A stretch of DNA of 64,000 nt from Avibacterium sp. 20-132 (GTDB taxonomy: Bacteria > Pseudomonadota > Gammaproteobacteria > Enterobacterales > Pasteurellaceae). The translations under genes were made by a program, and so were the position numbers. The DNA lies in NCBI RefSeq assembly GCF_023611925.1, contig NZ_CP091456.1, positions 186,001 to 250,000 on the forward strand. Direction: 5' to 3'. This document shows positions 1 through 64,000 of this stretch, piece by piece; the first letter of the stretch is position 1; every line of letters starts with the position of its first letter. The notes under the pieces are model-generated. The model saw only the letters and a program-made list of their open reading frames with translations. It made no database searches and was not told the origin of the DNA.

Positions 1-457
1 ATATATCTCTGATTAAATAGAGCAGCATAAATAAACCACTAATAGGAATAGCTAAATAAACTAACCCCATCTCAATGCCTAAAACAGGCGAAATCTGACC
101 ATGTGCCATAGTATCTTGCACTAAATTAATCCCGCCATAAAACATAATAGATGAAACAAAAAAGAGGCTGATCAAATTAATTATTAACGCTAATTGATTA
201 GTATTTTTTATTGAATTTTCAAATTTAGTTGCTAACAGATCAATAGCAAGATGCTTCTTCTGCCCTAAGGCATAAGCGGCACCAATTAGCCCAACCCAAA
301 TGAATAAGAACCTAGCCATTTCATCTGTGTAGGTACTTGGCGTATTTAAAATATATCGAGAAAATACTTGCCAAACGACACAAGCAACAAGCACAGAACA
401 AAGAACCACACACATTATTGATAGAATTCGATTAATTAGATTTATAAAATTTTCCAT
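1..457 (-). CDS. TRAP transporter small permease (DctQ family), C-terminus cut by window edge
   Basis: Reading leftwards from an ATG at 457 there is an open frame of 152 codons that is still open at base 1, so the C-terminus lies outside the window. The translation begins MENFINLINRILSIMC and carries four hydrophobic stretches with the DctQ-type motif W-Q-V-F-S-R-Y followed by D-E-M-A-R-F-L-F-I-W. It is the small membrane subunit of a tripartite sodium-driven importer that works with a large DctM permease (expected just left of the window) and a periplasmic binding protein. A strong ribosome site (GGTGAGGTGAA) precedes the start. It is divergent from the binding-protein gene at 703; related Pasteurellaceae loci usually have these genes in one operon. 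The neighbouring uronate genes suggest a sugar acid substrate, which is inference. Confidence 0.85.
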   Translation of the reverse strand, partial: MENFINLINRILSIMCVVLCSVLVACVVWQVFSRYILNTPSTYTDEMARFLFIWVGLIGAAYALGQKKHLAIDLLATKFENSIKNTNQLALIINLISLFFVSSIMFYGGINLVQDTMAHGQISPVLGIEMGLVYLAIPISGLFMLLYLIRDI

Positions 458-537
458 TTATTCACCTCACCATTCTTTTTTTGGTATTCCAATTTTTACT
501 TTGATAGAAAAAAATCGCAATAAAAAATAGTTATTTT

Positions 538-569
538 TGTGATCTGGTTCACCAATTTTAAAAAATTGG
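538..569. promoter_or_regulatory. CRP site with adjoining inverted repeat in the divergent TRAP promoter region
   Basis: TGTGA-TCTGGT-TCACC at 538-553 matches the CRP consensus TGTGA-N6-TCACA in nine of ten defined bases. It runs directly into an inverted repeat CCAATTTT-AA-AAAATTGG at 552-569. The halves AAATTGG/CCAATTT are those of UxuR/ExuR-type operators but face in the opposite order, so assignment to a GntR-type uronate regulator is only a guess. The 458-702 gap holds no gene that I can support. It must contain the promoters for both the leftward TRAP permease and the rightward binding protein, so catabolite control of both is likely. Confidence 0.6.
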
Positions 570-702
570 ATTGAACTATTAATAAAGATGGCTATATTTA
601 AACCATCCATAAGTACAGCAAAATAGCTTGTGGTACATATGAAAGTGAAATGTCTTATCACCACTTTCATTGATGAATTGATCTAACCAATTGGAGTATT
701 TT

Positions 703-1686
703 ATGAAAAAAACGATTCTTTCCACTGCGTTAATGACAATGTTATCAATGGGAATTGCATTATCTTCTCAAGCTAAAACAGTTTTAAAAGTTAGTCATAA
801 TAATGATAAAACTCACCCGGTTCATATATCCATGCAACATATGGCTGATGAGGTAAAACAACTCACACAGGGAGAAATTATTATCAGGATCTACCCAAAT
901 AGCCAACTAGGTTCACAAAGAGAGTCAATGGAATTGCTCCAGTCTGGCTCCCTTGATATGGCAAAATCAAATGCAAGTGAAATGGAGGCATTTGAAGCTT
1001 CTTATGGCGCATTTAACTTACCTTATTTATTTAAAGATCGAGAACATTACTATCGCACATTAGCTGATGAAAATGTCGGACAAAAAATTTTACAAAATTC
1101 AAAGGATAAAGGTTTTATCGGACTAACTTACTATGATGGTGGCGCGAGAAGCTTTTATGCAAATAAACCTATTAAATCTCCTGACGACCTAAAAGGAATG
1201 AAAATTCGGGTACAACCTAGTCCTACTGCAGTAGAAATGATCAAATTAATGGGAGCTTCACCAACACCTCTTGCTTATGGTGAACTATATACTGCATTAC
1301 AGCAAAAAGTTGTTGATGGTGCCGAAAATAATGAAACAGCATTAACCCTTGCTCGCCATGGAGAAGTAGCGAAATACTTTAGTGAAGATGAGCACACAAT
1401 GATTCCTGATGTATTATTAATCAGTACAAAATCTTGGAATAAATTAACGCCAGAGCAACAAAAAATATTAAAACAAGCTGCTGATAACTCAATGTTATTC
1501 CATAAAGATTTATGGACAAAAATGATTGCAGAGGAAAGAGCAAAAGCCCAAAAACAGCTCAATGTTGAATTTGTTAAAGTTGATAAAGCCCCTTTCGTAC
1601 AAGCGGTAAAATCAATGCATGATACAGCAAAACAAAATACGTTATTAAAACCTTATATTGAACGTATTGAAGTATTAGGTGAATAA
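703..1686 (+). CDS. TRAP transporter periplasmic substrate-binding protein (DctP family)
   Basis: This 327-residue protein has a Sec signal peptide (MKKTILSTALMTMLS through residue 24, cleavage after S-S-Q-A). It has the DctP family pattern: H-P-V-H-I-S-M near the mature N-terminus, Y-P-N-S-Q-L-G-S-Q-R-E near residue 65, G-A-R-S-F-Y-A near 150, and M-K-I-R-V-Q-P-S-P with the substrate-carboxylate arginine near 170. An in-frame TTG lies 12 bases upstream, but the ATG at 703 gives the proper signal peptide and has GGAG eight bases ahead. It binds an organic acid in the periplasm and hands it to the DctQM permease. Close relatives in Haemophilus sit with uronate genes, and the next genes here are fructuronate reductase and uxaC. 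A hexuronate or 2-keto-3-deoxygluconate-type ligand is therefore likely but not proven. Confidence 0.9.
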   Translation: MKKTILSTALMTMLSMGIALSSQAKTVLKVSHNNDKTHPVHISMQHMADEVKQLTQGEIIIRIYPNSQLGSQRESMELLQSGSLDMAKSNASEMEAFEASYGAFNLPYLFKDREHYYRTLADENVGQKILQNSKDKGFIGLTYYDGGARSFYANKPIKSPDDLKGMKIRVQPSPTAVEMIKLMGASPTPLAYGELYTALQQKVVDGAENNETALTLARHGEVAKYFSEDEHTMIPDVLLISTKSWNKLTPEQQKILKQAADNSMLFHKDLWTKMIAEERAKAQKQLNVEFVKVDKAPFVQAVKSMHDTAKQNTLLKPYIERIEVLGE

Positions 1687-1695
1687 TTCATAAAT

Positions 1696-1724
1696 AAGTG
1701 CGGTTTTTTTTACCGCACTTTTAC
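1696..1724 (+). terminator. Inverted uptake-signal pair acting as terminator
   Basis: AAGTGCGGT at 1696-1704 and ACCGCACTT at 1712-1720 form a nine-base stem with a seven-base T-rich loop and a TTTT tail. Inverted USS pairs used as intrinsic terminators are typical of Pasteurellaceae. It separates the binding-protein gene from the SDR gene, whose start is only 29 bases beyond the second arm. Confidence 0.75.
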
Positions 1725-1749
1725 TAATTTACTAATAGAGGATCTTACT

Positions 1750-2601
1750 ATGGCGTTAACCATTGCGAAAAACCATAATTTAAAAGATAAACTCATCGTT
1801 ATTACAGGTGCAGGAGGGGTGCTATGTGCCTTTTTAGCCAAAGCCCTCGCAAAAACACAGGCAAAAATTGCATTATTAGATATCAATTTTGATGCGGCAA
1901 ACCAAGTAGCTCAAGAAATTGAACAATCAGGAGGTATCGCAAAAGCCTATAAAACTAATGTATTGGAATTAGAAAGTATCCAACAAACACGCAATGCCAT
2001 TGAAAGAGAGCTTGGTACTTGTGATATTTTGATTAATGGAGCTGGCGGGAATAATCCCAAAGCCACAACTGATAATGAATTTCATGAATTTGATTTACCA
2101 GAACATACTAAAAGTTTTTTTGAATTAGATAAATCAGGTATCGAATTTGTCTTCAACCTAAACTATTTAGGCACACTCTTACCAACGCAAGTATTTGCTA
2201 AAGATATGATGGGGAAAAAAGGGGCAAATATTGTAAATATTTCAAGTATGAATGCCTTTACACCTTTAACTAAAATTCCTGCTTACTCTGGAGCTAAAGC
2301 AGCAATCAGTAATTTTACCCAATGGCTTGCTGTTTATTTTTCCAAAGTTGGACTTCGCTGTAATGCTATTGCACCAGGCTTTTTAGTCAGTAATCAAAAC
2401 CGTGCATTACTCTTTGATAATAACGGGCAACCAACACCAAGAGCGAATAAAATCCTAACTAATACACCAATGGCAAGATTTGGTGAACCAGAGGAATTAC
2501 TAGGTGCATTACTCTTTTTAATTGACACTGAATATTCTAGTTTTGTTAATGGTGTGATTATCCCTGTTGATGGCGGCTTCTCAGCTTATAGTGGGGTATA
2601 A
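1750..2601 (+). CDS. SDR oxidoreductase, probable D-mannonate oxidoreductase (fructuronate reductase)
   Basis: A 283-residue classical short-chain dehydrogenase. The nucleotide-binding motif T-G-A-G-G-V-L-C lies near residue 20, N-G-A-G-G near 96, and the catalytic Ser...Y-S-G-A-K near 170-185. The C-terminal I-P-V-D-G-G-F is also typical. The sequence resembles the UxuB/YjmF-type SDRs that reduce D-fructuronate to D-mannonate, and a very similar gene lies in the uronate/TRAP cluster of H. influenzae. uxaC follows after one base, so the pair would convert glucuronate to fructuronate to mannonate. Mannonate dehydratase (UxuA) is not in the window. A KduD-like role (reducing the DhuI product) is an alternative that I cannot exclude. 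AGAGGATC ahead of the ATG is the ribosome site. Confidence 0.8.
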
Positions 2602-2602
2602 A

Positions 2603-4006
2603 ATGAAAACATTTATGGACGAAGATTTTTTACTATCTAGCGATACAGCAAAGCAACTTTATCATCAGTATGCAGCTCCTGAACCTATTTTTGATTATCA
2701 CTGCCACCTAAGTCCAAAAGATATTGCTGAAAACCGACAATTTAAAGATCTCACTGAAATTTGGTTAGAAGGCGATCATTATAAATGGCGAGCAATGCGA
2801 ACAGCAGGTATAGATGAAACATTCATTACAGGAAAAGCAGATAATTATCAAAAATATTTAGCTTGGGCTAGGACTGTACCATTATGTATCGGCAATCCTA
2901 TTTATCATTGGACACATTTAGAATTACGCCGACCTTTTGGTATCTCCCATACTCTATTTAATCCAGAATCTGCAGACAAAATTTGGTACCAATGTAATGA
3001 AATGCTCCAACAGCCTGATTTTTCTGCACGTGGAATTATGCAACAGATGAACGTCCATCTATCAGGTACAACAGATGATCCTATTGATAATCTCAATTAT
3101 CATCAACAAATTGCCAATGATCCTAACTTTAATATTGAAGTTATCCCTAGTTGGCGACCTGATAAAGCTCTCAAAATTGAACTTGACGGATTTCCAGAAT
3201 ATATTGCCCAACTCTCGATAGTCAGTGATGTTGATATTCATACTTTTGATACATTAAAGCAAGCCTTATTAAAACGACTGAATCACTTTGATCTTTATGG
3301 ATGTAAATCTGCTGATCATGGCATGGAGATTGTGCGTTTTGCTCCAATTCCTGAAGATGCAGTACTAGATCATATCCTACAACAACGTTTGCAAGGAAAA
3401 ATATTAGAGGAAGAAAAAATCGCACAATTTAGTACCGCACTTCTAGTGTGGCTTGCGGAACAATACGCTAAGCGTCAGTGGGTAATGCAAATGCATATTG
3501 GTGCTTTACGCAATAACAATACTCGGATGTTTCGTTTACTGGGTGCTGATAGCGGTTTTGATTCTATCGGAGATCGTATCTATGCAGAACCTTTGGCTAA
3601 ATTATTAGATTTAATGGATCAAACAGATCAACTTCCTAAAACTGTACTCTACTGCTTAAATCCACGTGATAATGAAATGATCGCAAGTATGATTGGTAAT
3701 TTTCAAACTGGCGGAATAGCTGGGAAAATTCAATTTGGCTCTGGTTGGTGGTTTAACGATCAAAAAGATGGTATGGAACGCCAATTACAACAACTTTCTC
3801 AATTAGGTTTATTAAGCCAATTTATTGGTATGCTAACTGACTCCCGTAGTTTCCTTTCTTTTACTCGCCATGAATATTTTCGCCGTATTTTATGTGAAAT
3901 GATTGGTACTTGGGTAGAAAAAGGTGAAGCGCCAAACGATCTCAATTTGCTAGGACAAATGGTAAAAAATATCTGTTTTAATAATGCAAAAAATTATTTT
4001 AAATAA
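2603..4006 (+). CDS. uxaC: Glucuronate isomerase
   Basis: The 467-residue product matches UxaC (usual length about 470) along its whole length. It isomerises D-glucuronate to D-fructuronate (and galacturonate to tagaturonate) in the cytoplasm. The amidohydrolase-like metal motif H-C-H-L-S is near residue 34 in [13 protein letters not shown]. Family stretches [13 protein letters not shown] and [18 protein letters not shown] are intact. The frame is open upstream into the previous gene, but the ATG at 2603, one base after the SDR stop, gives the family N-terminus ([11 protein letters not shown]). It is translationally coupled to the SDR gene and is followed by the PP2C-like gene after ten bases, so the three are probably one transcript. 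Confidence 0.95.
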
Positions 4007-4016
4007 GGAGAAAACT

Positions 4017-4955
4017 ATGAAGAAATTTACTTTATGCCTACTTAGTATATTGCCTTTACAAACCTTTGCGACAGATAATTTAGTCTATGATAAACCACAA
4101 CAACAATCCCTATCTCACGGCAAAATTGAATATTTTATTCAATCTAAGATAGGAGCTGGAGAAAAAAATAATGCGCAATGTGAAGATGGATTATTTTTCA
4201 ATGATCACTATCTTGCTGTATTTGATGGCGCAACTGATAAATCAGGTAAAAAATATGATGGAAAGAAAGGGGGACGTGTCAGCCGTGATATTATCCAATC
4301 TGTATTTCAATCTTTGCCTCCAAATACACCAAAAGAAGACGTACTAAAACGGATCAATCAGGAATACCAAAAATTCTATGCACAAAATAAAGATATTGAT
4401 TTTGAGAAAAATCCTCTCTTCCGTCCAACTGCGACATTAATTTGGTATAATTTTGATACAAATGAGCTTGTTGCAATTGGTGATTCAAAAGCAAGAATCA
4501 ATGGTACCGCTTATAATGATGAAGAAAAATTAGTAGATACTCTCAATAGTGCATTGCGTGTAAAGGTAATCAAAGAACTTGGTTTAACAGACCAGCAAGT
4601 AGCAGATAATGATTTAGGTCGTTTCTATATTCTTCCATTACTAAAACGCCAAGCTGAATTCCAAAATAATCCAAATGCGCCAAAAGCATTTCAATTTTGG
4701 GCAATTGATGGGTTTGATATTCCTCCTTCTGAATTACGTGTCTGGAAATTTGATAATCGCCCTAAAATTATTGAACTGAGTTCTGATGGTTATGAAACCT
4801 ACCCAAAAGAAGCAACGATTGAATCTTACGAAAAGGCATTACATCACGTATTGGAAACAGATAAGCTGAGGATCAAGCATCCTTCCACCAAAGGAGTAGC
4901 AAAAGGAAATTATAGCTTCGATGACAGAGCAGTACTCATTTATCAAGCGAAATAA
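4017..4955 (+). CDS. Exported PP2C-like protein (PPM phosphatase fold)
   Basis: The 312-residue product has a short Sec signal peptide (MKKFTLCLLSILPLQTFA). The metal-binding pattern of PP2C/PPM phosphatases follows: E-D-G at residues 56-58, V-F-D-G-A-T-D around residue 70, P-T-A-T-L, A-I-G-D-S-K-A-R, S-S-D-G near 260 and a terminal F-D-D-R-A-V-L-I. The key aspartates seem to be present, so it may be an active metal-dependent phosphatase, but acting in the periplasm, which is unusual for the family. AAGGAG seven bases before the ATG at 4017 decides the start; the longer frame from 3984 would lose the signal peptide. It is the last gene of the uronate operon. Its substrate (a phosphosugar, a phosphoprotein, or something else) cannot be told from sequence. 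Confidence 0.65.
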   Translation: MKKFTLCLLSILPLQTFATDNLVYDKPQQQSLSHGKIEYFIQSKIGAGEKNNAQCEDGLFFNDHYLAVFDGATDKSGKKYDGKKGGRVSRDIIQSVFQSLPPNTPKEDVLKRINQEYQKFYAQNKDIDFEKNPLFRPTATLIWYNFDTNELVAIGDSKARINGTAYNDEEKLVDTLNSALRVKVIKELGLTDQQVADNDLGRFYILPLLKRQAEFQNNPNAPKAFQFWAIDGFDIPPSELRVWKFDNRPKIIELSSDGYETYPKEATIESYEKALHHVLETDKLRIKHPSTKGVAKGNYSFDDRAVLIYQAK

Positions 4956-4962
4956 TGAATAA

Positions 4963-4989
4963 ATTGCGCCACTATCGGCGCAATTTTTA
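4963..4989 (+). terminator. Intrinsic terminator between convergent PP2C-like gene and aroA
   Basis: ATTGCGCC (4963-4970) pairs with GGCGCAAT (4977-4984) and is followed by five T. It ends the rightward uronate operon just before the stop of leftward aroA. Confidence 0.85.
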
Positions 4990-4990
4990 T

Positions 4991-6286
4991 CTATGCAAAA
5001 GCAATCTTCCCAAACTCCTCGAAAAAAGTGGGGAATGTTTTTGCTGTACATTTCGGATCAAGGATAGTGACTGGTGTATTTGAAAGAGCGATAAGTGCAA
5101 AGCACATTGCCATTCGGTGATCATTATAAGTTTCAATTTCTGCGTGTTTAAAATCCGTTAAAGAGAGCGGTTGTATACGGATATAATCCTCGCCTTCTTC
5201 AACTTCAGCGCCAACTTTACGCAGTTCGGTTGCCATTGCACTTAAGCGATCTGTTTCTTTGACGCGCCAATTATAAATATTGCGGATAACCGTTTCGCCT
5301 TCGGCAAATAATGCTGTCGTTGCAATGGTCATTGCGGCATCAGGGATATGATTCATATCCATATCAATGCCTTTTAATTGCCCTTTTTCGGCTTGAATAA
5401 AATCCTCTCCCCAAGTAATTTTTGCACCCATTTTTTCTAACACATCGGCAAATAAACGATCGCCTTGAATGGCGTGTTTACCAATGCCTGTTACTTTCAC
5501 CTTGCCTTTAATTGCACCTGCCGCAAGAAAATAAGAAGCCGAAGAGGCATCGCCCTCCACCAAATAGCGTTTAGGTGAGATATAGCACTGGTTACCTTGC
5601 ACAAAAAAGGTATGGTAATTATCGTTACGTACGGTTACCCCAAAATCTTTCATCATTGCTAGCGTGATGTCAATATAAGGTTTGGAAACCAGCTCTCCGA
5701 TGATCTCTATCTCCATATCCCCTTCTGCCAATGGGGCAGCCATTAAAAGTGCGGTCAAAAATTGCGACGAAATTGAACCATCAATTCGCACTTTTCCGCC
5801 TTTTAACCCTGTATTTTGAATGGCAACAGGGGGATAGCCTTCATTTTCTAAATAGCGAATATTCGCCCCGACTTGGCGTAATGCGTCCACCAAATGTTTG
5901 ATTGGACGCTCTTTCATTCTAGGTTCGCCAGTAAGAACCACTTCAGCAGGCTGTTCGCCTTTTAAACATAATGCTGCTGCCAAAGGGCGCATTGCTGTAC
6001 CTGCATTGCCTAAATAGAGAGATAAGCCACTTTGCCATTGAAACGCACCGCCAATGCCTTCAATTTCGCACACGGATTTATCTTCAGAAAGCTGATATTT
6101 CACCCCAAGGGCTTGCAAGGCGTTGAGCATATGGCGAATGTCATCGCTATCAAGTAAATTGGTTACTTTTGTTGTGCCTTTCGCAAGCGCCGCAAGTAAC
6201 AAAGCACGATTTGATAAACTTTTTGACCCCGGGAGGTTAATTTCTCCCTCTACCAAAGAAATAGGTTGTAGTGTTAATTTTTCCAT
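4991..6286 (-). CDS. aroA: 3-phosphoshikimate 1-carboxyvinyltransferase (EPSP synthase)
   Basis: A 431-residue full-length EPSP synthase, joining PEP to shikimate-3-phosphate in aromatic amino acid synthesis. The N-terminal [11 protein letters not shown] motif (residues 19-29), [10 protein letters not shown] (about 95-104) and [10 protein letters not shown] near residue 385 are all conserved. It lies seven bases after hisC and shares its transcript (serC-hisC-aroA, leftwards), an arrangement known in Pasteurellaceae. Nothing odd was seen. Confidence 0.98.
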
Positions 6287-6293
6287 CTTCTCT

Positions 6294-7394
6294 TTAGCCC
6301 TTATTTAATACATTTAAAAGTGCGGTGAAAAATTTACCATTTTCTTCCGGTAAACCAATACTCACACGCAAGTGATTAGGCATTCCGTAACCTGCGATAG
6401 GGCGAACAATCACCCCCTCACGCAATAATTCTTCATAAATAGGCTGAGCAGGACGTTTAAAATCAATGGTAATGAAATTGCCTTTGGACGGAATATATTC
6501 CAATTGATGTTGCTGGCAAAATTGCTCATAGCGTTGCATTTCAGTGCGATTATTTGCTGCCACTTTTTCTACGAAAGCATCGTCTTTCAACACAGCACTA
6601 GCGGCAGAAAGTGCCAGTACATTACAGTTAAACGGCTGGCGCACGCGGTTTAATAAATCGGCAATTTCAGGGTGAGACACCGCATAGCCAATACGTAATC
6701 CTGCTAATCCATAGGCTTTAGAAAGAGAGCGAGAAATAATTAAATTTGGATATTTTTTTGCTAATGCAAAAGAATCAATACGTTCTTCTGGACGGGTAAA
6801 TTCGGTATAAGCCTCATCTAGCACAACAATAATATGGGCTGGTACTTGAGCCAAAAATTGCTCAAGTTCTTGCTGTGTAAGAAAATTTCCTGTTGGATTA
6901 TTTGGGTTAGCAATAAAGATAAGTTTTGTTTTGTCATTAATGGCTTGCAAAAAGCCGTCTAAATCGTGTCCCCAATTTTTTGCCGGAATTTCTCTTGCCA
7001 CTGCATTAATGGCTTTGGTAACCAAAGGATAAACAATAAAAGCATATTGCGAATAAATAATTTCATCTTTTTCACTGGCAAATGTGTGGGCGAATAATTC
7101 CAATAAATCGTTTGATCCATTACCAAGGGTAATTTGTTCTGCTTTAACGCCAAATTTTTCAGCAATGACGGTTTTTAATTCAAAACCGTTGGCATCGGGG
7201 TAACGAGTGAGATGTGGCAACTGTGCTTGAATGGCATCAATGGCACTTTGTGGAAAGCCAAAAGGATTTTCATTAGAGGCTAATTTCACAATATTTTGCA
7301 CGCCAAGTTCACGTTCTAATTCTTCAATTGGTTTACCTGCTTGATAAGGGGAAAGGGATTTCACCCCTTCATTCGCAACATCAATAAATTGCAT
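6294..7394 (-). CDS. hisC: Histidinol-phosphate aminotransferase
   Basis: A 366-residue class II aminotransferase of fold type I. It transfers the amino group from glutamate to imidazole-acetol phosphate in histidine synthesis and often also accepts aromatic substrates. The PLP lysine lies in [12 protein letters not shown] near residue 227; N-P-N-N-P-T-G and L-R-I-G-Y-A are present. Placed between serC and aroA and away from a his operon, it corresponds to the second hisC copy (hisC2) of Haemophilus, which may serve aromatic amino acid transamination. The functional split is inferred. Confidence 0.95.
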
Positions 7395-7426
7395 TTTTGT
7401 TCCTTGTGTTTAATGTTGATACAGCG

Positions 7427-7456
7427 AAGGCTTGCCCATATCAATTAGCAAGCCTT
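7427..7456 (-). other. Hairpin between serC and hisC
   Basis: AAGGCTTGC (7427-7435) is complementary to GCAAGCCTT (7448-7456) with a 12-base loop. There is no T-run after it on the leftward strand, so it is not a standard terminator. It could stabilise the serC message or weaken read-through into hisC. Confidence 0.4.
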
Positions 7457-7471
7457 TGATAATTAATAAAA

Positions 7472-8554
7472 TTAACGATTTTCAGTAGCAAATTTTTCCA
7501 TAAACGCAATTAAGGCTTTTACCCCTTCAATCGGCATTGCGTTATAAATGGACGCCCGCATTCCACCAATCACTTTATGCCCTTTTAATGCTTGTAAGCC
7601 AACTTCTGTGGCTTCAGTAACAAACTTCATATTGAGTTCATCATTGCCTGTGCTGAAAGTAACATTCATTAAAGAGCGGTTGTTTTTTGCCACAGAATTG
7701 TGATAGAAATCGCTTTGATCTAAATAATCATAAAGCAACTGGGCTTTTTCTTGATTGCGTTTTTCGACCGCTTTCACGCCCCCTTTTGCTAATAAATACT
7801 TAAAGACTAAAGAACAGAGATACCAAGCAAACGTAGGTGGCGTGTTAATCATTGAATCACTGTTGGCTTGCACGGCATAATTCCAAATAGATGGTGTGGC
7901 TTCGCGTGCCTTACCAATTAAATCTTCACGCACAATGACAATAGTAATACCCGCAGGCCCTAGGTTTTTCTGCGCTCCTGCATAAATAATCCCAAATTGG
8001 TTAATATCCACTTCACGAGAAAGAATATTCGAAGACATATCCGCCACTAATACCGCCTTCCCCACTTTTGGCACATCAAAAATTTCTACCCCACTAATGG
8101 TTTCATTCGGGCAATAATGTACATAATCATACTGTTCCGCAATATCACTGAAATCAAGCTGTTCTACGCTTAATTCATTACCTTGCGATAAAATATTGAC
8201 TTCATCCACTTCACAAAACAAACGTGCCTCTTTTGCGGCAGTCGAAGACCAATGCCCACTGGTTAAATATAAAGCTTTGCCTTTTTCACCAATTAAATTC
8301 ATCGGTATGGCGGCAAATTGCCCACGGGCGCCTCCTTGCAAAAAGAGGATTTTATAATTATCAGGAATGTGATACAGCTCACGGAAATCTTTTTCAGCTT
8401 GAGTGATTAATTCCATAAATAATTTACCGCGATGGCTCACTTCCATAACAGAAGTATGCTGACCTTGCCAATTTAATAATTCTGCTTGTGCTTGCTCTAA
8501 CACCTCACGAGGCATCATTGCTGGCCCCGCACTAAAATTAAATACCTGTGTCAT
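7472..8554 (-). CDS. serC: Phosphoserine aminotransferase
   Basis: The 360-residue product covers the full SerC family. It makes 3-phosphoserine from phosphohydroxypyruvate and also acts in PLP synthesis. It starts V-F-N-F-S-A-G-P-A-M-M-P and keeps the PLP lysine context Y-A-G-A-Q-K-N-L-G-P-A-G near residue 197. It is the first gene of the leftward serC-hisC-aroA unit. The promoter must lie in the 226-base gap to tmaR, which otherwise holds no feature that I can defend. Confidence 0.98.
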   Translation of the reverse strand: MTQVFNFSAGPAMMPREVLEQAQAELLNWQGQHTSVMEVSHRGKLFMELITQAEKDFRELYHIPDNYKILFLQGGARGQFAAIPMNLIGEKGKALYLTSGHWSSTAAKEARLFCEVDEVNILSQGNELSVEQLDFSDIAEQYDYVHYCPNETISGVEIFDVPKVGKAVLVADMSSNILSREVDINQFGIIYAGAQKNLGPAGITIVIVREDLIGKAREATPSIWNYAVQANSDSMINTPPTFAWYLCSLVFKYLLAKGGVKAVEKRNQEKAQLLYDYLDQSDFYHNSVAKNNRSLMNVTFSTGNDELNMKFVTEATEVGLQALKGHKVIGGMRASIYNAMPIEGVKALIAFMEKFATENR

Positions 8555-8780
8555 TTTCCATTCCTAATGATGATTGTTGTGTAAAAATAATCTGCTAGTT
8601 TTATCACCTCAAAGAAAGCGAATCAATGACTTTTATTTAATTCAGAAAAATTTTTGATCTTATCCACAAAAAAGCACGGAAGTCTTTGACGAAAAAAGTA
8701 AAAAAGACTACATTAATTAACGCAATGCAATCGATAAATCTTATTGAATTTATTATTAATCTATTAGAGAGTTGAAACTT

Positions 8781-9116
8781 ATGGAAACAGTCAATAAACA
8801 GTCTTTCCAAGATGTCTTGGAGTATGTGCGTATGTATCGTTTAAAAAACAAACTATTGCGTGATATTGATGACAATAACCGCAAAATCCGTGACAACCAA
8901 AAACGTGTTCTATTATTAGACAATCTTAATCAATATATCCGTGATGATATGAGTGTGGAAGATATTCGTGTGATTATCGAAAATATGCGTGAAGACTATG
9001 ATGGCCGTGTTGATGACTACCGCATTCGTAATGCCGAACTTGCTACACAACGCCGTGAAATTAGCGCTAAAATGAAAGAGCAGAAAAAAGCACACGCTGA
9101 GCGTGTAAAAAAATAA
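8781..9116 (+). CDS. tmaR: Pole-localizer protein TmaR (YeeX/DUF496 family)
   Basis: A 111-residue, highly charged, largely helical protein ([16 protein letters not shown]) that matches the DUF496/YeeX family over its full length, with a probable coiled coil from about residue 20 to the end. In E. coli this protein, renamed TmaR, clusters at the pole and sequesters phosphorylated PTS enzyme I, modulating sugar uptake. That is of interest here because the window also encodes a complete PTS. The ATG at 8781 is preferred to the in-frame TTG nine bases upstream because it gives the conserved N-terminus. It is monocistronic. Confidence 0.88.
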
Positions 9117-9218
9117 ATTATAGAAGATCAAATCTAATCTGCTAAATATAGGTTTCTAAACGAAATCATCGGGTTGGGTTTGGTCTGCTATATCACAGCA
9201 TAACAATCTTCTCTCCCT

Positions 9219-10067
9219 CTATTTTTTTGACTTTTCCTCTAAACGTTTAAGTCCAGTATTGCTCAATTTTTCAATTGACATCAACTGTGTTCTTGCTAAT
9301 TTTCTCAGTTCAACCATTCTTTCTTTTTGCTCAATTCCTTTGCCTATTAAGACGGCATTGTAGCTTTCCATATTTGCAAGCACTAACAGTTCATTTAGAC
9401 TTGCATAGTCTCTCATATTCCCCTTTAAATCTGGATTTTCTTCACGCCATTGTTTCGCTCGTTTATTAAATAAAGCAACATTAAGCATATCTGCTTCACT
9501 TGCATACTTATAAGATAGCTGCTCACTTGTAAGATCCTTTAGAAGATATTCTTTGATTGCATCTGTATGAATTTTATAGTTAATTTTTGAAATTTCTCTA
9601 TTCAAATTCCAATTTAATGATAATTTAGAATTTTCATCTGATTTAAGCCTCTTGTAATCTTGGATTACATACATTTTAAATTCAGCAGAAATCCAAGAAG
9701 CAAATTCAAAAGCAATATCTGTATGAGCAAATGCACCACCGTATCGCCCTCCTTTTGAAATAATGCCAATTGCTTGGGTGTTCTCTACCCATTTCTTAGG
9801 AGACAAGGTAAATGAATTATATCCAGCATCTGATTTAATTCGGTCGAATTCGACCGAATTGAAATTTACGTTATTCAAACTTTCCCATAAGCCAAGAAAT
9901 TCAATAGTATCTTTCCTTCTCATCCAATTTTTAATAACATCACTTGGCTCATCACTTTTATATCTAGCAATATCAGTTAAACTTATATAATCATTTTTAA
10001 AATCTTCAGTATAAATTTGAATCGAAAAACCTTTTGCTTCAAGACTATCTTTCTTTAGTTTAAGCAT
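9219..10067 (-). CDS. KilA-N domain protein, orphan phage-type gene
   Basis: A 282-residue protein. The first 140 residues form a KilA-N DNA-binding domain: I-S-L-T-D-I-A-R-Y, then V-I-K-N-W-M-R-R-K-D-T-I-E-F-L-G-L-W, and G-R-Y-G-G-A-F-A-H-T-D-I-A-F-E-F-A-S-W. The rest is charged and helical. Such proteins are common in temperate phages and mobile islands as antirepressor-like factors. No other phage gene is next to it; the neighbours are tmaR and queH, so it is a lone cargo gene or relic. The gene is AT-rich. The ATG at 10067 has AGGTGG ahead of it; a GTG at 10076 is possible but less likely. Its function here is unknown. Confidence 0.75.
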   Translation of the reverse strand: MLKLKKDSLEAKGFSIQIYTEDFKNDYISLTDIARYKSDEPSDVIKNWMRRKDTIEFLGLWESLNNVNFNSVEFDRIKSDAGYNSFTLSPKKWVENTQAIGIISKGGRYGGAFAHTDIAFEFASWISAEFKMYVIQDYKRLKSDENSKLSLNWNLNREISKINYKIHTDAIKEYLLKDLTSEQLSYKYASEADMLNVALFNKRAKQWREENPDLKGNMRDYASLNELLVLANMESYNAVLIGKGIEQKERMVELRKLARTQLMSIEKLSNTGLKRLEEKSKK

Positions 10068-10248
10068 AAGTTCCACCTTTATATTGATATCTATTCTGCT
10101 AATAATCGTTCTAAACGATACAGTAACAATTGTTTGTTTCGTATTAAACTTGATTGGTTGAGTTCTAAACCCTTTGTGCTTACTTCACTATTTTTATGTT
10201 ATATAGCGATATAAAATCTATTTTAGAAATCACACGAAACATAAAACA

Positions 10249-10272
10249 AAGGGAATGCTCATTCATTCCCTT
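10249..10272. terminator. Bidirectional terminator downstream of queH
   Basis: AAGGGAATG (10249-10257) pairs with CATTCCCTT (10264-10272). T-rich sequence flanks both sides, so it can end leftward queH transcription. The rest of the 10068-10290 gap, including the upstream region of the KilA-N gene, is AT-rich and shows nothing else that I can support. Confidence 0.7.
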
Positions 10273-10290
10273 CTATTTTTTATTGCTCAC

Positions 10291-11034
10291 TTAGTCGTTA
10301 GTGTAATACAACTTACCAATTTCGATCTTCTGCCTTCCGTTTGCTTCACGCCATTTATTAGTATCACGTAAGGAATACACGCATCCACAATATTCTTGTT
10401 GGTAGAAACGTTCACGTTTGCTGATTTCAATCATTCGTTGTGAGCCACCTCCTTTACGCCAGTTGTAGTCCCAATATTCCACATCATCATATTTCGCTGC
10501 GGCACGGTGTCCACAGCCGTTAATTTGGTTCATATCTTTCCAACGAGAAATACCTAAACAGCTGGTAAATACCGGAAAACCGTTTTCGTGCGCATATTGT
10601 GCTGCTTTTTCAAAACGCATATCAAAACACATTGTGCAACGAATACCTCGCTCCGGCTCGTTTTCCATACCTTTAGCTCGGTCGAACCAGTTTTGTCGAT
10701 CATAATCAGCATCAATAAATGGAATTCCCCATTTTTCTGCAAAACGGATATTTTCTTCTTTGCGGATTAAATATTCTTTCAATGGGTGAATATTCGGGTT
10801 GTAGAAATAAATGGTAAATTCAATGCCTGAGGCGTGAATAGCTTCCATCACCTCGCCTGAACAAGGGGCGCAGCAAGAATGTAATAAAAGTTTGTTATGC
10901 CCATTTGGTAAACTCAATTTTTCACGCACAAAAGGGGCATTAGGATCTTTTTTGGCTTTGCGTGAAGTGCGGTTAGATTTTTGCGAAAATTGCACCGCAC
11001 TTTGGTCTGTTTCGTAATTGGTTTGTTGTTCCAT
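10291..11034 (-). CDS. queH: Epoxyqueuosine reductase QueH
   Basis: A 247-residue member of the QueH (formerly DUF208) family. It performs the last step of queuosine tRNA modification, reducing epoxyqueuosine, and is a non-homologous replacement for QueG. Diagnostic cysteines are visible: H-S-C-C-A-P-C near residue 53, C-T-M-C-F-D-M-R near 135 and Y-C-G-C-V-Y near the C-terminus; they bind an iron-sulfur cluster and a mononuclear metal. The roughly 40-residue N-terminal extension rich in S, Q, K and R is variable in the family. The ATG at 11034 is preferred to a TTG at 11049. It follows ispB by 24 bases and is probably co-transcribed. Confidence 0.92.
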
Positions 11035-11058
11035 AATAAATAATAACAAAAAATAAAA

Positions 11059-12051
11059 TTAGGTTGTTCTATCAACAGATAAATAAGCAAGGGAAATTAA
11101 CGCTTGTTTATAATCACTTTGTGGCAAAATGGCAATCGCATCCACCGCTTTTTGTGCCTCTTGGCGGGCGCGTTCAATGGTGTATTCAATAGAACCATAT
11201 TGTGCCATTATCACTAAGACGTCATTTAAAATTTCACGTTGTCCGCCTTGTTCAATGGCATTGCGAATTAATTGACGTTGCGTTTCATCACCGCTGTGCA
11301 TCGCGTGTAATAATGGTAAGGTTGGCTTGCCTTCCGCCAGATCATCACCAATATTTTTGCCAAGCGTTTGCGCATCGGCTTGATAATCTAACACATCATC
11401 TATTAATTGAAATGCGGTGCCAAGATAACGCCCGTATTGTTGTAAGGCAAGCTCTTGCGCTTGATTAGCACCAGCAATAATCGCAGCACATTGGGTTGCG
11501 GCTTCAAATAAACGGGCTGTTTTGCTGTAAATCACCTGCATATAACTTTCTTCGCTGGTATCGGGATCGTTCATATTCATTAATTGTTGAACTTCCCCTT
11601 CGGCAATCACATTGGTGGCATCTGACATTATTTTAAGAATTTGTAGCGAATCGGTTTGTGTCATTAATTGGAAAGAACGTGTGTAAATATAATCCCCAAC
11701 CAATACGCTCGCCGCATTGCCAAATTCACTATTTGCCGTTGGCTTACCGCGACGCATAGCAGATTCATCAACAACATCATCATGTAATAATGTTGCTGTG
11801 TGAGTAAACTCAATAAAGGTTGCACAGTTAATATGCCCCTCTCCTTGATACCCCAAAGCATTCGCGGCCAAGACAGCAAGCATTGGGCGAATGCGCTTGC
11901 CACCACTTTGAATTAAGTAATAACCAAGCTGATTAATCAATGAAACCTCAGAATTAAGCTGTGCCAAAATTTTGGCATTCACTTTCTGCATATCTTCATT
12001 AATTAACATTTGGATTGCGTTTATATCCATAAGATTGCGTTTATCTGTCAT
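11059..12051 (-). CDS. ispB: Octaprenyl diphosphate synthase
   Basis: A 330-residue trans-long-chain prenyl transferase that makes the side chain of ubiquinone and menaquinone. Both aspartate-rich motifs are intact: L-L-H-D-D-V-V-D-E near residue 90 and L-I-D-D-V-L-D-Y near residue 218, plus G-G-K-R-I-R-P-M. It is divergent from rplU-rpmA, as in E. coli and Haemophilus. The 12052-12265 gap carries a USS near 12077 and the two promoters. Confidence 0.96.
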   Translation of the reverse strand: MTDKRNLMDINAIQMLINEDMQKVNAKILAQLNSEVSLINQLGYYLIQSGGKRIRPMLAVLAANALGYQGEGHINCATFIEFTHTATLLHDDVVDESAMRRGKPTANSEFGNAASVLVGDYIYTRSFQLMTQTDSLQILKIMSDATNVIAEGEVQQLMNMNDPDTSEESYMQVIYSKTARLFEAATQCAAIIAGANQAQELALQQYGRYLGTAFQLIDDVLDYQADAQTLGKNIGDDLAEGKPTLPLLHAMHSGDETQRQLIRNAIEQGGQREILNDVLVIMAQYGSIEYTIERARQEAQKAVDAIAILPQSDYKQALISLAYLSVDRTT

Positions 12052-12265
12052 CGTGAATATCTACCATTGCCTAAAGTGCGGTTGATTTTACCTGATTTTC
12101 TTGGCTTTCTGAAATCAAACCAGCAAAAATCTAACTTTTTTTATTTTATTGTAAATAAGTTCTTGCTATCAGATTTGTTTTTCCGTAGAATTTGCGACCT
12201 ATTTATATGAATTTTAATGTGCGCAATGAAATTAACATTAAAGCACAATATATAGCGGAGTATTT

Positions 12266-12577
12266 ATGTACGCAGTTTTCCAAAGTGGCGGTAAACAACA
12301 CCGAGTAAGCGAAGGTCAAGTTGTTCGTTTAGAAAAACTTGAAGTTTCAACTGGCGAAAGCGTTGAATTCGACTCAGTGTTAATGGTCGTTAATGGTGAA
12401 GATGTTAAAATCGGTGCACCAGTTGTTGCTGGCGCAAAAGTAGTGGCTGAAGTTGTAACTCACGGTCGTGGCGATAAAGTAAAAATCGTTAAATTCCGTC
12501 GTCGTAAACACAGTCGTAAACAACAAGGTCATCGTCAGTGGTTCACAGAAGTGAAAATCACTGGGATTCAAGCATAA
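12266..12577 (+). CDS. rplU: 50S ribosomal protein L21
   Basis: A 103-residue L21, full length ([14 protein letters not shown]), with the C-terminal [15 protein letters not shown] rRNA-binding stretch. GCGGAG precedes the start. It forms the standard rplU-rpmA operon with a 20-base gap. Confidence 0.99.
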
Positions 12578-12597
12578 TTTCAGAGGAGATCAAGTAG

Positions 12598-12855
<258 letters not shown>

Positions 12856-12879
12856 TCTTACAAATAAACAGAATAAAAT

Positions 12880-12906
12880 GCCTCACAGTTTTGTGGGGCT
12901 TTTTTA
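12880..12906 (+). terminator. rpmA terminator
   Basis: GCCTCAC (12880-12886) pairs with GTGGGGC (12893-12899), with one G-U pair, followed by a run of seven T. It separates the ribosomal operon from the EamA-obgE unit. Confidence 0.88.
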
Positions 12907-13024
12907 TTATTTATAAATAAAACATTCCACCTCAAAACATTACCGAGTAAGATAGCTATGACAAACATAGCTTCACATAGCAATTTCAAGCGTTAAGGCT
13001 GATTTCGATTAAGGAGGCAGCATA

Positions 13025-15126
<2,102 letters not shown>

Positions 15127-15132
15127 ATAATT

Positions 15133-15157
15133 AGGGCAGAACATTCTGCCCTATTTT
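15133..15157. terminator. Bidirectional terminator between obgE and the convergent membrane gene
   Basis: AGGGCAGA (15133-15140) pairs with TCTGCCCT (15145-15152), followed by T5 rightwards. It ends obgE; a leftward role for the facing gene is weaker. Confidence 0.88.
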
Positions 15158-15158
15158 T

Positions 15159-15971
15159 CTATCCTGCAATCAAACTAAAATTCGCCCAAATAGGCAAACT
15201 CAAGGCGATAAAAAAGAGCAACAACAGCGTTTGATAACTGAACTTGGTTTTCGTCAAAATCGGCAATGCAATCATTGCTACTACAACCAAATGCAAGAAA
15301 AAATAAAGCGCTAAGGCAAATTTATTCGGAAAAATCACCGCACTTTGATGTGCAAAGTAGATCAATAACGTAGACAACACACCATTTAATAATAAGAAAA
15401 TCATCATCGCAAGTGGCAATAAGGCAATAAAACTTTGCAAGCGATTTTTAGCAATCACTAAAAAAAGATTTGCCAGAATGATCCCAATAAAGCATTGCCC
15501 AAAGAAATTGTAAGGCAACAAAGCAAGCCAAGGTAGTTGCAAAAAGATCAAGCCATAAACCACCACACCAAGCACGCCAAACAAGCTAGCAAACACTAAA
15601 ATGGCTTTGCGTAATTGCATATCCGCTGGTTGAAACCAGATTGCCAGCGAAAGACCAATACCGCATAAACTCACCATATCAGTCAGCACATAATGATGAT
15701 TTGAGCATACACTCAGCAGTAGCCAATATCCCCAATAAACGAACAAATAGCCATTCACTGCAACTAATCGACTTCGTTGCCCATTACAAATTTGCCCTTT
15801 ATAAAACACCAGTAAACAGACTAATTGTGCCGTAAGCACCGCTAAGCTCAAATGAGAAATGACTTTCGGCTGTCCTTGTAAATATAAGGCAAAGTTATCC
15901 AGTAAAAGTAACAAACAAAGTGGGATTGCACTCAGTATAAAGGTCAAAGATTGAGAGCGACTTTCTGACAT
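15159..15971 (-). CDS. Multi-pass inner-membrane protein, unknown function
   Basis: I do not recognise a named family. The 270-residue product is very hydrophobic, with about eight or nine predicted transmembrane helices starting at residue 9 (long L/I/V runs) and few charged loops; there is no obvious catalytic motif. A second charged point is H-H-Y-V-L-T-D near residue 93. It faces obgE and is divergent from the TRIC-family gene. In Pasteurellaceae, obgE is commonly followed by a hypothetical membrane protein, and this may be that gene. Confidence 0.7.
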   Translation of the reverse strand: MSESRSQSLTFILSAIPLCLLLLLDNFALYLQGQPKVISHLSLAVLTAQLVCLLVFYKGQICNGQRSRLVAVNGYLFVYWGYWLLLSVCSNHHYVLTDMVSLCGIGLSLAIWFQPADMQLRKAILVFASLFGVLGVVVYGLIFLQLPWLALLPYNFFGQCFIGIILANLFLVIAKNRLQSFIALLPLAMMIFLLLNGVLSTLLIYFAHQSAVIFPNKFALALYFFLHLVVVAMIALPILTKTKFSYQTLLLLFFIALSLPIWANFSLIAG

Positions 15972-16019
15972 AATTTTTCCTTTCTATCGTAATAAGTGGC
16001 ACATTATGCAGAAATTTAA

Positions 16020-16102
16020 AAGTGCGGTCAAAAATCTCTGTATTTTTATCCTTGTTACACCGCCTATTCCCCTCTAAAATAACAGAAATTTTCACCGCAC
16101 TT
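16020..16102. repeat. Spaced inverted uptake-signal pair
   Basis: AAGTGCGGT (16020-16028) and ACCGCACTT (16094-16102) face each other across 65 bases between two divergent genes. The matching arms extend into T/A-rich flanks. The spacing is too long for a terminator; it probably reflects uptake-sequence accumulation. Confidence 0.7.
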
Positions 16103-16116
16103 TAATGAAGGCGATT

Positions 16117-16788
16117 ATGCTACTGAGCATTTTATATATTATCGGCATTACTGCTGAAGCAATCACAGGGGCTTTAGCCGCAGGACGCGAAAAAATGGAT
16201 ATTTTTGGCGTAATTATCATCGCTTCAATGACCGCCATTGGCGGCGGCTCGGTGCGAGATGTGTTGCTTGGGCATTATCCACTTGGCTGGGTGAAAAACC
16301 CTCATTATTTTTTAATTGTTGCCAGTGCGGCGGTATTAACTGTATTTATTGCCCCGTTTATTCGCCATTTTATGCGTTATTTTCGCACCATTTTCTTGGT
16401 ATTAGATGCCTTAGGGCTTATCGTGTTTTCCATTATTGGCACGCAAATTGCATTAGATATGGGGCATAGCTTTACCATTGCCATTATCGCCGCCATTATT
16501 ACGGGCGCATTTGGGGGCGTACTACGTGATCTTTTATGCAACCGTATCCCCCTTGTGTTCCAAAAAGAGCTCTACGCCAGCGTTGCATTATTTGCCGCAA
16601 GTATTTATATTGGTTTAAGCCAATTAACGCTTAATCATAGCCTTGTTGTAATTGTTACCCTAATCAGTGGCTTTACGATTCGGCTATTGGCAATTCGTTT
16701 TGAATGGCATTTACCCGTCTTTGATTATCAAGAACAAGAAATCGCAGAAAAGCATAGCAATGACAAATTACCGAAAAAAATAAAATAA
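16117..16788 (+). CDS. TRIC cation channel family membrane protein (YicG/UPF0126)
   Basis: A 223-residue protein with seven predicted helices, built from two UPF0126 repeats. Each repeat carries the G-G-x-x-R-D signature: [12 protein letters not shown] near residue 45 and [11 protein letters not shown] near 130. Prokaryotic members are homotrimeric monovalent cation channels related to animal TRIC channels. An ATG at 16105 is in frame, but the ATG at 16117 has AAGG at good spacing and gives the usual N-terminus MLLSILY. It is followed by proA, whose own ATG is 15 bases after this stop, and the two are likely co-transcribed. Confidence 0.85.
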
Positions 16789-16802
16789 TGAAGGATAATA
16801 CA

Positions 16803-18056
16803 ATGAATTTAGAACAAATGGGAAAACAAGCCAAACAAGCGGCTTTTGTACTGGCACAATGTAGCGAAAAAGAAAAAAATCACGCCTTACAGTGCATTGC
16901 GGATCAGTTAGAACAACAAGCCGATCGCATTCTGGCTGAAAATGCTAAAGACATTCAAATTGCCAAACAAAATGGCTTATCTGACGCATTAATCGACCGC
17001 CTATTGCTCACCCCAGAACGCTTGCACGCTATTGCACAAGATGTTCGCCATATTATTTCTCTGCCCGATCCTGTTGGCAAAATTATTGATGGCGGTACGC
17101 TAGAAAGTGGGTTAAAAATTGAACGTGTTCGTGTCCCACTTGGTGTTGTTGCCACCATCTATGAAGCACGCCCGAATGTTACCATTGATGTGGCAAGCCT
17201 TTGCTTAAAAACAGGCAACGCCGTCATTCTACGCGGTGGAAAAGAAACCCAACATTCTAACAACATCTTAGTGGAAGTGATACAGCAAGCCCTATTACAA
17301 GCTAATTTACCGCAGTATGCTGTGCAAGCCATTCGCGATCCTAACCGTGAACTTGTAATGCAATTAATGAAATTAGATCGCTATGTGGATATGCTTATTC
17401 CAAGAGGTGGTGCAGCGCTACATCAACTCTGTAAAGAAAACGCCACCATTCCAGTGATTATTGGCGGTGTTGGCGTGTGCCATACGTTTGTGGAAGAAAG
17501 TGCTGATTTACAACGTGCCTTAGCCGTGATTAATAATGCAAAAACACAACGCCCAAGCACCTGCAACACACTGGAAACACTTTTAGTACAAGAAAGCATC
17601 GCCGAACAATTTTTACCGATGCTGGCTGAATTTAACCAAGCGAAAATAAAATTTCACGCAAATAGCACCGCACTTTCCTTATTAAGCAAAGCCGGGGCAG
17701 AGGTTGAGCCATTAAACACCGAAGCATTACAACAAGAATGGGGATCGCCGGATCTTAACGTAGTGATTGTAAAAGATATTGATGAAGCTATCGCCTTTAT
17801 TAATCAATATGGTACGCAACATTCCGATGCGATCTTAACCAGCTCACAGCGTTTAGCACAACAATTTATCAATCAAGTCGATAGTGCGGCGGTTTATGTC
17901 AATGCAAGCACACGTTTTACCGATGGTGGACAATTTGGTCTTGGTGCAGAAGTCGCGGTGAGTACGCAAAAATTACATTCTCGTGGGCCAATGGGATTAG
18001 AAGCCCTTACTTCCTATAAATGGGTGGGCGTTGGCGATTACCTTTCTCGCCCTTAA
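16803..18056 (+). CDS. proA: Glutamate-5-semialdehyde dehydrogenase (gamma-glutamyl phosphate reductase)
   Basis: A 417-residue ALDH-superfamily enzyme, the second step of proline synthesis, reducing glutamyl-5-phosphate with NADPH. The conserved catalytic cysteine lies in [12 protein letters not shown] near residue 255. [10 protein letters not shown] and R-G-G-K-E are intact. The ATG at 16803 (AAGG eight bases upstream, N-terminus M-N-L-E-Q-M-G) is preferred to the ATG overlapping the previous stop at 16788. proB is not adjacent. Confidence 0.96.
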
Positions 18057-18101
18057 TTGAAAATTATTTGATTATCAGGGGTAAAATCTTAAAATATCGA
18101 A

Positions 18102-18127
18102 ACGTCATTTTAGAAATGGCGTTTTTT
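18102..18127 (+). terminator. proA terminator
   Basis: ACGTCATTT (18102-18110) pairs with AAATGGCGT (18114-18122), with one G-U pair, and a T6 tail follows. Confidence 0.85.
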
Positions 18128-18149
18128 ATTGGATTTCATAAAATATTAT

Positions 18150-18178
18150 TTGACAATGTTTGGTGAAATCGTTATTTC
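18150..18178 (+). promoter_or_regulatory. Likely lysC promoter
   Basis: A perfect -35 TTGACA at 18150-18155 is followed after 17 bases by TATTTC at 18173-18178, a weak -10. The leader to lysC is about 45 bases. No lysine riboswitch signature was found in the 170-base gap. Confidence 0.5.
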
Positions 18179-18226
18179 TAAGGCTTTAAATACAACATCT
18201 TTTATTTTTATCAGAAGGAATGAATT

Positions 18227-19585
18227 ATGTCTCATCTATCGGTAGCAAAATTTGGTGGCACCAGTGTTGCAAATCATAGCGCAATGAGTGCCTGTGCGAA
18301 CATTGTCATCGCCGATCCGAATACGCGCGTGGTTGTCCTTTCAGCCTCAGCAGGGATCACTAATTTACTGGTGGCGCTTGCTAATGGTAAAGAAGCCGAA
18401 GAGCGTAAAAAATTAATCGCAGAAGTGCGTCAAATTGAAGAAAATATCCTTGCTGAACTGCAAGACGACAGCCAAGTGCGGGCAAAAATCGAAGAGATTT
18501 TAAGCCATATCGAAACCTTAGCCGATGCCGCCAGTGTTGCAACTTCCCCAGCATTAACAGACGAACTAATCTGCCAAGGTGAAATGATGTCCACCCTACT
18601 CTTTGTTCAAGTATTAAAAGAGCTTGGCGCGAAAGCCACTTGGGTTGATGTGCGTACCATCGTTGCCACAAACAGCCACTTTGGTAAGGCAGCACCCGAT
18701 GATGCGCAAACACAAAAAAATAGCGATACCTTATTAAAACCTTTATTAGCGCAAGATAATGACACAATGATCATTACACAAGGCTTCATCGGACGTGATC
18801 CACAAGGCAAAACCACCACCTTAGGACGTGGCGGTAGTGATTATTCAGCGGCTCTCTTAGCTGAAGTCTTAAATGCGAAAGATGTCTTAATTTGGACCGA
18901 TGTCGCGGGGATCTACACCACCGATCCACGCATTGTAGCGAATGCAAAACGCATTGACACGATGAGCTTTGCTGAAGCCGCAGAAATGGCAACGTTCGGC
19001 GCGAAAGTGTTACACCCTGCTACCCTACTTCCAGCGGTGCGTAGTAACATTCCGGTGTTTGTTGGCTCAAGCAAAGCCCCACAAGATGGTGGTACTTGGG
19101 TAACCAAAGATCCACAACCACGCCCAACATTCCGTGCCATTGCATTACGCCGTGATCAAACATTGGTTACCCTCTCAAGCCTCAGTATGCTACACGCACA
19201 AGGCTTCCTCGCGAATATTTTTAATATCCTCGCTAAACACAAAATTTCCGTGGATACCATCACCACATCAGAAGTGAGTGTCGCCCTCACCTTAGACAAA
19301 ACCGGCTCTGCCTCATCAGGTGCGGAAATGCTTTCCCCTGAATTACTGGCTGAACTCCGAGAAGTGTCAAGTGTGAAAGTGGATACAGGGCTTTCTTTAG
19401 TGGCATTAGTCGGTAATAACTTACATATTACCAGTGGTATCGCAAAACAAATTTTTGATACCTTAGAAGCCTATAATGTAAGAATGATAAGCTACGGTGC
19501 AAGCACAAATAATATCTGTATGCTAGTACAAAGCGAACAAGCAGATGATGTGGTAAGAGCATTACATCAAAATCTATTTGAATAA
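18227..19585 (+). CDS. lysC: Lysine-sensitive aspartokinase III
   Basis: A 452-residue monofunctional aspartokinase, phosphorylating aspartate at the head of the lysine, methionine and threonine pathways and of diaminopimelate for peptidoglycan. The kinase signature V-A-K-F-G-G-T-S-V is at residues 6-14. L-G-R-G-G-S-D-Y-S-A is near 203, and I-W-T-D-V-A-G-I-Y-T-T-D-P near 225. Two ACT regions follow residue 300. Length and sequence fit the E. coli LysC type (449 residues) rather than the ThrA/MetL fusions. AGAAGGA precedes the ATG. Regulation by lysine would be allosteric. Confidence 0.96.
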   Translation: MSHLSVAKFGGTSVANHSAMSACANIVIADPNTRVVVLSASAGITNLLVALANGKEAEERKKLIAEVRQIEENILAELQDDSQVRAKIEEILSHIETLADAASVATSPALTDELICQGEMMSTLLFVQVLKELGAKATWVDVRTIVATNSHFGKAAPDDAQTQKNSDTLLKPLLAQDNDTMIITQGFIGRDPQGKTTTLGRGGSDYSAALLAEVLNAKDVLIWTDVAGIYTTDPRIVANAKRIDTMSFAEAAEMATFGAKVLHPATLLPAVRSNIPVFVGSSKAPQDGGTWVTKDPQPRPTFRAIALRRDQTLVTLSSLSMLHAQGFLANIFNILAKHKISVDTITTSEVSVALTLDKTGSASSGAEMLSPELLAELREVSSVKVDTGLSLVALVGNNLHITSGIAKQIFDTLEAYNVRMISYGASTNNICMLVQSEQADDVVRALHQNLFE

Positions 19586-19594
19586 CCCCTCATC

Positions 19595-19625
19595 ACCGCC
19601 GCGATTCACCTCGCGGCGGTTTTTA
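19595..19625 (+). terminator. lysC terminator
   Basis: A strong GC stem: ACCGCCGCGA (19595-19604) with TCGCGGCGGT (19611-19620), six-base loop, then T5. The 220-base gap beyond it holds one USS near 19662, a TATAAT at 19802-19807 that may serve hsdM, and nothing else recognised. Confidence 0.93.
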
Positions 19626-19845
19626 TTTCCCTCTATATTTACACAAAAAAGCACATTTATTGCACCGCACTTTTCGTGCAATAGCTCAATTAAAGCGAAT
19701 GATTATCATCTTAATGCCAAAGCGAAAACAACACTCAAGTGAGCATTTATAGGCTAAAAAGGATTAAAGGAAATTCACCTTTTCATTCAAAAGTGGAATG
19801 ATATAATGCTACAAAAATCACTATTAGTAGGAGAACTCACGTTTT

Positions 19846-21562
19846 ATGAATAATAGCACAGCACAGCACAGCACAGCACAGCACAGCACAGCACAGCACA
19901 GCACAGCACAGCACAGCACAGCAAGATTGTAGTGCCAGCCTGGCACAACAGCAAGCCTTTTTAAATGATTTAGATGCCCGTCTATGGCAAGCAGCAGATA
20001 AACTGCGTAGCCAACTTTCCGCCTCTGATTATAAACATATCGTTCTAGGCTTAATTTTCTTAAAATACGTTTCTGATAGCTTCACCACATTTCGCAAAAA
20101 ACTTCACATCAAGCTACAAGATCCACAAGACCTCCTTTATCTTAATCCAAATGGTTATTCTGCTGAAGAATATCAAAACCTCCTCAATAGTGAAATGGAG
20201 CTACAAGACAACTACACCGCAGAAAATATCTTCTGGGTACCACAACAAGCTCGTTGGGAAACCATTCGCAACATCGCAACGCTCAATCAAGGTAGCCAAT
20301 TACCTTGGGGTGGCTCATTCCGTGGCGTGGCAAATCTTATTGATAACGCATTTTCTGCCATTGAAAATGAAAATCCAAAACTTAAGGGGATTATCCAACG
20401 TATTTCAGGTTACGACATCAATGATAAAACGCTGATCGGCTTGCTTAACACCTTTTCTGATACCGATTTCAGCCAACCTACTTATAACGGCGCACCGATT
20501 TCAATGGCGGCAAAAGATATTCTTGGCCACGTATATGAATATTTCCTTGGTGAATTTGCCGCGAAAGAAGGACAAAAAGGTGGGGAATATTTCACCCCTA
20601 AATCCATTGTCAGCCTGATTGTTGAAATGCTTGAACCTTACCACGGACGTATTTATGACCCAGCAATGGGATCGGGTGGTTTCTTTGTGCAAACAGAAAA
20701 ATTTATCGCGGCGCACCAAGGCAATATCAACCAAGTCTCTATCTACGGACAAGAATACAACCCCACCACTTGGAAGCTAGCTGCAATGAATATGGCAATC
20801 CGCGGCATTGAATTTAACTTTGGTAGACGCGGCGACAGCTTCACTAATCCACAACATATTGATATGAAAATGGATTTTGTAATGGCTAATCCGCCATTTA
20901 ACGTAAAAGACTGGTGGGACGAATCCCTACAAGGCGATCCACGCTGGGCATACGGCGTGCCACCAAAAGGCAACGCCAACTTTGCGTGGATTCAGCATAT
21001 GCTCTACCACCTTGTGCCACAAGGGCGAATGGGCATTGTGCTGGCAAACGGCTCAATGAGCAGCCAAGCAGGGGGCGAGGGCGAAATCCGCCGACGCTTA
21101 ATTGAAGCGGATTTAGTGGAAGCGATGGTTGCCCTGCCTAGCCAGCTTTTTACCAATGTTCAGATTCCCGCTTGTATTTGGTTTTTCAACAAAGCCAAAG
21201 CCCGTAAAGGCGAAGTACTGTTTATTGATGCACGGCAAGTGGGCTATATGAAAGACCGCACCTTGCGTGATTTTACCGCCGCCGACATCGCCCGCATTGC
21301 CGAAACCTACCACGCATGGCAAAAGGGCAGCGACTATGAGAACCAAGAAGGCTTCTGCTATACCGCAAGCCTTGAAGAAATCGCCAATAATGATTTCATT
21401 CTCACCCCCGGGCGTTATGTCGGCACACCTGAAGAGGAAGATGACGGCATCCCCTTTGAAGAAAAAATGGCAGAACTGACGACAAAACTGGCGGAACAGT
21501 TTGCCCAAGGACGAGAGCTAGAAGAAGCGATTAAGAAGAGTTTAGGTATTGTAGGGTACTAA
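19846..21562 (+). CDS. hsdM: Type I restriction-modification methyltransferase subunit, phase-variable, OFF as sequenced
   Basis: HsdM methylates adenine as part of an M2S core. The methylase motifs are D-P-A-M-G-S-G-G-F-F (SAM binding) and A-N-P-P-F-N-V-K-D-W-W (catalytic), with L-N-D-L-D-A-R-L-W-Q-A-A-D-K-L-R-S at the N-terminus. The only good start is the ATG at 19846 (AGGAG 12 bases upstream, somewhat long). It enters a (GCACA)13 tract in one frame and hits TAG at 19930-19932, while the methylase frame is offset by one base. That frame has no ATG until 20195, which would lose about 110 residues. Eleven or 14 repeat copies would restore a 568- or 573-residue protein; 12 or 13 would not. 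hsdS starts two bases after the stop. This parallels the pentanucleotide-controlled hsdM of H. influenzae. Confidence 0.92.
19856..19920 (+). repeat. Pentanucleotide simple sequence repeat (GCACA)13 inside the hsdM start region
   Basis: Thirteen perfect copies of GCACA run from 19856 to 19920, beginning four codons after the hsdM ATG, with a partial GCA after them. In the ATG frame they encode a repeating A-Q-H-S-T pentapeptide. Slipped-strand mispairing shifts the frame by two bases per unit, so one in three repeat numbers is ON. Confidence 0.97.
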
Positions 21563-21564
21563 TA

Positions 21565-22842
21565 ATGGAATGGATTGAAACAACTATTGGGGAATATTGC
21601 CCTTTTTCTTATGGTAAAGCACTACCACAAACTAAGCGAGTAAAAGGAAACTACCCTGTATATGGCTCAAATGGAATTGTTGGTTATCACAAAACACCTA
21701 GCGTGCAATCACACGGAGTTATCATTGGGCGGAAAGGAAGCCTTGGAGCTATTCATTTATCTTTAACTCCATTTTGGGCTATTGATACTTCTTTCTATGT
21801 GATTAAAGAAAGCATACTAGAATTAAAATTTACCTATTTTTTGCTACAAACACTGGGTTTACATGAAATGAATTCCGATAGTGCAGTACCAGGATTAAAT
21901 AGAGATAATGCTCATTCAGTGAGAATTAGAATACCAAAATTACAAAGTGATCGCGAAAAAATTGGTGAATATTTATCTATCTTTGATAACAAAATCGCCC
22001 TGAACACCCAAACCAATCAAACCCTAGAAGCGATTGCTCAAGCGATTTTTAAACATTGGTTTATTGATTTTGCCCCCGTACACGCCAAGGCGGAAGTCTT
22101 GGCAGCAGGCGGCAGTGCCGAAGATGCCGAGCTTGCCGCCATGGCTTCCCTAAGCGGCAAAACCCCTGATGCCATCACCGCCTTAGCCCAAAGCGATCCC
22201 GATGCGTATCAAACCTTACGACAAACCGCCCAAGCCTTCCCCAGCGCCTTTACCGACAGCGAATTAGGTTTAGTGTCAGAGGGGTGGGAGGTGAAGCCAT
22301 TAATTGATCAATTTGATTTTCAAGGCGGTTCACAGCCACCAAAATCCGAGCATATTTACGAAAAAAAAGAAGGGTATGTAAGATTTATTCAAAATAGGGA
22401 TTATGCTAATGAAAATCATAAAACTTATATTCCCGTTTCTAAGAAAAATAAGCTTTGCTCTGAAACAGATATTTTAATGGATAAATATGGCGAAGCTGGC
22501 AAGGTAAGGTTTGGTATTTCAGGTGCTTATAATGTTGCTTTAGCGAAAATCAAACCTAAAAATATTTTATTTAAAGAATTTCTTCGTTGGTATTTTATGC
22601 AAAAAAAGACGCAAGAATTTTTATTTTCAGCCTCACTTGCTTCAACAAGAAGTTCTTTAAATTCCAAAACATTTATTGGTATGAATATTTATATTCCTAC
22701 TAATAATGTACTCTCAGCGTTTAATACTATTGCTGAAAAATATATTCAGCATACATTAAACTTGAGAAAAGAGAACCGTACTTTATCTAAAGTTCGGGAT
22801 TTATTATTACCCAAATTACTTAACGGAGAATTGACACCATGA
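21565..22842 (+). CDS. hsdS: Type I restriction-modification specificity subunit
   Basis: A 425-residue HsdS with two target-recognition domains (about residues 1-135 and 245-385), each followed by a conserved helical region. The central helical region, with D-N-K-I-A-L-N-T-Q-T-N-Q-T-L-E-A-I-A near residue 145, is GC-richer than the AT-rich recognition domains. That mosaic is usual for genes whose recognition domains are exchanged by recombination. The C-terminus R-D-L-L-L-P-K-L-L-N-G-E-L is the standard HsdS ending. The target sequence cannot be read from the protein. It starts two bases after hsdM and overlaps the next small gene by four bases (ATGA), so it is translated from the hsdM transcript; OFF-phase hsdM may have polar effects. 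Confidence 0.93.
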   Translation: MEWIETTIGEYCPFSYGKALPQTKRVKGNYPVYGSNGIVGYHKTPSVQSHGVIIGRKGSLGAIHLSLTPFWAIDTSFYVIKESILELKFTYFLLQTLGLHEMNSDSAVPGLNRDNAHSVRIRIPKLQSDREKIGEYLSIFDNKIALNTQTNQTLEAIAQAIFKHWFIDFAPVHAKAEVLAAGGSAEDAELAAMASLSGKTPDAITALAQSDPDAYQTLRQTAQAFPSAFTDSELGLVSEGWEVKPLIDQFDFQGGSQPPKSEHIYEKKEGYVRFIQNRDYANENHKTYIPVSKKNKLCSETDILMDKYGEAGKVRFGISGAYNVALAKIKPKNILFKEFLRWYFMQKKTQEFLFSASLASTRSSLNSKTFIGMNIYIPTNNVLSAFNTIAEKYIQHTLNLRKENRTLSKVRDLLLPKLLNGELTP

Positions 22843-23147
22843 CAGAAGTAAAACTAATCCAAACAAAATGGAATATATTTTATACTCTTGCAAAACAGCT
22901 AAAACATAGAGATCGCTTTTATCCTCCTGCTAATTTTATTCCTTTACTAGAGAAAGGAAATGAAATTATTTATAACCATATATCTAGTGATAATATTAAA
23001 GATATAGAATCTTTAGTTTCTTTATTAGAGCGATGTGAGTTCCGCGGAGAAGTATGGACTTACAATGAAGCTTTCCCAGCGATTACTCAGCAAGACTTTG
23101 ATAATTTAACATCTATTCTTTTAAAATTATCTGAGTTCAATAAATAA
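22839..23147 (+). CDS. Small hypothetical protein in the type I R-M operon
   Basis: I do not recognise this 102-residue protein. It begins M-T-E-V-K-L-I-Q-T-K-W-N-I-F-Y-T-L-A-K-Q, is predicted mostly helical, and has no signal peptide or membrane segment. Its ATG overlaps the hsdS stop (ATGA), so it is translationally coupled and probably acts with the R-M enzyme, for example as an accessory or regulator, or is simply cargo between hsdS and hsdR. AT content is like that of the hsdS recognition domains. Confidence 0.65.
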   Translation: MTEVKLIQTKWNIFYTLAKQLKHRDRFYPPANFIPLLEKGNEIIYNHISSDNIKDIESLVSLLERCEFRGEVWTYNEAFPAITQQDFDNLTSILLKLSEFNK

Positions 23148-23162
23148 TTTTACGCTCCATAA

Positions 23163-24012
23163 AACGGGCGAACACATAGGTTCGCCCCTACGCAGGAATA
23201 AATAGATTTTGGAAAAATCAATAAAAATAAAAAATACGGTAAAAAAATCACAGATTTTTTCACACATATTATCCCGTAGGGGCGGACCTATGTGTCCGCC
23301 CGAAACAACATTCCCCATATAATAAACGGGAAAATATAAAAACGGACGAACACATAGGTTCGTCCCTACAAGGATGCAGAACGATATTTTAAATAATAAA
23401 TAGAAACAAAAATAAGGGAAAGCTTCCCCAAAAAGACTAACTATAAAAGTGCGGTAAAAAAATCACAGATTTTTTCACCATATATTACCTCGTAGGGGCG
23501 GACCGATGCGTCCGCCCGAAACTAAATTCCCCATACAATAAACGGGGAAAATATAAAAACGGACGAACACATAGGTTCATCCCTACAAGGATACAAAACG
23601 ATATTTTTAAATATAAATAGAAACAAAAATAAGGGAAAGTTTCCCCCAAAAGACTAACTATAAAAGTGCGGTAAAAAAATCATAGATTTTTTCACACATA
23701 TTACCCCGTAGGGGCTGACCTATGTGTCCGCCCGAAACAAAACTCCCCTTGCATAAACGGGAAAATATAAAAACGGACGAACACATCGGTTCGCCCCTAC
23801 AAGGATACAAAACGATATTTTTAAATATAAATAGAAACAAAAATAAGGGAAAGTTTTCCCAAAAAACTCACTATAAAAGTGCGGTAAAAAAATCACAGAT
23901 TTTTTCACACATATTACCCCGTAGGGGCGGATCGATGTGTCCGCCCGAAACTAAATTCCCCATACAATAAACGGGGAAAATATAAAAACGGACGAACACA
24001 TCGGTTCGTCCC
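23163..24012. repeat. Tandem array of inverted REP-like palindromes (BIME-like), about 215-bp period
   Basis: A 27-base palindromic element alternates in orientation. Forward copies start at 23165, 23343, 23560, 23774 and 23989; reverse copies start at 23276, 23492, 23708 and 23921. The core is an 8-bp stem GGGCGAAC/GTTCGCCC around ACATAG; some copies carry paired changes (GGACGAAC with GTTCGTCC) that keep the stem. The intervening DNA also repeats at 217, 214 and 215 bases (178 for the first, shorter unit). It includes a USS at 23447, 23664 and 23877 and an A-run/T-run hairpin around ATCACAGAT. The array fills the whole hsdS-side to hsdR gap; no gene is supported in it. Confidence 0.93.
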
Positions 24013-24044
24013 TTAAATAACAGTTATAAAACAAAGGATCCCCA

Positions 24045-27000
24045 ATGCACATCAACGAATCCACCATTGAAAATCTTGCCATTGAACAATTGCAATCTCT
24101 TGGTTGGCAATATGCCTATGGCAAGGAGGTATTGGCTGAACAGGATTGCCCTTGGCGAGAAAGTCTAACGGAAGTGGTAATAATACCTCACTTATTACAA
24201 AGTTTACGCCAGATTAATCCTCACTTGCCTCAATCTGTCTTGCAAGGTGTTGTACAGCAAATTACACAGCCTGATATTCTCTCAGTAGAAGAACGCAACA
24301 AGCGATTTTACCATCAGTTAAAGCAAGGGATAAAAGTACATTATCAGGAAGATGGGCAAGAAAAGCACGATGTGGCACTGCTGGTGGATTTTAAACAGCC
24401 TGAAAATAATCTCTTTTATGTGGTTAATCAATTGGAAATTGAAGGGGATAAAGGCAAGCGTATCCCTGATATTCTCTGTTTTATTAATGGCTTACCATTG
24501 GTTATCTTTGAGCTTAAAAATCCCCTTGATGTGAGTGCGGATTTAGATAAAGCATTCAACCAACTGCAAACCTATAAACGAGAAATGCCGGATCTCTTTG
24601 TGTTTAATCAATTAATGGTGATTTCAGACGGTACAATCGCACGCCTAGGATCGCTCACGGCTGATTTTCAGCGTTTTATGCCTTGGCGTGTGGTGGATGA
24701 AAGCCAAGGCAGCCTGCGTATAAACTTTGAAAATGAGCTTTCAGGCTTATTACAAGGGCTGTTTTCGCCTCAGGTATTGCTTGATTATCTGCAATCTTTC
24801 GTTGTGTTTGAGGCGGATAATAAAGGAACAACGGTGAAAAAAATTGCCGCTTATCATCAATTTTATGGGGTGAATGCGGCTGTCGAAGCCACCATTGCTG
24901 CGCAGTTAAGTGATAGCCGTAAAATAGGTGTGGTGTGGCATACGCAAGGTTCTGGGAAATCGCTTTCAATGTTGTTTTATGCGGGTAAGCTGATTACTCA
25001 GCCTGAATTAAAAAACCCAACTATTGTGGTGGTAACAGATCGTAATGATTTAGATGGACAGCTTTTTGCTACCTTTAGCCAAGATCAGGAAATAACACGA
25101 CAAACGCCCATTCAAGCAGATGATCGAGAAGCATTGCGGGCAGAATTGGCCAAACGAGAAAGCGGCGGCATTATTTTTACCACCATTCAAAAATTTGCTT
25201 TACGTGAAGGTGAGCTGCAACACCCTGTATTAAATGAACGCCATAATATTATTGTGATTAGCGATGAGGCCCACCGTTCGCAGTATGGATTTAGTCAGAA
25301 AATTAATCAACAGGGGACTTATCGTGAGGGCTATGCAAAATATTTGCGTACGGCATTACCCAATGCGAGTTTTATCGGCTTTACTGGTACGCCTGTGAGC
25401 TTAGAAGACCGTGATACGCAAGAAGTGTTCGGTAGATATATTTCTATTTATGATATTCAAGATGCTGTGCAAGATGGTGCCACAGTACCGATTATTTATG
25501 AAGCACGACAAATTCCATTACAAGAAAGTCAAGCCTTTCGACACGCTGTGCAAGAAGCACAACGTTTACTTGATGATGACGAAGAAAGTTATTCTTTCCG
25601 TTTGCGTGAACAGTTAATGGGAACAGATGAAAGAATCGCAAAATTAGCTGAAGATTTGGTGCGGCATTTTGAGAGGCGGACTGAACTCGAAGAGGGTAAA
25701 GCCATGGCAGTGGTAATGAGCCGTAAAATTTGCGTAAAACTGTATGATGAGATAATTAAATTACGCCCTCATTGGCATAGTGATGATATCAATCAAGGGG
25801 CGATTAAAATTATGATGACGGGTAATGCCAGCGATCCCGAAACAATGCAAAAGCATATTTATACTTCGCAAGATCGTAAAACCTTAGAAAAACGTTTTAA
25901 AGATCCTGATGATCCACTAAAAATAGTCATTGTGCGAGATATGTGGCTAACGGGGTTTGATGCCCCAGTATGTAATACGATGTATATTGATAAACCAATG
26001 CAAGGGCATAATTTAATGCAGGCGATTGCGAGGGTGAATCGTGTATTCCGCAATAAAAGCCGTGATAATGGCGGTTTAATTGTGGATTATGTGGGTTTAG
26101 CCGAAGAATTAAAACAAGCAACCAAGCAATATACAAATGCCGGGGGTAAAGATCAGGTTAAAACCGATATTGAACAAGTCTTTCAAAAAATGCTTGAATA
26201 TATTGATATTATTCGTGGCCAATTTGCAACACCTGTTAATGGTAACCCTTTTGATTTAGCTAAGGTATTAACATTAGATGATCCGAGTGCATTACTCAAT
26301 GCCATTCGCTTTGGTGCAAACCATATTTTAGCCTTAGATTATCAAAAAAATCATTCACAAAGTGCGGTGGAATTTTCCCAAGATTTTTCTCACCATACCG
26401 ATACACCACGCAAAAAAGCCTTTCTGCAAGCGGTGCGTTTAGCCAAAAAAGGCTTTATGCTTTGTAGTTCAATGCCAAATATTCAGCCTTATCGCCAACA
26501 GCTCGCCTTTTTTGATGCCGTACGTGCCACCATTATGAAAGCAGAAAATCAAGGCAATCACACAAGTTCCACAAAGGAAAAGCAAATTAAATTAATCAGT
26601 TTACTTAATCAAGCTGTTCATTCTGATGGCGTGGTTGATTTATTTGAGCTGATGGGGGAAGAACGCCCTGATCTTTCAATTCTTTCTGAAGATTTTATTG
26701 GAATGGTAAAACATAGCAACACGCCTACCCTATGGGCTTGTGCAATGGAAGGCTATTTAAAAAGCGAAATTCGTAATAAAGCAAGTAACAATATTGCTAT
26801 GCAAAAAACCTTTGAGGAAAAACTCAAAGAGATGATGAACCAATATAACAATCATAATTTGACTGTCATGGAAATCATCCGTGAATTAGTTGAGCTTGCT
26901 AAAGAAATTGAATATCAACTCGCTAAAGGGGAGAAATTAGGGCTAACTCATACTGAACTTGCTTTTTACGATGCGTTGATTCGTAACCAAAGTGCGGTGG

Positions 27001-27245
27001 AAAAAATGGAAGATTCCGCCTTGATTCTTCTTGCTAAAGAAATCACCGATCAACTACGCCGTTCCGTTACGATAGATTGGCAGCGAAAAGAGGCCGTTCG
27101 CGCTAAAATGCGAGTATTAATTAGACGCACATTATTAAAATATAAATATCCGCCCGATCTTGCCACTGAAGCCATTGAATTTGTACTTAAACAAGCAGAA
27201 GCGGTGGCGGAGGAATTGGTTATTCATTCAAAGGTTTCAGAGTGA
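24045..27245 (+). CDS. hsdR: Type I restriction endonuclease/translocase subunit
   Basis: A 1066-residue full-length HsdR. The N-terminal PD-(D/E)xK nuclease shows P-D-I-L near residue 140 and F-E-L-K-N near 155. The SF2 translocase has Walker A G-S-G-K-S near 303, D-E-A-H-R near 407, F-T-G-T-P near 448 and helicase motifs V/VI around W-L-T-G-F-D-A-P and Q-A-I-A-R-V-N-R. It cuts unmethylated DNA only as an R2M2S complex, so the OFF state of hsdM should silence restriction too. It lies about 0.9 kb after the small hsd-operon gene, across the REP array, and may need its own promoter there. The start [13 protein letters not shown] follows AAAGGA. Confidence 0.96.
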
Positions 27246-27448
27246 GAAACTGAATGGATAAAATAAATGGAATGTTCCAGTTTGGTATAAGCTAATATAG
27301 CTCAATGTAGTGTGTACAGACAGATAGTATGAAAAGACGAGCCACTACGATCATTTTGCGCTCTTCTTCGATTGCTTTTTTACTCTTTTCAGCTTGTTAT
27401 CTTCTTTTAAACTTAAATAATCACAAAAATCTCTCCCTAATTAACAGA

Positions 27449-27466
27449 GGCGAATATTAATTCGCC
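27449..27466. terminator. Short palindrome between hsdR and the rhodanese gene
   Basis: GGCGAAT (27449-27455) pairs with ATTCGCC (27460-27466). The sequence resembles the REP element of the array upstream (GGCGAAC/GTTCGCC) and may be a diverged copy or a weak terminator between the two convergent genes. The rest of 27246-27484 shows nothing defensible. Confidence 0.5.
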
Positions 27467-27484
27467 CCTGATGTTTGATTTCTC

Positions 27485-28861
27485 CTAGCTCTTGCAAGAA
27501 TTGCCTTTTTTCATCACTTTACCAAAATCATTTTTGCTATCAGGTTTATTTTGTTGATGAGATGCGCCCTTTTGTATTGGGTATTGACTATCCATTTGCC
27601 ACGCATTCCAGCCACCATCATAAATCATCGTATTTGGCCAGCCTGCTAATTGGGTGATAAACCAAGATACGCCTGCCCGCCAACCTGTTCCACAATAAAA
27701 GGCTAATTTATCTCCTTTGTGAATACCTTGTGTTTTCCATAATGTAAAGATTTCATTTGGGTTGCGTAAGGTATTATCGGGATCGTAATAATCTGATAGG
27801 TTAGAAGAATCTGTGCCAGCAAAGCCCCAAATTGCTCCCTCTGGTTCCCCTTTTCCGGGAATGTAATCATAACCGCTAATCTTGCCTATGTATTCGTCCC
27901 AAGCACGGTTACTAATTAGCTTTAATCCCTGTTTTTGTGCATTAATAACTTCCTGTGGCATAGCTATATCAATTTGTGGGTTAGCTGGGATTTTTGTGCC
28001 AAATTGGCGTTCTGGTTGAGGGATATTGACTTTGGTTTCTGTGGAAAAACCTGCATCCATCCACGTTTCGAGATTGCCGTTTAGCACACGTACATCTTCC
28101 ACACCTGCCCATTTTAATGCCCAAAAAATGCGGTAAGCAGCGAGCTGGTTATCAGAATATAGAATCACTGTTTTATCTTTTGTTATGCCATTTTTCAGTA
28201 AATTCTTCTCGATTATATCAGGTGCGGATAAATTCCAGACAGGATCATTTTCCACCCAATCGGTATTAAAATGATAAGCACCTGAAATATGTTGGGTATA
28301 AGATTTAGCATTTTCTAAACTTCCCCAAGAGACTTCAAAAAGCATCACCTTTTCATTCTCTAAGGTTTCTGGCTTTTCTCCGTTAATTGCAGCATTCACC
28401 CATTGTGGGGAAACGCTATATTTAAAATTTTCAAAAGATTCAAGCGGATAATTTGCATTGGCGTAATTGATAAAATCATTAAAGCGATAGACATCATAAC
28501 CTTTAGCTGCAAATTCTGCGGTAATACAATCTAAACTCTCTGGGTCACTATCATAAAATACTAGTTTTTTCTCTTTGGTTATGCCTTTTCCTGTGGCAAA
28601 AGAGACAAATTTTTCGGGTTGAATATTTTCAATCCATTCACAGCGAAATTGCACTGCCCCTTTAATATGCCCACCTCGTATGGCATTTTTATCTTTAAAT
28701 CCGTTATATAAACTATCTTGCCTTGTATCGATAATCACAAAATTTGGATTATCAAGTTGATTGAGTAATGCTGATGTTTCGATCACTTTGATATCACGAT
28801 CATCACAAGCAGATAATGCCAAGCTCACAGCGACCGCCAATAAGATTGATTTCATTTTCAT
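27485..28861 (-). CDS. Three-domain rhodanese, thiosulfate sulfurtransferase (YnjE-like), lipoprotein
   Basis: A 458-residue protein with an N-terminal lipoprotein signal (M-K-M-K-S-I-L-L-A-V, lipobox L-S-A-C), so it is probably anchored facing the periplasm. Three rhodanese-like domains follow (about residues 28-145, 155-275 and 295-430). Only the last has the active-site loop F-Y-C-G-T-G-W-R-A-G with the catalytic cysteine; the first two look degenerate. Length and layout match E. coli YnjE. It would transfer sulfane sulfur from thiosulfate or similar donors. It lies 27 bases after the YeeE/TsuA transporter gene in the same transcript, which supports a joint thiosulfate use pathway. Confidence 0.85.
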   Translation of the reverse strand: MKMKSILLAVAVSLALSACDDRDIKVIETSALLNQLDNPNFVIIDTRQDSLYNGFKDKNAIRGGHIKGAVQFRCEWIENIQPEKFVSFATGKGITKEKKLVFYDSDPESLDCITAEFAAKGYDVYRFNDFINYANANYPLESFENFKYSVSPQWVNAAINGEKPETLENEKVMLFEVSWGSLENAKSYTQHISGAYHFNTDWVENDPVWNLSAPDIIEKNLLKNGITKDKTVILYSDNQLAAYRIFWALKWAGVEDVRVLNGNLETWMDAGFSTETKVNIPQPERQFGTKIPANPQIDIAMPQEVINAQKQGLKLISNRAWDEYIGKISGYDYIPGKGEPEGAIWGFAGTDSSNLSDYYDPDNTLRNPNEIFTLWKTQGIHKGDKLAFYCGTGWRAGVSWFITQLAGWPNTMIYDGGWNAWQMDSQYPIQKGASHQQNKPDSKNDFGKVMKKGNSCKS

Positions 28862-28888
28862 AAGATTTCCTTTTTATTGTAGGTTAAA

Positions 28889-29905
28889 TTAAATCCCACA
28901 TTGTGTAGGTTTTGTGAATAATGAGGCAAGCCAGCTACCCAATAAAATCATTAAAGTTGCAAGCCACCCCTGCCACGAGAAATAAGCCGTAGAAACAAAG
29001 GCATTAGTGATCGTACAACCACCGGCAAGGGCGGCGCCTATTCCCATCGCTACACCACCTAAAACACGTTGCATAACACCTTTTGGTTCAGGCATTCGCC
29101 ATTTAAAATCCCCAGCTAGCCAAGCACTCAGATAACTGCCAATAGGAATACCAAGTACAAATAACATTCCCCAATTAAGATAACGCTGTTGCCCAGTTAC
29201 AATATACTGCACCACATTAGCAGAAGGCACAGCAATACCAAAACCAAAGTTACGCCCACTCTTAGAACTAAAATACCATGCAATAATACCTAATAAGCCT
29301 ATTGCTCCCGCGGTAAAAAAGGGAGACCAATAATGTGCAAAAATGTTGGGCAAAATCTTTGCTGGTGTTGGAGGTTTCGGAAAATGATAGCGAGGATTTT
29401 TATACTGGTAGTAATACAAAAGTGCGGTGATAAAAATCAATAAACTGACCAAACTCCAAGGAGAAAGGTTCAATGTAAGATAGATGTTATCCCATGCGGT
29501 AGGATCGGCGGTAAAATGATTAATGATATGCTTTAAAAAACCAGACTGTGTTGCTGCCATTGTTAAAGTAAAACTAATTAAAGCAAGATAACTCCCGACT
29601 GCACCCTCTGCACTACGAAACCATGCCCCACTTGCACAGCAATTTGCCAGTGTCATTCCAACACCAAAACATAGCCCACCTAGTATCGTAGCTAAGACAG
29701 GAAGCTGGCTTGTTGGAATATGAATTAAATTAAATTCAGCGAGGGTAAAAATCCCGATCGATTGAATGGATATGGCGATTAAAAGTGCGGTACAAAAACG
29801 CAAATTTTTTTGTTGATAGAGAGAGCGGAAACCTGAGACAAAGCAAAATTGCCCACGTTGTAATAGAAAGCCTAATATTAGCCCAATAATGAAACCTGAA
29901 TACAT
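28889..29905 (-). CDS. YeeE/YedE family thiosulfate transporter (TsuA-like)
   Basis: A 338-residue membrane protein with about nine or ten predicted helices and the three conserved cysteine sites of the YeeE/TsuA family: R-G-Q-F-C-F-V near residue 20, A-N-C-C-A-S-G-A-W near 88 and A-G-G-C-T-I-T-N near 300. In characterised homologues these cysteines relay thiosulfate across the inner membrane. Related YedE proteins are linked to selenium, so the exact substrate is uncertain. It is the first gene of a two-gene leftward unit with the rhodanese. The 29906-30142 gap contains a USS near 30027 and the divergent purA promoter. Confidence 0.85.
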   Translation of the reverse strand: MYSGFIIGLILGFLLQRGQFCFVSGFRSLYQQKNLRFCTALLIAISIQSIGIFTLAEFNLIHIPTSQLPVLATILGGLCFGVGMTLANCCASGAWFRSAEGAVGSYLALISFTLTMAATQSGFLKHIINHFTADPTAWDNIYLTLNLSPWSLVSLLIFITALLYYYQYKNPRYHFPKPPTPAKILPNIFAHYWSPFFTAGAIGLLGIIAWYFSSKSGRNFGFGIAVPSANVVQYIVTGQQRYLNWGMLFVLGIPIGSYLSAWLAGDFKWRMPEPKGVMQRVLGGVAMGIGAALAGGCTITNAFVSTAYFSWQGWLATLMILLGSWLASLFTKPTQCGI

Positions 29906-30094
29906 CGATTAAACCTTAATACGACTTATCAAAAGAGAGTTAAATTAAAGCATAAATAATCACCCATTTCAATTTTCATTGATAAGGCAGGATTTTTCTA
30001 ATCGCCAAAATGAATAAATTTTAAACCGCACTTTGGATAAAAAATCTATCACAAATCGTTATTTTACGTTGAGATTATGGGCATAAAATAGTAA

Positions 30095-31441
<1,347 letters not shown>

Positions 31442-31460
31442 AATCAAATGCACAATAAAA

Positions 31461-31486
31461 ACGCCGTTTTCCAACGGCGTTTTTTT
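31461..31486. terminator. Bidirectional terminator between purA and the CBM9-like gene
   Basis: ACGCCGTT (31461-31468) pairs with AACGGCGT (31473-31480), with T7 on the right and T5 when read leftwards. Confidence 0.9.
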
Positions 31487-31497
31487 ATGAATATCTA

Positions 31498-32229
31498 TTA
31501 TTTTTTAGGTTCTAACACAAATTCACCAAAAGAAGAATTAATGTGGAAATTTGGTTTCTCTGTTTTTGGATCAACCCAAGTAATCCAATTTGCTTGTTCT
31601 TTACCTTTCCCTTTAATAATAGAAAATTCTGCACGATAAGCACCTGCGCGAATTTTATTACCTTGAATTAAATGATGTTCTTTTAATTCACTTAACGCAA
31701 TTTTACCTTCTAGGGTATAACCTTTTTCAGTACGAACCCCAACGGTTTGTAAGGTTTTAGGATCCCATTCTGCATTAATGTTTTTTTCGACATCACGCAG
31801 CATAGATAAGCTACGACCTTTGTAGTCCATTTCTAATGCGACATATTTTGGATATTTACCGTCAGCTTGGGGTTTATCAATTTCACCGGGTGCCATAAAT
31901 AATTCTACGCGATCTTCACGGGCAACCATCCATTCGTGATCAGTGCTGTCATAAACCACCACATTTGGATCTTCAACATCAAATGAAAAATAGAAATTTT
32001 CATCATCGTGAAACGCTTTGAACTCCGTTTTTGGCATTTCCGCTTGTTCCCAAGGATTCACAAAATCAGTAACACCTTTTACTTTACCCCATACCGCATC
32101 ATCCAATTTCCCATCTAACACGGGAGTTTGCGATTCAAATGCGACATTATAGGTTTTGGCTGGGCCTTCTGCTGCAACATTCATTGAAAATGCCGCTGTA
32201 CAAAGGGTCGCAAGTAATAATTTTTTCAT
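31498..32229 (-). CDS. Exported CBM9/DOMON-like sugar-binding protein
   Basis: A 243-residue protein with a Sec signal peptide (MKKLLLATLCTAAFSMNVAA). The rest looks like a single carbohydrate-binding CBM9-type beta-sandwich: P-V-L-D-G-K-L-D-D-A-V-W near residue 37, F-K-A-F-H-D-D-E-N-F-Y-F-S-F near 70, then R-E-D-R-V-E-L-F-M. There is no catalytic domain. It probably binds an oligosaccharide or a haem-type ligand in the periplasm. Its upstream region shares a CRP-like half site and an AAAACGATGTTTTAAA element with the kbaZ/sulfatase promoter region 14 kb away, which links it to the GAG/amino-sugar regulon. It is monocistronic. Confidence 0.7.
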   Translation of the reverse strand: MKKLLLATLCTAAFSMNVAAEGPAKTYNVAFESQTPVLDGKLDDAVWGKVKGVTDFVNPWEQAEMPKTEFKAFHDDENFYFSFDVEDPNVVVYDSTDHEWMVAREDRVELFMAPGEIDKPQADGKYPKYVALEMDYKGRSLSMLRDVEKNINAEWDPKTLQTVGVRTEKGYTLEGKIALSELKEHHLIQGNKIRAGAYRAEFSIIKGKGKEQANWITWVDPKTEKPNFHINSSFGEFVLEPKK

Positions 32230-32441
32230 AACAATTTCTCCTATAGTAAATAAAACATTTATCTCTGTTTTTGTCGCATTAAGCGAATAATGGTGATGGG
32301 ATATATCACGATAGGCGTGTTTTCAAATAACCTGCCCACTAAAATTCTCACTGAAAGATGAAACAAAACCCAGCTGAGTAACATAAATAAACCTGAATTT
32401 AAATGAGAATAGCCATTCTGTCTATGAGTAAGTTTTGATTA

Positions 32442-32480
32442 TGTGATCTTGATCTAAAATTTTCAAAACGATGTTTTAAA
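32442..32480 (-). promoter_or_regulatory. CRP-like half site plus AAAACGATGTTTTAAA element upstream of the CBM9-like gene
   Basis: TGTGATCTTGATCTAA at 32442-32457 keeps one perfect CRP half. AAAACGATGTTTTAAA at 32465-32480 is a near-palindrome found almost unchanged at 46636-46651. Both lie in the 300-base gap before the leftward CBM9-like gene. The remainder of the gap, apart from the terminator at 32483, is AT-rich with nothing else recognised. Confidence 0.5.
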
Positions 32481-32482
32481 TA

Positions 32483-32509
32483 AAAAGCGGTCTAAAATAG
32501 ACCGCTTTT
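32483..32509. terminator. Terminator downstream of lacD
   Basis: AAAAGCGGTCT (32483-32493) pairs with AGACCGCTTTT (32499-32509), a perfect 11-base stem with a five-base loop. Because the stem ends in A4/T4 it can terminate in either direction; the leftward amino-sugar transcript ends here. Confidence 0.88.
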
Positions 32510-32529
32510 CTGTTCATTACACGATAAGA

Positions 32530-33480
32530 TTAAATGTCTAACGGCTGAGCTGTTTCTTTTAATACGCTATTCAATGCTTCAATATTGGCTTTGCCTTCAG
32601 TAAGTAGCCATTGTTTTGCCGCTTCGGCACCTTGCGCTTTAAAAATTTCAGCAGCCCCTGCCCAAGTGGCACGTCCGCATAGTACGCCATTGAAATCACA
32701 GCCAGCCGCTTTAGCAAAACGTAAGGTATCTAGGAATAGCTGTGCGCTCACGCCTGCACTGAGGAAAATAAATGGAAGAGAAGTCGCCTCACTTTGTTCT
32801 TTGAAGTAGGCTTTTGCTTGCTCTTGGCTATATACAGCTTCTTGTTCTGCAAAACCTTCAACAAATTTCATATCGACTGGCACTTCCACTTTTAACACAT
32901 CAACGCCAAAACGGGGTTCGGAAAAGCGTTTCATTGCCTCGATCACTTTGCGTGGTTTGATTTTCGCATATTCTTTTGGATCAGAAATAGTTGCGTCATA
33001 GCTTACAAGTTCAAGGAAAAATGGCATTTCTTCTGCTTTACATTCTGAGGCAACACGTTCAACAAAGGCTTCTTTGCGATCATTGACCTCTTTTCCTTCA
33101 TCAATATCAATGTAAAGTAATAATTTAATGCCATCTGCGCCTTGTGCTTTTAAGCGTTGTACGGATACATCATCAATTAAATCAGGATAACGACCCGGTT
33201 GTGTTTTGTCATAACCTGTTTTTTCGTATGCCATTAATAATCCGGCATTTTCTGCACGTTTTTGTGCGGCATTCCAACCCACCTCAGGATCTAATAAAAT
33301 AGATGACGCATAAGGGGTTAAATACTCTGAAACCAAGACTTTAAATTCTGCTAATTGAGCATTTGTAGCATCTTCACCAAGCATACGGCGTAATGCGCCA
33401 CGTTGGTCAATTGCCAATGCGGCAATTAAATTGTCTTGGCTACATAATTTTTTTAAACGTTCAGTTCTTAAATTTGACAT
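32530..33480 (-). CDS. lacD: Tagatose 1,6-bisphosphate aldolase, class I (LacD family)
   Basis: A 316-residue class I aldolase splitting tagatose 1,6-bisphosphate to DHAP and glyceraldehyde-3-phosphate. It begins M-S-N-L-R-T-E-R-L with A-L-A-I-D-Q-R-G-A-L-R-R-M like LacD. The probable Schiff-base lysine is in V-D-V-L-K-V-E-V-P-V-D near residue 205. The ATG at 33480 with GGAGAG upstream is chosen over a 16-codon longer frame. LacD is typical of Gram-positive tagatose pathways, whereas enteric Aga/Gat loci use class II KbaY/GatY, so its presence is notable. It is the last gene of agaR-agaA-lacD. No tagatose-6-phosphate kinase (LacC) is in the window; 6-phosphofructokinase could serve. Confidence 0.88.
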   Translation of the reverse strand: MSNLRTERLKKLCSQDNLIAALAIDQRGALRRMLGEDATNAQLAEFKVLVSEYLTPYASSILLDPEVGWNAAQKRAENAGLLMAYEKTGYDKTQPGRYPDLIDDVSVQRLKAQGADGIKLLLYIDIDEGKEVNDRKEAFVERVASECKAEEMPFFLELVSYDATISDPKEYAKIKPRKVIEAMKRFSEPRFGVDVLKVEVPVDMKFVEGFAEQEAVYSQEQAKAYFKEQSEATSLPFIFLSAGVSAQLFLDTLRFAKAAGCDFNGVLCGRATWAGAAEIFKAQGAEAAKQWLLTEGKANIEALNSVLKETAQPLDI

Positions 33481-33514
33481 TATTTTCTCTCCATCTTTGT
33501 AACTATAAAAAATA

Positions 33515-34675
33515 TTAAATTTTTTCACCGCACTGATATACTGGCTTACCTTGAATATAAGTGGCTTGCACTTGTAATGCTTTGTTTAATAAGGTGAAAT
33601 TGGCTTCTTTACCTACTGCGATATCGCCAATGCGATCTGCTACGCCTAAATAAGTGGCGGGAATGGTGGTAACCATTTGAATGGCTTCCCATACTGGTAC
33701 ATTGGCTTTAAACACCATATTGCGCAACGCTTGATCTAAGCTGCAAGTGCTACCTGCAAGCGAGCCATCAAAGGTTCTTGCTTGCCCATTTTGTACACGT
33801 ACCGTTTGTACGCCTAAGGTATATTCACCATCAGGTAAACCGCCTGCACGCATACAGTCTGTAATCAACACCATTCGGCGATAAGTTTTTAATTTATACG
33901 CTAAACTCAATACCGCTGGGTGAACGTGAATGCCGTCTGCAATAATTTCTGCCAGCATATCGTGATATAACACGGCGCCCGTACACCCCGGTTCACGGTG
34001 ATGCAACGCACTCATTCCGTTGAATAAATGTACGCCACAATCCGCGCCTAAATAATAAGCTTTGGTGACCTGTTCAAAGGTGGCGTTAGTGTGTGCCACA
34101 GATACTTTTACGCCATTTTCCACTAGCCATTTAATCGCAGGTTCCGCATTTTCTATTTCAGGCGCGATGGCTACGCGTAATAAAGTGCGGTCGGAAATTT
34201 GCAATAATTCTTCAAGTTGAGGAATGGTTGGGGGCATTAAATATTCTGTTGGGTGTGAACCACGATGACGTTCCGTGAAATAAGGACCTTCCATAAAACT
34301 GCCCAACAATTCTGCACCAGATTGATGACCTTGTTGAATGTAATCTTTCATTCGTTGCATTGATGACAGAATAGTTTGCCAAGGGGCTGAAACTGTCGTT
34401 CCTACCCACGCGGTAACGCCTGTTTGTGGTAAAGCCTGTGCAATCGTTTGAAGTGCGGTGTTATTTTCATCCATCACATCTGCCCCTGCGCGTCCGTGAA
34501 TATGCACATCAATAAATCCCGCTGAAAGATAGCTGTCTGGATAATAATGCACATCGCAATCTGTGGGCTTGTCTTCTTGGATACGTTCAATTTTACCTTG
34601 ATTTATCACCACATAGTTATTCAGTAATTCGCCTGATGCGGTCATTACTTTTTCGGCTTTAATCGCATAACGCAT
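33515..34675 (-). CDS. agaA: N-acetylgalactosamine-6-phosphate deacetylase (NagA/AgaA family)
   Basis: A 386-residue amidohydrolase. Metal and catalytic motifs of NagA/AgaA are intact: F-I-D-V-H-I-H-G near residue 56, M-E-G-P-Y-F near 128, V-A-H-T-N-A-T near 194, H-L-F-N-G-M-S near 217 and the catalytic Asp in L-I-T-D-C-M-R-A-G-G near 270. It removes acetate from GalNAc-6-phosphate in the cytoplasm; context (agaS, agaR, lacD, PTS) points to GalNAc rather than GlcNAc. A usual NagA would also be expected elsewhere. It starts 12 bases after agaR. Confidence 0.88.
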   Translation of the reverse strand: MRYAIKAEKVMTASGELLNNYVVINQGKIERIQEDKPTDCDVHYYPDSYLSAGFIDVHIHGRAGADVMDENNTALQTIAQALPQTGVTAWVGTTVSAPWQTILSSMQRMKDYIQQGHQSGAELLGSFMEGPYFTERHRGSHPTEYLMPPTIPQLEELLQISDRTLLRVAIAPEIENAEPAIKWLVENGVKVSVAHTNATFEQVTKAYYLGADCGVHLFNGMSALHHREPGCTGAVLYHDMLAEIIADGIHVHPAVLSLAYKLKTYRRMVLITDCMRAGGLPDGEYTLGVQTVRVQNGQARTFDGSLAGSTCSLDQALRNMVFKANVPVWEAIQMVTTIPATYLGVADRIGDIAVGKEANFTLLNKALQVQATYIQGKPVYQCGEKI

Positions 34676-34687
34676 TCGTTTTTCCTC

Positions 34688-35479
34688 TTAATCGACAATA
34701 ATCACTTCAATATTGTTTTCTTGAAGTGCGGTTAAATATTCAGAAGAAATTCCAGAATCCGTAATTAACACATCAATATCCGCAAATTTTCGGATAATGT
34801 GGCAACTTTTTTTATCAAATTTACTGGAATCGGTAACGGCAATGACTTGGCTGGAAATATCACACATAATACGATTTAAATTCGCTTCTTGTTCATTATG
34901 TGTGGTGATGCCCGCTTGAATATCAAACCCATCCACACCAAGAAAGACCTTGCTAAAACAATAATTTGCTAGGCTTGCATCGGCTTGTGGCCCTGAAAAA
35001 GACATTGCATTTTTACGCAATTTTCCACCAGTCATTAAAATTTCAACATTTTCAGCATCTGCTAATTCAGAAGCAATATCTAGCCCGTTTGTCATCACAA
35101 GCACATTTTTGATCGCTGATTTTTTCAATGCGGTGGCAATTTCTCGGGTTGTGGTGCCTGAATCTAAAATGATGATGTCATTGTCATTAATAAACTTTAA
35201 TGCCGCCTCTGCAATCTTATTTTTCGCGCCTAAATTTCGATGCCTTTTTTCCGAATTACTCAGCTCGGAGATCATTCCTTTATTCGGTATCGCGCCCCCA
35301 TGAGAACGAACAATGTAACCATTTTTTTCTAAAAAATTGAGATCTTGGCGAATAGTAACGGTAGAAACAGAAAAGGTTTCAGCCAAATCTTCTACACGGG
35401 CAGAAGAATTTTTATTGACTATTGCAACGATCTCCATACGTCTTTCTATTGCACTTTTCATCTGTTTATCTTCGTTCAT
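34688..35479 (-). CDS. agaR: DeoR-family regulator of amino-sugar genes (AgaR-like)
   Basis: A 263-residue DeoR regulator. The winged HTH lies around residues 8-60 (R-R-M-E-I-V-A-I-V, V-E-D-L-A-E-T-F-S-V-S-T-V-T-I-R-Q-D-L). The sugar-phosphate sensor domain follows, with I-L-D-S-G-T-T-T-R-E-I-A, M-T-N-G-L-D-I-A, L-M-T-G-G-K-L-R and V-T-D-S-S-K-F. It is close in pattern to E. coli AgaR, which represses GalNAc/galactosamine genes until a sugar phosphate binds. Starts at 35479 or 35461 are both possible. A perfect match to the remembered AgaR operator lies 45 bases upstream, suggesting autoregulation. It heads agaR-agaA-lacD. Confidence 0.85.
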   Translation of the reverse strand: MNEDKQMKSAIERRMEIVAIVNKNSSARVEDLAETFSVSTVTIRQDLNFLEKNGYIVRSHGGAIPNKGMISELSNSEKRHRNLGAKNKIAEAALKFINDNDIIILDSGTTTREIATALKKSAIKNVLVMTNGLDIASELADAENVEILMTGGKLRKNAMSFSGPQADASLANYCFSKVFLGVDGFDIQAGITTHNEQEANLNRIMCDISSQVIAVTDSSKFDKKSCHIIRKFADIDVLITDSGISSEYLTALQENNIEVIIVD

Positions 35480-35523
35480 TGAAATATCTGGTGTAAAAAT
35501 TATAGAGTAAAATAAAGAAAAAT

Positions 35524-35537
35524 GAAACAAAACGAAA
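35524..35537 (-). promoter_or_regulatory. AgaR operator upstream of agaR
   Basis: On the leftward strand the site reads TTTCGTTTTGTTTC and continues ATTTTT. It matches the E. coli AgaR consensus as I remember it (TTTCRTTTYRTTTY, then NYTTKK) at every position. It is placed 45 bases upstream of the agaR start, suitable for autorepression. Confidence 0.65.
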
Positions 35538-35623
35538 TTAAAATTCAGGGTGAAAGATTAATTTTAATCCGTAAAATATTTATTTAAGCTTTCGATTTCT
35601 TCCTTTTATCTTCATTTTATTAA

Positions 35624-36415
35624 TCAAGCATTTTTCCCCAACACTTCAATTTGAGTTAAGGCAGTAAATGGCGAAGGATCAACGCCTTTTACAAAATTTG
35701 TCAAAATGAGGTGATCACAATAACGTTTATCAAAATGAAATACCTGCGGTTGTCCTGTTCTGGCTAATGTCAATATTTCCTCTGAGCCATCAGAAAATCG
35801 AACACTTATATTCTGCCACCACGCATCATGGGGGAAATCCGCGCGGAGTATTAAAATCAGGCAATCCACTTCCACATTTCGACCAAATTCAATGTTTAAT
35901 TCTGCATTAGGATCTTGTGCATTACTCCAAGAAGTAAAAGGATAAGAGCCGTGGGCATTGCTATCAAAAATGCCGTCAATCACGTTATAAGGGGCAAAAC
36001 GAATATTGCTTGGTTTGATATTACTACTAATGCGTGGGTACATTCCGCTCTGGTGCGGTTGAAAATAAGGATTAAAGGCAAGGTTTGTATATTGTTGTAT
36101 CTCATACTCTCTTGCAACGCGTATCCATAAAAAGTGAATGCCTCCTTGAAAGGCTTTGTCACTATTAAATAACCGTCTGTTATCACCAAAAGGAATGTGA
36201 TACTCAATCCGTGGTTCAGTTAAATAGATAAGGCTACTTTCTAAACTGTCCTCCAAGCGACACTTTAAATAGCAAGGTGTGGTATCTGTTTCAATGCAGA
36301 TACGATCGCCTTCTTGATATTCTCCCTTATAAGTAAACATTAAAAAATCAAAGGCACTTTTACAAAATTTAATGTTATTCTCTTTATCTATAATACTTAG
36401 TGTGAGTTTTACCAT
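35624..36415 (-). CDS. Cytoplasmic protein with a discoidin (F5/8 type C)-like domain
   Basis: A 263-residue protein with no signal peptide. The C-terminal half (about 130-260) reads like a discoidin/CBM32-type jelly roll: N-V-I-D-G-I-F-D, T-S-W-S-N, A-E-L-N-I-E-F-G-R-N-V-E-V-D, W-W-Q-N-I-S-V-R-F-S-D-G-S-E-E, and I-E-V-L-G at the end. The N-terminal half may be a second beta-sandwich. Such domains normally bind sugars outside the cell; here the setting is cytoplasmic, between sulfatase and agaR. It may bind a phosphorylated or unsaturated sugar intermediate, or have an unrecognised enzyme activity. AGGAGG five bases before the ATG is also part of the terminator tail just upstream. Confidence 0.55.
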   Translation of the reverse strand: MVKLTLSIIDKENNIKFCKSAFDFLMFTYKGEYQEGDRICIETDTTPCYLKCRLEDSLESSLIYLTEPRIEYHIPFGDNRRLFNSDKAFQGGIHFLWIRVAREYEIQQYTNLAFNPYFQPHQSGMYPRISSNIKPSNIRFAPYNVIDGIFDSNAHGSYPFTSWSNAQDPNAELNIEFGRNVEVDCLILILRADFPHDAWWQNISVRFSDGSEEILTLARTGQPQVFHFDKRYCDHLILTNFVKGVDPSPFTALTQIEVLGKNA

Positions 36416-36431
36416 TATTCCTCCTAAAAAA

Positions 36432-36456
36432 ATCAGCCACGCTCGCGGTGGCTGAT
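36432..36456 (-). terminator. Intra-cluster terminator between sulfatase and the jelly-roll gene
   Basis: ATCAGCCAC (36432-36440) pairs with GTGGCTGAT (36448-36456). Read leftwards it is followed by seven T and then directly by the AGGAGG of the next gene. Partial read-through or RNA processing probably sets the ratio of sulfatase to downstream products. Confidence 0.82.
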
Positions 36457-36464
36457 AAACAACA

Positions 36465-38087
36465 TTATTTTACTTCTGCTGATGCTTCAATCGCTTGAAA
36501 CTCTTCAGGATTCCATACCATTGGTTTAGGTTGTTTGCTAATCCAATGATGAAATGCTGTTTGTAGCTCTTTTACTTTTTCTGGATACTGGCTCGCTACA
36601 TCCTTGCTTTCAGCAGGATCCACCTTGTCGTGATACAAATGTAATTGATTGCTACCATCATTATAGAAATACAAGGCCCAATCTTTATCACGGATAGCCC
36701 ACGAACTTTTTGATAATTTTTCTAAGTGTGGATTCTTCGGTGCTTCATTGGTATTGTAGGTAATATATTTCCAATAGTCTGCCCAGAATTGCTGATTCTC
36801 TTCACTATAATGTTTGGCTCCGGGGCCTGCCCAATAGAGATATTGATGAGGTGAGACCGTTTCTTTACCTGATAAGATCGGTAAAATATCTTTCCCATCT
36901 AATTTTAACGAATCAGGCAACGAAATTTTTGCCGCTTTAAGTGCGGTTGGTAAAATATCTATTGCCGAAATAAGCTGATCATTTTGGCTATTGGCTGGAA
37001 TATGATTTGGCCACGATACGATGAATGGGACACGTAATCCGCCATTATAGAGCTGCCCTTTGAATCCTCTATCCATACCATTTAAAGGCATTGGCGCTTC
37101 GTGTACGGAACCGTTATCAGAAAGGAAGAAGATCAAGGTATTCTCTAATTTTCCTTCTGCTTTTAATTTATCTATAATTTTGCCAATCCCTTCATCTGCC
37201 GCATTAATGGCTGCAAAATATTTATCTGCTTCAACATTCCCTGTATTAAAACGATCCATATATTTTGCTGGTGAAGCTTCTTCTAAAGGAATATGTGGCA
37301 CACTATAAGCTAAATTTAAAAAGAAAGGTTTATCCCCGACTTTATCAATAAATTGTAGCGCTTCGTTGGTTAAGTTGTGTGTTAAATATCCCGGCGAGGC
37401 AACAGGCTTGTCATTACGCCATAATGCAGGAGAATGCCACAACGCCGCCCCTGAAACGAAATAACTATAAGAGTAATCAAAGCCACGATCTGTTGGGAAA
37501 TAGCCTTTTTCTGGGACTGAGGAAAAATTATCGTGATAATCCCGTGTTCTGAGATCTTCTGGCTGTGTGATTCTGCCAATTTTACGATCTCGGTTTATTT
37601 TTGCATTATGGTATTTACCAATATTCGCTGTGGCATAGCCATTTTCTTGGAATAATGCGGGTAATAATTTCACATCAAGTGGAATGCCATTAAAGGAATC
37701 ATCATTGCTGTAAATACCAAAAGAGGCAGGGTAACGTCCAGTAAAAATACCTGCTCGAGAAGGTCCACACACAGGATGTGCCACAAACGCATTTGTCATT
37801 TTTACACCTGATGCGGCTAATTTAGACACATTTGGCATCGCTTTTTGTGCCGCCTCAATCATTTTATTAATATCGCCTTGATAGCGTGCTGCCACTGGAC
37901 GCTGATTTAATGCCTCTGCGTCTAAACTATCTATCGCAAAATCTAACTGCCCTGAACCTAAGTCATCCATAACGATAACTAAAACATTTGGCCTGGTTGG
38001 TTCAGCCGCCTGTGCCTCAAAAGAAAATTGACTGACACCTGCCACCATAGCAGATAACAAACAAGTACTAAGCAATGAACGTTTCAT
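36465..38087 (-). CDS. Periplasmic Cys-type sulfatase (Sec-exported)
   Basis: A 540-residue S1-family sulfatase with a Sec signal peptide (cleavage after A-Q-A near residue 28). The formylglycine motif C-G-P-S-R is at residues 107-111, followed by A-G-I-F-T-G-R-Y-P. Metal ligands are in V-I-V-M-D-D-L-G near 38-44 and F-L-S-D-N-G near 320. H-S and K-W-type active-site positions are recognisable (I-G-K-Y-H-N, V-P-H-I-P). Cysteine at position 107 needs conversion by anSME, encoded 20 bases upstream in the same operon. Likely substrates are 4- or 6-sulfated GalNAc or a sulfated uronate in GAG fragments; regiospecificity cannot be read from sequence. Confidence 0.9.
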   Translation of the reverse strand: MKRSLLSTCLLSAMVAGVSQFSFEAQAAEPTRPNVLVIVMDDLGSGQLDFAIDSLDAEALNQRPVAARYQGDINKMIEAAQKAMPNVSKLAASGVKMTNAFVAHPVCGPSRAGIFTGRYPASFGIYSNDDSFNGIPLDVKLLPALFQENGYATANIGKYHNAKINRDRKIGRITQPEDLRTRDYHDNFSSVPEKGYFPTDRGFDYSYSYFVSGAALWHSPALWRNDKPVASPGYLTHNLTNEALQFIDKVGDKPFFLNLAYSVPHIPLEEASPAKYMDRFNTGNVEADKYFAAINAADEGIGKIIDKLKAEGKLENTLIFFLSDNGSVHEAPMPLNGMDRGFKGQLYNGGLRVPFIVSWPNHIPANSQNDQLISAIDILPTALKAAKISLPDSLKLDGKDILPILSGKETVSPHQYLYWAGPGAKHYSEENQQFWADYWKYITYNTNEAPKNPHLEKLSKSSWAIRDKDWALYFYNDGSNQLHLYHDKVDPAESKDVASQYPEKVKELQTAFHHWISKQPKPMVWNPEEFQAIEASAEVK

Positions 38088-38107
38088 TACGCCCTCCTCA
38101 AAAAATG

Positions 38108-39304
38108 CTAGTTGATCATTTTCATAATCTCTGCCGCTAACCCACCTTGTTGAATAATATCACGCATTCGGTGCATTAAAGGTGCCGTTTGACGGAAGAA
38201 AAGTTGATAAGATGGACACAAATAGTTGTGCTTAAATTTCTCACCTTTTAAATTGACAATACGATGTTTCGGGCAACCGCCATGACAAATCATTCGTACA
38301 TCACATTTCTCGCATGCTTTGGTTAAGGTTTCTTTTTTCGCCTGCCCGAACTTTTGTTGCTTTGGCGAACGTGCAATCTCTGATAATGGCTGATGGTGGA
38401 TATTACCAATCCTATAATCAGGATAGACATAGTGATCGCACGAATAAACATCGCCATTTGCTTCCAGAACTAATGCGGAACCGCAAGTTTCAGTTTGGAT
38501 ACAACTCGTTGAAGGATAACCTAGCCACTGCCCTAATAAATTATCAAATTCACGGACAAAAATTTGCCCAACATCTTCTCTTACCCACACAGAAAACACA
38601 TCAAGCAAAAAGCGTCCATAACCATCAGGCGGAACGGAAAATCCTGTCATTCTATAATTTTTACCCGGATTATAATCGCTACGTTGTAAAGAATAATTGG
38701 CGACTTCGACGATAGGAATAAACTGCATAAAAGTTGAACCGAGCGCTTTTAATGCTTGGTATGTTTCACGTCCTTTATGCCAATTTTTATCGTTGATAAC
38801 CGTTAAGGTATTAAATTCCACTTCATACTCTTTCAAGAGATCAATGGCTTTTTTTACTCGTTCAAAGGTCGGTTGTCCATTTACGGAAATACGATAGCGA
38901 TCGTGAACATCACTTAATCCATCTACAGAGATACCAATCAAAAAATTGTTTTGTTTAAAAAATTCTGCCCATTGTCGATTTAATGCAATCCCATTTGTCT
39001 GAAAACTATTTGTAATGGTTTTCCCATTGGCAAATTCTTGCTGAAAATCCACCGCTCTTTTAAAAAAATCCAAACCTAATAAAGTGGGTTCGCCACCTTG
39101 CCAAGCAAAATCAACCTGATCGCCCGCGTGGGATTGAATATAATTTCGGGTGTAATCTCTCAATGTATCTTCTGACATCAAGCGGACATTATGCGTTAGA
39201 ACCTGCTCTTTCTCTAAATAAAAGCAATATTCACATTTGATATTACAATGAAAGCTACTCGGCTTTGCCATCATATGAAAATAAGCGGGTGGGGACTGAC
39301 GCAT
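38108..39304 (-). CDS. Anaerobic sulfatase-maturating enzyme (radical SAM/SPASM)
   Basis: A 398-residue radical SAM protein with C-x3-C-x2-C at residues 20, 24 and 27 (H-C-N-I-K-C-E-Y-C-F-Y-L). It also has W-Q-G-G-E-P-T near 71, S-V-D-G near 130, and a SPASM region with C-G-S-A...C-D-H-Y-V-Y-P-D and C-E-K-C...C-H-G-G-C-P-K that holds two more clusters. It oxidises the active-site Cys of sulfatases to formylglycine in the cytoplasm. The ATG at 39304 has AGGAGG five bases before it. It is encoded directly before the Sec sulfatase and presumably also matures the Tat sulfatase at 46750. Oxygen independence suits a mucosal lifestyle. Confidence 0.93.
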   Translation of the reverse strand: MRQSPPAYFHMMAKPSSFHCNIKCEYCFYLEKEQVLTHNVRLMSEDTLRDYTRNYIQSHAGDQVDFAWQGGEPTLLGLDFFKRAVDFQQEFANGKTITNSFQTNGIALNRQWAEFFKQNNFLIGISVDGLSDVHDRYRISVNGQPTFERVKKAIDLLKEYEVEFNTLTVINDKNWHKGRETYQALKALGSTFMQFIPIVEVANYSLQRSDYNPGKNYRMTGFSVPPDGYGRFLLDVFSVWVREDVGQIFVREFDNLLGQWLGYPSTSCIQTETCGSALVLEANGDVYSCDHYVYPDYRIGNIHHQPLSEIARSPKQQKFGQAKKETLTKACEKCDVRMICHGGCPKHRIVNLKGEKFKHNYLCPSYQLFFRQTAPLMHRMRDIIQQGGLAAEIMKMIN

Positions 39305-39393
39305 AAACACCTCCTAATGCGAAATTATCGTCATTTAATTTTAAAATAATCGCTGTTACACCTCTCTATATCAATCTATATTACTGATATGAT

Positions 39394-39458
39394 CTTTGGT
39401 TCGTTACTTTGTATTATTTTAAATATTAATGGCTATAGTCAGAACAACGAAATTCGTT
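39394..39458 (-). promoter_or_regulatory. Candidate control region of the anSME-sulfatase operon
   Basis: The 203-base gap upstream of anSME holds CTTTGGTTCGTTACTTT (39394-39410), reminiscent of AgaR-type sites, and a perfect 13-base palindrome AACGAAATTCGTT (39446-39458). Neither matches a known operator exactly. Both lie where an operator for the leftward anSME operon would sit. Confidence 0.35.
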
Positions 39459-39476
39459 AAACAAAAAAATTAATAG

Positions 39477-39501
39477 AGGGGGAATTCCTTTCCCCCTTTT
39501 T
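39477..39501. terminator. Terminator downstream of the dhuI-like gene
   Basis: AGGGGGAA (39477-39484) pairs with TTCCCCCT (39490-39497). A T-run follows immediately on the right and after eight bases on the left. It should end the long leftward kbaZ-to-isomerase operon before the anSME promoter. Confidence 0.75.
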
Positions 39502-39507
39502 ATCGGA

Positions 39508-40149
39508 TTAGCTATTTAAAACTTCCGTAACATAAGCACGAATTGCATCATCTTGGCAGTTATCAAAGAAACATTGTTGGAAACGTTCTCCGCTTACTGC
39601 TGTTTTGACTAATTCAGGATCAATGGCTCGTAAAGTATCTAAGTAATTCTCTTTTGCCACAGCTGCTTTGACTTGATTTAAAATCCCTGCATTACGCACT
39701 TGTGGTTCGCGGCGTTCCACTGGGTAACCTTGACCGCGTTCACCTTCAAATGCTTTTTCAAACATATAGCGAACATTGAGTTCAGCCCCCCAACCAAATC
39801 CTTTAGCAAAAGCTAATGAAAGTGCATTCCCATTATTAATTTGTGAGAATAAGAACGCATCTGCTGGTTCAAGGCAGTAACCACATACCACCCCCGGATG
39901 AAGGTTTAATGACATTAATGCGCCTTGACCCGTACCACAACCTGCAACAACAAAATCCACTGCTTTAGAATTTAATAAAATACTCGCCATAATACCCAAG
40001 TGGATATAAGTAAGATGATGATCTTTTTCACTATTCATCCCCACGTTATAAACACTGTGTCCTTTAGGTTCGACCACATTTTTAAGTTCATTTAAAATAA
40101 TTGGGTTTTTTGCCGCTTGGCTATTTTCCATCATTAATGCAATTTTCAT
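39508..40149 (-). CDS. RpiB/LacA/LacB-family isomerase, probable DhuI for unsaturated uronate
   Basis: The 213-residue product has the RpiB/LacAB fold signatures (V-A-G-C-G-T-G-Q-G-A near residue 70, N-N-G-N-A-L-S-L-A near 110). It is much longer than RpiB, LacA or LacB (about 140-170) and carries the extra F-G-W-G-A-E-L-N-V-R-Y-M-F-E-K-A-F segment. That longer subgroup includes streptococcal DhuI, which isomerises the 4-deoxy-5-keto-uronate released from GAG disaccharides. It is 32 bases after the GH105 gene, whose product is exactly that uronate. So this is most likely DhuI; a LacAB-type galactose-6-phosphate isomerase role is less likely. The matching reductase (DhuD/KduD) is not adjacent. 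Confidence 0.75.
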   Translation of the reverse strand: MKIALMMENSQAAKNPIILNELKNVVEPKGHSVYNVGMNSEKDHHLTYIHLGIMASILLNSKAVDFVVAGCGTGQGALMSLNLHPGVVCGYCLEPADAFLFSQINNGNALSLAFAKGFGWGAELNVRYMFEKAFEGERGQGYPVERREPQVRNAGILNQVKAAVAKENYLDTLRAIDPELVKTAVSGERFQQCFFDNCQDDAIRAYVTEVLNS

Positions 40150-40181
40150 TTTTCTTTCCTTTATATTAAAAAAATTTATGC

Positions 40182-41228
40182 TTATTTCGCTTGTAATTGA
40201 TACATTTCGGCACCGGCTAATAAAAATGCGCCTACACCATAATCAATATTATCTTCCGCTTTCACTTCACGAGGGTTAAAGGCCGGTAATTGAATCCACC
40301 CTAATTTCCCGTCATTATCGACCACGCTGACTAAACCAGCCCACGCTTTTTCTACCACTGGAAGATAAGTTGCACGATCTAATACGCCTGAATTAATTCC
40401 CCAAGCCAGTGCATAGCAGAAAAGTGCCGTTGCACTACTTTCTTTCGCTGGGAATGTTTGTGGATCAAGTAAACTTGCTCGCCAGAAACCATCTTCGTGT
40501 TGGAATGGCAATACAATTTCCGCTAATTGACGATAAAGATCAAGATAGCGTTCACGCTCAGGGAAATCTTCTGGCATATCACGGAATAATCGAGGAATAG
40601 CAGCTATCACCCAGCCTACACCTCTTCCCCAAAAGACTTTCTCACCATTTTCTTCACGTAATTCATCCCCTTTTCCATCTGGGATATAGCGATAATCACG
40701 ATAGAACAACCCTGTTTCTTTATCTTGTAGATGATCAACCGAATCCCACCAAGCTTGGTTAGCATAATCACGATATTTGCTTTCCCCTGTTAAGGTAGAA
40801 AGGGTAAAAAACACTTGTGGAGCCATAAAGAGTGAATCACACCACCACCAATCTTCACGTCCCAGTTTTGGATTCGCCAACATATCTTCCACAAAGTTAA
40901 TGGTCGGTTCTAAGGCTTCAGGTTGGTTAAATAGTGGATACACATCAAGGTAAGGTTGTGCGCATACTAAATCATCAGCAAAACGTGCATGTGGTCCAGT
41001 ACGGAAACCGGTATGCAAAGTGTAATTTAGCACACCATCTAAGAAAACTTGTTCGCCCGTTACTTTCCACGCATTAGACACACTCGCCCAAAATACAGCT
41101 CTATCCCAATCTGTATCTTTAATAAAACGGATACGTCCTGTACGGCGTACCACGGTACGGGTTTGATTTGCCGCTTGCCATTGATACACTTTCTTCATTA
41201 CCGCAAGGGTTTGTTGTTGAGCGGTCAT
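40182..41228 (-). CDS. Unsaturated uronyl hydrolase, glycoside hydrolase family 105
   Basis: A 348-residue (alpha/alpha)6-barrel hydrolase without a signal peptide, so cytoplasmic. The GH105 signature W-W-W-C-D-S-L-F-M-A-P has its likely catalytic Asp at residue 131; a second acidic pair D-D lies at 85-86. G-R-G-V-G-W-V-I-A-A near 212, G-F-W-R-A-S-L-L-D-P near 258 and K-E-S-S-A-T-A-L-F near 272 are also family-typical. It removes the 4,5-unsaturated uronic acid left at the non-reducing end by polysaccharide lyases. Streptococcal GAG loci use GH88 at this position, so a GH105 member beside a PTS is noteworthy. Its place between EIIA and DhuI implies the imported sugar is an unsaturated disaccharide. 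Confidence 0.85.
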   Translation of the reverse strand: MTAQQQTLAVMKKVYQWQAANQTRTVVRRTGRIRFIKDTDWDRAVFWASVSNAWKVTGEQVFLDGVLNYTLHTGFRTGPHARFADDLVCAQPYLDVYPLFNQPEALEPTINFVEDMLANPKLGREDWWWCDSLFMAPQVFFTLSTLTGESKYRDYANQAWWDSVDHLQDKETGLFYRDYRYIPDGKGDELREENGEKVFWGRGVGWVIAAIPRLFRDMPEDFPERERYLDLYRQLAEIVLPFQHEDGFWRASLLDPQTFPAKESSATALFCYALAWGINSGVLDRATYLPVVEKAWAGLVSVVDNDGKLGWIQLPAFNPREVKAEDNIDYGVGAFLLAGAEMYQLQAK

Positions 41229-41294
41229 ATTATTTCCCCTTATATTTTCTTTTTTACGCTATTGTTTTCTAAATTGAATTTATTTAGCGCTAAT

Positions 41295-41732
41295 TTATAG
41301 CCCATCTTCTTCGCTATCATTATCTTGCGAAAGATTATTGATATCTTCACGTAAATCTTTTATTTGGCTAAATTCGCCTCTTGCCAAACATTCGGTTAAT
41401 TCTTTCAGTGAAAACTCTTCACGTTCTAATGCAGCATTCACAATCATTGATAAATTTGTTCCTGCAATCACTTCGACATTTTGATCATTTAATAAGATAT
41501 TGATGGCACGATTACAAGGTGAGCCACCATAAAGATCAACAAGGAACAATACGCCATCACCAGAATCCACACGCGCTTTTGCAGATAAAAGTTGAGCCTC
41601 TAAATCATCTGTTGTCATTGACTCTAAAAAATCGACAAATTCTAATTGCGGTTGTTGCCCAACTATCGCCTCTACGGCAGAACGCATACCTGAGGCAAAA
41701 TTGATATGACCTGATACTACGATACCTAACAT
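41295..41732 (-). CDS. PTS EIIA component, mannose/GalNAc family (AgaF-like)
   Basis: A 145-residue EIIA of the mannose superfamily. The phosphorylated histidine is His9 in V-V-S-G-H-I-N-F-A-S-G-M; D-L-Y-G-G-S-P-C-N near residue 67 is also conserved. The acidic tail (residues 128-145) is variable. It receives phosphate from HPr and passes it to EIIB. The gene is separated from EIID by 125 bases containing a strong hairpin, unlike the tight spacing of the upstream genes, so its level may differ from that of B, C and D. Confidence 0.92.
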   Translation of the reverse strand: MLGIVVSGHINFASGMRSAVEAIVGQQPQLEFVDFLESMTTDDLEAQLLSAKARVDSGDGVLFLVDLYGGSPCNRAINILLNDQNVEVIAGTNLSMIVNAALEREEFSLKELTECLARGEFSQIKDLREDINNLSQDNDSEEDGL

Positions 41733-41813
41733 AAACTGTCCTTACTTCTTGTCTTTTATCATCATCCGGTTTTGCAACATTTCAAAACCTAAACGACTAT
41801 ATTATTCTAGAAA

Positions 41814-41837
41814 GAAAATGAGGTTTCCCTCATTTTC
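41814..41837 (-). other. Intra-operon hairpin between EIID and EIIA genes
   Basis: GAAAATGAGG (41814-41823) pairs perfectly with CCTCATTTTC (41828-41837), four-base loop. Read leftwards it is followed by TTTCTAG, a poor T-run, so it is more likely a partial terminator or mRNA-stabilising stem than a full stop. Confidence 0.65.
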
Positions 41838-41857
41838 CTTAATTTAGCATTAATGGA

Positions 41858-42730
41858 TTAAATAATACCTATTAAATGTCCGATTACCCCGAAGGCAAGT
41901 GTACTGAAAATCAATACGGGTGGTTTTGCCCAAAAGCCTGTTCCTTTCACTAATTTAAACATTAGGAAGACCAGTGCAAGCGGTAATAGATTTGGCATAA
42001 TTTTATCGAAAAGTGCGGTCTGTAATTCCACCACTTTTCCACCCATCTCAATACTTGCGGTGGTTTTAAATCGTATAAAGGTGGCACACAATGCCCCGAT
42101 AACGAAAATCCCCATAATATTTGCCGCTTTAGCTAAACGTTCCGTAGAATCGCTCATACTCACCATTGCGGCTGTACCCGCTTTATATCCCATAAACATT
42201 AAGCTGAAATACACAAAGAAGTGCATAATTTGATATAGGATAAAGAAGACAAATGGACCTGCAATTGAACCTTCCATCGCAATAGATGAACCTAGTGCAA
42301 GGGTTAATGGCATAATCGTCATATGGTCAATACCATCACCAATCCCACCTGTTGGTCCCATACCTGCTACTTTCATTACGTTAATCGTAGAAGGTTTTTC
42401 TTTATTTTCTTCCATTGCAATCGCTGTACCGAGCAAGAAAGTGAATAACTTAGGACTTGCATTGAAAAATTGAAGATGGTTTTTCAATGATTTAGCTAAA
42501 TCGTATTTATTATTGCCGTGGATTTTTTTCAATGCTGGAATGATTGAATACGCCCAACCACCTGCTTGCATACGTTCAAAGTTGAAGTTTCCTTCCATGA
42601 ACAAACCACGAATTGCACATTTCCACAGATCACCTTTTGTGATCACTTTACGAACAGTCGTATCTTGATACGCATCAATATCATCAACAAGGCTTTCTGC
42701 TACTTGGTTGTTTACATTTTTAGATTCCAT
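41858..42730 (-). CDS. PTS EIID component, mannose family (AgaE-like)
   Basis: A 290-residue EIID membrane subunit with C-terminal helices and the family start K-G-D-L-W-K-C-A-I-R-G-L-F-M-E-G-N-F-N-F-E-R-M-Q. G-P-T-G-G-I-G-D-G-I-D near residue 145 is conserved. The ATG at 42730 (GGAG upstream) overlaps the end of the EIIC gene by 11 bases; a longer frame from 42811 would run deep into EIIC and is rejected. With EIIC it forms the translocation channel. Confidence 0.93.
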   Translation of the reverse strand: MESKNVNNQVAESLVDDIDAYQDTTVRKVITKGDLWKCAIRGLFMEGNFNFERMQAGGWAYSIIPALKKIHGNNKYDLAKSLKNHLQFFNASPKLFTFLLGTAIAMEENKEKPSTINVMKVAGMGPTGGIGDGIDHMTIMPLTLALGSSIAMEGSIAGPFVFFILYQIMHFFVYFSLMFMGYKAGTAAMVSMSDSTERLAKAANIMGIFVIGALCATFIRFKTTASIEMGGKVVELQTALFDKIMPNLLPLALVFLMFKLVKGTGFWAKPPVLIFSTLAFGVIGHLIGII

Positions 42731-43490
42731 CTTCGAACTCCTGTGCTTGAGATTGGTTATTGTTATTGCCATTACCTGAGAAGTAGAAATAAAGTACTGC
42801 GATTGATCCACCGATAATTGCCACCGCCATAATTGGTAGTTTTAAGTAAGTTGTGGCAACGAAACCGATGAAAAATACGCCTGCCACTTGTTTTGACCAC
42901 ATAATTTTCAATAACATTGCAAAACCGATAGCGGGTACTAAACGCGCACCTAAACCTAATCCTTCCAAAATTTCTTTTGGTGAATTATTGTTGATCCAAT
43001 CTGCTGCATGTTCACCGAAGTAAACGGTAATAAATGCAACAATTGCATAGAGTAAAGAACGTAATGAAATTGTTGAAATCAGTAAGAAATCAATCCCTTT
43101 TGTATTTGCTTGCTCTGCATATTCATCAGCTTTACCCATAGTAAATGAAGTTAAAGCAAAGAAACCAATTACTAACATTTGCATAAGTACAGCAATTGGC
43201 ATACCCACACCCATTGCCACTTCTGCACTTTGTCCTGTCATTACCGCAAAGGCAACCGCCGCAATCGTCCCCATTGTTACATCAGGTGGCTGCGCACCTG
43301 CATTAGGCACTAAACCTAACCAAGCTAACTCTAATGTTGCCCCTGTAATAAGACCTAATTGCAAATCTCCCATAATCAAGCCAACAACAGGGCCTGTAAT
43401 TAATGGACGGTGAATATTAAGTGCGACATCGTATTTATCAATACCGCAGAAGAACGCCCAAACGGCGACTAATAATGCTTCAGTTAACAT
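42720..43490 (-). CDS. PTS EIIC component, mannose family (AgaW-like)
   Basis: A 256-residue integral membrane subunit with about seven helices. G-I-D-K-Y near residue 17, R-P-L-I-T-G-P-V-V-G-L-I-M-G-D near 30 and G-A-T-L-E-L-A-W-L-G near 50 are typical of mannose-family EIIC. It carries the sugar-binding path with EIID. It lies 18 bases after the EIIB gene. Confidence 0.94.
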   Translation of the reverse strand: MLTEALLVAVWAFFCGIDKYDVALNIHRPLITGPVVGLIMGDLQLGLITGATLELAWLGLVPNAGAQPPDVTMGTIAAVAFAVMTGQSAEVAMGVGMPIAVLMQMLVIGFFALTSFTMGKADEYAEQANTKGIDFLLISTISLRSLLYAIVAFITVYFGEHAADWINNNSPKEILEGLGLGARLVPAIGFAMLLKIMWSKQVAGVFFIGFVATTYLKLPIMAVAIIGGSIAVLYFYFSGNGNNNNQSQAQEFEDGI

Positions 43491-43508
43491 AAATGCTCCT
43501 TACGAATA

Positions 43509-43997
43509 TTAAAGATACTGTTTAATATCAATTTCTTGAGCATCTGGCGTATTTTGGATTGTGCAAGTTACTCCTGCATTCACCATACGACGGAAAGCAT
43601 CAAGATCTTTTTCATCAACAGAAACGGTTTTAGTAATTTGGTTTTTACCTTCATGATAGTGCATATTCCCAATATTACAGTGTTTGATTGGCACACCACC
43701 TTCCACTAAACGTGCAACATCTGTTGGGTTGTTGCATAAAATGAAAATTTTCTGTTGTGGTGAGGCTTTATGAATCACATCAATGGTTTTTTGAATTGTG
43801 AAAAAACGTACTGCATATTCACCACCTGCTGAAGCTTTCATTCCTGCTTGCATAAAAGGGGCATTTGGACCTTCTGCGGCTTCATCATTCGCGACTAAAA
43901 TTAAATTTGCTTCAGAATGCTTACCCCACGTAATCTTAATTTGACCGTGTAATAAACGTTCATCAATTCGCGTCCATACAATATTCGGTGTTGACAT
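43509..43997 (-). CDS. PTS EIIB component, mannose family (AgaV-like)
   Basis: A 162-residue soluble EIIB. The phosphoryl-accepting His17 is in R-I-D-E-R-L-L-H-G-Q-I-K-I-T-W, the invariant motif of the mannose family. It takes phosphate from EIIA and gives it to the sugar during transport. It follows agaS by 17 bases. Confidence 0.94.
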   Translation of the reverse strand: MSTPNIVWTRIDERLLHGQIKITWGKHSEANLILVANDEAAEGPNAPFMQAGMKASAGGEYAVRFFTIQKTIDVIHKASPQQKIFILCNNPTDVARLVEGGVPIKHCNIGNMHYHEGKNQITKTVSVDEKDLDAFRRMVNAGVTCTIQNTPDAQEIDIKQYL

Positions 43998-44014
43998 AAA
44001 ACTCTCCTTAATAA

Positions 44015-45175
44015 TTATGAATGAAATGGGTGAATGATAACGCCTTGAACCACACGGTTTACTTCACCTGTTGGGCAAGGATTATCTGTGGTAATACCAC
44101 GGGTAAACGAACTATAAAATGAATTAATTTGTGCAAAGACAATGTACGGGAATAATAGTGCATAATCTGGTGCATCAGCAAAGCCTGCGATATTCACTAC
44201 ATCTCGTCCTTCTACGCCCGATTGTGCGGTTAAGCACACAATGCGTGTTGCAATACCATCTCTGCATAATTCATTATATAAATCAATATCATATAAACGT
44301 GTATAAGGTTGATTTGAAAGGAATTGAACCACTGTTGTTTTATTATTAACAATAGATTTTGGTCCGTGACGGAACCCAAGGGAAGAATCATAAGTGGCAA
44401 CAATACGTCCCGCAGTTAATTCTAAAATTTTTAGTGCTGATTCTTGTGCTAATCCTTGTAATCCACCACTACCGAGGTAAATAATGCGATCAATATCCAC
44501 TGTGGCTAACTGACGAGCAACTTCAACATACTGTGGAATTAATTTTGCTGTGGCATCTGTAATGAAACCTAATTGCTCCGTAACTGAGCCTTTTGGTAAT
44601 AAAAACACGGATAAGGCAGAAAGCATCATTGAGCTAAAACTAGATGTCATTGCAAATCCACCATCATTGGTTTGAGGTGGCATTAATAATGCTAAAGTGC
44701 GGTCATTTTTTTGCGCATTTTGATATAACGCCCCTTGCTCGTTACAAGTAATAAATAAATGATAGCAATTCGTTAAACATTGATTTGCCAATTCCACTGC
44801 TGCCACACTTTCAGGACTATTTCCAGAACGAGCAAATGAAATAAGTAATGTTGGCACATCTTGAGCGAAATATTGGTAAGGGTTAGAAACAATATCCGTT
44901 GTCGCAATGGATTCAACACGTTTATCCGTCATTGTAAGCACAAAAGGTTGCAAAGAATGCCCGACAAAAGCCGATGTTCCTGCGCCGGTAAAAATAATGC
45001 GTCCATTTGTTGCATTTATTACGGGGGCAATAAAATCGAGAATTTCTTGACGGCGCTGATCCAACATTTGCAAACTTTCTTTCCACGCTTGCGGCTGCTG
45101 TTCGATCTCTTTTGCTGTCATAATGGCTTTCCCTGCCACTAAATCATTCTCCGAGATACCTAAATAAGTTGTCAT
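44015..45175 (-). CDS. agaS: Galactosamine-6-phosphate deaminase/isomerase (AgaS)
   Basis: A 386-residue protein with two SIS (sugar isomerase) domains, about residues 40-190 and 215-360. It shows F-T-G-A-G-T-S-A-F near 62, S-F-A-R-S-G-N-S-P-E-S near 110, and L-G-S-G-G-L-Q-G-L-A near 238. AgaS converts galactosamine-6-phosphate to tagatose-6-phosphate plus ammonia. Length matches E. coli AgaS (384). Its product feeds the tagatose branch. It lies between kbaZ and EIIB in the same transcript. Confidence 0.93.
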   Translation of the reverse strand: MTTYLGISENDLVAGKAIMTAKEIEQQPQAWKESLQMLDQRRQEILDFIAPVINATNGRIIFTGAGTSAFVGHSLQPFVLTMTDKRVESIATTDIVSNPYQYFAQDVPTLLISFARSGNSPESVAAVELANQCLTNCYHLFITCNEQGALYQNAQKNDRTLALLMPPQTNDGGFAMTSSFSSMMLSALSVFLLPKGSVTEQLGFITDATAKLIPQYVEVARQLATVDIDRIIYLGSGGLQGLAQESALKILELTAGRIVATYDSSLGFRHGPKSIVNNKTTVVQFLSNQPYTRLYDIDLYNELCRDGIATRIVCLTAQSGVEGRDVVNIAGFADAPDYALLFPYIVFAQINSFYSSFTRGITTDNPCPTGEVNRVVQGVIIHPFHS

Positions 45176-45190
45176 ATTTCTATCCTTTCC

Positions 45191-46474
45191 TTAATGATTA
45201 AAAAAACTGGCTTTGGCATATTGTCTAACCACAGCACGCACTTTATCTAGCACAAGATCTTTTGCTTTAGGCAATATTTTTCCTTCACGTACAGCCAAAT
45301 ATTGTTCTGGTAAGTACTGGCTAAGTAATGGAAGTGGAATATCCATTTGAGCAAAATTGGTAAATAATTTATCCACTGCCTTAGCAATATCAGGATTCGT
45401 CCAGTAATAACGAATACGATCACTAAAGCTAAAACTTCTTGCAAAACACTGTTCTAATTCGCTGCCGTGATAATATTTTTTCCAGTTTTCAGGGTGTGCA
45501 AGCATTTGTGCTTCTAATACAGTACGTAAATTTGAACATTGTGTGGCTGGGAATAAGTATTCTTCCATTGCACACAGCGCATATAAACCTTCACGTAAAG
45601 CAAAGGTGAGCGCTGGCCCTACTTTCAAAATAGCAAAATGATTTTTAACTAACGCCTTATAAGCTTCTTCTGTTTGATAATCGGTGGAGTGCGCTTCAAA
45701 CACAAGATTTTCATAATCATTCACCACTTGGCTTAATGCTTGTGCTTTCTCAGGAACAAAATCAATCACTTTAGTATGGTCAAATTCCACTCCCGGTTGT
45801 ACCACTAAGCCAACAACACGTGGCCAAATATGATCTAAGCCAACGCGAGAAAAGGCTTCTTGATGTGCATTAATGGTCGCTTTTGCAGCTTGTGGCGAAG
45901 TCACCTCTAATTCTGCAATTTCTTCTGCTTCCCCACCCGGTACAGGAACTTCTGTTCCAACAATATAAACGATACGATTTGCTAATCCTTGTTTCTCTGC
46001 GGTTTGTTCTGCTATTACAGCTAAACGTGCAGCACGTTCTGCGACAATGCTATCTGAAAGAGGAATAGGATCACCTTGACAAGACATACTGCAATCTAAG
46101 TGGATTTTTTCAAACCCTGCAGTAACATAAGCTTCAATTAATTTTTCTGCATTTACCATAGCCTCTTCTGCCGGCAATCCTTGCCAGCGGTTAGGCCCTA
46201 AATGATCGCCACCTAAAATTAATTGCGCTCTTGGAAAACCCACTTGATCTGCTAATTGTTCAACGAAATGACGAAAATCTGCTGGTGTCATTCCTGTATA
46301 ACCACCAAATTGATCCACTTGGTTGGATGTTGCCTCTATCAACAAAGGGGTGTTATCTTCTTTGGCTTGTAATAAAGCGGCTTCTAAAACAAGCGGGTGA
46401 GCAGAGCAAACAGAATAAATTCCGACAACTTCACCTGCTTTATGTCTTTTAATAAGGTTGAGCAATATACTCAT
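45191..46474 (-). CDS. kbaZ: KbaZ/GatZ-family protein (tagatose-bisphosphate aldolase subunit or epimerase)
   Basis: The 427-residue product covers the whole KbaZ/GatZ family: [12 protein letters not shown] near residue 20, [10 protein letters not shown] near 88, and H-L-D-C-S-M-S-C near 120. In E. coli these proteins are non-catalytic partners of the class II aldolases KbaY/GatY. No kbaY or gatY is present here, and the aldolase of the cluster is the unrelated class I LacD. It may work with a class II aldolase elsewhere, or act alone as a sugar-phosphate 4-epimerase, as shown for some GatZ-like proteins. It is the first gene of the eight-gene leftward operon ending at 39508. Confidence 0.85.
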
Positions 46475-46601
46475 TTTTGTTTACTTCCTTTTAGGTGGGT
46501 CAAATTTCGTTTAATGAAGATGAAAGAAATCACGCTTTCGTATTACTTTAACTGAATTATAATGAAAGCAATCAAAACATAAAAACACCAAAATCGAAAT
46601 C

Positions 46602-46617
46602 TGTGATCTAATTCACA
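46602..46617. promoter_or_regulatory. Consensus CRP site between kbaZ operon and Tat sulfatase
   Basis: TGTGATCTAATTCACA is a perfect TGTGA-N6-TCACA. It lies 128 bases from the kbaZ start and 133 bases from the sulfatase start, so it can serve both divergent operons and makes the cluster subject to catabolite control. Confidence 0.85.
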
Positions 46618-46634
46618 AAATAAAATAATTTTTC

Positions 46635-46651
46635 TAAAACGACGTTTTAAA
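46635..46651. promoter_or_regulatory. Shared near-palindromic element TAAAACGACGTTTTAAA
   Basis: This element lies 18 bases after the CRP site and differs by one base from the element at 32465-32480 upstream of the CBM9-like gene. Relative to the leftward gene both copies have the same order (element, CRP site, gene). It may be an operator of an unidentified regulator. It does not look like the AgaR or KdgR boxes of the window. A weaker AgaR-like stretch, TTTCGTTTAATG, lies at 46505-46516 and CTTTCGTATTACTTT at 46535-46549. Confidence 0.5.
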
Positions 46652-46749
46652 ATATGGAGATTACCATTTTTTTATGAAAAAATAACCGCACTTTGTTTCA
46701 TTAAGACGTAGCGCAAAGTGCAACTTAATCAAAGATAAGGAGTAATCAG

Positions 46750-48318
46750 ATGAGTATTTCACGTCGTAATTTTATTAAAGGTGTTGCGACAACGGGTGCG
46801 GTAGCTGCGCTGTCAAGCACTGCGGTAAATGCAGTCGCCAATAATAATGCTAAAGAGTCGGCAAAAAAATCCAACAATCCCCCACTTAACCTATTAATCG
46901 TGTTTCCTGATGAAATGCGTGCAATGGCACAAGGATTCAAAAAGCAAGATCCTGCAATCACACCACATTTAGATGCCTTTGCTCAAACAGCAAAAGTGAT
47001 GGATCAAATGGTTTCTAACTATCCATTATGCTCTCCATTCCGTGGTATGTTTATGACCGGTAAATACCCACAACATAGTGGCGTAACAGGGAATACGCAC
47101 GACTATGGTGGTAAAGTCGGTATTGAGTTATCACCTTATGCAAAATGTTGGTCTGATGTATTAAAAGAGGAAGGCTATTCATTAGGTTACATCGGTAAAT
47201 GGCATTTAGATGTGCCACAAGAGCCGTACATTAAAAGCTACAACAACCCAATGGAAGGGCGCTACTGGAACGACTGGACACCACCAGATCGCCGCCACGG
47301 TTTTGATTTCTGGTATTCTTATGGTACTTATGATCTCCATTTAAAACCAATGTACTGGGGAAATGACACACCACGTGAATATCCTCAATATGTAGATCAA
47401 TGGGGGCCAGAACACGAAGCGGATATGGCGATTAAATACCTTCGTAATGAAGAAAATAAATATCGTGATCCAAACAAACCATTTGCATTAGTGGTTTCAA
47501 TGAACCCGCCACATTCTCCTTATGATCAAGTCCCACAAAAATATTTGGATATGTACCCACAAAGCTCTAAAGAACTCAACAGCCGTCCAAATGTCGATTG
47601 GGATAAAAAATATCAAGAAGGCTATGGCCCTCAATATTTCAAAGAATATCTTGCAATGGTTTCAGGCGTCGATGAACAATTCGGCCGTATCCTTGCTGAA
47701 TTAGACAAACAAGGTTTAGCGGATAATACATTAGTAGTCTTCTTCTCTGATCACGGTTGCTGTATGGGATCTCACGGTAAACCAACCAAAAATAATATCT
47801 ATGAAGAATCTATGCGTGTGCCAATGATGTTCCGCTTACCGGGTAAAATCCCTGCGGGTGTCAATGAGAGCTTAATGTCTGCGCCAGATATTTATCCAAC
47901 GATCTTAGATTTACTTGGTTTGAAAGGCAGTATCCCTGATAGTGTAGAAGGCGTTAGCCTTGCTGAACAGGTATTACACGATAAAGGTGAAAGCCCGACT
48001 TCTCAACTTTATCTCTTTGTCCCTTATGGTCAACCATCATTTGGTCGTCGTGGCGTGCGGACCAAAACTCACACTTTAGAAATTGATCGTCAAGATGGTG
48101 AACCGCTTAAATACACACTCTTTGATAATGTGGCTGATCCATACCAAATGAAGAATATTGCGGAAAGCAATCCTGAATTGGTACAAAAATTAATCAAAGA
48201 AGAATTAATCCCGTGGTTAGAAAAAACGGGCGATTCTTGGCGTCCCGTTGAGTTTATTACTGGCCCAACGAAAAAAATGAAAAAGCAACTTGAAAGCTGT
48301 GCTACACCAAAAGCTTAA
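46750..48318 (+). CDS. Tat-exported Cys-type sulfatase
   Basis: A 522-residue S1-family sulfatase with a twin-arginine signal (S-R-R-N-F-I-K at residues 4-10, then a hydrophobic stretch to about 31). The active-site motif is C-S-P-F-R (94-98) followed by G-M-F-M-T-G-K-Y-P, with Phe in place of the usual Ser/Ala. Y-I-G-K-W-H-L near 138 and F-F-S-D-H-G near 328 are intact; the N-terminal metal site reads V-F-P-D-E rather than D-D. Tat export means folding before export, with formylglycine installed in the cytoplasm by anSME. It is divergent from kbaZ, sharing its CRP site, and is followed by the DUF2264 gene. Specificity is unknown, but it differs clearly from the Sec sulfatase. Confidence 0.9.
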   Translation: MSISRRNFIKGVATTGAVAALSSTAVNAVANNNAKESAKKSNNPPLNLLIVFPDEMRAMAQGFKKQDPAITPHLDAFAQTAKVMDQMVSNYPLCSPFRGMFMTGKYPQHSGVTGNTHDYGGKVGIELSPYAKCWSDVLKEEGYSLGYIGKWHLDVPQEPYIKSYNNPMEGRYWNDWTPPDRRHGFDFWYSYGTYDLHLKPMYWGNDTPREYPQYVDQWGPEHEADMAIKYLRNEENKYRDPNKPFALVVSMNPPHSPYDQVPQKYLDMYPQSSKELNSRPNVDWDKKYQEGYGPQYFKEYLAMVSGVDEQFGRILAELDKQGLADNTLVVFFSDHGCCMGSHGKPTKNNIYEESMRVPMMFRLPGKIPAGVNESLMSAPDIYPTILDLLGLKGSIPDSVEGVSLAEQVLHDKGESPTSQLYLFVPYGQPSFGRRGVRTKTHTLEIDRQDGEPLKYTLFDNVADPYQMKNIAESNPELVQKLIKEELIPWLEKTGDSWRPVEFITGPTKKMKKQLESCATPKA

Positions 48319-48382
48319 TCGTTGCTAATTGCTCTCACTGAAGCTATTTGAGTCTTCAGTGAGAGTATATAGGAGCAAATAA

Positions 48383-49876
48383 ATGACAACAGATCCCAAA
48401 ATTCGCTTTACTGAACGACCTTATTTAGCTCACGAACATCCCCAATTTCAGGATTATTGGCGAGCCTTTAAGGAAAGATTGCAGCGTTCAATAAAACGAA
48501 AAGCCTGCTTTAGCAAAACCGATCCTCTTATTGATAAACAGCTAAAACAGGCATTTACGCAAGATTCCACTTTTTCACAAGAAAAGTTTGAATTACTGGT
48601 TGAATATTTTATTCGCTCCTTTTTTCATTATGCCAATGATGACTATGCCCGTGCCGATTATCACGGTTATCCATCAGAACAAGGAATGGTTTCTGATTCT
48701 ATTGAAGGGGCGGCACGCAATTATCCTCTGTTAGCCGCCTATTTACATTATCAGTCCGCTCCCTCTCATCCCCTTTTTCAGCAAGTTCAACAGGCTTTAT
48801 CAACGGGTTTTCTCAATGCAACCAATCCCCATCATTCAGGTTACTGGGGAAAGTTAAAAAGTTTTCAGCAAACGATCTGCGAAAGTGCTGATTTCGCCCT
48901 TTCCCTTTGGCTGAGTAAAGCCCATATTTGGCAACACTACAACGCTTCACAACAGCAACAGATTATTGATTGGCTACGTCAAATCAATCACGTGCAAACG
49001 GTAGACAATAACTGGCATTTGTTTATCTTATTAGTGCAATTGGTCGTCAAAGATCTTGCTGGCATTGATGAAATCAATCAAGAACGTTATCAACGTATTA
49101 AAGAATTTTATGTTGGCAATGGCTGGTTTAGAGATGGCGAAAAAGGTAATTTCGATTACTACAATTCTTGGGGCTTTCACTATGGGTTATTTTGGCTCGA
49201 TCAAATCGCTCCAGATTTTGACCGCACTTTTATTCAACAAAGTGCGGTGCAATTTTGTCAAGATTTTCATTATTTATTCGCGCCACAAGGTTTTGCTTTT
49301 TTTGGGCGTAGCCTGCCTTACCGTTTTGCTGCACCAACGGCGTTAATCAGCACAATGATTCAGCAAGAAAAAACGAATGGACAAGGAAAACGTATCCTAT
49401 CCCAACTGACCCATTTTTTGATTCAACAGCACGCTATTCAACAAGGCAATGTTACCCAAGGACTCTTTGAAACAGATAGGCGACTGGTTGATCCTTACAG
49501 CGGTGCGGCAAGTGGGTTGTGGTCGTTACGTCCTTTTATTTTATTACTTTATGCTGGTCAAAAGATTCATTTCTGGCAAACTGCCGAACAGCCACTTGCC
49601 ATTGAAAAACAGGATTATGATATTCAAATCCCAGCGATTAATTTACGCATTATTGGCACACAAGCAACCCAAGAAATTATCGCCCAATTTCAGCATCAAC
49701 AATACCCCAATTTGCCGTTCCAGCAAGCCTGTTTACAACAGCAAAATGGACGAATGAAGATCATAGAATGGCTTTGTGGGCGTTCCACTCGAGGCAAAAA
49801 TAATTTACTACGAAAAGGGGTAACAACATTTTCATCAAAACTCTCTCTTTATCTTTCCAATAAAGAGAAAAAATAA
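48383..49876 (+). CDS. DUF2264 family protein, putative uronate-releasing glycosidase
   Basis: A 497-residue soluble protein without signal peptide. DUF2264 hallmarks are G-M-V-S-D-S-I-E-G-A-A-R near residue 95, N-N-W-H-L-F near 212, G-N-G-W-F-R-D-G-E-K-G-N-F-D-Y-Y-N near 245, and G-R-S-L-P-Y-R-F-A near 310. The fold should be an (alpha/alpha) barrel. I recall that related proteins in gut polysaccharide loci have been linked to beta-glucuronidase activity (GH154), but I am not certain of the assignment. Here it could split saturated glucuronyl-amino sugar disaccharides, complementing the GH105 enzyme, and feed glucuronate to uxaC. It is in one operon with the Tat sulfatase (65 bases apart). 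Confidence 0.75.
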   Translation: MTTDPKIRFTERPYLAHEHPQFQDYWRAFKERLQRSIKRKACFSKTDPLIDKQLKQAFTQDSTFSQEKFELLVEYFIRSFFHYANDDYARADYHGYPSEQGMVSDSIEGAARNYPLLAAYLHYQSAPSHPLFQQVQQALSTGFLNATNPHHSGYWGKLKSFQQTICESADFALSLWLSKAHIWQHYNASQQQQIIDWLRQINHVQTVDNNWHLFILLVQLVVKDLAGIDEINQERYQRIKEFYVGNGWFRDGEKGNFDYYNSWGFHYGLFWLDQIAPDFDRTFIQQSAVQFCQDFHYLFAPQGFAFFGRSLPYRFAAPTALISTMIQQEKTNGQGKRILSQLTHFLIQQHAIQQGNVTQGLFETDRRLVDPYSGAASGLWSLRPFILLLYAGQKIHFWQTAEQPLAIEKQDYDIQIPAINLRIIGTQATQEIIAQFQHQQYPNLPFQQACLQQQNGRMKIIEWLCGRSTRGKNNLLRKGVTTFSSKLSLYLSNKEKK

Positions 49877-49937
49877 CAAAAAAACCACCGCACTTTTCTA
49901 TGCGACAGTTTTATGCGAAGGATAAATTAGCAAAAAA

Positions 49938-49959
49938 TAAGGCGGAATAATCCGCCTTA
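49938..49959 (-). terminator. kdgR terminator
   Basis: TAAGGCGGA (49938-49946) pairs with TCCGCCTTA (49951-49959). Leftwards it is followed by TTTTTTG, suiting leftward kdgR. A USS copy lies just left, near 49889. Confidence 0.82.
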
Positions 49960-49974
49960 ACCAATTTTGCAATG

Positions 49975-50763
49975 CTATTCCGCGACAGGATAATGCTGAT
50001 AACCTAACTGTTTAGACACATTTCTGCCTGCTTGATGAAGCATCTCCACCAGCTGGGCAAGGTTTTCTTTTTCAAAACGAACTAGCGGTAAAGAGAGAGA
50101 AATCGCGGCAACAATATGCCCTAGACGATCATAAATAGGTGCGGCAACACAATGTAAGCCAACTTCCTGCTCCTCTTTATCTTCTGCATAGTGCTGTTCG
50201 CGTACTAACGCCAGTTCTTGTTTAAGCGCTTCAACATTCGGTAACGTGTTTGCGGTATGTTGAACAAACTCAACATTTTCCAGCAAGGCTTCCACTTCCT
50301 CGTCCGTCAGTGCAGAAAGCAATACTTTTCCAATCGCCGTACTATAAGTGGGGTTTCTACGCCCCACACGAGAATACATTCTTAGGCTGTAAGTAGAATC
50401 AATTTTATGCAAATAAACAATTTCATTGCCATCTAATGCACCTAAATGCAAGGTTTCGCCTGTTTGCTTTGAAATCACTTCCATTTCTTTATTGGCAAGC
50501 TCAATAAGATCCACATATTCTAACGCCCTTGCACTAATTTCAAACAATTTCAGAGTGAGGCGATATTTATCTGTATCTCCTTCCTGTGCCACAATACCAA
50601 GGGATTTCATCGTTTGTAGAAAGCGGTAAATGGTGCTTTTGGACATCATCAAACGCTGAGCCAATTCTGTTACACCAATTTCTTTTTTCTCGCTGAGTGC
50701 ATCCACAATGCCAAATACTTTTAGCACGGAGGAAACCACATCGGGTTGAGTATCTTTTTCCAT
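49975..50763 (-). CDS. kdgR: IclR-family repressor KdgR
   Basis: A 262-residue IclR-type regulator close to enterobacterial KdgR: S-S-V-L-K-V-F-G-I near residue 10, the HTH I-G-V-T-E-L-A-Q-R-L-M-M-S-K-S-T-I-Y-R-F-L near 28-48, then the ligand domain with S-R-V-G-R-R-N-P-T-Y-S-T-A-I-G-K near 128 and E-E-Q-E-V-G-L-H-C near 198. KdgR represses uronate genes and is released by 2-keto-3-deoxygluconate. The ATG at 50763 is preferred to a six-codon longer frame. It is divergent from kdgK-eda, with a KdgR-type box between. Confidence 0.92.
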   Translation of the reverse strand: MEKDTQPDVVSSVLKVFGIVDALSEKKEIGVTELAQRLMMSKSTIYRFLQTMKSLGIVAQEGDTDKYRLTLKLFEISARALEYVDLIELANKEMEVISKQTGETLHLGALDGNEIVYLHKIDSTYSLRMYSRVGRRNPTYSTAIGKVLLSALTDEEVEALLENVEFVQHTANTLPNVEALKQELALVREQHYAEDKEEQEVGLHCVAAPIYDRLGHIVAAISLSLPLVRFEKENLAQLVEMLHQAGRNVSKQLGYQHYPVAE

Positions 50764-50843
50764 ATTTCTGTAACATCTCAAAATTTAGTCAATTGTCCTC
50801 AATATATTAACACAAGCTATAATTTTGAAAAGCCACAAAACAA

Positions 50844-50895
50844 AATGAAACTATATTTCAATTTTATTGAAAGAAAAAATAAATCCTCGTATAAT
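50844..50895 (+). promoter_or_regulatory. KdgR box and promoter of kdgK-eda
   Basis: AATGAAACTATATTTCAATT at 50844-50863 fits the gammaproteobacterial KdgR consensus (AATRAAAYRNYRTTTYATT) with two differences. It is followed at once by a good sigma-70 promoter: -35 TTGAAA at 50867-50872, a 17-base spacer, and -10 TATAAT at 50890-50895. Binding next to the -35 should repress kdgK-eda; kdgR is divergent and may be autoregulated. Confidence 0.75.
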
Positions 50896-50937
50896 TTATT
50901 TATTTTCACTTGCCTGATCACAAAAGGAGGAAAAACA

Positions 50938-51879
50938 GTGAAAAAAATTGCAATTATCGGCGAATGTATGATCGAACTCAACGGTGAACCATTCGGGAAT
51001 ATGTGGCAAACCTATGGAGGTGATACCTTAAACACCGCCACTTATCTCTCTCGCATTAGTTCCCCTCACGACATCGAAGTTCACTACATTTCCGCAATGG
51101 GTAATGACAAACTCAGCCAACAAATGATCCAACATTGGCAACAAGATCACATTCATACGGAAAATGTGCTGATTGATTCCTCACGCCAAGCGGGGCTTTA
51201 TTTAATCCAGTTAGATAAATTTGGCGAACGCACTTTCCTTTACTGGCGTTCTGAATCTGCCGCACGTTATTTGCTCCAGCACCCTGAGTATCCTCAAGTA
51301 CAAAACAGCCTTGCTGAAATGGATATGATTTATTTGAGCGGAATCTCTCTTGCGATTTTGCCTGATGCAGATCGTAATGCCCTCATTAGCCAGCTTCAAC
51401 AACTGGCTAAACAAGGGGTAAAAATTGCTTTTGACAGTAACTACCGCCCAAAACTTTGGGAATCAGTACAAAAAACACAAGAAATTTACACCGCACTTTA
51501 TCCGTGCATTCATCTTGCATTAGTTACCTTTGATGATGAACAAGCACTCTGGGGAGATGAACAACCTGCACAATCAATACAACGTTTAAAACAACTTGGA
51601 GTAAAAAATATTGTCCTGAAGCAAGGTAAAGAAGGTGCATTATTCTGCGATGAACAAGGTAACGAACAGAATGTAAGTACCACGCCTGTTACCAATGTGG
51701 TTGATACCACTTCGGCAGGTGATGCGTTCAATGCCGGTTTTTTAAATGGCTACCTGCGTAATAAACCTGCACAACAATGCTGTCAACAAGGTAATCAAGT
51801 GGCGGGTATCGTCATTCAGCATAAGGGGGCGATTATTGATAAAACCGCCACCGAACATCTCATTCATCAATTTAACTAA
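50938..51879 (+). CDS. kdgK: 2-keto-3-deoxygluconate kinase
   Basis: A 313-residue PfkB-family kinase phosphorylating KDG to KDPG. It shows I-G-E-C-M-I-E-L near residue 7, Y-G-G-D-T-L-N-T-A near 28, D-S-N-Y-R-P-K-L-W near 164, and the catalytic D-T-T-S-A-G-D-A-F-N-A-G-F near 260. The start is GTG at 50938 with a perfect AGGAGG seven bases ahead; the much longer open frame upstream runs through the promoter and KdgR box and is rejected. eda follows after ten bases. Confidence 0.95.
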   Translation: MKKIAIIGECMIELNGEPFGNMWQTYGGDTLNTATYLSRISSPHDIEVHYISAMGNDKLSQQMIQHWQQDHIHTENVLIDSSRQAGLYLIQLDKFGERTFLYWRSESAARYLLQHPEYPQVQNSLAEMDMIYLSGISLAILPDADRNALISQLQQLAKQGVKIAFDSNYRPKLWESVQKTQEIYTALYPCIHLALVTFDDEQALWGDEQPAQSIQRLKQLGVKNIVLKQGKEGALFCDEQGNEQNVSTTPVTNVVDTTSAGDAFNAGFLNGYLRNKPAQQCCQQGNQVAGIVIQHKGAIIDKTATEHLIHQFN

Positions 51880-51889
51880 GGAAGATAAA

Positions 51890-52525
51890 ATGAATACCAC
51901 GCAAATCGTTGAAAAACTTCGTCAATTAAAAGTCATTCCTGTTATTGCCTTAGACAACGCACAGGATATTATCCCACTTGCGGAAACCCTCGCCAATAAT
52001 GGGTTACCCGTAGTGGAAATCACTTTCCGCTCAGCGGCTGCCGAAGAAGCCATTCGTTTAATTCGCCAACATAACCCGAATATTCTGATTGCGGCAGGTA
52101 CGGTACTGACCAGTGAACAAGTTGTTCAAGCCAAGAATGCAGGTGCCGATTGCATTGTTACACCGGGCTTCAATCCCAAAATTGTCAAACTTTGCCAAGA
52201 ATTGAATATCCCCGTTATGCCGGGGGTGAACAACCCGATGTCGATTGAAGCGGCATTAGAACTAGGCATAACCGCAGTGAAATTCTTCCCAGCCGAAGCC
52301 TCTGGTGGAGTGAAAATGATCAAAGCCTTACTTGGCCCTTATGCGCAATTACAAATTATGCCAACCGGCGGAATTAGCGTAAACAATATTAAAGACTATC
52401 TCGCCATTCCAAATGTCGTGGCGTGCGGCGGCTCGTGGTTCGTAGAAAAATCCCTTATCAACAGCCATAACTGGGAAGAAATCGGCCGTTTAGTACGTGA
52501 AGCCGTAGCAATTACCAACGCTTAA
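51890..52525 (+). CDS. eda: 2-keto-3-deoxy-6-phosphogluconate aldolase
   Basis: A 211-residue class I KDPG aldolase (KHG/KDPG family), cleaving KDPG to pyruvate and glyceraldehyde-3-phosphate. The general-base Glu is in V-V-E-I-T-F-R-S near residue 43 and the Schiff-base Lys in A-V-K-F-F-P-A-E near 130; P-T-G-G-I binds phosphate. AAGGAAG precedes the ATG. It closes the uronate route from both the DhuI and UxaC branches. Confidence 0.96.
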   Translation: MNTTQIVEKLRQLKVIPVIALDNAQDIIPLAETLANNGLPVVEITFRSAAAEEAIRLIRQHNPNILIAAGTVLTSEQVVQAKNAGADCIVTPGFNPKIVKLCQELNIPVMPGVNNPMSIEAALELGITAVKFFPAEASGGVKMIKALLGPYAQLQIMPTGGISVNNIKDYLAIPNVVACGGSWFVEKSLINSHNWEEIGRLVREAVAITNA

Positions 52526-52547
52526 CTACAAAACAAAGTCCTAAAAT

Positions 52548-52589
52548 AAAAGTGCGGTGGAAAATTTTGAAAAATTCCACCGCACTTTT
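52548..52589 (+). terminator. eda terminator built from an inverted USS pair
   Basis: A 15-base stem AAAAGTGCGGTGGAA (52548-52562) pairs with TTCCACCGCACTTTT (52575-52589), containing inverted uptake signals. A and T runs allow termination in both directions. Confidence 0.9.
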
Positions 52590-52704
52590 AATTTGGAACA
52601 GATCAAACTCTATAATATGTGCATTGTTCTTTTTGTAAAAAACACTTGCTTGTCAAACGTTCAAAAGGTAGTAAAATAACTACAATTTTAATAAGGAGGA
52701 CAAT

Positions 52705-52980
52705 ATGGCGATTACTGTTACCTCAAAAGAATTTAATCAACGTGCTAGCTATGTATTGAAACTCTCTGAAACCCAGCCTGTTTTTATTACCAAATGGGGA
52801 AAGATTGTCAGTGTGTTGTCGAACTATCAGGATTATCGCAAAGCACGATCAGAACCCAGTTTTGAAGAGCTATTTGGACAACCTGCAACAAGTGTTAGCG
52901 ATAAAAACATTGAAGATTTCGATCAAATTCTTGCAGACATTCGTAAAGATACTCATATGTGTGATGTGGAATTTGATTAG
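52705..52980 (+). CDS. Phd/YefM-family antitoxin without a partner toxin
   Basis: A 91-residue protein with the Phd/YefM N-terminal fold: V-T-S-K-E-F-N-Q-R-A-S near residue 5, P-V-F-I-T-K-W-G-K near 25, and V-L-S-N-Y-Q-D-Y near 38. In full modules a toxin gene (PIN, Doc or RelE type) overlaps or follows, but the next 25 bases lead straight into the convergent XRE gene. The tail M-C-D-V-E-F-D could be a scar from loss of the toxin start. AAGGAGG precedes the ATG, so it is probably expressed. It could be a solitary antitoxin or an autoregulator left after toxin loss. Confidence 0.8.
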   Translation: MAITVTSKEFNQRASYVLKLSETQPVFITKWGKIVSVLSNYQDYRKARSEPSFEELFGQPATSVSDKNIEDFDQILADIRKDTHMCDVEFD

Positions 52981-53004
52981 AAAAATATCTAACTCACAGA
53001 TTAT

Positions 53005-53424
53005 TTAACTATTTCTTGATTTTAACAATTCAATAATTTCTTTTAGAGCAATAATTTCTGCATCTTTTTGAGATAATAATTCATCCTTTTGAGCCAATAA
53101 AGTATCTTTCATTTCCAGCAAACTGTTTAACTTTTCATTTTCAATAGTTAACGCTTCATTTGTGCCAAAATAGCTATTTGTTAAGTTATTAGAATTATCA
53201 CCACCCACTGCAAAAAAAATTGATCTATCCTTACTCGTAATTAACTCCCCCATATCAATATTAAAAACATTCGCGATTTGCTGTAATTTATCTAAATTAA
53301 TACTGCTTTGTCCACGTTCAATTTTGGCATAGCCATTCGGCGACATAGAAAGTTTCTCTGCCATTTCTTCCTGCGACCATTGATTGATTTCTCTCATAAC
53401 GCGAATTTTTTCGTGGACTTCCAT
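53005..53424 (-). CDS. XRE-family transcriptional regulator with C-terminal coiled coil
   Basis: A 139-residue protein. The N-terminal helix-turn-helix (residues 6-60, W-S-Q-E-E-M-A-E-K-L-S-M-S-P-N-G-Y-A-K-I-E-R-G) is of the Cro/C1 type. A linker with I-F-F-A-V-G-G-D-N follows, then a heptad-rich coiled coil (about 90-137, repeated L-L-E-M-K-D / L-L-A-Q-K-D / L-L-S-Q-K-D) likely for dimerisation. It is divergent from the unrecognised 264-residue gene and may control it. The strongly repetitive Q-K-D-E heptads are the only odd feature. Confidence 0.85.
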   Translation of the reverse strand: MEVHEKIRVMREINQWSQEEMAEKLSMSPNGYAKIERGQSSINLDKLQQIANVFNIDMGELITSKDRSIFFAVGGDNSNNLTNSYFGTNEALTIENEKLNSLLEMKDTLLAQKDELLSQKDAEIIALKEIIELLKSRNS

Positions 53425-53500
53425 TTTACTTCCTTAAAGTGCAGTTTTAAACAGTATCAGATGAGTTTTTGATACTGGTGGTTTGTGGTAGAAATTTGAG

Positions 53501-54295
53501 GTGCAGTATAACATTTGCACCGAGTTTATCCAAAACTTTATGGGATTATTGGTGATTAATAATGAATTTTTAATCTATGCAGCTAGTATTTTAGCTGATA
53601 CAAATGAAGGATTGAGTGGTTCAGAAATTTGCAAGTTTTGTGTTCAATATGCTGTTAGATACGAAAAATCAATTACATATACACAGCAACCTTTTAAAAA
53701 AGGCACATCAAGCATCAACAAAGCACAAGCACTGGAAACTAATCTAGCTTGTTTTGAACCGAAGGAACAATTTGTCATTATTCAGGATTTATGCGATTTA
53801 GAGAAATTTATCAATAATTCAAAAGTACAAGAGCTAAAGCTGGCTTTAGTGAAAAGTTATTCTCATTTAGCTCCACAGAAGATCGCAGAGCAAATTTTAG
53901 AAAATGTTAATCAAGTTAGACATTGGTTAGATGATTACCCTGAGACAAAGAAGCATTATGAAAGTGCATTTGAAAAAAAGAATAACAAAATCTATGAGAG
54001 AAACTTACTTGATGACTTGCGTTATTCTTTTGAATCTTTGATTAATAGCATTCTTAGAACAAAAAAATCATTAGAAAATTTGAAATCTGAATTAGGTGAT
54101 TTCTTAGATAAATATAAGATTAATGTAGAAGTTAAAAATCTTTATATTTCAACTATCTTTGATTTTTTCACGAAATATCAAAATGAAAATGTCAAGCATA
54201 ATGCTTGTTTTGAAAGCATTGAGATTGATTTTATCTTTAATCAAACTACCGTTTTAATGGAATTTTTGATCACTTTACATAAACAACAATATTAA
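53501..54295 (+). CDS. Unrecognised protein, possibly abortive-infection-like
   Basis: A protein of up to 264 residues, AT-rich, helical and without signal peptide. I cannot place it firmly. The N-terminal part (L-S-G-S-E-I-C-K-F, A-Q-A-L-E-T-N-L-A-C-F, Q-F-V-I-I-Q-D-L-C-D) resembles a domain seen at the front of several AbiJ/AbiV-type phage-defence proteins. The C-terminal Y-Q-N-E-N-V-K-H-N ... I-E-I-D-F-I recalls HEPN-like tails of the same group, but the HEPN R-x4-6-H motif is not evident. Divergence from an XRE regulator fits a defence unit. The start is uncertain: GTG at 53501, ATG at 53540 or GTG at 53552, none with a strong ribosome site. Confidence 0.5.
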   Translation: MQYNICTEFIQNFMGLLVINNEFLIYAASILADTNEGLSGSEICKFCVQYAVRYEKSITYTQQPFKKGTSSINKAQALETNLACFEPKEQFVIIQDLCDLEKFINNSKVQELKLALVKSYSHLAPQKIAEQILENVNQVRHWLDDYPETKKHYESAFEKKNNKIYERNLLDDLRYSFESLINSILRTKKSLENLKSELGDFLDKYKINVEVKNLYISTIFDFFTKYQNENVKHNACFESIEIDFIFNQTTVLMEFLITLHKQQY

Positions 54296-54315
54296 CTAGC
54301 AATAAGAGGCTTATT

Positions 54316-54996
54316 ATGAAATTAACACTCTCAAAAGCATTATTAACAACAACTGTAATGGTAGGATTAACTGCTTGTGGTTCAGGTGGTGGCGGTGGTT
54401 CAAATGAATCAACAACTTCAAACCAGAATAGTACTACTTCAATTACTGTGCCAAATGTTGATACGAATAATTCTAACACAGAAAATAACTCAGCTAACCC
54501 AACTCAGCCTAATACAACAGTTACGGTTCCTTCAATCACTCCATCAACATTTAAAGTCGGGGCTGATGGCTATGCAACAGGTAAAGCGACTTATGCATCT
54601 GCCAATAGCACAATTAGATTAGATGCAGATTTTGATAAAAGAACTATTTCAGGTAGTGCCGTAGGGAAAATTGATGATAAGAATGTGAATGTTTCGTTAA
54701 ATAATACAACACTGTATAAAGGAACTATTAGATATATCAACGGTCATTACTCTAGCTATAATGAAATGTATGAATTTAAAGGAAATGCTTCTGCCACACA
54801 TAATCAAGAAAAATTCTCAGGTCAATATGCTGGTATCATTTATGGAAGCTCTAGTCCATTCTCTGAAATGAGTACAGGATATAAAGTAACATCAGAAAAA
54901 GATTCAAATCGTATAATAAAAGAAGGTGCTTTAGATTATAGTGACGGATTTGTTGGTGGATATAACTCCGCAGGAACTGATTTAAATAGACAGTAA
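54316..54996 (+). CDS. Slam-dependent surface lipoprotein candidate
   Basis: A 226-residue lipoprotein: signal peptide with lipobox L-T-A-C (Cys21), then a glycine tract (22-28) and a low-complexity S/T/N/P linker to about residue 75. A compact C-terminal domain follows, with a repeated G-x-A-x-G / F-S-G-Q-Y-A-G-I pattern like the small TbpB/fHbp-type beta-barrels. Such barrels are carried to the cell surface by Slam proteins, and a slam gene follows after 40 bases. The ligand is unknown; other family members bind transferrin, haemoglobin or complement factor H. Its lack of similarity to TbpB handle domains suggests a novel, minimal cargo. Confidence 0.75.
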   Translation: MKLTLSKALLTTTVMVGLTACGSGGGGGSNESTTSNQNSTTSITVPNVDTNNSNTENNSANPTQPNTTVTVPSITPSTFKVGADGYATGKATYASANSTIRLDADFDKRTISGSAVGKIDDKNVNVSLNNTTLYKGTIRYINGHYSSYNEMYEFKGNASATHNQEKFSGQYAGIIYGSSSPFSEMSTGYKVTSEKDSNRIIKEGALDYSDGFVGGYNSAGTDLNRQ

Positions 54997-55002
54997 TTAT
55001 AT

Positions 55003-55026
55003 TCCCACAATTTTTTGATTGTGGGA
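55003..55026 (+). promoter_or_regulatory. Hairpin covering the slam ribosome-binding region
   Basis: TCCCACAAT (55003-55011) pairs with ATTGTGGGA (55018-55026) around a T-rich loop, followed by only TTT. The right arm contains GTGGGA, the only Shine-Dalgarno-like sequence ahead of the slam ATG at 55037. It may act as a partial terminator and as translational control keeping Slam levels below those of its cargo. Confidence 0.6.
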
Positions 55027-55036
55027 TTTCTTAAAT

Positions 55037-56278
55037 ATGAAATATAAATTTTTTTTCTTATCTTATTTATTTAGTAGCATTGTTATTGCAAGTGAAACAA
55101 CCTACTCTATTTCACAATTAAAACACGATCAAGCTCTGACCGAAAAACTACTTTCAGATATGTTAAATATTGAGCGAATGGATTTGGTGGAACGCCTATT
55201 GCCTATCTATCAAAATTTTTCTGAGCATAGTCCAAGATTAGTGAATTACGCAAAAATTAAACAAGCAAGAGTGCTATTTTTAGATTATCAAAATGACAAT
55301 GCAAGGAAAGCCTTTGAAACATTACAAGAGCAAAACAATTTAACTGATGAAGAACAGTTGCTTATTCAAGATTATTTACAAGCAATTAAAAATCGCGAAA
55401 GCTGGCAATTTTCTTTAGGTGCAAATTATCTACAAACCAAGAATGTCAATAATACGTCTAACGAACGACATATTGAAAATACAGGTTTTGTAAAAAATGA
55501 TGATATGTTGCCACAGTCGGCTCACGGTTTTACTTATTATTTTGATGCACAAAAAAATTGGAATATCATAGGATCTCACTATCTCTATTTTACCAATAAT
55601 CTTTATGGGAAAAATTATTGGGATAATCACGATTATGATGAAATCGCCAACCGCACTTATTTCGGCTATAAATATCAAAATGCTAAATATCAATTTGACC
55701 TAAAACCCTTTTATGAACGCCAATGGTTTGGTGGACATCGTTATAACTGGGCGAATGGGTTAAGAGTTGAGTATGGTTTGAACTTTTCAAAACATTGGCA
55801 AATTTCGACCGCATTAGAGTTTAGCCAACCACGTTATTTCACACAGACTGAACGAAGCGGTACGATTAAACTGGCCTCTGCCACACTCATTTGGCAACCT
55901 ACTGGAAAAGGCTATTATTATTTAGGAACGGATTTTATTCGTGAAAATACGCAACTTAAACAATATAGCAATGATATGAAAGCGTTACGATTAGGTTGGC
56001 GACAAAATTGGGGGTATGCAATAGCAAGCCAAATAAATGGATCAATAGCATTGAGACAATATAAAGATTTTGCTTCGCTAGGTAATATTTTGCCGTTAGA
56101 TAAAATCCGCCGTGATAAGATCTATTCACTAAATCTGACATTATGGAAACAAGATTGGCAGTATTTGGGTTTTGTGCCAAAAGTACAATTCCGCTGGAAA
56201 AAGCAGAATAGCAATATTCCCTCAATGTTTTCCTATTCAGAAAAATATGTGCAGATGTTAATAGAAAAAGACTTTTAA
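55037..56278 (+). CDS. Surface lipoprotein assembly modifier (Slam, DUF560 family)
   Basis: A 413-residue outer-membrane protein with a Sec signal (cleavage near V-I-A-S-E), an N-terminal TPR-like helical domain (about 25-120, with N-Y-A-K-I-K-Q-A-R-V-L-F) and a C-terminal beta-barrel of about 280 residues. The barrel shows alternating aromatic strands such as Y-F-G-Y-K-Y, L-K-P-F-Y-E-R-Q-W-F-G-G and L-R-V-E-Y-G, and ends in aromatic F (K-D-F). This is the Slam architecture of type 11 secretion systems, which flip lipoproteins to the cell surface. It lies directly after its probable cargo lipoprotein. The ATG at 55037 is used; the six-codon longer frame spoils the signal peptide. Confidence 0.82.
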   Translation: MKYKFFFLSYLFSSIVIASETTYSISQLKHDQALTEKLLSDMLNIERMDLVERLLPIYQNFSEHSPRLVNYAKIKQARVLFLDYQNDNARKAFETLQEQNNLTDEEQLLIQDYLQAIKNRESWQFSLGANYLQTKNVNNTSNERHIENTGFVKNDDMLPQSAHGFTYYFDAQKNWNIIGSHYLYFTNNLYGKNYWDNHDYDEIANRTYFGYKYQNAKYQFDLKPFYERQWFGGHRYNWANGLRVEYGLNFSKHWQISTALEFSQPRYFTQTERSGTIKLASATLIWQPTGKGYYYLGTDFIRENTQLKQYSNDMKALRLGWRQNWGYAIASQINGSIALRQYKDFASLGNILPLDKIRRDKIYSLNLTLWKQDWQYLGFVPKVQFRWKKQNSNIPSMFSYSEKYVQMLIEKDF

Positions 56279-56281
56279 ACT

Positions 56282-56335
56282 CAAATTAATCTGACAGGTG
56301 CCAGTTTTAAATGGAAGGCTGTCAGATTAAATTTG
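56282..56335. repeat. Long inverted repeat between slam and the GDPD gene
   Basis: A 16-base arm (56282-56297) and a 17-base arm (56319-56335) are complementary with one bulge, around a 21-base loop. They share the core AATCTGACAG/CTGTCAGATT. It lies four bases after the slam stop, between convergent genes. No T-run follows, so it may be a factor-independent stem with weak termination or a small mobile-element relic. Confidence 0.7.
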
Positions 56336-56360
56336 ATGCAAATAATTCTCCACTCAATCA

Positions 56361-57185
56361 TCAATAAGGCGTTTTGCCTGCTTTTTCAATTAATGATTTG
56401 AGATACGGAATATCATCGTGGCTTAGCATATCGATCAGGCCTTCACGTAACCATTGGATAATTTCACTTTCTGTATCGTAACCATATTTTTGGTTATACA
56501 TTGCTAGCACAGGCATTTCTTTTGATTCGTGCAAATACATTCTCACCGATAATCCCGCTTTTTTGTAGGCAATTAAATCTTCTTTGCCGACATAGTGATA
56601 TTCCACACAAACGCTGCTGGCATTTGATCCCAATACTGCACTAAGTTGATCGTTATAGCGCGCAAGGGTAACCACTTGCAACCGCAAGGCTGGCAATAAG
56701 GCTTTCACTTTATTAATTAAAACGTGATCAAAGCCTAATAATAAAATTTGATCCACTGTATTGGTACGTTGCAAAATCTCAGCTAAGACTTCCGCAAAAC
56801 GCTGATGATTGCGACGTTGTTTAGCTTCTACAATTAACCCTACATTATTTTCTTGCGCCCATTTTAAAACTGTTTCTAACTCTACAATGTGCGTGCCTTT
56901 GAAAGCGGGGGAAAATTTCTCACCGAAATCATACTGCTGTAATTCAGCCAGTGTCATTTGTTCCACATATCCTTCACCATTAGAAACACGTTCAATCGAA
57001 AAATCGTGAATAACCACAATTTTTTCATCTTTTGTCATTGCAATATCAAGTTCAATGCTATGTGTTCCCGCTTCTAATGCGCCAATAAAGGCAGGCATTG
57101 TATTTTCTGGATACTTGGCACTATAACCACGGTGGCTATTTGCGAGAATGATTCCTTTCTCTGTTACATTAAATTCAAATGCCAT
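56361..57185 (-). CDS. Cytoplasmic glycerophosphodiester phosphodiesterase (UgpQ/GlpQ-type)
   Basis: A 274-residue GDPD TIM-barrel enzyme without signal peptide. Catalytic and metal residues are visible: S-H-R-G-Y-S-A-K-Y-P-E-N-T near residue 17, S-I-E-L-D-I near 42, V-I-H-D near 57, and L-I-V-E-A-K near 118. It hydrolyses glycerophosphodiesters to glycerol-3-phosphate and an alcohol inside the cell. The ATG at 57185 (GAGAGG upstream) is chosen over a 23-codon extension. It is divergent from an ABC importer that may bring in its substrate; both share a CRP site. H. influenzae also has GlpQ (protein D), but that is an exported lipoprotein. Confidence 0.88.
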   Translation of the reverse strand: MAFEFNVTEKGIILANSHRGYSAKYPENTMPAFIGALEAGTHSIELDIAMTKDEKIVVIHDFSIERVSNGEGYVEQMTLAELQQYDFGEKFSPAFKGTHIVELETVLKWAQENNVGLIVEAKQRRNHQRFAEVLAEILQRTNTVDQILLLGFDHVLINKVKALLPALRLQVVTLARYNDQLSAVLGSNASSVCVEYHYVGKEDLIAYKKAGLSVRMYLHESKEMPVLAMYNQKYGYDTESEIIQWLREGLIDMLSHDDIPYLKSLIEKAGKTPY

Positions 57186-57291
57186 TTTTAACCTCTCTCT
57201 TACATTCAATTTAAAAACTAAACTCATTTTAGAGACAATAGAAATATCACGCAAACACTATTGCAATCAAATGGAAAAAATATCTAATTTT

Positions 57292-57307
57292 CGTGATCAA
57301 ACTCACA
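57292..57307. promoter_or_regulatory. CRP site between the GDPD gene and ABC importer
   Basis: CGTGATCAAACTCACA matches TGTGA-N6-TCACA in nine of ten positions. It is located in the 222-base divergent region and is likely to activate one or both operons. Confidence 0.7.
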
Positions 57308-57407
57308 AAAACAAACTTAAATGAGTTTATTTTTTAAATTGTAATTGATCGCGCTTTATCTTCTAGTTTAGAGTATTCACGAAATTATCATCGAGGAGAA
57401 ATCGATT

Positions 57408-58481
57408 ATGGCAAAACTAGAATTACGCAATATCACCAAAAAATTTGGTGATTTCTATGCAGCAAATAACATCTCTTTTACTGCTGAAGAAGGGGAATTC
57501 GTTACGCTACTCGGTCCTAGTGGCTGTGGGAAAACCTCTTTGCTTAAATTAATTGCAGGCTTTCACCGTGCCGATGAGGGGGAAATTGTCATTGGCGATC
57601 GTCAAGTCAATGACATTCCACCAGAAAAACGGAATACCGCAATGTGTTTTCAATCCTATGCGCTTTTTCCTCACTTAAATGTTTCCCACAATATTTGTTA
57701 TGGCTTGAAACAAAAGAAAATTCCTATTGATGAACAAATCGCACGCTTAAATGTGGCATTAAAACAAATGGATTTAGAAACCCAGAAACTAAAATTACCT
57801 TCTGAGCTTTCAGGTGGTCAGCAACAGCGTGTTGCCCTTGCCCGTGCAATGGTTACCCGTCCTGATGTGATTTTATTCGATGAACCACTCTCTAATCTTG
57901 ATGCCAAACTGCGTGAAAGCGTACGCTTTGAAATTAAGCAACTTTCTCATCAATATAATCTGACCAGTATTTATGTTACCCACGATCAGGCGGAAGCCTT
58001 GTCAATGTCAGATAAAATCATCGTGCTAAATAAGGGATCAATTGAGCAAGTGGGAACACCACAAGAAATTTATTATCAACCGAACAACCGCTTTATTGCT
58101 GATTTCATTGGTGTCGCAAACATCACCAAAGCAAACGTAAAACACTGGCAAGAGGATCTCTATCAGGTGGATTCCTTATGGGGCAAATTCGTTGTGCAAT
58201 CGGCACATAAACCTGTGGCTGAGAATATTTATATTTGTTTCCGTCCTGAAGATGCGATCCCTTGTGAAGCTGATAGCAATGTAGAAAATAAATTTAGTGT
58301 CAAGGTTCTACAAACCGCCTTTATGGGTAATATGACTGAAGTGCAAGGCTTGGTTACCTCTGGCTTGCCAAATGAGAAAGTGCGGTTGCAATTAACCAAG
58401 TTTTCACCGTTATTAAATCAGTCAGAACAATTACATTTCACCCTTGCTCGTGATGCCATTCGTTTCTTGGAGGCGGTATGA
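57408..58481 (+). CDS. ABC importer ATPase (PotA/FbpC-like)
   Basis: A 357-residue nucleotide-binding subunit. Walker A is G-P-S-G-C-G-K-T-S (residues 37-45), the Q-loop C-F-Q-S-Y-A-L-F-P-H is near 80, the signature L-S-G-G-Q-Q-Q-R is near 136, Walker B V-I-L-F-D-E-P is near 156 and the H-loop V-T-H-D is near 190. A C-terminal TOBE domain (about 280-350) places it with the Fe3+/polyamine/phosphonate import group. It overlaps the first permease by four bases. Confidence 0.93.
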   Translation: MAKLELRNITKKFGDFYAANNISFTAEEGEFVTLLGPSGCGKTSLLKLIAGFHRADEGEIVIGDRQVNDIPPEKRNTAMCFQSYALFPHLNVSHNICYGLKQKKIPIDEQIARLNVALKQMDLETQKLKLPSELSGGQQQRVALARAMVTRPDVILFDEPLSNLDAKLRESVRFEIKQLSHQYNLTSIYVTHDQAEALSMSDKIIVLNKGSIEQVGTPQEIYYQPNNRFIADFIGVANITKANVKHWQEDLYQVDSLWGKFVVQSAHKPVAENIYICFRPEDAIPCEADSNVENKFSVKVLQTAFMGNMTEVQGLVTSGLPNEKVRLQLTKFSPLLNQSEQLHFTLARDAIRFLEAV

Positions 58482-59347
58482 AATCCTTAAAACAAGATCT
58501 CAAAGCCTGGCTACTGCTTGGAACAGGGCTTGGCACCATTTTATTATTAATGGGTTCGACCTTTTATTTAGTGGTTGCCCAAAGCTTTGGCTTACAGAAT
58601 ATGTATGGCGAACCGTCTCACTTCACGTTTGATTATTGGCAAGAAGTGTTAAGTAACCCTATCTTTCATAAATCATTTTGGTATTCGGTGCGGGTTTCTT
58701 TTCTGGGTGCGGTATTTTCCATTTTAGTGGCTTACCCCATTGCATTATGGTTACGTAATCCGATTAAAGGCAAAGAATTTATCGTTACCTTTTTCCGTAT
58801 GCCAATGCTTGTGCCGGGATTAGTGGCGGCATTCTTATTTATGAATATGATTTCCTACCACGGTATTCTTAATGAAACCTTAGTTTGGTTAGGCATTTGG
58901 GAACAACCAAAATCCTTGCAAAATGACAGCTTTGGTTGGGGAATTGTGATTTTACAAATGTGGAAAAATATTCCATTCGCCTTAATTCTTGTTGGCGGTG
59001 CAGTCAATTCGTTAAAAAGCGATCTCTTTGATGCCGCTTCAAACCTAGGTTCAAACAGTTGGCAACGTTTTATTTATGTGATTTTCCCACTCACTCTCAG
59101 TGCAGTACAAGTTTCGTTTATTTTGATTTTTATCGGTGCATTAGGTGATTTCGCCTTTTATAGCATTGCAGGCCCACGTGATACCTATTCTTTAGCTCGC
59201 TTTATGCAAATGAGTGCTTATGAATTTGAAGAATGGAATCAAAGTGCGGTACTCGCAATGGTGATAATGCTCACTTCTGCACTTGCTTCAATTTTAATTA
59301 CGCTGATTATTCGTCCATTATCTGTTAAACGAGGAGCGGTAAAATGA
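58478..59347 (+). CDS. ABC importer permease 1
   Basis: A 289-residue inner-membrane permease with about six helices. The EAA loop that contacts the ATPase is visible as D-A-A-S-N-L-G-S-N-S-W-Q-R-F near residue 187. It is PotB-like. It overlaps both neighbours by four bases (ATGA), so the three transport genes are translationally coupled. Confidence 0.9.
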   Translation: MKSLKQDLKAWLLLGTGLGTILLLMGSTFYLVVAQSFGLQNMYGEPSHFTFDYWQEVLSNPIFHKSFWYSVRVSFLGAVFSILVAYPIALWLRNPIKGKEFIVTFFRMPMLVPGLVAAFLFMNMISYHGILNETLVWLGIWEQPKSLQNDSFGWGIVILQMWKNIPFALILVGGAVNSLKSDLFDAASNLGSNSWQRFIYVIFPLTLSAVQVSFILIFIGALGDFAFYSIAGPRDTYSLARFMQMSAYEFEEWNQSAVLAMVIMLTSALASILITLIIRPLSVKRGAVK

Positions 59348-60186
59348 ACAAAATACAAAGCAAAAACACACGTTTAATTAACCGCATTGTGCTGATCTTT
59401 TTTGTGCTGGTGAATTTTGTTTGGCTTGTTTTGCCTTTCTTAATGGCGGGCTTATGGTCGCTTGTTGATCCACAACACCCTTGGAGCTACCCTGATATTT
59501 TTCCACCCGTGCTTTCTTTTGAACGCTGGAGTTATGTATGGGAAAACACCGCACTTAAAGAAGCGATGTTTAATAGCTACACCATCGCGCCGATTGTTTC
59601 TTTAATCGCCATCACTCTCGCCTTGCCAACCGCTTATGCTTTTGGTCGAATGGAATTCCGCGGTAAAAAAATTGCCGAACTGATTACCCTTATTCCCTTA
59701 GTAATTCCGGGAATGATCATTGCCTTATTCTTTAGTGCGGTGTTAATTCAGTTAAATATTAACAATCCAATGATCGGTATTATTATCGGACATACGGTAA
59801 TGACGTTACCCTACGCTATTCGTATTTTGTCTTCAGGATTTTCAGCCGTTCCGCAAGATCTGATTGATGCAAGTCGCGATCTTGGGGCATCAAAATTTAC
59901 GACCTTTAAAGATGTGTACTTGCCAATGCTAAAACCCGCATTTTTGGCGTCCATTATTTTCTGTTTAGTCAAAAGTATTGAAGAATTTAGTATTTCCTTT
60001 GTTATCGGTTCGCCAGATTTTATCACCGTGCCAACCATACTTTATTCTTTCTTGGGCTATTCTTTCATTCGCCCAAATGCCGCCGTGGTCTCAATCATCT
60101 TATTAATTCCAAACGTGATCTTATTGTTAATTATTGAACGTTTATTAAAAGGTAACTATTTATCTCAATCCACAGGTAAAGCCTAA
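59344..60186 (+). CDS. ABC importer permease 2
   Basis: A 280-residue PotC-like permease with six helices and the EAA loop D-A-S-R-D-L-G-A-S-K-F-T-T-F-K-D-V-Y near residue 176. It pairs with permease 1; two separate half-permeases distinguish this system from AfuB/FbpB-type fused permeases. Confidence 0.9.
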   Translation: MNKIQSKNTRLINRIVLIFFVLVNFVWLVLPFLMAGLWSLVDPQHPWSYPDIFPPVLSFERWSYVWENTALKEAMFNSYTIAPIVSLIAITLALPTAYAFGRMEFRGKKIAELITLIPLVIPGMIIALFFSAVLIQLNINNPMIGIIIGHTVMTLPYAIRILSSGFSAVPQDLIDASRDLGASKFTTFKDVYLPMLKPAFLASIIFCLVKSIEEFSISFVIGSPDFITVPTILYSFLGYSFIRPNAAVVSIILLIPNVILLLIIERLLKGNYLSQSTGKA

Positions 60187-60225
60187 TTTTGTAAACCATA
60201 GCCTTGTAAATCATAGGAGAACACA

Positions 60226-61311
60226 ATGATGAAAACTCGTCTTATCAAAACCGCATTAATCAGTTTAGGGCTAACCACTGCCTTATCCGTATCGGCCTCC
60301 CAAGACCTCAGCCAAAAAAGCTGGGAAGATATTATGGCACAAGCCAAACAAGAAGGCTCCGTCACCTTTAGCGTATGGTATTTACAACCACAATTCCGTC
60401 TTTTTGTGAAAGAATTTGAAAAAACCTATGGCATCAAAGTGAAAATCCCAGAAGGAACGCTAGATGGCAATATGAACAAGCTCATTGCTGAAAAATCACT
60501 AAGCAAAGGCAAAATGGATGTGATCGCCATTGCGGCGGATAACTACCCGATTGTGCAGAAAAATGAGGTATTAAGAAATCTCGATAAATTGCCAAATTTC
60601 GCCCAAGCTAACCACGCCTTACAAGGGGTAAAATTTGCCAATCAAGCAATGGGATTTTGGGGTAATCAAACAGGCTTTGCTTATGATCCATTACGGGTTT
60701 CAGAAGATCAATTACCACAAAGTTGGCAAGAAACCGTTACCTACATTCAAACTCACCCGAAAAAATTTGGTTATGCCGATCCAAATGGTGGGGCTTCAGG
60801 TAAAGCGTTTATTTTCCAAGCCTTACTTAATGTAAGCGGTCAATATGATTATCAAAACACGCCATTTGATGCTACCCAAACGAAAAACTGGCAAAGCACG
60901 TGGGATTGGTTTAACCAAAACAAACAAAATATGGTTCGTACCGCCTCTAACGCAGATAGCTTAACACGCTTAAATGATGGGGAATTAGATATTGTTTCTG
61001 CGTGGCAAGATCATTTATTTAGCTTACAAAAACAAGGTGCGGTAACACCAAGATTGAAATTTTATGTGCCAAAATTTGGTATGCCGGGCGGTGGGAATGT
61101 CGTCGTTGTCGCACAAAATGCGCCACACCCAGCAGCAAGTTTGGTGTTCGCCAACTGGCTAGTCTCACCAGAAACCCAACAAAAATTAGCCGCTCATTTT
61201 GGTATTCGCCCATTAAATGCGGAAGTCGGCGAAGCGGATATTCCATTCTTCCCATTAGATTGGAGCAAAGCCGCGATTGCAGATTTCACCAAAGAAGTGA
61301 TCGCCAAATAA
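60226..61311 (+). CDS. ABC importer periplasmic substrate-binding protein
   Basis: A 361-residue (or 360 from the second ATG) family 1/2-like binding protein with a Sec signal ending near S-V-S-A-S. Its layout, S-V-W-Y-L-Q-P-Q-F near residue 45, G-N-Q-T-G-F-A-Y-D near 143 and W-L-V-S-P-E-T-Q-Q-K near 307, is that of the spermidine/ferric/phosphonate/sugar-phosphate cluster. The divergent GDPD and the following periplasmic acid phosphatase suggest an organophosphate such as a glycerophosphodiester or hexose phosphate. That is inference; polyamine or iron cannot be excluded. AGGAGA precedes the ATG. Confidence 0.87.
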   Translation: MMKTRLIKTALISLGLTTALSVSASQDLSQKSWEDIMAQAKQEGSVTFSVWYLQPQFRLFVKEFEKTYGIKVKIPEGTLDGNMNKLIAEKSLSKGKMDVIAIAADNYPIVQKNEVLRNLDKLPNFAQANHALQGVKFANQAMGFWGNQTGFAYDPLRVSEDQLPQSWQETVTYIQTHPKKFGYADPNGGASGKAFIFQALLNVSGQYDYQNTPFDATQTKNWQSTWDWFNQNKQNMVRTASNADSLTRLNDGELDIVSAWQDHLFSLQKQGAVTPRLKFYVPKFGMPGGGNVVVVAQNAPHPAASLVFANWLVSPETQQKLAAHFGIRPLNAEVGEADIPFFPLDWSKAAIADFTKEVIAK

Positions 61312-61320
61312 CATTGTTAA

Positions 61321-61352
61321 TGAGTTAAGGTTCTGCCTTAACTCATTTTTTT
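61321..61352 (+). terminator. ABC operon terminator
   Basis: TGAGTTAAGG (61321-61330) pairs perfectly with CCTTAACTCA (61336-61345), five-base loop, followed by seven T. Confidence 0.93.
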
Positions 61353-61498
61353 CTCTCTTTTTTTGATTATTGTTCCAACAAAATCAAGTTAGATTTAATA
61401 TCGTTAGTGCAAAAGTGCGGTTAAAAATTTTGCAATTTTTAGGGCATTTCGTGCCAATAATGCCCTTTCCTTTCTATCCTAATCTTGGAGGACATTCT

Positions 61499-62800
61499 AT
61501 GAAAAAGCTCACCTTAAGCCTTAGTTTACTTAGCAGCACATTCTTTTATGCCACAAATCTTAATGCGGCGCCTAATGTGCCAGACAATCACCAAGCAGAA
61601 GCGCTACAATTAGAAAAAATCGTGATTTTCAGCCGACACGGTATTCGCACGCCCTTAGTGGGAAAAGACAGCATTTTATCTCAAGCCACGCCCTATCAAT
61701 GGGTGAAATGGCAAGATAAAACAGGCTATCTCACTGCTAAAGGGGCAAGATTAGAAAAATTATTCGCGGCTTACTGGTCTGAATGGTTGCAACAAACTGG
61801 CATTCTGTCATCACAATGCCCGAAAGATGATCTTTTTATTTACACCAACGCTCGCCCACGCACCATTGATACAGGGGTAAGTTTTGCTAAAGGAGCATAT
61901 TCCCATTGCGCCATTAGAGTGAATTATCTTGGCAAATATAACACGATGGATAACACCTTTAATCCCGTAATTCGCAGCAAAGTAGATAAAGCCTTTGAAC
62001 AAAAAGCCCGCAACGCAGTCGATGAATTAGTCGGTAAAGGAGGATTTGCTCAGCTAAACGCACATCTACAAAGTAATTTCAACGCCCTTGCACAAGCGTT
62101 AAATCAAGCACAATCACCCTTATGCCAAGAAAAACACTTATGTAATTTAGACCAAGAACCTAATACCCTCACCTTCACTCAAGGAAAACAACCGAAAACC
62201 ACAGGTGCATTACGCGATGGAACAGGGGCAGCAGATAGCTTCCTACTGCAATATTACGAAGGCTTTCCTGCTAAAGATGTGGCTTGGGGTCGCATTAATA
62301 ATCAGCAAGATTGGAAAAAAATTGTTGATATCAAAGAACGCTACAACCAATTATTATTCGGCACGCAAGTAATGGCAAAAGAAGCTGCCACGCCGCTGCT
62401 CACCTTTATTCAAAACAGTTTTAAAGACTACGGTTACCAACACCCTTACATTGAAAACGCACGCAATGCCAAGGTCGTATTGTTGGTCGGACACGATTCT
62501 AATGTTGGTTCGCTCTTACCATTATTAAAAGTAAAACCTTACCACCTGCCCGATCAACTGGAAACGACACCAATTAGTGGCAAAGTTGCCTTTGAAAAAT
62601 GGGTCGCGCCAAGTGGCGAAGCCTTTATGAAAGTAGAATACGTTTATCAAACCATTGACCAATTACGTAATGGCACGAAACTCACTTTGACTAATCCACC
62701 AAATCGTATTACCTTACAGCTAGAAGATTGCCCAACCAATGCGCAAGGTTTATGTAAAATGGCTGATTTTTATCAAGCCGTTGAAAATGCGTTAAAATAA
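61499..62800 (+). CDS. Periplasmic histidine acid phosphatase (glucose-1-phosphatase/phytase type)
   Basis: A 433-residue histidine-type phosphatase with a Sec signal peptide ending near L-N-A-A. The phospho-histidine motif S-R-H-G-I-R-T-P is near residue 46 and the proton donor H-D-S-N near 330. H-D-S-N rather than H-D-T-N resembles glucose-1-phosphatase (Agp) more than AppA phytase. Several cysteines (S-Q-C-P, S-H-C-A, P-L-C-Q, H-L-C-N, E-D-C-P, G-L-C-K) should form disulfides. GGAGG before the ATG at 61499 decides the start. It probably releases phosphate or a sugar in the periplasm and may supply or compete with the ABC importer upstream. Confidence 0.9.
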   Translation: MKKLTLSLSLLSSTFFYATNLNAAPNVPDNHQAEALQLEKIVIFSRHGIRTPLVGKDSILSQATPYQWVKWQDKTGYLTAKGARLEKLFAAYWSEWLQQTGILSSQCPKDDLFIYTNARPRTIDTGVSFAKGAYSHCAIRVNYLGKYNTMDNTFNPVIRSKVDKAFEQKARNAVDELVGKGGFAQLNAHLQSNFNALAQALNQAQSPLCQEKHLCNLDQEPNTLTFTQGKQPKTTGALRDGTGAADSFLLQYYEGFPAKDVAWGRINNQQDWKKIVDIKERYNQLLFGTQVMAKEAATPLLTFIQNSFKDYGYQHPYIENARNAKVVLLVGHDSNVGSLLPLLKVKPYHLPDQLETTPISGKVAFEKWVAPSGEAFMKVEYVYQTIDQLRNGTKLTLTNPPNRITLQLEDCPTNAQGLCKMADFYQAVENALK

Positions 62801-62843
62801 TACCACACTTTTATCTGTGTAAATTAAGGTAAAATTGACTGAG

Positions 62844-62875
62844 AAGCCTCTCTGATCGCCAAAGTGAGGCTTTTA
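62844..62875 (+). terminator. Phosphatase terminator
   Basis: AAGCCTC (62844-62850) pairs with GAGGCTT (62866-62872) with a 15-base loop and a short T-run. It ends 19 bases before the ROK gene start. Confidence 0.65.
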
Positions 62876-62893
62876 TTTCATAAAGACAGAAAA

Positions 62894-63982
62894 ATGAAAA
62901 AAGATAATTCCGTATTCAATTTAAAATCTAGCGAAAAATTGTTATTACGCCTTATTCGCCAATATGCCCCTTCACGCAAGGAACTCAGTACATTATCAGG
63001 CTTAACCGCCGGGGCAGTAACACAATATTGTCGCAAACTCTTGTTTCTTGGCTTAATCAAAGAAACGGAAAAAATGGTAAAAAAACGGGGAACGCCTTCT
63101 TTTCATTTAACCTTAAATCCCAACGCCTGCTGCTCTATTGGGGTTACTTTTTCTGATCACGCATTTCAGCTGGCGATTGTGGATTTTGTTGGTAATAAAA
63201 TTGCGAATGAACGCTATGTATATAACAACATCGTACAATTTGATGAATTATGCCAAAAAATTCATAGCGCTGTTACGCAATTGCTTGAAAAGAAATTTTT
63301 GTCTGAAGCCAAAATCCTTGGTATTGGTTTCTCGCTTTCTGGCTATCTCTTGGAAGACAAATCGATTTCCTCCCCTTGGTTTCCTTTATTACAAAATATT
63401 CCTAATTTAGCCACAGTATTGAGCGAAAAATTGGGCTACCCTTGTTATATTGAAAACAACATCAACACCGTAGCCTTAGGTGAATATTATTCAGGTTTAT
63501 GGAATGATATTGACGATATGGTAGTTATCAGCCTTGATTTTGGTATTGGCGCAGGCATTATTTCACAAGGTAAACTGATCCGTGGTGGGTTTGGTAACGC
63601 GGGAGAAATCGGCTTATTATTCCCCTATAACTCGCCTAGACCAAGTTGGAAAGATCTCACCGAAAAACTTGGCGAAGATAATCATAAAACAAACTTATTA
63701 GACAACACCGCGGTAAAAACTTGGCTAGCACATAGCCAGCCCCAAGTGCTATCTCTCATTCTCTCCGCCATTGCGTGGCTTGATCCCAAAGTCATCGCCC
63801 TAACCGGAATGTTGCCTCAAACCTTAATCAATCAACTAATTGATTACGTTAAAAATTCAGAACAACTACAAAACATCAACCGCACCTCAGCGCAACTGAG
63901 CGCATCAAAGATAAAATTTGAAGATATTTCCATTGGTGCCGCTATTGTACCAATTTATCATTTCTTGCAAGATGATGAATAA
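62894..63982 (+). CDS. ROK-family transcriptional regulator, kinase and zinc motifs degenerate
   Basis: A 362-residue NagC/Mlc-like protein. A winged HTH occupies residues 12-60 (R-K-E-L-S-T-L-S-G-L-T-A-G-A-V-T-Q-Y). The ROK domain follows, with I-S-L-D-F-G-I-G-A-G-I near 215 and G-G-F-G-N-A-G-E-I-G near 235. The zinc motif expected after G-E-I-G-H (C-x-C-G-x-x-G-C) is missing, and the sugar-kinase Asp in E-N-D-A-N is replaced (E-N-N-I-N), so it is a regulator, not a kinase. The ATG at 62894 is preferred; a GTG at 62864 lies inside the terminator stem. It may control the neighbouring phosphatase and ABC genes. A USS follows the stop at 63989-63997. Confidence 0.85.
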   Translation: MKKDNSVFNLKSSEKLLLRLIRQYAPSRKELSTLSGLTAGAVTQYCRKLLFLGLIKETEKMVKKRGTPSFHLTLNPNACCSIGVTFSDHAFQLAIVDFVGNKIANERYVYNNIVQFDELCQKIHSAVTQLLEKKFLSEAKILGIGFSLSGYLLEDKSISSPWFPLLQNIPNLATVLSEKLGYPCYIENNINTVALGEYYSGLWNDIDDMVVISLDFGIGAGIISQGKLIRGGFGNAGEIGLLFPYNSPRPSWKDLTEKLGEDNHKTNLLDNTAVKTWLAHSQPQVLSLILSAIAWLDPKVIALTGMLPQTLINQLIDYVKNSEQLQNINRTSAQLSASKIKFEDISIGAAIVPIYHFLQDDE

Positions 63983-64000
63983 ATACGAAAGTGCGGTGCA

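Follow-up and report, generated by a model that had tools for sequence, protein, structure and literature searches.

Is the hsdM gene of Avibacterium sp. 20-132, whose ATG runs through a row of GCACA units into a stop codon, a switchable methylase gene that was assembled OFF, as the initial annotation proposed, or is it dead, misassembled or translated from elsewhere? The gene lies in a stretch of 64,000 nucleotides (the window, whose positions are used throughout), and its host is probably a bird-associated bacterium. The features of the locus are as follows.

19780..19807, + strand: TTTTCA-16-TATAAT, possible sigma-70 promoter (10 of 12 consensus positions)
19829..19834, + strand: AGGAGA, likely ribosome-binding site, read from the sequence
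19846..19932, + strand: ATG start and 28-codon frame as assembled (OFF), ended by TAG at 19930-19932
19856..19920, + strand: (GCACA)13 simple sequence repeat, the putative switch (exact units counted, and TRF)
19850..21562, + strand: hsdM frame, Type I N6-adenine methylase with HsdM_N and N6_Mtase domains (Pfam, solved chain)
21565..22842, + strand: hsdS, specificity subunit, open frame of 425 aa with PF01420 in two stretches
22839..23147, + strand: 102-aa ORF between hsdS and hsdR (ORF call)
24045..27245, + strand: hsdR, HindI-like restriction and translocase subunit, open frame with PF04313, PF18766 and PF11867

The GCACA tract and the operon behind it

The tract comprises 13 exact units over 65 bases and begins ten bases into the gene, and TRF reported 13.8 copies at 19855-19923 with 100% matches. 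When a pattern of four exact units was searched in the genome (one contig of 2,585,160 bases), the hsdM tract was the sole match, and a reversed control pattern had 0 matches in the same contig. Based on this search, we rejected a tract arisen by chance. The tract was also the sole exact repeat in the window when units of 2-9 nt were required to reach 4 copies and 14 bases. The promoter candidate upstream is weak, since shuffles of the same stretch expect 1.0 such match.

The frame from ATG 19846 reads M-N-N-(STAQH repeats)-STARL before the TAG. A TGA at 19847 overlaps the ATG, and the HsdM frame, which is out of frame with this ATG, stays open from 19850 until the stop that ends at 21562; its earliest ATG, GTG or TTG, at 20195, is codon 116 counted from 19850. 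The third frame is closed by a stop at the tract edge. Because of this layout of frames and stops, a single start serves a single frame, and by frame arithmetic one copy-number class in three leads from ATG 19846 to the stop at 21562. Frame reading and TRF thus confirmed the path that the initial annotation had traced from the ATG through 13 units to the TAG, its displaced methylase frame indeed lacks a start before about codon 110, and its count of 11, 14 or 17 units for restoring the frame is arithmetically correct. The 13-unit allele, with the tract length of one assembly, is OFF by frame. Repeat counts are generally error-prone, and a wrong copy number, with the gene ON in the sequenced strain, would alter the OFF label alone while the switch itself stands. 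We consider such an error unlikely, given a perfect 65-base pentamer tract in a one-contig genome and an out-of-frame majority among the relatives with a tract.

The HsdM protein matched PF02384 (E 2.2e-117) and PF12161 (E 3.2e-21), with the HsdM_N match spanning residues 41-202, and among solved chains it is nearest to the Type I methylation subunit 3khk_A (E 1.7e-198). The NCBIfam hsdM equivalog TIGR00497 scored 167.4 bits, under its curated cut-off of 242.75, which we read as a divergent subfamily because the matches to Pfam and to solved M chains of Type I systems are strong. The hsdR frame exceeded the cut-off of TIGR00348 (687.8 vs 284.55 bits) and has a HindI-like C-terminus. NCBIfam models gave no match for hsdS, and neither Pfam nor NCBIfam matched the 102-aa ORF. 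As such, hsdM, hsdS and hsdR of a Type I restriction-modification (R-M) system are present with their domains, in the order hsdM-hsdS-ORF-hsdR. Among loci L039-L071, hsdR lies downstream of hsdM in 25 of 33, several of which end too early to tell. A common chromosomal site across the family was rejected, since lysC was matched beside hsdM in 0 of the 56 other loci listed (1.5 to 7 kb of flanking sequence, truncated in some loci by the end of a contig). A 217-bp unit is repeated in tandem at 23230-24013, between the 102-aa ORF and hsdR, with 3.6 copies. An inverted repeat rich in GC, GGGCGGAC...GTCCGCCC, lies within the unit, which has 39 matches in the genome, mainly short pieces near this inverted repeat. 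The word AAAAGTGCGGT, a putative DNA-uptake signal, is present in three of the four copies.

HsdM is required in both the M2S methylase and the R2M2S restriction complex of Type I systems. Judging from the sequence, this is very probably a Type I R-M operon in which hsdM would be switched by slipped-strand mispairing in the GCACA tract behind its start codon. Replication slippage would add or remove GCACA units and thereby displace the methylase frame against the ATG; one third of the copy-number classes would then yield HsdM, and with 13 units a 28-residue peptide alone would be produced. As in Type I systems generally, an OFF hsdM would turn off methylation and restriction together and therefore leave the unmethylated chromosome safe, and a return to ON would encounter that unmethylated chromosome. 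We infer that this strain switches, and that switching would be reversible, with loss of methylation and restriction and with mixed populations. The changes in phage resistance and in the methylome that the initial annotation foresaw would be expected on the same reasoning.

Selection on hsdM and its in-frame relative

To compare hsdM with its relatives, we calculated dN/dS between the Avibacterium sp. 20-132 gene and three congeneric copies, and the values were 0.143, 0.127 and 0.137; nine other hsdM pairs gave 0.06 to 0.35. The best protein match was P0001, the HsdM of Avibacterium sp. 21-599, with 547 of 564 residues identical (97%). The N-terminus of P0001 reads M-T-(AQHST)7-AQ in frame and implies a tract longer than 13 units, about 22 by codon equivalence, a number derived from the protein on the assumption that the codons are those of Avibacterium sp. 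20-132. Copy number and frame thus differ between 20-132 and 21-599, which are two separate isolates and not one strain, and the near relative is, by its protein entry, of a different tract length and of the predicted ON class.

Considering the low dN/dS and the in-frame P0001, hsdM appears to be kept as a protein. An hsdM inactivated by a frame error and surviving as a pseudogene would share with this locus an HsdM frame unreachable from its ATG, and some relatives with tract remnants are likewise out of frame, but 570 stop-free codons, open hsdS and hsdR frames, dN/dS of 0.13-0.14 and a 97%-identical copy in frame all argue against decay. We rejected this reading on dN/dS and the in-frame relative, and give it very little credence. 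The proposal of a frame-switched hsdM assembled OFF is instead supported by an open frame under purifying selection, by the 97%-identical relative in frame and by the occurrence of both states among relatives.

Comparison with known repeat-switched methylases

The initial annotation pointed to pentanucleotide-switched hsdM in H. influenzae, with GACGA units, and this is borne out by HI1287, which according to PMC2651432 switches with GACGA tracts of differing lengths; the switching rates, estimated there through lysis by phage HP1c1, were high even for (GACGA)4. PMC6646836 describes how the CGAGA repeat of hsdM3 NTHI1838 has gained indels in airway isolates from two patients, and both papers link their hsdM gene to Zaleski 2005. 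The H. influenzae HsdM is homologous to that of Avibacterium sp. 20-132 (entries 66-69% identical), and the tract position is the same. The unit is, in like manner, not divisible by three and placed between the start codon and the conserved domain. In our tree, the Avibacterium protein falls in the same 37-row clade as the Haemophilus rows, among them H. aegyptius, H. quentini and H. parainfluenzae, HI1287 itself not being a row. The trailer CAAGATTGT is common to the Haemophilus rows and Avibacterium sp. 20-132.

The Type I methylase M.Btr188III of Bibersteinia trehalosi carries an ACAGC tract and a protein start of MPN(STAQH)n, as given in the available text of PMC4996451. According to the same text, 27 ACAGC copies are in frame and the motif is methylated, while 17 copies are out of frame and the motif was unmethylated in two strains. 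The likeness to the Avibacterium locus is close in these excerpts: ACAGC is a rotation of GCACA, the tract likewise stands behind the start, and strains have in-frame and out-of-frame copy numbers. The N-terminus of M.Btr188III, as printed there, ties it to the family, since it recurs at the DNA start of L022 and in P0018 from Mannheimia haemolytica. The two cases differ in that methylation is shown for B. trehalosi, whereas the Avibacterium locus is known from sequence. GCACA is therefore distinct from GACGA, as the initial annotation had held, but is not new for hsdM; we rejected its novelty as an hsdM unit, since its rotation ACAGC is in print with methylome evidence in PMC4996451. The Type III mod phasevarions are comparable in that an N6-adenine methylase is switched ON and OFF by repeats, whereas they are Type III and belong to another gene family.

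The out-of-frame B. trehalosi alleles also bear on whether HsdM might still be produced, by translation from an internal or non-standard start codon or by slippage of ribosomes within the tract, which would then tune expression and not switch it. ATG 20195 opens a 455-aa frame, and N-truncated HsdM entries exist in databases, namely P0012 (Avibacterium paragallinarum, 482 aa) and P0110 (Volucribacter amazonae, 484 aa), both of which start inside the protein, as automatic annotation of out-of-frame copies would produce. However, a start at 20195 leaves out 115 codons at the beginning of the open frame, part of HsdM_N included, and the B. trehalosi motif was unmethylated in the two strains with out-of-frame alleles. 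Taken together, expression by this route seems highly improbable.

In PMC7394358, about 10% of Type I systems are said to contain such repeats, repeat-driven phase-variable Type I expression had been shown in two species at that time, and A. pleuropneumoniae, M. haemolytica and G. parasuis are among the species with such varying Type III or Type I systems. R-M genes of H. parasuis were examined for repeats in PMC6211672, the excerpts of which stress homopolymer tracts. Our literature search found no paper on GCACA together with hsdM; in the excerpts of PMC10783040, GCACA is a methylation motif and not a repeat. Since the H. influenzae and B. trehalosi precedents exist, the Avibacterium locus is a further probable case of a known hsdM switch. 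As a single locus, it adds one more host, and a survey of the family is more useful.

Tracts and repeat units across the Pasteurellaceae

We searched 140 Pasteurellaceae genomes and found a strong hsdM match (E <= 1e-120) in 69, about half being without one. The 5' end was examined in 68 of these copies, G143, with matches from residue 249 onward that do not cover the 5' end, being excluded. A tract was present in 44 of the 68 copies and, by the threshold used, in none of the other 24. With rotations merged, the 44 tracts fall into 15 unit classes, and several are short, from 3.1 copies. While units of 2-10 nt were allowed, 25 tracts have units of 5 nt, 13 of 7 nt and 6 of 4 nt; none of these lengths is divisible by three, and each unit therefore shifts the frame. 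When ON was defined as an in-frame ATG at or before the tract, 10 of the 41 scorable copies were ON and 31 OFF, compatible with one third (P=0.15); the remaining three lie at contig edges and were unscored. An in-frame GTG or TTG precedes the tract in 5 of the 31 OFF copies. With most scorable tract copies out of frame, a strain that lacks this methylation or restriction has not necessarily lost the gene.

Switchability is not universal, because 24 of the 68 copies have no tract and 11 of those have a plain in-frame ATG; another 11 have none, and 2 are at contig edges. Several of the 11 without an in-frame ATG retain one or two remnant units. In L144, L146 and L151, under two units are left, the leader is conserved and the HsdM frame is open with the in-frame ATG absent; an in-frame GTG or TTG exists in L144. 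These three may be stuck OFF or using another start, and alleles that short should hardly slip. Among 20 hand-picked hsdM paralogues from the same family (L134 cut to 423 bases), none carries a tract. The genome of Avibacterium sp. 20-132 itself has a second hsdM (G000:C1:708609-710180, with its 5' end as L119), which is 34% identical and without a repeat tract.

A quick tree of 93 HsdM rows, some of them long, with SH-aLRT as its sole support measure and a root placed at the midpoint, resolved the 37-row clade (SH-aLRT support 91), a 55-row clade and L030 as a single long row. The 37-row clade holds Pasteurellaceae, two Moraxella and one record titled Pseudomonas stutzeri, and the 55-row clade mainly other Pseudomonadota, including two Pasteurellaceae genomes. 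With a threshold of 4-9 nt units, at least 2.9 copies and at least 14 bases, tracts were found in 26 of 37 rows vs 0 of 55 in the sister clade (Fisher 1.5e-14, the rows not being independent), where L063, unscored, is counted as tract-free. In the 37-row clade, 5 of 22 copies were ON (P=0.21), with L029 omitted because its core is broken into pieces; L029 was counted ON in the 68-copy survey, and survey and tree rows share genomes.

For the repeat unit itself, we compared 28 loci chosen by hand as Haemophilus, Aggregatibacter, Rodentibacter and kin, with genera inferred from named twins. The leader ACTTTAC..AGG..ATGC was found in 24 of the 28 loci and the trailer CAAGATT(G/A)T in 23 of those 24. 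Between leader and trailer, 13 loci have at least 3 copies of ACACG, ACGAG, AAGCCAG or AAGTCAG, others have remnants, and one locus has about 2 copies of a fifth unit. The same trailer follows the GCACA tract in Avibacterium sp. 20-132. Because differing units sit between one leader/trailer pair, these loci argue for replacement of the unit in place. Outside the Haemophilus-Aggregatibacter-Rodentibacter group (inferred genera), the evidence is mixed. L010 (CAAT) and L011 (ACAGC) agree in 292 of 299 bases after the tract and in 122 of 177 aligned bases before it, and L021 and L022, with different units, share 282 of 299 bases downstream of the tract, while upstream of it their agreement does not exceed that of shuffled sequence. 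Avibacterium sp. 20-132 and L011 have a common unit and unrelated upstream sequence, and both flanks match between L011 and L013, whose unit is identical. Upstream BLAST gave 97.6% over 1276 bases for L011/L013 and no match for L010/L011 or L009/L011. Based on this pattern, the operon lies at different sites, and a change of flank need not mean a change of unit. Parsimony gave 10 unit changes among the 26 rows with 10 units (minimum 9) and 10 changes of tract presence, for which gain and loss are indistinguishable.

Switchability thus recurs across the family though the repeat itself is not conserved. On balance, we favor the view that this Pasteurellaceae hsdM lineage is a standing switch, in which switchability is selected, the unit is repeatedly replaced (partly in place) and the system serves as a rarely-ON reserve defence, the last point because most tract copies were OFF when sampled. 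The family would then offer a natural experiment on the origin, unit change and persistence of contingency tracts. No paper on family-wide unit turnover was found in our literature search, which covered sources other than the Atack 2020 survey; that survey reportedly dealt with repeats in Type I genes and may already list some of the tracts counted here.

Several loci stand out individually. In L059, a Moraxella MAG, and L062, Moraxella oculi, hsdM falls inside the Pasteurellaceae clade, and the MAG copy has an AACC tract; transfer between airway bacteria or a binning error is possible. The record titled Pseudomonas stutzeri NCTC11607 (L042) has a Haemophilus-like hsdM, its leader being of the same type, and is probably mislabelled. 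In L063 (Haemophilus aegyptius NCTC8502) and L187, the hsdM match starts at residue 80 and the N-terminal part lies in another frame, so that the frame is broken within the conserved core, besides the repeat region.
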